Position numbers and translations under genes: made by a program | Notes under the pieces: model-generated | Told to the model about the DNA's origin: nothing | What the model saw: the letters and a program-made list of their open reading frames with translations, nothing else | The model's database searches: none | From: a virus | Length of the DNA stretch: 26,592 bases | Virus record (IMG/VR): IMGVR_UViG_3300046812_000526 | Location: 1-26,592 of that record | Strand: one strand, 5' to 3' | In this document: piece by piece, positions 1 to 26,592 of the stretch | Numbering within the stretch: position 1 is the stretch's first letter | Layout: every line of letters begins with the position of its first letter

Positions 1-2
1 CG

Positions 3-179
3 CAACGCGCGATTATCTGTACGATTCGCTTCGGTCCAGAATATGTCCCGAAATCGAATACAGCCGAGCACGATGAAGCGAAATTTCGCGCGCTCGTCAC
101 GAAGAACGGATGGAAGATCGCGAAAGCCATTCCAGTGTTCAAGCAAGGTTGGCATGTCCTCCTCCTCAAGCCCAGATGA
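3..179 (+). CDS. Hypothetical protein, 5' end cut by window edge
   Basis: An open frame runs from the left edge to TGA at 177-179 and supplies 58 C-terminal residues ending HVLLLKPR. Its stop overlaps the ATG of the P-loop gene at 176 in an ATGA arrangement, as expected for a translated upstream gene in the same operon. I recognise no domain. The visible part is mixed basic and hydrophobic without a membrane segment. The start lies outside the window, so length and function cannot be judged. Confidence 0.6.
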   Translation, partial: QRAIICTIRFGPEYVPKSNTAEHDEAKFRALVTKNGWKIAKAIPVFKQGWHVLLLKPR

Positions 180-724
180 TCATCGTTATTCGCGGAACGA
201 ATGGAAGTGGAAAATCACACGCGGTACGAGCAATCCTCAAGCTCGGTACAATCGAGCGAACGTTCCAGGATGGATCAACACTGATTCGGCTACACCGCGT
301 GAAACGCCCGGTCCTCGTCATCGGGCCGTACATCGCCGGCCGATCCATGGGTGGATGCGATTGTATTCGTCAGCCGCGGCGGATTTATCGATGGATTAAT
401 CGCGCACTCTTCGCTGAGTGGCACGTCGTGCTGGAAGGGGTCGTGCTCGCAACGCGTCCATATTTTCAAATGTTCAATGAAGGAATCGACGTGCGTTATG
501 CCTACTTTGATCCACCGATGTCGACCAATCTCGAGCGCATTGCCATGCGACAGGCGAAGAAAGGCCATGTCTCACCCGTGAATCACGAAACGATGGAGCA
601 TAAACAGACTCAGGCACATCTCATGTACATCGAAGCGAAACGACTTGATCTGAAAACGAAACGATTCTGGAAATCGCCCGTGAATGCTACGCCATGGATT
701 CTCGGCCAACTCCGCACGCCATGA
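176..724 (+). CDS. P-loop kinase-like NTPase, possibly a DNA-base kinase
   Basis: This 182-residue protein opens with a hydrophobic strand and a Walker A loop, GTNGSGKS at residues 7-14. Further on are a GGCD motif (about 59-62) and VVLEG (about 84-88), placed where small kinases have their second strand and Walker B-like acidic residue. Small phage P-loop kinases, including the 5-hydroxymethyl-uracil DNA kinases of thymidine-hypermodifying phages, have this general layout; I assign that role only tentatively. The start at 176 is chosen over the upstream ATG at 110 because it forms an ATGA overlap with the preceding gene and places the P-loop near the N-terminus. Its stop overlaps the ATG of the glycosyltransferase-like gene, so the two are probably translated together. 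A nucleotide or polynucleotide kinase of another kind is equally possible. Confidence 0.75.
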   Translation: MIIVIRGTNGSGKSHAVRAILKLGTIERTFQDGSTLIRLHRVKRPVLVIGPYIAGRSMGGCDCIRQPRRIYRWINRALFAEWHVVLEGVVLATRPYFQMFNEGIDVRYAYFDPPMSTNLERIAMRQAKKGHVSPVNHETMEHKQTQAHLMYIEAKRLDLKTKRFWKSPVNATPWILGQLRTP

Positions 725-1674
725 ATACTGCTGTCTTCACTTTTGTCAAGCCGAGTCCGAATAGCGTGATCGCGAGTGTGCGCATCGCTCAGTTCATCGC
801 GAAGACGCTTGACATTCCGCTGTTCTGGGATGCCGACATTCGGGATGAACGCCTGGATCTGCTCTTCCTGGTGAATGGCGCATTCTCGTTCTGCTCTGCA
901 CGCGACGATCTCGCCGTCGCCATTCGTCGAGCCAAACGCATCATCTGGGTCCAGAACGATTATGCCATCTACGCGCCAATCGCTGATGGCGCAGCCGAAA
1001 GCCCGTTCCGAAAAGCGTTCCGCATTCGTCGTGAGAAAGGATTGCCCCATCTTGATCATTGGACGACGGTCAAAGTCAAGGCCGATCTGACCAAATCGAG
1101 TCGGTACATCAACTGGAACATGCTGACCGCGCTGCGCACACCGCTCTATTGCACGACCGATCAGTCGGCGACCGATCTGTTCTACTATGGTGCATTCCGA
1201 AACAGCCGATTACCGTCGTTTAATCGGTATCTTAAGCGACGAAAGATGCCAATCACGATCAGTTCATCGAACAAGAAGTTCGCGGAACGGTATCCGCATG
1301 CGACCATCCAATCGTCGATTGATCGCAAGGGATTCTATCACGAACTGAACTCGCACGGACTCGGCTTGTATATCGAAGACCCGCGATCGCATCGCGAATT
1401 TCATTCACCAGCTAATCGGTTCTATGAAATGCTGTCCGCGGGCTTGCCAATGATTTTCGAGCCGGAGTCCATCGGCATGCTGAAAGCGGCCGGATATGAT
1501 GTGTCGCCGTATGTGGCTCGGAATCAGAAAGACGCCCGACTGTTTCTTGAACGTCGACGCGAAGTTCAGCGACATCAACGGACGGATTGGTGGACTGATT
1601 TTCGCGCGGACCTGACCGACGATCTGCTCCGTGCCGTTCGACGATACATGCGTGTTCATTTTCCTTCTTCATAA
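721..1674 (+). CDS. GT-B-like glycosyltransferase
   Basis: The 317-residue product begins MNTAVFTFVKPSPNS and has its clearest signature in the C-terminal half. There HSPANRFYEMLSAGLPMIF resembles the nucleotide-sugar-binding segment of GT-B (GT4-like) glycosyltransferases, with the E-x-x-x-x-G-x-P pattern. There is no signal peptide or membrane segment, so it should act in the cytoplasm. Its start overlaps the stop of the P-loop kinase gene. Phage cytoplasmic glycosyltransferases often glycosylate modified DNA bases, and the kinase neighbour fits that, but virion-protein or surface-sugar modification cannot be excluded. The start at 721 is preferred over the ATG at 694 because of the ATGA overlap. 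Confidence 0.65.
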   Translation: MNTAVFTFVKPSPNSVIASVRIAQFIAKTLDIPLFWDADIRDERLDLLFLVNGAFSFCSARDDLAVAIRRAKRIIWVQNDYAIYAPIADGAAESPFRKAFRIRREKGLPHLDHWTTVKVKADLTKSSRYINWNMLTALRTPLYCTTDQSATDLFYYGAFRNSRLPSFNRYLKRRKMPITISSSNKKFAERYPHATIQSSIDRKGFYHELNSHGLGLYIEDPRSHREFHSPANRFYEMLSAGLPMIFEPESIGMLKAAGYDVSPYVARNQKDARLFLERRREVQRHQRTDWWTDFRADLTDDLLRAVRRYMRVHFPSS

Positions 1675-1680
1675 CGAGCC

Positions 1681-1971
1681 ATGACGAAACCGAAACCGCC
1701 AGCAAAGAAACCGACCGCTCCGACTCCGGCCGTAGAATGGTGGTCGGTTCCGCAGGTCGCCGTGTTCATGCGTCTCTCCGCGCAGACGGCGCGCAACCAG
1801 ATGATGCAAGGACAATTCGGCGAGTCGACGTACGATCCCAAGTCGCGCAAACTCGCCGTGCGATCCGATCGCGTGCGCAAAGAGAAGACGCGCAGAGACA
1901 AAATCGTTAGGCAGAAACGGACTGCCGTGTCGGTGCCGCCGGTCCTCCCCGCGCCTGCCGTCGAGAATTAG
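1681..1971 (+). CDS. Small helix-turn-helix DNA-binding protein
   Basis: A 96-residue protein with a Lys/Pro-rich N-terminus (about residues 1-17) and then a region beginning WWSVPQVAVFMRLSAQTARN, followed by a glycine turn and RKLAVRSDRVRK. This order (VPQVAxxMxxSxxTxRN, turn, basic wing) resembles the excisionase/MerR-type winged HTH of the HTH_17 family. The C-terminus is Lys/Arg- and Pro-rich. It lies six bases after the glycosyltransferase gene and is the last gene before a long non-coding stretch, so it could regulate that stretch. The role is inferred. Confidence 0.65.
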   Translation: MTKPKPPAKKPTAPTPAVEWWSVPQVAVFMRLSAQTARNQMMQGQFGESTYDPKSRKLAVRSDRVRKEKTRRDKIVRQKRTAVSVPPVLPAPAVEN

Positions 1972-1986
1972 TAGAACACTAATAAA

Positions 1987-2020
1987 AGTCCGTCCCCGGG
2001 CACAATTCGGACTGTTGCCC
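1987..2020 (+). other. Possible H-type pseudoknot or two alternative hairpins
   Basis: AGTCCG (1987-1992) is complementary to CGGACT (2008-2013). GGGCA (1998-2002), inside that loop, is complementary to TGCCC (2016-2020). The crossed pairing is the layout of an H-type pseudoknot with stems of 6 and 5 bp. The last loop has only 2 nt, so mutually exclusive hairpins are also possible. Confidence 0.35.
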
Positions 2021-2031
2021 TACCCTAGCCC

Positions 2032-2060
2032 CGTAAGTGCATGATTTACAAGCACTTACG
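2032..2060. repeat. 9-bp perfect hairpin
   Basis: CGTAAGTGC (2032-2040) and GCACTTACG (2052-2060) form a perfect stem around an 11-nt loop. No T-run follows on the plus strand, so it is not a typical intrinsic terminator. It might end transcription of the upstream operon weakly or serve as an operator. Confidence 0.5.
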
Positions 2061-2253
2061 CCCCTTGCGCTTTGCCCTTGCATATACCATATTGATAGCA
2101 GTAGTTGTAGGTCGGTGGCGACGCCCAGGCAGCAGGATCCTCGGAGCCGCAAAACACCGGAAGGCGGCAGGCCCGCTGAACGCCCGTAGCAACGTGGCGC
2201 TTTACAGGGGTTAAGCCTAGCAAGGCCCGCTCTGCTCGGAGGATCGCTACCCG

Positions 2254-2340
2254 GATGCAGTGCCTAACCTGCCTTGCACCGAAATAAGTTGGCGACACCA
2301 CTACCAACGTCGGGCCGAAGAAAAGGTTAGGCACTGCATC
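2254..2340. repeat. 17-bp perfect inverted repeat with 53-nt spacer
   Basis: The arm at 2254-2270 is the exact reverse complement of the arm at 2324-2340, with a 53-nt spacer. Inside the spacer GTTGG (2288-2292) can pair with CCAAC (2304-2308). The whole is an 87-nt element that could fold as a long stem topped by a small hairpin in RNA or single-stranded DNA. It is non-coding by my reading. Confidence 0.75.
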
Positions 2341-2429
2341 GCAGCGATCGCCTCTTCAGCGAATTTCCTTTGCCGGAAATATCGCGTATTCCGTGCGCAG
2401 CGTTCCCACAAAGAACGTGATCAGCGAAA

Positions 2430-2573
2430 ATGCAGAAGCCGGTGAAAGTCGAAGTCGGACACATTAACCGCGCTCGAGCAAGTAACTGGCGCACGGAACT
2501 TTCCAAGCAACTCGGCCGACGGACGCATAGACGGAACCGTGCGTGCCATATAGTTGTGACGGCGCTGCGCTGA
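2430..2573 (+). CDS. Possible small hypothetical protein
   Basis: A 47-codon frame from ATG at 2430 to TGA at 2571 would encode a basic peptide beginning MQKPVKVEVGHINRAR. It has no good ribosome-binding site and no recurring motif upstream, unlike most genes nearby. Composition resembles that of the small basic proteins in the cluster. The region may equally be untranslated. Confidence 0.25.
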   Translation: MQKPVKVEVGHINRARASNWRTELSKQLGRRTHRRNRACHIVVTALR

Positions 2574-2752
2574 AGACGCCCCGAGCCAACTCCGGGAAAA
2601 TCGAACCGAACACGTCGCCCTCGCTTTCAAATAGGATACGCAACCATGTCGATCCTACCTTATGTAGCGGCACCCGACGCGCACGGTTGAGTTGTGTAGG
2701 TTGCAGAGGGAAGCGCGTCGCCGGTGCAGTCTGCGATGCGCTGTAATGCACG

Positions 2753-2774
2753 GCATCGGTCCCAAGTCCGATGC
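2753..2774. repeat. 7-bp hairpin just before the first gene of the small-gene cluster
   Basis: GCATCGG (2753-2759) and CCGATGC (2768-2774) pair around an 8-nt loop, ending four bases before the recurring TTACCCT motif. It could be a leader structure or operator of the gene at 2804. No T-run follows. Confidence 0.4.
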
Positions 2775-2777
2775 ACC

Positions 2778-2796
2778 TTACCCTGATCCTAGGAGA
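2778..2796 (+). promoter_or_regulatory. Recurring TTACCCT/AGGAGA element, copy 1
   Basis: TTACCCT (2778-2784), a 6-nt spacer and AGGAGA (2791-2796) precede ATG 2804. The element could be a phage promoter fused to the ribosome-binding site, or an RNA hairpin pairing CCT with the AGG of the Shine-Dalgarno. In this copy the pairing would be 3 bp around 6 nt. Confidence 0.65.
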
Positions 2797-2803
2797 TATC
2801 CAA

Positions 2804-3016
2804 ATGAAGAAAACCAACGCGGTCTACATCGGCATCGACAACATGGAAGAAGTCGAAGTCGTATTTACCCCGAAAACCCGTCGCGAAATTCAGCGTATCG
2901 CTAAAGCGAATCACGTTCCCGAAGTGGAGTTGCTGGCGCAGTACCTTGGACAGATCAGCCTTGCCGGTCTCGCTGGCGTCGCATTCGGTATGCGGTCTCG
3001 CAAGACGCGTCGCTAG
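2804..3016 (+). CDS. Hypothetical protein, 70 aa
   Basis: Starts MKKTNAVYIGIDN and ends in a basic stretch RSRKTRR. A segment rich in Gly, Ala and Leu (SLAGLAGVAFGM, about residues 52-63) precedes the basic end. That could be a short membrane-associating helix, but it is short for a true transmembrane segment. The start is fixed by AGGAGA at 2791-2796, with a 7-nt gap. It is the first gene of the small-gene cluster. I do not recognise a family. Confidence 0.75.
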   Translation: MKKTNAVYIGIDNMEEVEVVFTPKTRREIQRIAKANHVPEVELLAQYLGQISLAGLAGVAFGMRSRKTRR

Positions 3017-3020
3017 TTCA

Positions 3021-3248
3021 ATGAAGAAACCCAAGATCGTATCCGCCGTGCGCGACTGGCCGAGCAAGCGCGTCTTCACCGGCATCCATCATTACGCCGC
3101 AGCGCTCCGGGCATCGCGCACATTGCATGCCACGCTCGAAGCGCTGGTCGAGCGCGGGCTGGACGAGGGCTTCACGGTGAACGGCACCTACATCACGCGG
3201 TACGACGTGATGGCACAATATGGTATCGACGATTCTGGTGATCTGTAG
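3021..3248 (+). CDS. Hypothetical protein, 75 aa
   Basis: Begins MKKPKIVSAVRDWPSKR, four bases after the preceding stop. It is a mixed alpha/beta-looking basic-to-acidic protein ending GIDDSGDL. A longer in-frame start at 2946 lies inside the previous gene and is less likely. No Cys pairs, membrane segment or known motif. Translation is probably coupled to the upstream gene, since no strong ribosome-binding site is visible. Confidence 0.65.
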   Translation: MKKPKIVSAVRDWPSKRVFTGIHHYAAALRASRTLHATLEALVERGLDEGFTVNGTYITRYDVMAQYGIDDSGDL

Positions 3249-3256
3249 CAAGCCAC

Positions 3257-3273
3257 TTACCCTATCAAGGAGA
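3257..3273 (+). promoter_or_regulatory. Recurring TTACCCT/AGGAGA element, copy 2
   Basis: TTACCCT at 3257-3263, spacer ATCA, AGGAGA at 3268-3273, five bases before ATG 3279. CCT and AGG could pair around a four-base loop. The same 17-base core recurs exactly at 3721-3737. Confidence 0.7.
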
Positions 3274-3278
3274 CGACC

Positions 3279-3578
3279 ATGTCCAGCCCCCGACTATCTT
3301 CGGATGAAGTATCGCTGCTCGCTACGACGCAGGACGCGTATTCATACGATCGTTATGGACACGTGGAATGGCGCAAGTGCATTCAGCATCTCATCCGCGA
3401 CTGGGGTTTCTCCAAAGTCGAAGCTGAATCCATACTGCGAAGCAAGTGGATGCGTTTCGCTGCTGATCAGGGCAAAGGCGCTCGGCCCTCAGTCGGTGAT
3501 CTTCGCAAGTGGCTGAACGCTGAAGTCCGTCGCCTCGGCCTGACGCGATTCTGCGCGCACGTCCAAGCATTAGTTTGA
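3279..3578 (+). CDS. Small phage-type hypothetical protein, 99 aa
   Basis: Contains GHVEWRKCIQHLIRDWGFSK (residues 27-46) followed by EAESILRSKWMRFAAD. This helical W-x-x-C...EAExILRSKxMRxAAD pattern resembles small conserved phage proteins that are otherwise uncharacterised. The start follows copy 2 of the pre-gene motif. No membrane segment. Its biochemical role is unknown. Confidence 0.8.
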   Translation: MSSPRLSSDEVSLLATTQDAYSYDRYGHVEWRKCIQHLIRDWGFSKVEAESILRSKWMRFAADQGKGARPSVGDLRKWLNAEVRRLGLTRFCAHVQALV

Positions 3579-3589
3579 AAGGAGATTCT

Positions 3590-3712
3590 ATGACCACGCA
3601 ATCCCGCTCGGCCGCGTCGCTGCTCGGTTGGGGCATCGCGCTGTTTGTGCTGTACCAACTCGCCGTGCATCTGATTCCGGCGGCAATGCTGCTGAACGCG
3701 AAGTTCCAGTAG
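3590..3712 (+). CDS. 40-aa single-pass membrane peptide
   Basis: A short frame with a good ribosome-binding site (AAGGAG at 3579-3584, six bases before ATG 3590) encodes MTTQSRSAASLLGWGIALFV and a hydrophobic helix from about residue 10 to 34, ending NAKFQ. It lacks the TTACCCT element of its neighbours. A single-span peptide this size could be a small inner-membrane modulator or holin-like, but nothing specific shows which. Confidence 0.65.
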   Translation: MTTQSRSAASLLGWGIALFVLYQLAVHLIPAAMLLNAKFQ

Positions 3713-3720
3713 GTCCACCG

Positions 3721-3737
3721 TTACCCTATCAAGGAGA
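3721..3737 (+). promoter_or_regulatory. Recurring TTACCCT/AGGAGA element, copy 3
   Basis: TTACCCT (3721-3727), ATCA, AGGAGA (3732-3737), then four bases before ATG 3742. Identical over 17 bases to copy 2. Confidence 0.7.
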
Positions 3738-3741
3738 GATC

Positions 3742-4113
3742 ATGTCCGCATCGAAGCACCAGCCCATCGCCGCAGCATTCATGTTCGCATTCGAAGGCAA
3801 TCTCCAGCGCAAGGACGTCGATACGGTCGAAGAGATCGTCGGCGACTTGGAAGACCTCGGCAGTGTGCTCGAAGAAGATGAGACTTTGCGGTTTCGGGAT
3901 CTGCCACAAGTTATCCCCGAAGTGGTCCGCAAGCGGATGGTCGCACTGTCGCAGCAAAAAGTCACTGCACACAACGAACTATTCGACATGCTGTCGCAGC
4001 TCGATCGCGTCGCTGGCAAAATCTTTGACAAGAAGGATGCAGAAGCGACCGCGGCGCTCCCGCACTGCCCGACGTGCGGTCATCTCGTTCCCAAAGCAAA
4101 GCGAGGGCGCTGA
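3742..4113 (+). CDS. Hypothetical protein with C-terminal CPTCGH knuckle
   Basis: The 123-residue protein is acidic in the middle (residues about 27-50) and mainly helical. It ends in CPTCGHLVPKAKRGR, a single CxxC-G-H half zinc knuckle with a basic tail. One Cys pair plus His may bind metal alone or in a dimer. The start at 3742 is set by copy 3 of the pre-gene motif rather than the upstream ATG at 3628. Function unknown. Confidence 0.75.
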   Translation: MSASKHQPIAAAFMFAFEGNLQRKDVDTVEEIVGDLEDLGSVLEEDETLRFRDLPQVIPEVVRKRMVALSQQKVTAHNELFDMLSQLDRVAGKIFDKKDAEATAALPHCPTCGHLVPKAKRGR

Positions 4114-4115
4114 TC

Positions 4116-4427
4116 ATGGACGGATCGTTCCAATACGTCGAGGCACTCGGCGAATATCTGTTGCCAGTGCTCGACCCCGATGCGCATCTCGAAGCCGAAC
4201 GGGCAGAGCGGGCTCGGCACAATGCGCGGCTCATCAAGCAGGGCTTCACGTGGTTTCGCAAGTTCGATCCGACGCGCGGTGCAATCATCGCCGTGCATCG
4301 CGTCGATAAACGGCGCGGTCTGGTCGAGGCGCGTGGCGTGCGCAGCGACCGCCAGTTTACCGTCGCGCTGGCCGACTTGTACCCGTATCGGCCAGCCCCG
4401 ATCGGCAGGCCCTCCAAGGTCCGCTAG
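4116..4427 (+). CDS. Hypothetical protein, 103 aa
   Basis: Starts MDGSFQYVEALGEYLLPVLD two bases after the previous stop. An Arg/Glu-rich helix (about residues 25-45) is followed by a strand-rich part (GFTWFRKFDPTRGAI...) and a proline-rich end. The compact strand-rich part resembles an SH3-like or KOW-like barrel in pattern only. There is no strong ribosome-binding site, so coupling to the upstream gene is likely. Role unknown. Confidence 0.65.
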   Translation: MDGSFQYVEALGEYLLPVLDPDAHLEAERAERARHNARLIKQGFTWFRKFDPTRGAIIAVHRVDKRRGLVEARGVRSDRQFTVALADLYPYRPAPIGRPSKVR

Positions 4428-4439
4428 GACGTCCGCCCA

Positions 4440-4468
4440 GGACCGGTCGGTGTATCTGCCGCCGGTCC
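4440..4468. repeat. 7-bp GC hairpin in ftsK upstream region
   Basis: GGACCGG (4440-4446) pairs with CCGGTCC (4462-4468) around 15 nt. The right arm runs into GTCCCCGGGCA (4465-4475), a string also found at 1992-2002 and, with one base missing, on the opposite strand at 10407-10417. Confidence 0.5.
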
Positions 4469-4510
4469 CCGGGCAGGACCGCCTAGGACCTGCTAGACCG
4501 CTCCAATCGG

Positions 4511-4545
4511 GCCTGCCGCCAGTCCTACTATAGTAGGCGGCAGGC
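4511..4545. repeat. Compound palindrome upstream of ftsK-like gene
   Basis: GCCTGCCGCC (4511-4520) pairs exactly with GGCGGCAGGC (4536-4545). Overlapping it is a perfect 14-bp palindrome, CCTACTATAGTAGG (4524-4537). A short GGCA tandem run follows (about 4539-4556). The absence of a T-run argues against a simple intrinsic terminator; an operator or a structured leader is as likely. Confidence 0.65.
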
Positions 4546-4581
4546 AGGCAGGCAGCACATCCGCAGTTCACCGTTCCATCA

Positions 4582-4600
4582 TTACCCTACCATTAGGAGA
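4582..4600 (+). promoter_or_regulatory. Recurring TTACCCT/AGGAGA element, copy 4
   Basis: TTACCCT (4582-4588), ACCATT, AGGAGA (4595-4600), ATG 4608. Here the potential pairing extends to four pairs (CCTA with TAGG) around four bases. Confidence 0.7.
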
Positions 4601-4607
4601 CATCACC

Positions 4608-6221
4608 ATGCGTTCCTCATCGAAATCCGCCAAGCGCTCGCCCAAGTCCGTCAGCAAGAAGTCCGTCAAGCAGACGAATCTTCGCAAGACGATCGACTGC
4701 CCGGAATGCGGCGGAATGGGCAAGAAGCTGATCCGCAAGAACGGCGTCATCAAGTTGGTCCGTTGCACGAACTGTGTCGGTGGCCAGATCCAGCCCAAGG
4801 AGCACGTCATGAAGAAGATCGCCGAGAAAACCACGAAGAAGTCGAAGACGCATCGCTCTGGCAAAGCGAGCAAGATCGCCAAGCAACTCGCTGAAGACTT
4901 GGATGATGATGACGAGGAAGACGAAGAGGACGATGATGACGACGAGTTCTCCGGGCTCGGTCGGGCGGTCAGTCAGCCGACGATGTCCGCTGCTGACGTC
5001 AAGAAGTTGACGCGGGAACAGCGCCTCGCCAAGGAAACGATCGAGGAGCGCGCGGCGTTCTTCGGTTGCCCAGGCAAGGTGACCGCGGTCCGGCATGGTC
5101 CGATCATCACGTTGTACGAATTCTCGCCATCGAAGACGACGCGCATCAAGCGCCTGATCAATCTCCAGGAAGATCTGGCCTTGGCGCTCAGCGCAGACGC
5201 GGTGATGGTGCGTCGCATTCCAGGCAAGGAAGTCGTCGGCATCGAAATCTCGAACGAGGCAGGCGACCGCAAGAACGTCGGATTCCGCGCGTCGTTGGCG
5301 TCGGTCAAGGCGGCGAAGAAGCGCGGCATGTCACTGCCGATGAATCTGGGCACGGATCCGTTCGGTGAGCCGATCGTCGACGACTTGGCGACCATGCCGC
5401 ATCTCCTGATCGCCGGCTCGACCGGTTCGGGTAAGTCGGTATCGCTGAACTGCATCATCAGTTCGCTGCTCGCCGTCTGCTCGCCAGACGAACTGCAATT
5501 CTACATGATCGATCCGAAGGGCGTCGAGCTCACGCACTACAATGATATCCCGCACATGCTCGAGCCGATGGTCACGAGTCCACACTACGCCAAGCAGATC
5601 CTGGCCAATCTCATCCAGGAAATGCGGAAGCGATTGCAGACGCTGACGTACTCCGGCGTCCGCGATATCAAGGGACTGAATGAACTCTACAAAGCACAGG
5701 GCAAACCGCCGATGCCGCGTATCGTCTTGATCGTGGACGAGTTGGGCGACCTCATGCTGCAAGATCGTCGGGGCTTCACCGCCATGTTCGCCGAGATCGC
5801 GCAGATCGCCCGCGCGACCGGCATTCACATGATCGCCGCGACGCAGCGCCCATCGGTGGACGTGCTCAGTGGAAAAATCAAGGTGAACTTCCCCGGGCGG
5901 ATGGCGTTCAAAGTCACGTCGATGGCCGACAGCAAGACGATCATCCAGCGGAAAGGCGCCGAGGGGCTGCTCGGTTGCGGTGACATGTTGTACCTGAGCC
6001 CCTCGCGATCGTCGGTCATCCGAATCCACGCTCCGTGGGTTCCGCTCGCTGACGTCGTGGAGATCGCGACGCAGATTCGGCAGGCCGATGCCAAGCGCCG
6101 CGAAGAGGCGGCTCGTATCGCCACCGAGGCACGGTTGCGCGAAGTTCGCGAGACCATGCCGCGCGTCAAGATCGAGAGCGAGGAAAGCAAGCCGATCAAT
6201 CTCGACTGGCTCAGCAAGTGA
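4608..6221 (+). CDS. Soluble FtsK/SpoIIIE-type DNA translocase with N-terminal zinc ribbon
   Basis: This 537-residue ATPase has the core FtsK motor: an alpha-domain-like part (GPIITLYEFSPSKTTRIKRL), Walker A AGSTGSGKS at residues 269-277, Walker B around 370-380 (IVLIVDELGDLM) and the family's ATQRPSVDVL...GRMAFKV segment. Bacterial FtsK proteins carry four N-terminal membrane helices and a C-terminal gamma DNA-reading domain; neither is visible. Instead there is a basic N-terminus, a four-Cys zinc ribbon (C31, C34, C53, C56) and an acidic linker of about 17 residues near residues 95-113. FtsK-like motors pump double-stranded DNA. In a phage or plasmid-like element this could serve DNA packaging, partition or transfer; the exact role is inference. 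The start follows copy 4 of the recurring motif. Confidence 0.9.
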   Translation: MRSSSKSAKRSPKSVSKKSVKQTNLRKTIDCPECGGMGKKLIRKNGVIKLVRCTNCVGGQIQPKEHVMKKIAEKTTKKSKTHRSGKASKIAKQLAEDLDDDDEEDEEDDDDDEFSGLGRAVSQPTMSAADVKKLTREQRLAKETIEERAAFFGCPGKVTAVRHGPIITLYEFSPSKTTRIKRLINLQEDLALALSADAVMVRRIPGKEVVGIEISNEAGDRKNVGFRASLASVKAAKKRGMSLPMNLGTDPFGEPIVDDLATMPHLLIAGSTGSGKSVSLNCIISSLLAVCSPDELQFYMIDPKGVELTHYNDIPHMLEPMVTSPHYAKQILANLIQEMRKRLQTLTYSGVRDIKGLNELYKAQGKPPMPRIVLIVDELGDLMLQDRRGFTAMFAEIAQIARATGIHMIAATQRPSVDVLSGKIKVNFPGRMAFKVTSMADSKTIIQRKGAEGLLGCGDMLYLSPSRSSVIRIHAPWVPLADVVEIATQIRQADAKRREEAARIATEARLREVRETMPRVKIESEESKPINLDWLSK

Positions 6222-6634
6222 TTCCGCGATTCCTCGTCGTGCTGGATACCATGTGGGGAGCGCCCGGACGGGCTCCCCGCTGGTTCTGCATCAGCCCACA
6301 GAACCATAGCGGACGTCGGTTGTACGCGCTGACCGGAGCCCGCGTTGGACAGATCTGGGTCACGAATGCTTGCCCGCAGCAGACCGGGCATGCTGCGCAG
6401 CATGGCACGCCATCTCCCACGTGGCTTGCCGACAGCTTGAGCGGTCTGCCACGGACCTATCGTCGATTACCCTTGCTAGTGTGCGGCGCGGTTGCGCTCG
6501 GGGCGTATCGGAGCATTCAGGCGCAAGGGTACCGACACCGCGGTCCGGTCCTATACCTACTGCATCCTGCTGCGCGAACGTGGACAAAAGCCCGCCTCCG
6601 TGCAGTCGCTCGTCGTATCGCAACCTTACCCTGA
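6218..6634 (+). CDS. Uracil-DNA-glycosylase-superfamily-like protein
   Basis: A 138-residue frame starts with GTG at 6218, overlapping the ftsK-like stop (GTGA), and ends inside copy 5 of the recurring motif. The order of segments suggests the UDG fold as seen in small phage proteins: an N-terminal part with SPQNHSGRRLYALTG, a VTNACPQQ segment, a LPLLVCGAVALGAY strand-turn-helix, and YLLHPAARTWTKARL, which recalls the HPS loop that reads the flipped base. The usual catalytic GxDPG-type motif is not clear, so it may bind bases or DNA without cutting. A GGGGAGC/GCTCCCC hairpin lies inside the frame. Whether this frame is coding is moderately certain; its family is tentative. Confidence 0.5.
   Translation: MIPRFLVVLDTMWGAPGRAPRWFCISPQNHSGRRLYALTGARVGQIWVTNACPQQTGHAAQHGTPSPTWLADSLSGLPRTYRRLPLLVCGAVALGAYRSIQAQGYRHRGPVLYLLHPAARTWTKARLRAVARRIATLP
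6255..6278. repeat. 7-bp GC hairpin just after the ftsK-like gene
   Basis: GGGGAGC (6255-6261) and GCTCCCC (6272-6278) pair around 10 nt, 34 bases after the ftsK-like stop. With no T-run it is a poor intrinsic terminator. It may be an incidental coding palindrome. Confidence 0.4.
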
Positions 6635-6642
6635 TCAGGAGA
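6626..6642 (+). promoter_or_regulatory. Recurring TTACCCT/AGGAGA element, copy 5
   Basis: TTACCCT (6626-6632), GATC, AGGAGA (6637-6642), ATG 6648. CCTGATCAGG in this copy is a perfect palindrome. The upstream gene's TGA stop lies within the element. Confidence 0.7.
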
Positions 6643-6647
6643 TTCCC

Positions 6648-6857
6648 ATGCGAATTCAAACTGTCCATCCCGAGCGTCGCGCCCTGATGCTAGAGACGCA
6701 TCATCAAATGGAGTACTGCGCACGGCTCTACGAGAAACTCGGATTCAAATATATTATCGGTTGGCGCGATGTCCAAGGCTATGGGCTGAGCGTAACGAAA
6801 TTTGCCGAGTGGCAGAGCGCCGATGGTCGGGCGTACATCGATCTGTGGTGGCCGTGA
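6648..6857 (+). CDS. Hypothetical protein, 69 aa
   Basis: Starts MRIQTVHPERRALMLETHHQ. A central YEKLGFKY recalls the C-terminal signature of GNAT acetyltransferases, but the protein is far too short for that fold. It is aromatic-rich at the end (IDLWWP). Its start is set by copy 5 of the motif, and its TGA overlaps the next ATG. Not recognised. Confidence 0.7.
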   Translation: MRIQTVHPERRALMLETHHQMEYCARLYEKLGFKYIIGWRDVQGYGLSVTKFAEWQSADGRAYIDLWWP

Positions 6858-7159
6858 TGAAACCGATCATATTGAAAATTCATCTGCTGCGTCCCATTAT
6901 TCGAGGCGCGTGCGGTGTTCGAATCGAGCGCGGTTTGCGTACATCTCTCGCGCACGACAATGTGACATGCCAGAAGTGTAAACAGACCGTCTACTATAAG
7001 CTTACCCTGAGACAGGAGATTTCCCATGACACGAGACGTGAAGGCCATCAAGACACGGCGCGATGCCAGCGCAGCGCAGCGCGTACGGAGATTCCTCCTC
7101 GCGGCCGGATTATCCCCCGCCGAGGCATTCGCCGTGCGCCAGCAAGCCCGACTGGCTGA
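6857..7159 (+). CDS. Small zinc-ribbon-type protein with long overlap into next gene
   Basis: The first half contains ACG (Cys at about 19) and VTCQKCKQ, the two half-sites of a small phage-type zinc ribbon (CG...VTCxxC). After residue 50 the frame reads through copy 6 of the recurring motif and overlaps the gene at 7026 by 134 bases, adding an Arg/Pro-rich tail of about 45 residues. The natural product may be this 100-residue form, or a former stop near 7010 may have been lost. The ATG overlaps the previous stop (TGATG). A role in nucleic-acid binding is plausible. Confidence 0.6.
   Translation: MKPIILKIHLLRPIIRGACGVRIERGLRTSLAHDNVTCQKCKQTVYYKLTLRQEISHDTRREGHQDTARCQRSAARTEIPPRGRIIPRRGIRRAPASPTG
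7002..7019 (+). promoter_or_regulatory. Recurring TTACCCT/AGGAGA element, copy 6
   Basis: TTACCCT (7002-7008), GAGAC, AGGAGA (7014-7019), ATG 7026. Possible pairs CCTG/CAGG around three bases. It is embedded in the coding frame of the upstream zinc-ribbon gene. Confidence 0.7.
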
Positions 7160-7283
7160 ACGGCGGAGCGCCGAGCGTCAGCATCAACCCAAGTCGTATC
7201 AGTGGAATCCATACCCGAGTGCGAATGTGGGTACGGATCCCGATTCTCCGGTCCCTGAATTCCTCGGTGGATTGGTTTCGTGA
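7026..7283 (+). CDS. Hypothetical basic protein, 85 aa
   Basis: Begins MTRDVKAIKTRRDASAAQRV. A helical Arg/Ala-rich part, including LSPAEAFAVRQQARLAERRS, is followed by a Pro/Ser/Asp-rich tail ending FLGGLVS. The start follows copy 6 of the motif. Stop and next GTG overlap (GTGA). No known domain seen. Confidence 0.7.
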   Translation: MTRDVKAIKTRRDASAAQRVRRFLLAAGLSPAEAFAVRQQARLAERRSAERQHQPKSYQWNPYPSANVGTDPDSPVPEFLGGLVS

Positions 7284-7459
7284 TCGCGCTTCGACGCGAC
7301 GGGGTCGTCGTGGAAGTGGGCGACGATCTCGTCATGGACGATTTCGAAGATGCAGTTGTCACATGGAACAATGAATTCTCTGGCTGGGATGCGGACGGCC
7401 ATTTCTGGTCTGTGCGCGAACTACCAGACGTCACTGAATATCGACAGGAGGAATCATGA
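7280..7459 (+). CDS. Hypothetical acidic protein, 59 aa
   Basis: A GTG-started frame (GTGA overlap) encodes MIALRRDGVVVEVGDDLVMD and then an acidic, aromatic-rich part with FSGWDADGHFWSV. It ends in an ATGA overlap with the next gene. The overlaps at both ends support expression. No family recognised. Confidence 0.65.
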   Translation: MIALRRDGVVVEVGDDLVMDDFEDAVVTWNNEFSGWDADGHFWSVRELPDVTEYRQEES

Positions 7460-7605
7460 AGACGCCAGCCCTGCCCGAAACGACTTGGAAGAAAGAGCAT
7501 CTCCGTCCCTGTCCCGGCAAGTGCGGGCATCCGCACGTTGGGAAGCGCGGACCATGCACGAAGACCGGATGCGGATGTTACGCGACGGGAGACAAGAAGA
7601 AATGA
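7456..7605 (+). CDS. 49-aa Cys-rich mini-protein, probably metal-binding
   Basis: Five Cys and two His occur in the pattern PCPGKCGHPH, GPC and GCGC, followed by a Lys tail. AGGAGG at 7446-7451 gives a strong ribosome-binding site for ATG 7456. The short Cys spacing suggests one or two zinc sites. The neighbours on both sides overlap by ATGA. Function unknown. Confidence 0.65.
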   Translation: MKTPALPETTWKKEHLRPCPGKCGHPHVGKRGPCTKTGCGCYATGDKKK

Positions 7606-7733
7606 GAGTAGATATCCGCGTTGACCAATCGACATTGCATTTCTATCTGCGATGGTTAGCGATTACGTGGACGACAAAAGGTACATGGACGACGCAGCAA
7701 GTCTACGATGCGATCGCAGGACGTCCTAAATGA
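7602..7733 (+). CDS. Hypothetical 43-aa protein
   Basis: Starts MRVDIRVDQSTLHFYLRWLA with an ATGA overlap to the Cys-rich gene, and ends QVYDAIAGRPK. It has a short amphipathic helix rich in aromatic residues, not a clear membrane span. Not recognised. Confidence 0.55.
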   Translation: MRVDIRVDQSTLHFYLRWLAITWTTKGTWTTQQVYDAIAGRPK

Positions 7734-7753
7734 TCACGTTCCGCCATTTCCAC

Positions 7754-7769
7754 TACCCTATATAGGAGA
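7754..7769 (+). promoter_or_regulatory. Recurring TACCCT/AGGAGA element, copy 7
   Basis: CTACCCT is followed by ATAT and AGGAGA (7764-7769), five bases before ATG 7775. CCTATATAGG in this copy is a perfect palindrome. Confidence 0.65.
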
Positions 7770-7774
7770 CGCCG

Positions 7775-8419
7775 ATGGCCCTCCCACGGCGATGTAAATC
7801 GTGTCGATGCTACGTTGCGGACTGGTTAAAGAAATGTCCGCGCTGTGGCAAGTCGGTGCCTTCCAACACGATCGTCAAGCTGACGAAAGAAGAGAAGGTC
7901 GCAGCGCGTCTCGCTAAGGATGCAGACGTGCCGATGATCCACCAGAAGAACATGCAATGGGTTCCGTCTGCGTTGACGGTCCAGATCCACAAGCAGACCT
8001 TGCACGAGGTCGAGCGCAAATTGTCGGACGCGGACACGCCGCGACAACGGAATGCGTTGCGCAGCGAGATCCGGCAGATCAAGCGCGTCATCGGGACGAC
8101 CGCGGAGCCAGCGCATCGGTGGACCAGCGAAACGTTCCATGGGAAATATGCGAGCGTGCTCGTGTATATCAGCCCGAAGAATCGCCGATACGTGCTCGCC
8201 GGTGCTGATACGCCCGCCGACCTGATCATCAAGAATCGGCGGAGTGCTGGCGTACCGTTCTCGCGGCTCCAACTCTTCGACAAGAGCGCGCACGCCAAGT
8301 ACGTGAAGGAAGATAAGAAGGCGGCGACTGCGCACCAGACGCGCGTCAAGATCAAGAAGGCGAAGCGCCTTGCTCGACGAAAGCTAAAAGCAGCTACCCT
8401 ACCAGAGGAGACGACATGA
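7775..8419 (+). CDS. Zinc-ribbon basic protein, 214 aa
   Basis: The N-terminus has CKSC (residues 8-11) and CPRC (21-24), a four-Cys zinc ribbon. A long helical, Lys/Arg-rich region follows, with two mixed middle segments (KYASVLVYISPKNRRYVLAG) and a very basic C-terminus. It is likely a nucleic-acid-binding protein. The recurring motif (copy 8) sits inside its last codons, and its stop overlaps the next ATG. I do not know the family. Confidence 0.75.
   Translation: MALPRRCKSCRCYVADWLKKCPRCGKSVPSNTIVKLTKEEKVAARLAKDADVPMIHQKNMQWVPSALTVQIHKQTLHEVERKLSDADTPRQRNALRSEIRQIKRVIGTTAEPAHRWTSETFHGKYASVLVYISPKNRRYVLAGADTPADLIIKNRRSAGVPFSRLQLFDKSAHAKYVKEDKKAATAHQTRVKIKKAKRLARRKLKAATLPEETT
8395..8411 (+). 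promoter_or_regulatory. Recurring TACCCT/AGGAGA element, copy 8
   Basis: TACCCT (8395-8400), ACCAG, AGGAGA (8406-8411), ATG 8416. It is encoded within the C-terminal codons of the zinc-ribbon gene. Confidence 0.65.
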
Positions 8420-9447
8420 TCACCGCATTGCAGCGAGAACGCGAGCAGCAGAAGCGTATCAAGCAGCAACTGAAGGAGCAGGAGCGCCAGCGATTTGCGA
8501 CACCCGGAAAGGATTACGATTTGGAAAGCGTCTGGGTCGCGCATATCTGGGCTCCTGAGTCTGTGGATCCAACGATCGGCGAGTGGATCTTTGTCGGCTT
8601 CCGTCGTCGCCGGCGATACCGACGCAAGCCACAGACCATGAATCGGTTCTTCAGCAAGGTCCGGCGACAGCTCGGCATCGACAAGAAATCACCGACCATG
8701 CTCATGGATCTGAACGAGGCGACTCGACGGTTCAAACAATCGGACCAGTCCTGGCGCACGCGTCCGCCACAGTTCCAGCAGCGACGGAAGAAGATGGCGC
8801 AGCGCACGCCAGCCTTGTGGACGACGCACAAGTTCAAGCAGCGCGCACCAGTCAAGGCGATGAAATTGCACCGGAAGGAGACGCGATTCATTGCCATCGC
8901 ACGACACACGTGGGATCGTGCTCCGGGCTATCTCTACTGCGGACCGCTCGCGTCGACCACCCGATGGGAAGCCGTGCGGGAAGCCGAGAAAATCCACGGA
9001 CCGCTCTATGTGAATGGGCTTCTCGTGATTGCGACGAAGGATCTGTCGAAATCCTTGTGCCATGCCATGCATCGCGGCAAGAAGATCCGTGCTGGCGTGT
9101 CGCGTATCATCTGGCCGGAAGTACCGCCGACGTTCAGCACGATGTGGGAGAAGGCCCGACGTAAGTTTGCGATGTCGGATGACACCGATCTTGGGCTCAT
9201 GCTGCGCGCCTGGACGGAGTGGATTATCCAAGGTCGTCCGTGGTTGACCATCAGCTGGTTTCGGAAACAGTTCAAGAAACTCTTACCCTTGACAGGAGAC
9301 ACCGCGCCATGCCAATCAAATCGAAAGCACGCCGCAAAGATTCGCGCCGCGCGAATCGTCACAAGAAAATCCACACCGAAACACGGGAAGACGCGCAGAT
9401 CAAAGACAAACACCCGATCAAGATCGACCGGGCGAAGGGCCGCATAG
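8416..9447 (+). CDS. Hypothetical basic protein, 343 aa, overlaps next gene
   Basis: An N-terminal Gln/Arg/Glu-rich coiled-coil-like stretch (residues about 3-30) is followed by basic segments. A central mixed part begins FIAIARHTWDRAPGYLYCGP, and a helical region contains TWEKARR-like elements. After the LLPL at copy 9 of the motif the frame continues for 46 codons into the next gene, giving a Lys/Arg/Thr-rich tail. That overlap is 139 bases. Without the tail the protein would end near residue 295. No domain recognised. Confidence 0.7.
   Translation: MITALQREREQQKRIKQQLKEQERQRFATPGKDYDLESVWVAHIWAPESVDPTIGEWIFVGFRRRRRYRRKPQTMNRFFSKVRRQLGIDKKSPTMLMDLNEATRRFKQSDQSWRTRPPQFQQRRKKMAQRTPALWTTHKFKQRAPVKAMKLHRKETRFIAIARHTWDRAPGYLYCGPLASTTRWEAVREAEKIHGPLYVNGLLVIATKDLSKSLCHAMHRGKKIRAGVSRIIWPEVPPTFSTMWEKARRKFAMSDDTDLGLMLRAWTEWIIQGRPWLTISWFRKQFKKLLPLTGDTAPCQSNRKHAAKIRAARIVTRKSTPKHGKTRRSKTNTRSRSTGRRAA
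9283..9299 (+). promoter_or_regulatory. Recurring TTACCCT/AGGAGA element, copy 9
   Basis: TTACCCT (9283-9289), TGAC, AGGAGA (9294-9299), ATG 9309. It is embedded in the frame of the 8416 gene, the third case of the element lying inside upstream coding sequence. Confidence 0.65.
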
Positions 9448-10346
9448 CAGCGAAGATCCGGCAGAAGATGCGCCGGATGCCAAAGCTCCCTACGAATCCG
9501 TATGTTGCGCTGATGATGCCACTCGTCATCGTGCCGGATGATCCAGAAGCGAAGGTCGTCATCGCTGATGCCGGCTCAATCGTCTGCCTGCTCGATCAAC
9601 AAACATTGTATCGCGAGCGGATGAGCCCGATCACTCGCCGCGGCGATGAACTCTATGTGCGGTTCGGGCGCGCGGATAAGCCGCAATATGGATGGCTAAC
9701 GAATCGACTGCCTCCATCGGTAATGAAGCCGACGCAGGGACCGACGTTCCTCGTCCAAAGCAAAGACGAAAGTCTGTTGCATGTGTGGGACGGACTGCGC
9801 TTGAAGATTGCTCGGACACGGAAAGGCCATCCGAACAGTTGGGCCATCTCATGGCTCGCACTGAACGGCGAAAAGTATCCACGTGAACTCAGGGAGGTGA
9901 CGCGATTCTTTGGCGGGACCCCGATCAAGAACGAACCGTTCGACACACGATGTATCCGATTGTTTTCACTCATCCTCCACACGGAGATCGACATGGCAAG
10001 CGCAAAGGCCTCGGCCAAGAAGTCAGCCAAGAAAGGGAAGAAGATCGTTGCCGAGAAGCCGACCAAGAAAGGGAAGAAGACTGGCAAGGTTGCGCCAGCG
10101 AAAGCGAAAGGCGAATTCAGTTCCTCGTCACGGGCCTTTGACAACCATATCATCCGCCGGCTCGTCAAGGAAAATCCGCGCCGCGCTGGATCCGAGAAGG
10201 CGAAGATCTGGGATCGCATCCGCAAGGGAATGACCGTCAAGGAATTCTGTGGGAAAGGCGGAACGCGCGGAGCCGTGCGCCGATTCATCGAGAACGGGTG
10301 GATCAAGTTGCTTTCGCCCAAGTCCGGCGCGACGGCCGACGAATAG
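9309..10346 (+). CDS. Basic DNA-binding-like protein, possibly two proteins from one frame
   Basis: The frame encodes 345 residues. The first 228 are a Lys/Arg-rich N-terminus followed by a mixed alpha/beta region with conserved-looking Trp, Gly and Pro. After an internal ATG at 9993, preceded by CGGAG, there is a histone H1-like Lys/Ala-rich stretch (about residues 229-270). A folded segment then holds ENPRRAGSEKAKIWDRIRKG followed by MTVKEF. It resembles the NPKR-x-G-S...GMTV domain of small phage DNA-binding proteins. The internal start could yield a separate 117-residue basic protein. The stop is followed by a structured GC-rich region. Confidence 0.7.
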   Translation: MPIKSKARRKDSRRANRHKKIHTETREDAQIKDKHPIKIDRAKGRIAAKIRQKMRRMPKLPTNPYVALMMPLVIVPDDPEAKVVIADAGSIVCLLDQQTLYRERMSPITRRGDELYVRFGRADKPQYGWLTNRLPPSVMKPTQGPTFLVQSKDESLLHVWDGLRLKIARTRKGHPNSWAISWLALNGEKYPRELREVTRFFGGTPIKNEPFDTRCIRLFSLILHTEIDMASAKASAKKSAKKGKKIVAEKPTKKGKKTGKVAPAKAKGEFSSSSRAFDNHIIRRLVKENPRRAGSEKAKIWDRIRKGMTVKEFCGKGGTRGAVRRFIENGWIKLLSPKSGATADE

Positions 10347-10349
10347 GAC

Positions 10350-10376
10350 CGGGCCTCGTCTGCCGTAGCAGGCCCG
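10350..10376. repeat. 7-bp hairpin after the basic protein gene
   Basis: CGGGCCT (10350-10356) pairs with AGGCCCG (10370-10376), loop 13. It starts within four bases of the stop. AGGACCGG and TCTGCCG here also occur in the same order at 4439-4461, suggesting related elements. Confidence 0.5.
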
Positions 10377-10386
10377 TAGGCACTAG

Positions 10387-10424
10387 ATCGGGGCTCGGGG
10401 CAGGGGTTGCCCGGGACCCCCGAT
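10387..10424 (+). repeat. G-quadruplex pattern within a nested hairpin
   Basis: G-runs at 10390-10393, 10397-10400, 10403-10406 and 10413-10415 with short loops fit the G3+N1-7 quadruplex rule. ATCGGGG (10387-10393) can instead pair with CCCCGAT (10418-10424), and GGGCA (10398-10402) with TGCCC (10408-10412). The two folds compete. Confidence 0.6.
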
Positions 10425-10486
10425 TTAGGCCCTCTGGGGACCGTTTTAAGCCATTTTCCCGTCCTAGGGCTGGTTTGCCTACCTTT

Positions 10487-10542
10487 GGACGGTTTGGATG
10501 GCCTAGGGGAGTCCCCAGGACCGATTGCAGGACGGTTTGGAT
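10487..10542. repeat. 13-base direct repeat flanking a hairpin
   Basis: GGACGGTTTGGAT occurs exactly at 10487-10499 and 10530-10542. Between the copies is CCTAGGGG-AGT-CCCCAGG (10502-10519), which folds with a GGGG/CCCC stem. Confidence 0.6.
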
Positions 10543-10589
10543 CCATGCCAGCTACCGCAGATGTTACCTTCGATCTGGAGATACCTTAT

Positions 10590-10904
10590 ATGTCACCGCT
10601 CGCTGCCCTACAGAAATGGCTAGTACAAACGCGTCGCGCGTCCGGCCATGACGACTACTTACGACGCGTCGAAACGCTGATGGAAAATGTCCGTCGCGCG
10701 GATGGTCGTGCTTTGCGCGGTCTGATGGTCGCGGACGATCTCTGTCTTACGCGACGTCGTGTGTTCTACCGATTGCTCGGAACGCGCGCAACTGAACTCA
10801 CGTTGGAGGAAGTCGCCGCGCAGTATGTCCTTGCGGATATGCAAGCGCGATACAAGATCGCAATGGATGCGTGGAAGTCGCGCAATCGCCGGATCGCCTC
10901 ATGA
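10590..10904 (+). CDS. Hypothetical helical protein, 104 aa
   Basis: Starts MSPLAALQKWLVQTRRASGH, after a degenerate version of the pre-gene motif (TTACCTT at 10564 and TGGAGA at 10576). It is mostly helical with many Arg and ends KIAMDAWKSRNRRIAS. An ATG at 10545 is an alternative start. The stop overlaps the ATG of the next gene. Not recognised. Confidence 0.65.
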   Translation: MSPLAALQKWLVQTRRASGHDDYLRRVETLMENVRRADGRALRGLMVADDLCLTRRRVFYRLLGTRATELTLEEVAAQYVLADMQARYKIAMDAWKSRNRRIAS

Positions 10905-11083
10905 TCGAGCATTACGATATCCGTATCGAATACGGAAAGGACGCGCATGAAGATGTGGTAATTCCGGCTACGAATCTGGCACAAGCACGGATCGCGGCCG
11001 AGATCCGGGTCGAAGCAATGACCGGTGAACAGCATCAGTACGACTGGCGCGGACAGGTCGTATTCGTGGATCATTCACCATGA
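10901..11083 (+). CDS. Hypothetical acidic protein, 60 aa
   Basis: Begins MIEHYDIRIEYGKDAHEDVV; mixed strands and one helix (ARIAAEIRVEAMTG). It has ATGA overlaps at both ends, so it belongs to a coupled operon. No family recognised. Confidence 0.65.
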   Translation: MIEHYDIRIEYGKDAHEDVVIPATNLAQARIAAEIRVEAMTGEQHQYDWRGQVVFVDHSP

Positions 11084-11226
11084 AGTCGCGGAAACGTATC
11101 CATCCGCGGCGCAAGAATGGGCTATTCAAGAAAGATGCTCCATTCTGGCGTGGCGAGCGCGCAGAAGATATCGTGAAGGCGCGTGTCGCCGGATACAAGA
11201 AAAAGAAGTCACGTAAGAAGACCTAA
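11080..11226 (+). CDS. Very basic 48-aa peptide
   Basis: The frame starts MKSRKRIHPRRKNGLFKKDA and ends KKKKSRKKT. The strong positive charge suggests DNA or RNA binding. The start overlaps the previous stop. It ends one base before copy 10 of the recurring motif. Confidence 0.6.
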   Translation: MKSRKRIHPRRKNGLFKKDAPFWRGERAEDIVKARVAGYKKKKSRKKT

Positions 11227-11244
11227 TACCCTACTACAAGGAGA
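11227..11244 (+). promoter_or_regulatory. Recurring TACCCT/AGGAGA element, copy 10
   Basis: TACCCT (11227-11232), ACTACA, AGGAGA (11239-11244), ATG 11249. This is the last copy; later genes in the window lack it. Confidence 0.65.
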
Positions 11245-11248
11245 TCGT

Positions 11249-11557
11249 ATGAAAAAGATTTTGCTGTGCCTTGGATTGATGGCGTGCTCCAAGACACTGG
11301 TCATCGAATCAAACACGACTTGGCGTGCGGCCATCGGTACATCCACGGTGGATGTGGCGACTGCGCGATCTGTGCAAGGATCCGGCAACCGTACCATCGC
11401 TGTTGATGCACAGACGGTCTGTTGGACCGTGCAGAAGACGACGCAATCTGGCGTCGTGCGCGCGTATCTGTCCTCGCACTCGATCATCGGCATCGACACA
11501 CAATCTGATGCGTCCACGACCGCAGATTTCGGTCTTGTCGCAGGATGCGTGCAATGA
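11249..11557 (+). CDS. Putative lipoprotein, 102 aa
   Basis: The N-terminus MKKILLCLGLMACSKTLVIE has a basic start, a short hydrophobic core and an LMAC lipobox with the modified Cys near residue 14. The mature part is Thr/Ser-rich and contains two more Cys (CWTVQKTTQ and GCVQ at the end), possibly a disulfide. It is predicted to be exported and lipidated in the periplasm of a diderm host. Such phage lipoproteins can take part in lysis or superinfection exclusion, but no match shows which. It starts after copy 10 of the motif. Confidence 0.75.
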   Translation: MKKILLCLGLMACSKTLVIESNTTWRAAIGTSTVDVATARSVQGSGNRTIAVDAQTVCWTVQKTTQSGVVRAYLSSHSIIGIDTQSDASTTADFGLVAGCVQ

Positions 11558-11697
11558 CAAATCGTTGGCGTGCATTTATCCAGCGCTTGTTCCATCGGCA
11601 TCGCCATGAAATGCAATTCCCAGATGGGAATCTGAACTGGATCTTCGTGTGCAAGTGCGGAGATACAACCACGGATATCCGTAAGGCGAATCCATGA
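11554..11697 (+). CDS. 47-aa protein with CxC motif
   Basis: Begins MTNRWRAFIQRLFHRHRHEM; His/Arg-rich N-terminus, then LNWIFVCKCGDTTTDI. The CKCG could be half of a zinc site. It overlaps both neighbours by ATGA. Not recognised. Confidence 0.6.
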   Translation: MTNRWRAFIQRLFHRHRHEMQFPDGNLNWIFVCKCGDTTTDIRKANP

Positions 11698-11969
11698 GAC
11701 ACTCCACAATGCTTCACTTTCTTTTCGGATGCGCTTTGTTCTGTGCATGTGGACCGAGTCATCCATACGAATCATGTGTGAAATGGCATAGCGATGTGTC
11801 GATGACGATGACTCCTGTATCGAATCTTGATGGGAGCATCACGATGGAACCGACTCTCGAAACAACGCAGATATGCGATCTCTATACCGTGATGGATACG
11901 CTCGGTCATGAGATCCCTGGATCGCGTCATCGTCCTGGTCATAGTTCACCGGTCAAGGAGGCGCCATGA
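11694..11969 (+). CDS. Second putative lipoprotein, 91 aa
   Basis: The signal-like stretch MRHSTMLHFLFGCALFCACG carries a lipobox ending FCAC, with the candidate lipidated Cys near residue 19. The mature part is polar and Thr/Met-rich with two Cys and a His/Pro-rich end. It is likely anchored in a membrane facing the periplasm. It overlaps both neighbours and shares the cluster with another lipoprotein and two membrane proteins. Confidence 0.65.
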   Translation: MRHSTMLHFLFGCALFCACGPSHPYESCVKWHSDVSMTMTPVSNLDGSITMEPTLETTQICDLYTVMDTLGHEIPGSRHRPGHSSPVKEAP

Positions 11970-12340
11970 CGCACATCCGATTCTACGTATGGCAGTTGCG
12001 CGTACTGATGCTCGCGACGGTGATCACACTGGCGAGCATGATCTTCTGGCCGGGACGAATCACGATCGTCAGCTTCCTTGCGGTGCTCGCTTCTGGCCTA
12101 TGGACAGTCATGCATCCACCAGGACATCCATCAAGACAATCACGGGATGTGATCTACGGATTCCGCGCGCTCAGTGCGCGGGAAGAGATGCTCGCGATCC
12201 GCCGAAACTGTCGCACGATCATGACCGCGATGGAGAACTGTCGGTTCACCGATCCAAAGCAGTATGACGCGCTCTCCATCGATTTCGAATCGGAACTCGC
12301 CAAGTTCAAAGAACTCGAACAGAGGTACTTTGACTCATGA
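11966..12340 (+). CDS. Two-helix membrane protein, 124 aa
   Basis: Two hydrophobic spans (about residues 11-28 and 32-50) precede a soluble helical C-terminal part with charged coiled-coil character near the end (FESELAKFKELEQRYFDS). The first span follows a basic N-terminus. The short hairpin plus cytoplasmic tail could suit a membrane regulator. Not recognised. Confidence 0.7.
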   Translation: MTHIRFYVWQLRVLMLATVITLASMIFWPGRITIVSFLAVLASGLWTVMHPPGHPSRQSRDVIYGFRALSAREEMLAIRRNCRTIMTAMENCRFTDPKQYDALSIDFESELAKFKELEQRYFDS

Positions 12341-12453
12341 GATACCGTACGATTATCACACTCGTGATTCTGGGTCCGCGCGGAATCGTCCGGATCTTGA
12401 GTCTGTTCCTTTTCATTATCTTCATTCTCGTGCTGCTGCTTCCTACGCCATGA
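12337..12453 (+). CDS. 38-aa single-span membrane peptide
   Basis: MRYRTIITLVILGPRGIVRI leads into a highly hydrophobic helix, about residues 18-36, ending LLLPTP. It lies between two overlaps (ATGA), in the same membrane cluster. Holin-like or modulatory roles are conceivable but unproven. Confidence 0.6.
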   Translation: MRYRTIITLVILGPRGIVRILSLFLFIIFILVLLLPTP

Positions 12454-14084
12454 TCACCATTCGTGACTCGCAGATTCGATGGGCGAAAGCCGACGTGCGC
12501 ACGATGGCCCGAGTGATCGGCAGTGAAATGGCGGTGATCAGCCCGAAGAAGACGTATCGCTTCGCGCCGCTCTTGCTGTCGATTCTCAAGTGCGCGCAAT
12601 CCAAAGGCGGATATCTCAGTTCGAGTGCAGAGCGCGCACTCCATCACGCGAAGATCTTGCGTCGTGAGATCCGCGAGTGGAAGGCGCGCGAAGATGGCGA
12701 TATCGATGACAAACGCGCGTACAGTTATTTCAAGCATCAGCGCGAAGATCTCGCTCTGCTGTATCATTTTGCCGAGCGGATTCCAGCATGGCTCATCGCG
12801 TCCGAAGCCGGAGTCGGCAAGACCTTGCTTGGGATTCGATTTCCGGAGCATGTGAAAGCACGACGCAATATGGTGATCGTCGGCAATGCGGCCAAAGATC
12901 AATGGGCTGACGAGATTCGTCGTTGGTCTAGCACGAAACTCCCAATCACCATTATCCGTGGAACGATCGCGCAACAGATGGCACAGATCCGTGGCATCAA
13001 GCGCGGGTGGGCCATCGGACATTGGGAATCCCTGGTCCATGCACGAGACGCGTGGATTGAACAACCGTGGGACATTGCCGTGCTCGATGAAATCCATCGG
13101 ATCCAAAATCGCAAAGCGCAGCGCACGGAAACGGTCCATGAACTGGACGTAACGTGGCGACTGGCACTGACCGCGCATCCCTACGCGAATGGCGTCAGCG
13201 AGTTGTTTCCGATTCTCAAGTTTCTGTACCCAGAAATCTACACGAGTTTCTGGCGATGGGCGAATCTCCACATCCAGATTGATGAGGGCGCGTTCGGCGG
13301 ACTCGATCTGCGCACACCGCGTCGGCCATCGCTACTCCAATGGGAACTCGAACCGTTCATGATCCGCCATCTGTGGAAGGATGTGTGGAAGAACCTTCCA
13401 CCGATCACGCGCATCACACGCACCGCAGAACTCACCGCGCGAGGACGCAGCGAATATCAACAGATTCGCAAGCAATTCTTCGCGCGACTGGACACGCTGA
13501 ATCCCAAGAAGAACATTCTCGCCATTCCGAGCATGCTGGCGCGCGTCACGCGCATGCGCCAGTATCTCATCGATCCGGCAATCCTCGGTGCAAAGGAGCG
13601 CAGTGTCAAATATCCGGTCGTGCTGGACCTGATCCGCGAACTGAAAGGCCAACCGCCGGTCATCTTCACGATGTGGCGTGAGTCAGCCAAAGGATTGCAA
13701 GCATTCCTCAAGCGGCACAAGCTCCACGTCCCGATCATCGCCGGCGGCATGCAGAAACGAATCAACCCGATCAAGAAGCGATTCCTGCGCGGGAAGTATG
13801 ATGCAGTTATTATCCTGATCTCTGTTGGTGGGGAGTCACTCAACTTCGGCAAGTTTGGGAAGGTCATTTATCTGGATCATCCCTGGACGCATAAGGATGT
13901 CGAGCAGACAGAAGGTCGTGTGCGCCGACCCGAGGAAGGAACCGGCATCATTGTGCCGACCACCAGCTACCATATTGTTGTGAAGGATTCGTACGAAGAA
14001 CGGATGCGCCAACATCGCGTGGACAAGCACGAGGATTTCGCCAAGGTCTTCACGGTCGCGCAAGCGAGGGAACTGTTCCAATGA
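12450..14084 (+). CDS. SNF2-family DEAD-like helicase
   Basis: The 544-residue protein has SF2/SNF2 motifs in order: Walker A SEAGVGKTLLG (about 118-128), the DEIH box VLDEIHRIQ (about 212-219), motif III as LTAHPYANG where LTGTP is usual, a second RecA-like domain with FTMWRES, and motif VI QTEGRVRRPEEG. It probably uses ATP to move along or remodel DNA in replication or recombination; phage SNF2 proteins are common but rarely tested. There is a long N-terminal extension of about 115 residues. The start at 12450 (ATGA overlap) is preferred over the frame's earlier ATG at 12264. Confidence 0.85.
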   Translation: MITIRDSQIRWAKADVRTMARVIGSEMAVISPKKTYRFAPLLLSILKCAQSKGGYLSSSAERALHHAKILRREIREWKAREDGDIDDKRAYSYFKHQREDLALLYHFAERIPAWLIASEAGVGKTLLGIRFPEHVKARRNMVIVGNAAKDQWADEIRRWSSTKLPITIIRGTIAQQMAQIRGIKRGWAIGHWESLVHARDAWIEQPWDIAVLDEIHRIQNRKAQRTETVHELDVTWRLALTAHPYANGVSELFPILKFLYPEIYTSFWRWANLHIQIDEGAFGGLDLRTPRRPSLLQWELEPFMIRHLWKDVWKNLPPITRITRTAELTARGRSEYQQIRKQFFARLDTLNPKKNILAIPSMLARVTRMRQYLIDPAILGAKERSVKYPVVLDLIRELKGQPPVIFTMWRESAKGLQAFLKRHKLHVPIIAGGMQKRINPIKKRFLRGKYDAVIILISVGGESLNFGKFGKVIYLDHPWTHKDVEQTEGRVRRPEEGTGIIVPTTSYHIVVKDSYEERMRQHRVDKHEDFAKVFTVAQARELFQ

Positions 14085-14278
14085 GCAGAAGAGAAGCGAT
14101 AGAATCTGCGCCGCTCTGGAAACATTTCGTTATTGTCGCCATCGCATCTGAAGCATTCATCATGCTAGTACACGGTGCAGTGATCGATAATACGGGATTA
14201 GTCCTTTCAGGACTGATATACTTGATCATCGCTGAAGTCACTATACGAATCTGGTTTCCACGAAAGGAGAGCGCATGA
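14081..14278 (+). CDS. Small two-span membrane protein, 65 aa
   Basis: Two hydrophobic segments (about residues 14-31 and 37-57) with basic ends. ATGA overlaps with the helicase and with the next gene. The size suits a holin or antiholin, but nothing else supports that assignment and it is far from the lysis block. Confidence 0.6.
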   Translation: MSRREAIESAPLWKHFVIVAIASEAFIMLVHGAVIDNTGLVLSGLIYLIIAEVTIRIWFPRKESA

Positions 14279-14508
14279 GTCGTATCCGACGACGAGTAGA
14301 GAATGAATTCACACGCAAGGCAGATCAGCAGTGGGATCTTGCTGGCACAGCCCGTGAAGATGGCGATCGTATCGCGGAAGCCGATCACACACGACTCGCT
14401 CGTGCATATGAGCAGCAAGCGATGGAATCGATCGCGGAGCCGATTCAGAAGTCCTCGAAGCACAGTGATCCGAACTGTCTTTCCCCAAACTGTAACTGCC
14501 GGAGCTAG
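14275..14508 (+). CDS. Hypothetical protein with C-terminal Cys cluster, 77 aa
   Basis: Helical, charged (Arg/Glu/Asp) over most of its length and ending CLSPNCNCRS. The three Cys may bind metal with the nearby His. The start overlaps the preceding stop. It lies directly before the nuclease gene. Not recognised. Confidence 0.6.
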   Translation: MSRIRRRVENEFTRKADQQWDLAGTAREDGDRIAEADHTRLARAYEQQAMESIAEPIQKSSKHSDPNCLSPNCNCRS

Positions 14509-14511
14509 ATC

Positions 14512-15477
14512 ATGGCTGAGTATAAGAAATCGGCACTGATGAGCGTCAAATCAATCCATCGAACGAATCTCGATGGACCCGTTCAAGGGGCTGGTCGGAT
14601 GAAGATTCCATTTCAGCCGACGCCAGAGCGACCGATGATCATCAGTGCATCGGAGATTGCAGAGTTCCTGCGCTGTCGGCTGAAATGGAACTGGCACTAT
14701 CGCGTAGGGATCACATCGCGGAAGTATGCGATGCCGCGTGCCGTCGGGACCTGGGTGCATCTGGGGAAAGAAGCATGGTATACACTACCTCGCGAACAGC
14801 GGACCGCGAAGAAAATGAAGTCCGTTGCAGAGCAGGCGATTCGTGAAGCGCGGATGAAAGGCGCGCCGTCCAAGGATCGGGATCTGGCTCTCGCCATGCT
14901 CACGGGCTACGCGATGTGGGTTCGGGGAAATCACGATAAGAGTGACAAGGCCATCGGCAAAAAGATTGTGATGCCAGAATGGGAATTTTCGCTTCCGCTG
15001 CTCGAAGACGGCAGTGTCTTGGTCCGCGGCAAGATCGACGAACTGTTCGAGCCGACAATCTATAAGAACACGTTGGCAATGGATGAAACAAAGACTCGCA
15101 GCACGATCGAGTTTGACATGCTGGACATGAGCGCACAGATGACCGTCTATCTCTGGGCCATGTCCGAGCATCCTCTCCTGAAGAAAAAGAAGTATCGTCG
15201 ATTCCTTGGATGGCGCACCGTCATGCGTCGACAGATGCCCGGACCGCGAGTGAAAGCTCCGCTCTTCGGTCGGGAGTTTGTCGAGCGCACCGATGAGGAA
15301 TTACAGATGTGGTTGCGCGACACTCGACGAACTGTGAAGGATATGGTAGACGCGGCCATCTACCCGAACAAGACGGATCGCTGTAAGTTCGACTGTGACT
15401 TCTACAATTTGTGCCTCGTTCGTCCCAATCTCACTGACCTGAAAGAGGTCATCAAATCGGAGTACGTAATCACATGA
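14512..15477 (+). CDS. PD-(D/E)XK nuclease, Cas4/RecB-like with Fe-S cysteines
   Basis: 321 residues. SASEIAEFLRCRLKWNWHYR (first Cys) opens the nuclease domain. VRGKIDELFEP and LAMDETKTR give the D and E-x-K active-site residues, QMTVY is the QxxxY motif, and CKFDCDFYNLC near the end adds three Cys. The Cys layout C...C-x3-C-x5-C resembles the 4Fe-4S site of Cas4/AddB-type nucleases. Phage Cas4-like exonucleases resect DNA for recombination. A 16-bp inverted repeat lies inside the gene (14606-14690). The ribosome-binding site GGAG at 14501 supports the start. Confidence 0.85.
   Translation: MAEYKKSALMSVKSIHRTNLDGPVQGAGRMKIPFQPTPERPMIISASEIAEFLRCRLKWNWHYRVGITSRKYAMPRAVGTWVHLGKEAWYTLPREQRTAKKMKSVAEQAIREARMKGAPSKDRDLALAMLTGYAMWVRGNHDKSDKAIGKKIVMPEWEFSLPLLEDGSVLVRGKIDELFEPTIYKNTLAMDETKTRSTIEFDMLDMSAQMTVYLWAMSEHPLLKKKKYRRFLGWRTVMRRQMPGPRVKAPLFGREFVERTDEELQMWLRDTRRTVKDMVDAAIYPNKTDRCKFDCDFYNLCLVRPNLTDLKEVIKSEYVIT
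14606..14690. repeat. 16-bp perfect inverted repeat with 53-nt spacer inside the nuclease gene
   Basis: The arm at 14606-14621 is the exact reverse complement of 14675-14690. The 53-nt spacer contains CCGATG (14632-14637) pairing with CATCGG (14648-14653). The geometry matches the element at 2254-2340 although the sequences differ. Confidence 0.75.
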
Positions 15478-15635
15478 AGAAGAATCAACTGCGCATGATT
15501 CTGATCGCCGTCCTGCTCGCGCCGTACAAGACACAGCGAGTGACCGAAACTCAGCTGAGAAACGCGACAATGACTACCGATCAGATTCTTGATCTGCTCA
15601 AGAGCGAGAAGCAGGCGAGCAAGAAGCGTCGATAG
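15474..15635 (+). CDS. Hypothetical basic protein, 53 aa
   Basis: Starts MKKNQLRMILIAVLLAPYKT and ends KKRR. The first helix is hydrophobic but short; the rest is a Thr/Gln/Lys-rich helix. ATGA overlap with the nuclease gene. Not recognised. Confidence 0.6.
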   Translation: MKKNQLRMILIAVLLAPYKTQRVTETQLRNATMTTDQILDLLKSEKQASKKRR

Positions 15636-15669
15636 TGCGACAACACTCTCTCTCACTGGACGGTGAATC

Positions 15670-15933
15670 ATGAAGATGATATCGGGCGGAGCAATGTTCG
15701 AAAAGGTTTCGTTCAAGACGTATGCCTATGGTCTCCGGACTCCCGAAGGAATCATCGTGAAGTTCTGGGTGCCCAAGGCCCTCCTCGGTAAGGAATCCGA
15801 TCTGCCGGAAGAATTGCCATTCACACTCGATGTACCGAGTAGCAAGAAGAACAAAACGAACGGCAAGAAGAGCAAGCGAAAGCAGCGCGATGAAGAAGAT
15901 GAAGAGGAGGAAGACGACGAGGAGGATGAATGA
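15670..15933 (+). CDS. Small protein with Lys-rich linker and acidic tail, 87 aa
   Basis: A strand-rich N-terminal part (FEKVSFKTYAYGLRTPEGII) is followed by a Lys-rich linker (about residues 59-73) and a run of Asp and Glu to the end. This charge pattern is also seen, much larger, on the SSB-like protein at 17052. It may bind a common partner. The stop overlaps the next ATG (ATGA). Confidence 0.65.
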   Translation: MKMISGGAMFEKVSFKTYAYGLRTPEGIIVKFWVPKALLGKESDLPEELPFTLDVPSSKKNKTNGKKSKRKQRDEEDEEEEDDEEDE

Positions 15934-16244
15934 ACACACAAGGCGCACTCCTGAAAGGCTACGTGCGGATCGGCGACTATATTCCATTGCCAGTCGAGCG
16001 CGTTCCTGCCGCGCATGTCGGGGATCAATGCCGTCTGATGGGCGGATATCGCGGAGTCGTTGTACTGCTCGAGGGCCATGAGTATGTCAAGATTACTCAC
16101 AGTCCGTTCCAGACCACGAACGCGCGGCGCGCCTTGATGCGGAAGCTGATCACTGCAACCGGCATCGTTATCCGACCTCCGTGGTACACCCGATGGGCAC
16201 GCTGGATTCACCGACGTATTTTCAAGAGGAAACCAATTCGATGA
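15930..16244 (+). CDS. Hypothetical basic protein, 104 aa
   Basis: Starts MNTQGALLKGYVRIGDYIPL. A beta-rich N-terminal half is followed by a very basic, Trp/Arg-rich C-terminus (TRWARWIHRRIFKRKPIR). The pattern suggests DNA binding. Its stop overlaps the Sak4-like ATG. Not recognised. Confidence 0.6.
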   Translation: MNTQGALLKGYVRIGDYIPLPVERVPAAHVGDQCRLMGGYRGVVVLLEGHEYVKITHSPFQTTNARRALMRKLITATGIVIRPPWYTRWARWIHRRIFKRKPIR

Positions 16245-16984
16245 AACTCCTCGATGTCGGCGGTCGCACGCTATACCCGACCGTCGGAATCTTTGGGATG
16301 GCTGGTGCGGGCAAGACCTCGCTCTTGGCGACTGCGTCCAAATCAGTTATCGCAGATTCCAATGAAGGGACTCTGTCAATCGATCACGTGCCGGAATTCG
16401 AACATGTCAAGCGCGTGCGTGTCCATAGTATGGATACACTCGATCGCATCTACGACAACCTGACCGGTACGGGAAAGAATGACTGGCGCAAGAAGTTTGA
16501 CACACTCGGGCTCGATCACTTCGACGATATCCAGAACATCATCTTGGACAAGCTGGCCGAGCGCGCCAGCGACACACGGGAGGAACCAGATCAGGTGGAG
16601 CTACGCGAGTACGGTATCATGGCCAATAAGCTGCGCCGATACTTGCGGAAGCTGAAACGGATTCCCAAGGTCAAAGTCCTGATCATGGGCGAGAAGTTCA
16701 ATGAAGAGTATCAGTGGATGTACCCGAGTCTGATCGGACAGATGCGCGATCAACTGCCGTACTTTCTCGATCACGTCATCTATCTCCGTGTCAATGACAA
16801 GGGCGTTCGGTACTTGCACCTCAACCCGAAACCAGGAGAATTCTATGCCAAGACACGGGCGCGATGGCTGGCGCCCGACGAGCGGAAAATCCGCTTTGAA
16901 CTAGACAATTACACTTGTCTCGGTGATCTCTTGCGGAAGATCACCGCCGGTCCGGAAGGCCTCCGCAAATTGAAGACGAAGTAG
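16241..16984 (+). CDS. Sak4-like phage ATPase (RecA-fold recombination protein)
   Basis: 247 residues. Walker A GMAGAGKTS near residues 19-27 is followed by a strand that would bind ADP (SVIADSNEG) and an acidic strand at about residue 90 (GLDHFDDI), as in Sak4-type AAA_24 phage proteins. Sak4 proteins promote single-strand annealing and recombination together with an SSB. The next gene encodes an SSB-like protein, which fits. There is an ATGA overlap with the previous gene. Confidence 0.75.
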   Translation: MKLLDVGGRTLYPTVGIFGMAGAGKTSLLATASKSVIADSNEGTLSIDHVPEFEHVKRVRVHSMDTLDRIYDNLTGTGKNDWRKKFDTLGLDHFDDIQNIILDKLAERASDTREEPDQVELREYGIMANKLRRYLRKLKRIPKVKVLIMGEKFNEEYQWMYPSLIGQMRDQLPYFLDHVIYLRVNDKGVRYLHLNPKPGEFYAKTRARWLAPDERKIRFELDNYTCLGDLLRKITAGPEGLRKLKTK

Positions 16985-16993
16985 TGCTGTGCC

Positions 16994-17012
16994 GTACGAA
17001 TACAGTTCGTAC
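16994..17012. repeat. 7-bp hairpin between Sak4-like and SSB-like genes
   Basis: GTACGAA (16994-17000) and TTCGTAC (17006-17012) pair around five bases, 10 bases after the Sak4-like stop. It could attenuate transcription or shape the SSB mRNA leader. The following sequence has only scattered T residues. Confidence 0.5.
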
Positions 17013-17051
17013 TGGTTAGATCACTTTCATCTCACCATAGGAACACATCAC

Positions 17052-17852
17052 ATGGCGACCAAGAAGAGCAAAGGCGGCGATGTCATCGTCATCACGAAAG
17101 AAGACATGGCCGGTGGTGGAAAGCGCAAGACTGCGCCAGGAGGGAAGTATCGGTTCAAGCTGAACAAAGGATCGAAGATCAAGGCGGGTCAGAACGGTAA
17201 CATTATGAACCTGATGTGGACTCTGACCGCCGACGCGAATGGCAAGAAGACGACAAGCAAGGGCGTCAACGTCTTCGACAACATCGCGCCACACGTCGGC
17301 TGGAAGGTCGCGCAAGTGCTCAAGGCGATCGGCATCAAGAAGGCACCGAAGAAGATGACGCTCCAGGAACTGCTCGGCATCCTCAAGAAGTATGGCAAGG
17401 AGATCCGCATCGTCATCGGCAAGAAGATGTTCAACGGGTCGCCACAGAATCACGTCGTTCAGTATCTCCCGCTCACGGCCAGCAAGGACGAGTCGGATGA
17501 TGACGACGACATCGACGAGGACGACGAGGACGAGGAGTCCGACGAGGATTCGGACGATGACGACGAAGAAGACGACGACGAAGACGAGGAGGACGAAGAC
17601 GAAGACGAAGATGATGACGAGGAAGACGAAGAGGGCGAGGATGAAGACGAGGATGAAGACGAGGACGAGGATGAGGATGAGGATGACGACGAGGACGAGG
17701 ATGAGGATGAGGATGACGACGAAGAGGAAGACGAGGATGAGGACGAAGAAGATGACGAGGAGGAGGAGAAGCCTCGGAAGCGTGGACGCCCGGCGAAGAA
17801 GGCGAAGAAGCCGGTGAAGAAGCCGGCGAAGGGAGCCAAGAAGCGCCGCTAG
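17052..17852 (+). CDS. SSB-like protein with giant acidic tract and basic AT-hook-like end
   Basis: 266 residues. The first 145 look like a phage single-stranded-DNA-binding protein in position and pattern (Lys/Gly-rich start, then NIMNLMWTLTADANGKK and GWKVAQVLKAIG). From about residue 146 to 239 the protein is almost entirely Asp and Glu. It then ends with about 27 basic residues containing RKRGRPAKK, an AT-hook-like motif. Acidic tails are normal in SSBs for partner binding, but this one is far longer than usual and ends in a basic block. Two copies of a 30-base unit at 17661-17720 suggest slippage expansion. The ATG at 17052 is chosen; an upstream GTG at 16989 is possible. Confidence 0.75.
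   Translation: MATKKSKGGDVIVITKEDMAGGGKRKTAPGGKYRFKLNKGSKIKAGQNGNIMNLMWTLTADANGKKTTSKGVNVFDNIAPHVGWKVAQVLKAIGIKKAPKKMTLQELLGILKKYGKEIRIVIGKKMFNGSPQNHVVQYLPLTASKDESDDDDDIDEDDEDEESDEDSDDDDEEDDDEDEEDEDEDEDDDEEDEEGEDEDEDEDEDEDEDEDDDEDEDEDEDDDEEEDEDEDEEDDEEEEKPRKRGRPAKKAKKPVKKPAKGAKKRR
17661..17720 (+). repeat. Tandem 30-base repeat in acidic tract
   Basis: Positions 17661-17690 and 17691-17720 are identical. Surrounding GAC/GAG/GAT codons are near repeats. Length variation of the tract by slippage is likely. Confidence 0.8.
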
Positions 17853-17856
17853 TCCT

Positions 17857-17872
17857 TCGACTCGGTAGTCGA
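17857..17872. repeat. 6-bp hairpin after SSB-like gene
   Basis: TCGACT (17857-17862) and AGTCGA (17867-17872) with a four-base loop lie five bases after the stop. A larger hairpin follows at 17886. Confidence 0.45.
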
Positions 17873-17885
17873 CATTCATTCATCC

Positions 17886-17919
17886 GTACGGGCGATTCAG
17901 TAGATCGAGTCGCCCGTAC
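17886..17919 (+). terminator. 10-bp hairpin before primase gene, probable terminator
   Basis: GTACGGGCGA (17886-17895) pairs exactly with TCGCCCGTAC (17910-17919). A pyrimidine stretch TCTCTCCTCT follows, which is weaker than a canonical T-run. It ends 12 bases before the primase ATG, so it could also mask that start or separate the two transcripts. Confidence 0.5.
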
Positions 17920-17931
17920 TCTCTCCTCTAT

Positions 17932-20064
17932 ATGAAGAAACCGTTGCTGTACTACGCATTGCGATACGCATCGCGGTACGGATGGCGCGTCTTCCCACTG
18001 AATGGAAAAGAGCCGCGCACGCGCGATGGATTTCTCAGCGCGACGACTGACGCACAACAGATTCGCGATTGGTGGATGCGCTGGCCGACATCCAATATCG
18101 GTATCGCGTGCGATAGTGAGCACGGGCCACTGGTCATTGACATCGATGAACCAAAGGATCATGAAACGAGTGGATTCAAATTCCTTCGGAAACTCGAACT
18201 CCCAGAAGAAGGATTAATCACGCGCACAGCCATCAGTCGTCCTGGTCGATTGCATCTGTACTTCGGTCCACTCCGCGATGGGACAGTGATCAAGCGGATG
18301 ATCCGTCCGTTTAAGGATCACGACAAGAAGGTCGCCATCGATATTCTGGGGGACGGCGGATACATTGTCGCGCCCCCGAGCATTCATCCAGAGACTGGAA
18401 CGCGATATCGTTGGGGACCGCAAGCGGACATGGTTGCATTTCCGAAGCGACTCTTTCGATTTCTCCAGAAGCGCAGCATCAAGCACATCGCTCCTCCGCT
18501 CCCAGAAATCATTCGCGAAGGCGAACGGGATGCACTGCTCACATCATTAGCAGGGAGCATGCGCCGGCGAGACGCATCGCCGCGTGCCATTCTCGAAGCG
18601 CTCCGGATCGAGAATGCGTCTCGTGTGCGACCGCCACTGAGCGACGCGCAACTCCAGAAAATTGCCAAGAGTATCGGCGCGAAAGATTCGGCGGTAGACG
18701 ATGAGAACCTCACGGACCTGGGCAACGCTCGACGATTCGTCGTGCAGCATCACGCGAAGTTACGGAGTGTTGTATCCAAGCGATCGAATCCGTGGTTCGT
18801 GTGGCGTGGAACGCATTGGGAAGAAGACGAAATCGGTGAAGCCATGCGGTTCGCGAAAGAAACGGTACGCTCTATTCATCAAGAAGCGTTCGCCACGAAG
18901 GATGAAGAGAAGCGCGATGCGCTGCTGGCACACGCATTCAAGTCGGAAGGCGCCGAGCGGATTCGCGCGGTCATTAGTTTGGCCGCCACTGAACCAGAAA
19001 TCACGCTCCGACAAGATCAACTCGATCGAGATCTCTGGCTGTTCAACGTGCGCAACGGGACCGTCGATCTCGAGACTGGCAAGTTCGGTAAGCATCGACG
19101 CACGGATTATATCACGAAGATCTCTCCGGTCGAGTATAGTCGCAAGGCGATCTGTCCACAGTGGGAACAATTTCTCGAAGAAATCTTCGCCGGCGACAAA
19201 GCATTGATCGGATTCATCCAGCGCGCCATCGGCTACAGTTTGACGGGTGACGTGCGGGAGCATGCATTCTTCTTCGGTTACGGACAAGGGCGCAACGGCA
19301 AGAGCACATTCATGGAAGTGATTCGATCGCTGATGGCGGACTACGCCGTCCAATCGGATTTCTCTACATTCCAGAGCACGCATAACGAGGGTCCGCGTCA
19401 CGATCTCGCGCGGATGCGCGGTGCGCGTCTTGTCACAGCGATCGAAGCGCGTGGGGATCGATCATTCGATGAGACCGTCCTCAAGCAGATGACCGGCGGC
19501 GACACGGTGACTGCGCGACAGCTCTACGAAAAATCATTCGAGTTCAAGCCACAGTTCAAACTCTGGCTGATCGCCAATCACTTGCCACTCGTGCGGGAAC
19601 AGACCGAAGCATTCTGGTCGCGCATGATGATGATTCCGTTCACTGTCACTATCCCGGCGCATCTGCGCAAGAAGAATCTCGGACGCACGCTCGCGCGCGA
19701 ATTGCCGGGTATTCTGAATTGGGCATTGCGTGGATGCGCAGAATGGCGACGGAACGGGCTCATGGCACCGGACACTGTGCGTCGAGCCATTAAGGATTAT
19801 AAGGAGGAATACGATGTGGCAAGTGAGTTCTTCACCGCTCGGTGCCGACTGGCAGAAAATCATTGGACGGCGAGGGCCGCGCTCTATCAGTCTTTCCAAG
19901 ACTGGTGGATGGAGACGCGCGGTCGAAATCCGCTATCTCATACTGCATTCAATCGCCTCGTCTCCGAGCGTCCAGATATACGACAGCGGAAACGTGAAGG
20001 TATTCGAGGATGGCGAGGTATCGCTATCCGCGATGTTCGGGGCGATTATCGGAGGAATCACTGA
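17932..20064 (+). CDS. Primase-polymerase/SF3 helicase
   Basis: 710 residues. The N-terminal third is an archaeo-eukaryotic-type primase-polymerase domain with LVIDID (about 67-72), a GRLHLYFG element and GGYIVAPPS. After a linker there is a D5-like region and an SF3 helicase: Walker A GYGQGRNGKST (about 448-458), Walker B-like ARLVTAIEA and the WLIANHLPL segment. Such proteins make primers and unwind the replication fork in phages and plasmids. No good Shine-Dalgarno precedes the ATG at 17932. The next gene overlaps its stop. Confidence 0.9.
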   Translation: MKKPLLYYALRYASRYGWRVFPLNGKEPRTRDGFLSATTDAQQIRDWWMRWPTSNIGIACDSEHGPLVIDIDEPKDHETSGFKFLRKLELPEEGLITRTAISRPGRLHLYFGPLRDGTVIKRMIRPFKDHDKKVAIDILGDGGYIVAPPSIHPETGTRYRWGPQADMVAFPKRLFRFLQKRSIKHIAPPLPEIIREGERDALLTSLAGSMRRRDASPRAILEALRIENASRVRPPLSDAQLQKIAKSIGAKDSAVDDENLTDLGNARRFVVQHHAKLRSVVSKRSNPWFVWRGTHWEEDEIGEAMRFAKETVRSIHQEAFATKDEEKRDALLAHAFKSEGAERIRAVISLAATEPEITLRQDQLDRDLWLFNVRNGTVDLETGKFGKHRRTDYITKISPVEYSRKAICPQWEQFLEEIFAGDKALIGFIQRAIGYSLTGDVREHAFFFGYGQGRNGKSTFMEVIRSLMADYAVQSDFSTFQSTHNEGPRHDLARMRGARLVTAIEARGDRSFDETVLKQMTGGDTVTARQLYEKSFEFKPQFKLWLIANHLPLVREQTEAFWSRMMMIPFTVTIPAHLRKKNLGRTLARELPGILNWALRGCAEWRRNGLMAPDTVRRAIKDYKEEYDVASEFFTARCRLAENHWTARAALYQSFQDWWMETRGRNPLSHTAFNRLVSERPDIRQRKREGIRGWRGIAIRDVRGDYRRNH

Positions 20065-20309
20065 TGCGACCAGTAGCTCCACGGATTGAGGGCGCGGAAG
20101 AGATCACGATCGCAGAAGATCAGTTGGAATATCTCACGATCGTCGGCGCCTATGTCACCTACAAAGATTCAGATCGTACAGATCTCGTCGTGCGATGGAC
20201 ATTCACCGCAGAAGAACGAAAGCGCATCGCTGCCGGCGAAGACATCTACTTCGGTACGGTCGGCGGTGGAAGTCTCAATCCTCATTGGCTCCAGGTCGGA
20301 TTTCCATGA
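20064..20309 (+). CDS. Hypothetical protein, 81 aa
   Basis: Starts MRPVAPRIEGAEEITIAEDQ with GGAGG at 20051-20055 as ribosome-binding site. Strand-rich and acidic in the first half; ends GGGSLNPHWLQVGFP. It overlaps the neighbours at both ends. Not recognised, but its place between primase and polymerase suggests a replication accessory. Confidence 0.65.
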   Translation: MRPVAPRIEGAEEITIAEDQLEYLTIVGAYVTYKDSDRTDLVVRWTFTAEERKRIAAGEDIYFGTVGGGSLNPHWLQVGFP

Positions 20310-20464
20310 AATATGAACGATTGATCGCTGAAATCGAGGCGGTCCCAGTGACGTGGATTCCTGGACTACTGCGCGCTATCGTTATTCAAGCTGTGAAAAG
20401 GAACGTGTTTGTAGATGGCGGGATCGAACGATTTGTGAAGTCGAGTATCGAGAAGATAAAATGA
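20306..20464 (+). CDS. Hypothetical 52-aa protein
   Basis: Starts MKYERLIAEIEAVPVTWIPG; helical with a hydrophobic middle (LLRAIVIQAV) and a basic end. ATGA overlaps both neighbours. Not recognised. Confidence 0.6.
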   Translation: MKYERLIAEIEAVPVTWIPGLLRAIVIQAVKRNVFVDGGIERFVKSSIEKIK

Positions 20465-22362
20465 GCATTTATCAATCGCCTCGACCGCGTCATCAGTATA
20501 TCGTCCGCGGTGTCGATGGGATTCAGGACGTGCTCGATCGATTGCGCGACGGGATCTTGGCGACGGATACAGAGACCAGTGGACTCGATTGGTGGAATGA
20601 TCGCGTTGGTGCACTCTGCTTCGCGGCCGGGGACACGGCGGCATTCTTCTGCAAGAATGCGCTGGCACCTGCTGCGCGATGGTTTGCTGATCAGGTCAAA
20701 GCAAAGCGCCCGCTCGTGTTTCATAATGGTAAGTACGATCTGCACGTGATCCGCGAGACATTCGGTATCCATGTATCGTATCCTGTGCACGATACGTTAA
20801 TCATGTCCCGGATCCTTGACAACCGAGGCGCGCCACGAGACAAGTTTCCGTTCTTTACGAAGAGTCATGAACTCGATAAACTCGCCATCGCTTTTGTCGA
20901 TGAGGACGCAGGTGAATCGTATCAAGATTTGATCGATGCTATTCGAGAGCGCGTCGGCCGGCGATCCGGCCAGATGAAAGACTGGCTCGTCGCACCGATT
21001 CGATTATCCGGCAAGTATGGCGGATTAGATCCATGGTATACGCTACGACTGTACGATCAGTTCATCTCACGTATCGCACATTGGCCGCAACCGCCAGGAT
21101 ATCCATCACTGATGTCGCTCTACCAGAATGAGCGATGGCTGTTGCTGGCACTGCGCGATATGGAAGAACGTGGAATCTTGATCGACCAGGACTATATGCA
21201 TCAGTGGATCGACAAAGCCAAACGCCGTGTCGATCGACTCGAAGAGAAAATGAATCGACGCGCCGGATACGAGATCAACTGGCGCAGTCCGGTCCAAATC
21301 AAATCGCTCTTCTGGGATGAACTCGGTCTCGAGCAGATCGATGGCGATACCACGAATAAGCGCGCGCTCTTGAAGATGTCGCATCCGCTGGCCGCGATGG
21401 TGCTCAAGCATCGGAAGCAGGCGAAGATGGTATCGTCTGGACGATCATTGCTGGCGCATGTGAAATCCGATGGATCGCTGCATGCATGGTTCAACCAGAA
21501 CGTCGAGACCGGGCGCATGTCCGCGCGTGAGGGTGTGCATCAATTCGCCCGCGATTCAGGCGTGCGTCATGGCGTGATTCCACATCAGGGGACAGTCCTG
21601 CGCTCGGCTGACTATTCGCAGATCGAGATGCGATTCGCCGCGCACTATTCCCTTGAAGATACACTCCTCGAAGGATTCCGCGGTGGAGGCAAGTTTGATA
21701 CCCATGCCGCACTTGCACGACGCATGTTCGGCGTTCCCAAGAATCGTGACCCATCACCGGAACAACGCGATCGCGGCAAGACGATGAACTTCGCCATGCT
21801 CTACGGCGCGGGCATCGATGCAGTGACCGAGCAGTTGATCGACAAGATCAGTCGCGCTGAAGCGATCCAGAGTTGTATCGAACTCGGCTATCGACCATCA
21901 CTCAGTGAATCGCCATTCCGCACGCTGGCGCAACTCCTGCGCGATGCAGTCCGCGAAAGCTATCCCAAGATCTGGGAGTTCACGAAGAACGAAGAAACCA
22001 TCGCAAAGGATCGCGGCTTTGTCGTCGACGCGTTCGGTTATCATCGCTTCCTGGACGAGGAGAAATCGTACAAGGCCATGAACAGCAAACTCCAAGGGAG
22101 TGCTGCGCATCAGGCAAAGGTTGGGATGGTGAACGTGTATCGCGAGCTGCAACTCGGGACCGGTGAACTCGCTATCATCATGCAAGTCCATGACGATGTT
22201 GTGTATGAGAGCGACGGGAATCCTCGCACGGATCGACGAGTGCTTGAACTGCTGGAAGATCATTCAACCTTCCGCGTACCGATCGTTGCGGATCTGAAGG
22301 GAAGCGCGAAGAATTGGGGAGCCAAGGATACCATTGAACTCAAACGACGGAGCGCCGCATGA
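20461..22362 (+). CDS. Family A DNA polymerase with 3'-5' exonuclease
   Basis: 633 residues. The exonuclease motifs are DTET (about 35-38), HNGKYD and YGGLDPWYT. Polymerase motif A is DYSQIEMRFAAHYS (near 384), motif B is RDRGKTMNFAMLYG with the steric position Phe, and motif C is QVHDDVVYE (near 577). The usual motif C is HDE; here the Glu is Asp. The protein lacks the 5'-nuclease domain of bacterial Pol I, as phage enzymes often do. It should be the main replicative polymerase. The start at 20461 overlaps the previous stop. Confidence 0.95.
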   Translation: MSIYQSPRPRHQYIVRGVDGIQDVLDRLRDGILATDTETSGLDWWNDRVGALCFAAGDTAAFFCKNALAPAARWFADQVKAKRPLVFHNGKYDLHVIRETFGIHVSYPVHDTLIMSRILDNRGAPRDKFPFFTKSHELDKLAIAFVDEDAGESYQDLIDAIRERVGRRSGQMKDWLVAPIRLSGKYGGLDPWYTLRLYDQFISRIAHWPQPPGYPSLMSLYQNERWLLLALRDMEERGILIDQDYMHQWIDKAKRRVDRLEEKMNRRAGYEINWRSPVQIKSLFWDELGLEQIDGDTTNKRALLKMSHPLAAMVLKHRKQAKMVSSGRSLLAHVKSDGSLHAWFNQNVETGRMSAREGVHQFARDSGVRHGVIPHQGTVLRSADYSQIEMRFAAHYSLEDTLLEGFRGGGKFDTHAALARRMFGVPKNRDPSPEQRDRGKTMNFAMLYGAGIDAVTEQLIDKISRAEAIQSCIELGYRPSLSESPFRTLAQLLRDAVRESYPKIWEFTKNEETIAKDRGFVVDAFGYHRFLDEEKSYKAMNSKLQGSAAHQAKVGMVNVYRELQLGTGELAIIMQVHDDVVYESDGNPRTDRRVLELLEDHSTFRVPIVADLKGSAKNWGAKDTIELKRRSAA

Positions 22363-23033
22363 CTCGTCCATCTATCAATCTCGAACTCCAATGGAGTCTG
22401 TTGGTGCAACTGACCGAAGACATGACCGTACTCAAGTTTGGTGACAAGGGACTCGGTGCATCGTACAATCGTCTCCTCTCTGGTCTCCGACATGATCGTA
22501 GTAATAATGGCACTCGAATTCTTGGCCTCTATCGCGCACCTGCTTCGAAAGATCGTCACCATGACTTTGAGGGCGGTCTCATCGCACATCTTTTGCAGAT
22601 GTGGCATATCTGGACCGGTCTGCGCAGTGTCATTCGCGCTGGCACTGAAGGAACACATTCGCAACTGAATGACTCGAATGTATGGCGTGCGATCCTCCAT
22701 CACGACTTGAACAAAGTCTATCGCTATCAACTCATATCAGTGCCAGGATGGGCGGTCGACTATGCAAACACAGGAGATCGACTCGATACGTTGCTTGGAA
22801 GCACACACAAGAAACTCAGTCTGTTGATGCAGTATGACATTCCACTCTCTCCGGTCTTGCACAATGCATTGATCTGTTCAGAGGGAGGCTACTCAACCGA
22901 TCGACCACACGCAGGCACAGTATTCGCCAAGGTCGTCTATCTGCTCGATGAATTAAGTGCCAACGTCATTGACCGACTTGACGCGGGGCGCTTCTGGGAT
23001 TCCAAGAATGGTGGACTTAATGAAGAAATCTAA
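22359..23033 (+). CDS. HD-domain phosphohydrolase-like protein
   Basis: 224 residues. HHDFEGGLIAHLLQMW and ILHHDLNKVYRYQL carry the His and Asp spacing of HD-superfamily metal enzymes, and EGGYS follows where a later motif would be. HD enzymes cleave phosphate esters; in phages they often hydrolyse nucleotides or RNA, but the substrate here is unknown. It overlaps the polymerase stop by ATGA. Confidence 0.7.
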   Translation: MTRPSINLELQWSLLVQLTEDMTVLKFGDKGLGASYNRLLSGLRHDRSNNGTRILGLYRAPASKDRHHDFEGGLIAHLLQMWHIWTGLRSVIRAGTEGTHSQLNDSNVWRAILHHDLNKVYRYQLISVPGWAVDYANTGDRLDTLLGSTHKKLSLLMQYDIPLSPVLHNALICSEGGYSTDRPHAGTVFAKVVYLLDELSANVIDRLDAGRFWDSKNGGLNEEI

Positions 23034-23334
23034 ATCGTATCGCGCACCCGATGCAACAAAGACGCAATTTATTCGTATCCTCGACGGATGGACTTGCGTG
23101 CATATGGACCATCAACAGATCGATGGCACGCCCGTTCGATTCGAATATATTGTTGATCCAGAACAACGTATCTATCGTCGTGCTTTATCGTGGGAAGCAC
23201 CGACGCTGGTAATCGATGCCAATATCCTTCCGGCAGAACATCACATTCATCTCGTGCGCATTCGTCGCAAGAGCGTCTGCCGTCTGATCCGGAAAGCATT
23301 CCGGAAACAGCAACGTCTACAAGGATTATCATAA
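23020..23334 (+). CDS. Hypothetical protein, 104 aa
   Basis: Starts MKKSKSYRAPDATKTQFIRI, overlapping the HD gene by 14 bases; an ATG at 23008 is an alternative. Strand-rich middle, very basic C-terminus (KSVCRLIRKAFRKQQRLQGLS). Its stop overlaps the RuvC-like ATG (TAATG). Not recognised; nucleic-acid binding is plausible. Confidence 0.65.
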   Translation: MKKSKSYRAPDATKTQFIRILDGWTCVHMDHQQIDGTPVRFEYIVDPEQRIYRRALSWEAPTLVIDANILPAEHHIHLVRIRRKSVCRLIRKAFRKQQRLQGLS

Positions 23335-23915
23335 TGCTCTACGTTGGGATCGACCCAGGAGAGCGTTGGTGCGGGTTCGCCGCGCTCGAGATCACATCAG
23401 ACGATGTAGTCCGCGTGGAGGCGCGAACCTACGATGTCACAAAGCACGGGGGATACCTGTTCATGGCGAGAGATCTCATCGATCTCCTTCCGCACGCTCG
23501 ACGGGCGCAGATTGTCATCGAAGACTTTCGTATCCGAGGATCCGGGCATCAGCGCTTCAATCACGGTGATACGTTGCGATTCCTTGGCGCACTTGAGTTC
23601 GGTGTGCAGTCGGTGGATCTCTTCGAGCAATTCTTGATCCCGCCGAATGATCGCGGATCACAAGAATCGCGAAAGCTATTCGGTCCAGTCCTTGACCGCT
23701 ATCGCCGGCGCTGGCCAAATCCTCGGCATGAACGATGGAATCATTGTCTCTCGGCGTGGCGCGTGCTCGGCTATCATCTGCTCAAGCATGAAGAGAGCGC
23801 ACTCGCTGAACTTCACGCGATCAAACGAAAGAGTTATCCGAGCGAACAATGGCTGCCGACGTGCTCGAAATTGAATGATCTCATTGCTCCAGCCGCAATT
23901 TGGTCTGGGAAATAG
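23334..23915 (+). CDS. RuvC-like Holliday junction resolvase
   Basis: 193 residues. The first strand carries GIDPGE with the catalytic Asp at about residue 7. IVIEDFRIRG supplies a Glu near residue 62, and RWNHCLSAWRVLGYHL lies where the last acidic helix of the RNase H fold should be. There the expected Asp appears to be replaced by Asn/His. A RuvC-type resolvase would cut recombination intermediates before packaging. It is the last plus-strand gene before the convergent terminators. Confidence 0.75.
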   Translation: MLYVGIDPGERWCGFAALEITSDDVVRVEARTYDVTKHGGYLFMARDLIDLLPHARRAQIVIEDFRIRGSGHQRFNHGDTLRFLGALEFGVQSVDLFEQFLIPPNDRGSQESRKLFGPVLDRYRRRWPNPRHERWNHCLSAWRVLGYHLLKHEESALAELHAIKRKSYPSEQWLPTCSKLNDLIAPAAIWSGK

Positions 23916-23918
23916 AAC

Positions 23919-23952
23919 GGAGACCATCCGGTGTGATGGTCGGATGGTCTCC
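23919..23952 (+). terminator. 12-bp hairpin terminator after RuvC-like gene
   Basis: GGAGACCATCCG (23919-23930) pairs perfectly with CGGATGGTCTCC (23941-23952) around 10 bases, four bases after the stop. The downstream T content is low (CTATTC), so the efficiency is uncertain. Confidence 0.7.
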
Positions 23953-23958
23953 CTATTC

Positions 23959-23985
23959 AAAAAACTCGCCGCCGTTTGGCGGCGA
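23959..23985 (-). terminator. Intrinsic terminator for minus-strand genes
   Basis: Read on the minus strand, TCGCCGCC and GGCGGCGA form an 8-bp stem with a four-base loop (plus 23966-23985), followed by G and six T residues (plus A-run 23959-23964). It ends eight bases beyond the last minus-strand gene and looks canonical. Confidence 0.85.
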
Positions 23986-23992
23986 TGCGAGA

Positions 23993-25138
23993 TCAATGCA
24001 CTGTCTTCTTTATCGTGAACTTCAGGTTGTCCCAGTAGCGTGTTTCATCGACTTTTGAACTCGAGTTCACTTGGTAACCGATGCGCCAATCGGAGAGTTG
24101 AAGTTTCTGACTTGCTCCCCATGACGGATCGATAAACCAGATATCCGAGCGATTCAGTACCGTCGTGTTGTCGAGCGCGATGCGCAACACGCCGTCCTTC
24201 CTACTCGGTGACGAATTGAGCCGCAGATCGATGGTGAGTCGGTGCCAGACGTTCTGTGTGAGTGGCAATCCGGTATAGCCGTACTGGAGGGGCACGGTGA
24301 CTGCGGATCCGATCTGTGTCCCGAATAGATCGACGACCCATTCCATCTGTTGCGACGTGCCAGTCGTGCCTTTGCCGTTTGCCTGCGTAGTGAAAATGAA
24401 GCAGAAGTGATTCTGTTTCGCGGGTGGCGTCACGGACCAGTCGGTGTCGTTTGAGCACCAATAGTTGAATTTCCGGAGACCATCCGCGAGCAAGAGACTG
24501 TCAGTTGGGCCTTTTGCAATGTATAGATCGCCCGTGAAGATGACTTCCTCGCCATAGCTGATCGTGCTCGAATCATTCGGATTGAGCGCGATGCCGTGAT
24601 TGTTATCGTAGTTCCCATTCTCGGGGAAATTGGCGTAGCGAATCGATAGCACTTTGCCACGACCCGAGTTAGTCGGATCGGAAATGACAGCGAGCCAATC
24701 CGCCGGGTAGCTCCCGGCCCATGGATCATAGAACGGTGCGATCGTTCCGCTCTCGAAATCCGTCGCAGCAAATACCTTGAATGTAGTATCAGTCGGCGGT
24801 GGAACGGGGATTTCGACTTTACAAATAGGCGTGACGAGGACCACGATTGAATCCGCCCAGACCGCGACGGAATCATTCGACGCCAGCGTGATATCCCAGA
24901 GACGAGAGAACGTCTTACTCGCCCCGCAGTTCTTAGGGAGAATCGTGCCCGGCGCCGTCGTGAGTACCGTGTCCGTGAGAATGGAATAGTGCCAGCGGAG
25001 CGCGTGACCGACATGCGTTGTGATCGATCCGCGCACCGCACTCGAGACTGGAGGCATCGTTGGAGCCGCCGGTGGCCCCGCGATCCCCAGCGCGCCAGCC
25101 ATCAGCGCGCTGAGGACAGAACTCACTGAGCGGTTCAC
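23993..25138 (-). CDS. Secreted or virion beta-sandwich protein
   Basis: 381 residues, starting with GTG at 25138 in a GTGA overlap with the preceding gene. The N-terminus (VSSVLSALMAGALGIAGPPA, residues 5-24) looks like a signal peptide or small hydrophobic anchor. A Pro/Thr-rich linker (PVPPPTDTTF) precedes a part rich in Gly, Asn, Trp and Tyr with LSIRYANFPENGNYDNNHG and WHRLTIDLRLNSS. That pattern suits a jelly-roll fold like that of polysaccharide lyases and concanavalin-type binders. It may degrade or bind host surface sugars, or be a tail or capsid decoration. Confidence 0.6.
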   Translation of the reverse strand: MNRSVSSVLSALMAGALGIAGPPAAPTMPPVSSAVRGSITTHVGHALRWHYSILTDTVLTTAPGTILPKNCGASKTFSRLWDITLASNDSVAVWADSIVVLVTPICKVEIPVPPPTDTTFKVFAATDFESGTIAPFYDPWAGSYPADWLAVISDPTNSGRGKVLSIRYANFPENGNYDNNHGIALNPNDSSTISYGEEVIFTGDLYIAKGPTDSLLLADGLRKFNYWCSNDTDWSVTPPAKQNHFCFIFTTQANGKGTTGTSQQMEWVVDLFGTQIGSAVTVPLQYGYTGLPLTQNVWHRLTIDLRLNSSPSRKDGVLRIALDNTTVLNRSDIWFIDPSWGASQKLQLSDWRIGYQVNSSSKVDETRYWDNLKFTIKKTVH

Positions 25139-25596
25139 GGAACCGGTGTTTCGCTGACCGGTGTGACCGTACCGTCCGGCGCGGTGACAGTGATCGGCGT
25201 TACCGTCTGTCCGAGCGCCGGATCATCCGCAGTCGCCAGCGCAGTGAGCGCGTCCGCTGCGGTCCCCAGAGCGGTCGCAGCATCGTTCATCTTGGTGAGC
25301 TGCGGTTGCACATCAGCGAGTGTGATCGAACTCTGATTCTTGAACAGATCTGCGATCGCTTGCGTTCCGGCGGTGACTGCGGAACCAATCTTGACGACCG
25401 CGTCGGCCAGGACATTCGTTGACGTATTGAACGCGTCGACGATGTCCTGTTCATTCTTGTTGAGTCCCATAAGAATAGTCTCCTGGAAAGATGTGAGTTG
25501 GCTTTTGAATTCGCTCTGGCCAACCAACAGAGCGTCCAACTGCTGCGAGATATACTTTTCTCGCGCCCTTCGAGTGAGCCCTTTCGGCATCGGCAT
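25135..25596 (-). CDS. Coiled-coil protein, 153 aa
   Basis: Basic N-terminus (MPMPKGLTRRAREKYISQQL), then long Ala/Leu/Asp-rich helices with a spaced coiled-coil pattern and a Thr/Pro-rich end. AGAGGAGG precedes the ATG. Such architecture is common in phage virion or tail-associated proteins, and this one lies between the spanin-like and the secreted protein. No family recognised. Confidence 0.65.
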   Translation of the reverse strand: MPMPKGLTRRAREKYISQQLDALLVGQSEFKSQLTSFQETILMGLNKNEQDIVDAFNTSTNVLADAVVKIGSAVTAGTQAIADLFKNQSSITLADVQPQLTKMNDAATALGTAADALTALATADDPALGQTVTPITVTAPDGTVTPVSETPVP

Positions 25597-25611
25597 GTCG
25601 TTCCTCCTCTT

Positions 25612-26187
25612 TTAGAATAGTCTTAGGTGTCCGTCCACGATCAGTGCGACACACGGTTTCCCGGCAAGTGGCTTTCCGGTCATCACGCACGCGCCCACTC
25701 CTGCTCCGATGCCCCAACTAAATCGTCGCTCCGGCGGAGCGGCGAATACTTTCAATGCGCGTTCATTGCTCTGCCGGAGCGCGATCCCGAGCACGCGCAT
25801 TGAATCCTTCGCCATGATTGTGAAATCGTGGCACGTCTGCGCAAGTAGAAGACAGACTTTATTCGCTGAATCAGCTTTCGCCAGTGTAGCTTGGACAAGC
25901 AGAGTATCTGTCACATGCTTCCGCGCACTATCAATGAGCAGCTGCGTCGGACGAATGATGGTCTGTGTCGCGATACGAACTGTATCCACTTGCGCTGCTT
26001 TCGCATTGATCGCATCTGTCATTAATCGTGTCCGCAATGTATCGCGATCGAATGCCGCTTTCGCCTGTTCCTCGGCACGGATCTTTCCGTCATGCTGATT
26101 TATGGCATATGCGCCCGCGCCGAGAATCACGCCGCTCGCGAGCCCATAGCCGATCACATGAATCGTAAGCCATCCTGGAACGATCAT
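25612..26187 (-). CDS. Spanin-like (Rz-type) protein with N-terminal membrane span
   Basis: 191 residues. A single N-terminal hydrophobic segment (WLTIHVIGYGLASGVILGAG, residues 6-25) is followed by a long charged helical region (to about residue 135), then FAAPPERRFSWGIGAGVGAC and a short end. An inner-membrane anchor and periplasmic coiled coil next to an endolysin are the hallmarks of an i-spanin that links inner and outer membranes in lysis. The ATG overlaps the endolysin stop. A virion protein with a similar layout is an alternative. Confidence 0.6.
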   Translation of the reverse strand: MIVPGWLTIHVIGYGLASGVILGAGAYAINQHDGKIRAEEQAKAAFDRDTLRTRLMTDAINAKAAQVDTVRIATQTIIRPTQLLIDSARKHVTDTLLVQATLAKADSANKVCLLLAQTCHDFTIMAKDSMRVLGIALRQSNERALKVFAAPPERRFSWGIGAGVGACVMTGKPLAGKPCVALIVDGHLRLF

Positions 26188-26592
26188 TCGGAGCCTCGCG
26201 GATAATGGACACAGACTTTGCTGGTACTTGAAACGATGTGTTCAGCTACACGATCCCCATTGGATGAGAGTCCATCGGCCGATGTATTGCCGGCGATCGT
26301 CGTGAGTGCTGGCGCGGTCTCTTCGATCATCGCGACATGATGCGGAGTGCCATCGTCGTGCACGGAGAAGATCAGATCCCCGGGGACTGCCTCGCTCAAT
26401 GGAACGATCCATCCTTGCGCGCGTGCATATGCGAGCGCCGCTTGCGTCGAACCATTGATGTCTTCCTGCCGAGGGAATGGAGATTCACCGGCGAACACGA
26501 TGTCCAGTACGAATCCGATCGCCATGAAACCACACCAGGAATCAGATGAAGTCACATTGCCGAGTCCCCAATGGCGCACGGCTTCCACACGG
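26184..26592 (-). CDS. Endolysin: CHAP/NlpC-P60-type peptidase, 5' end at window edge
   Basis: About 135 residues of a papain-like peptidoglycan hydrolase. DSWCGFMAIGFV supplies the catalytic Cys, VPGDLIF the usual conserved strand, HHVAMIE the His and AGNTS the polar residue. This order matches CHAP and NlpC/P60 domains, which cut peptide cross-links in the cell wall. The frame stays open to the edge, so the N-terminus may be longer; a GTG at 26588 is also possible. It shares an ATGA overlap with the spanin-like gene. Confidence 0.75.
   Translation of the reverse strand, partial: RVEAVRHWGLGNVTSSDSWCGFMAIGFVLDIVFAGESPFPRQEDINGSTQAALAYARAQGWIVPLSEAVPGDLIFSVHDDGTPHHVAMIEETAPALTTIAGNTSADGLSSNGDRVAEHIVSSTSKVCVHYPRGSE

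Follow-up and report, generated by a model that had tools for sequence, protein, structure and literature searches.

Several systems are known in which a short sequence is repeated directly before the start codons of many genes. The closest to the element described here is the Start-Associated Sequence (SAS) of cluster K mycobacteriophages, a 13-bp sequence, GGGATAGGAGCCC, found at gene starts (PMC3203893, PMC11373665, PMC12699233), the role of which is still termed undefined in later papers (PMC11373665, PMC12699233). As far as we could find in the literature, SAS have been described only for this cluster. Their conservation extends to either side of AGGAG, and they lie mainly behind intergenic gaps of more than 50 bp and are accompanied upstream, at about half of the copies, by ESAS, a 17-bp imperfect inverted repeat. 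Another parallel is provided by RegA and RegB of phage T4, phage factors whose targets are the initiation regions of many different early mRNAs (PMC3014915). The TAACTGA repeats of Beggiatoaceae likewise stand immediately ahead of start codons, and binding of a post-transcriptional regulator has been proposed for them (PMC4679880).

Here we describe an element of comparable placement in a window of 26.6 kb, the whole stretch of DNA analysed, which represents part of the genome of an uncultured phage (IMG/VR record G000). The right part of the window encodes an SNF2-like helicase, an exonuclease, a Sak4-like annealing protein, a primase-helicase and DNA polymerase A, and the left part is a small-gene cluster that includes an FtsK/SpoIIIE-like gene and harbours the element. 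No significant domain was returned by Pfam for the cluster proteins. The FtsK-like proteins of the window and of four related phages (G001, G002, G003 and G010) share a zinc-finger-like N-terminus with a DnaJ-type CxxCxGxG pattern, which is also seen in a small separate cluster protein of G010 (35234-35542).

The window holds ten copies, all on the plus strand and all exactly where a preliminary description had placed them, each consisting of TACCCT, a spacer of four (five copies), five (two copies) or six bases (three copies), AGGAGA, and a further 4-9 bases to an ATG. They are found at 2778..2796 (TTACCCT-GATCCT-AGGAGA; ATG at 2804, 70-aa ORF), 3257..3273 (TTACCCT-ATCA-AGGAGA; ATG at 3279, 99-aa ORF), 3721..3737 (TTACCCT-ATCA-AGGAGA; ATG at 3742, 123-aa ORF, the G010 orthologue of which also has the element), 4582..4600 (TTACCCT-ACCATT-AGGAGA; ATG at 4608, the FtsK/SpoIIIE-like gene of 537 aa), 6626..6642 (TTACCCT-GATC-AGGAGA; ATG at 6648, 69-aa ORF, again with the element before its G010 orthologue), 7002..7019 (TTACCCT-GAGAC-AGGAGA; ATG at 7026, 85-aa ORF) and 7754..7769 (TACCCT-ATAT-AGGAGA; ATG at 7775, ORF of 214 aa whose N-terminus shows a CxxC...CxxC pattern). 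The copies at 8395..8411 (TACCCT-ACCAG-AGGAGA; ATG at 8416, 343-aa ORF) and 9283..9299 (TTACCCT-TGAC-AGGAGA; ATG at 9309, 345-aa ORF) both lie within the 3' end of a preceding ORF, the former before a stop at 8419 and the latter inside ORF 8416-9447. The tenth, at 11227..11244 (TACCCT-ACTACA-AGGAGA; ATG at 11249), precedes a predicted lipoprotein of 102 aa and begins directly behind the stop codon of a 48-aa basic ORF (11080-11226). The matching place is occupied by an element in several relatives, though the next gene differs.

A degenerate eleventh copy had also been proposed at 10564..10581 on the plus strand (TTACCTT-CGATC-TGGAGA, before TACCTTATATG and an ATG at 10590). The sequence is indeed present, but its orthologues lack the element and most have TACCTTAT before the start codon, so the site is doubtful and at best a decayed copy. 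TACCTTATATG itself is a second conserved short motif, situated at the start codon of a 104-aa gene (10582-10592 in the window) and of its orthologues in G001, G010 and G014, and present also in leaders of G003, G007 and G008.

Chance similarity of ribosome-binding sites does not account for these copies. The pattern TACCCT-N3-7-AGGAG occurs ten times on the plus strand of the window and never on the minus strand, compared with a mean of 0.007 and a maximum of 1 in 300 dinucleotide shuffles, none of which contained the full pattern through ATG. TACCCT alone is found 12 times on the plus strand against 1.0 expected, with 10 of the 12 belonging to the element. At the same time, of the 25 ORFs of 40 aa or more that are led by AGGAG, only 10 carry it, and the element is thus a property of some genes rather than of every ribosome-binding site of the phage; even within the cluster, a plain Shine-Dalgarno sequence precedes the ORFs at 3590 and 7456. 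Its confinement in the window to the small-gene cluster and the lipoprotein gene, as first described, is correct, and relatives show a like restriction to the cluster.

DNA polymerase and FtsK searches gave relatives 67-75% identical to the window phage in polA, and others came from an exact search for TACCCTACTATAGGAG and a degenerate form of it. Eight records (G001, G002, G003, G006, G007, G008, G010 and G014) contributed 31 further copies, the copy at the end of G006 being a duplicate of that at the end of G001. These closer relatives share the consensus [AC]NC[CT]TACCCTANTAYAGGAG(a), i.e. [AC]NC[CT]-TACCCT-ANTAY-AGGAG, with a 5-nt spacer throughout. A more distant phage (G022, 51% in polA) has two copies with spacers of 3 and 6 nt, and four others (43-49% in polA, with the cluster covered in part) lack a clear copy before any start codon. 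Overall, about 42 distinct copies stand before about 29 mutually dissimilar protein families, which indicates that the element does not travel with one gene. All are in sense orientation and tied to a Shine-Dalgarno sequence and a start codon (37 ATG, 4 GTG and 1 TTG by automatic choice), with 5-12 nt between AGGAG and the start codon.

The element is both retained and exchanged among these phages. It precedes the FtsK-like gene in five of five phages, the flanks of which have otherwise diverged, and in G003 and G008 the leader DNA is almost identical up to the element while the first genes after it differ. Gains and losses among orthologues are also evident: the window ORF at 7456 lacks an element that three relatives have, and the ORF at 9309 has one that its relatives lack. 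Conservation in relatives had been named beforehand as a test, and with this result we regard it as near certain that the element is real and conserved. An exact IMG/VR scan for TTACCCT-N4-6-AGGAGA-N3-10-ATG gave only single-match contigs, as by chance, and an FtsK-based hunt for more relatives gave no new cluster with the element. Lone matches in two AT-rich records (G009 and G011, with one TACCCTACTATAGGAG each) and to the degenerate form (L176, L177, L179, L180 and L181), most with no start codon behind, were taken as chance.

The gene content of two relatives hints at synthesis of DNA with hypermodified thymine in these phages: G003 encodes a protein with a 5-hmdU DNA kinase helical domain, and both G003 and G010 encode proteins resembling thymidylate synthase (L161:6357-7223 and L161:1569-2855 in G003, L173:13756-14835 in G010). 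In addition, a partly conserved region of 500-900 nt with few convincing ORFs lies directly 5' of the cluster, at about 1972-2700 in the window and at matching places in G003, G006, G007, G008 and G010. It contains pieces common to the phages (CGTAAGTGCTT...ACTTA and TTGACAAATA, as well as GTGAAACGGGAATGC, which is not obvious in the window), and may represent a non-coding RNA with structure or a leader.

In the window, the only Rfam match in this pre-cluster region is a type-P5 twister self-cleaving ribozyme (RF02684) at 2702..2771 on the plus strand, scoring 50.6 bits against a gathering score of 37.6. Twisters are established to cleave at U-A (PMC5408937), on which basis the cut is predicted between U2744 and A2745, 34 nt before TACCCT. 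Four more type-P5 twisters were identified in relatives, at 38898-38964 and 38465-38524 in G010, 1034-1089 in G007 and 363-425 in G006. All five exceed the Rfam gathering score and are marked as members of the class by conserved UAAUGC and GGUCCCAAGUCC, and their P4-side hairpin shows compensatory changes; the G006 ribozyme has GGTCCACAGTCC, in which conserved loop bases are changed, and may be impaired. Each sits just 5' of an element-bearing cistron, with the element, which is itself distinct from the ribozyme, 31-35 nt after the predicted cut. Since a ribozyme acts only in a transcript, these five copies should be internal to RNA started upstream, and thus probably lie inside transcripts. 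New matches from a scan for the combined twister-plus-TACCCT pattern (L261-L264) had no element behind and were set aside as chance. Independently of the ribozymes, many copies begin 0-13 nt behind the preceding stop codon, several of them exactly 2 nt behind it.

The conservation of the element, its position and orientation, its close packing behind upstream genes and its proximity to ribozymes can all be read directly from the DNA. From these features together, we infer with moderate confidence that the element is a bipartite translation-initiation element, acting at the level of mRNA and read by a factor in trans. One half would be (C)[C/T]TACCCT and the other the Shine-Dalgarno sequence AGGAG(A). 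The linker between them ranges from 3 to 6 nt in the window phage and the distant phage, and is fixed and partly conserved as ANTAY in the closer relatives. The Shine-Dalgarno half would serve the usual recruitment of ribosomes, and TACCCT, just 5' of it in the mRNA, would be read by the trans-acting factor, conceivably an RNA-binding protein of the phage or a factor associated with the ribosome. Such a factor would either raise or block initiation jointly on the marked cistrons, and the element would in this way mark cistrons of one tightly packed cluster as a regulon. In five cases, the predicted twister cut 31-35 nt upstream would place the element behind a defined 5' leader that contains a stable hairpin. 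The range of spacers seen in the window phage and G022 would be more easily accommodated by a flexible RNA than by a protein bound to DNA, with the conserved ANTAY of the relatives a point against this, as it is not required by a purely flexible linker. The gains and losses of the element among orthologues also weigh against the model. A more specific version of the model, which we put forward as possible rather than probable, is a post-transcriptional regulon in which a phage-encoded factor reads TACCCT by the Shine-Dalgarno sequence of many cistrons on one long mRNA, twisters cut just upstream of chosen cistrons, and both together set translation.

The very basic 48-aa peptide encoded at 11080-11226 was considered as a candidate reader of the element. 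Among the small basic peptides of the cluster it is the best conserved, with identities of 69-83% in the closer relatives and 55% in G022. It is also found in two more distant phages, and it matches nothing in Pfam and nothing significantly in the PDB. It was rejected in this role, as it also occurs in phages without the element.

A promoter reading is unlikely. According to this explanation, TACCCT would be a -10-like box, as offered in the preliminary description, or TACCCTACTATAGGAG of the relatives would be the promoter of a phage polymerase, and transcripts would begin at the ribosome-binding site. TACCCT does conform to TAnnnT, and ACTATAGG of the relatives resembles the core of a T7-type promoter. 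However, no -35 block is shared, as had been recognised from the start: no -35 hexamer rises above control at 15-19 nt (TTGACA with five of six matches at this distance was found at 0 of 41 copies), and upstream sequence in the relatives is near random beyond -4, with no strongly conserved base. Moreover, the distance from TACCCT to AGGAG varies between 3 and 6 nt, copies are packed against stop codons, five copies lie downstream of ribozymes, and a start at AGGAG would give a very short leader, often with a truncated Shine-Dalgarno sequence. No T7 or T3 promoter core was seen at any copy with up to four mismatches, and a sigma-70 scan of the cluster detected promoter-like sites no more often than in shuffles. 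Searches for the corresponding enzymes were likewise negative: single-subunit RNA polymerase (PF00940) is absent from 11 records, which are possibly incomplete (T7 positive control, 1e-110), and no sigma-70 region 2 (Sigma70_r2) was found in these possibly incomplete records with a working control, while the large ORFs scanned in G010 encode structural, replication or glycosyltransferase-like proteins or gave no telling match. AGGAGA is also the -35 sequence of SPO1 middle promoters, a reading that was discarded as no conserved box follows downstream.

We consider it rather improbable that the element is a hairpin sequestering the Shine-Dalgarno sequence by pairing of CCT with AGG, in the manner of a small RNA switch or thermometer. 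Three to four pairs are possible in all copies (mean MFE -2.05 kcal/mol), and the Shine-Dalgarno sequence of element genes is predicted to be more paired than that of other AGGAG-led ORFs (unpaired probability 0.30 vs 0.46). The value is nevertheless almost the same with TACCCT permuted (0.301 real vs 0.286 permuted), so that composition explains the higher pairing and TACCCT permutation does not open the Shine-Dalgarno sequence. The apparent covariation of the spacer ends, suggested earlier from extended pairing in some copies, did not hold up either: among the 11 variable-spacer copies (ten from the window and one distant), a closing pair is possible in 6, compared with 5.1 in shuffles (P=0.34), and in the relatives, where the first spacer base is A throughout and the last T or C, 22 of 31 are pairable against a shuffled value of 22.0. 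The CCT/AGG core is invariant, and covariation is therefore no test of core pairing. The pairing explanation further leaves TTA and the flanking C conserved with no pairing partner.

A processing site, at which a phage or host endoribonuclease would cut at GGAG and shut off these genes in the fashion of T4 RegB, is very unlikely. GGAG in the Shine-Dalgarno sequence of a set of genes is the RegB target in T4 (PMC3014915), and the extra conserved bases could provide specificity. The RegB consensus, however, runs 3' of GGAG in an A-rich context (PMC3014915), whereas conservation here is on the 5' side. RegA sites differ as well, being A+U-rich, poorly conserved and overlapping or adjoining the AUG (PMC3014915), whereas the conserved site here is upstream of AUG. 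No RegA or RegB homologue was found among the proteins scanned, a subset of the ORFs. A CsrA site was also rejected: its consensus has A two bases before GGA, where the relatives have T or C. Finally, a phage repressor might use the element as an operator or a transcription-stopping site on DNA, comparable to the stoperators of cluster A mycobacteriophages. The element is indeed short, asymmetric, in a single orientation and in many copies near gene starts, but this is the least probable reading, given that the element is locked to a Shine-Dalgarno sequence and start codon, has variable internal spacing and, in the related phages, occurs in full only at ORF starts, whichever orientation is considered.

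For the bipartite mRNA element that we favour, SAS remain the nearest counterpart. Both are short asymmetric repeats that include AGGAG, lie a few nucleotides before start codons in a single orientation and in many copies, precede non-structural genes of families that differ between phages, and are conserved beyond the Shine-Dalgarno sequence. The element differs in that its extra block, TACCCT, is on the 5' side only, its linker can vary in length, it is often packed against upstream genes, and some copies stand behind a twister ribozyme. In ten records, GGGATAGGAGCCC with up to two mismatches gave two stray matches (in G006 and G007) and none at a copy of the element; as this definition fails and ESAS is absent here, the element does not belong to the SAS. 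By analogy, it may work like the SAS of cluster K with a different sequence. The Beggiatoaceae repeats differ in being tandem heptamers, mostly in place of a Shine-Dalgarno sequence, on bacterial chromosomes (PMC4679880).

From the standpoint of phage biology, a SAS-like design in a different sequence appears in a second, unrelated group of phages. A linker that is loose in one member and fixed in others points to TACCCT and AGGAG as the essential parts and, to judge from the ribozymes, no fewer than five copies appear to be read at the RNA level. With this, the question of what SAS are for becomes directly testable with small reporters.
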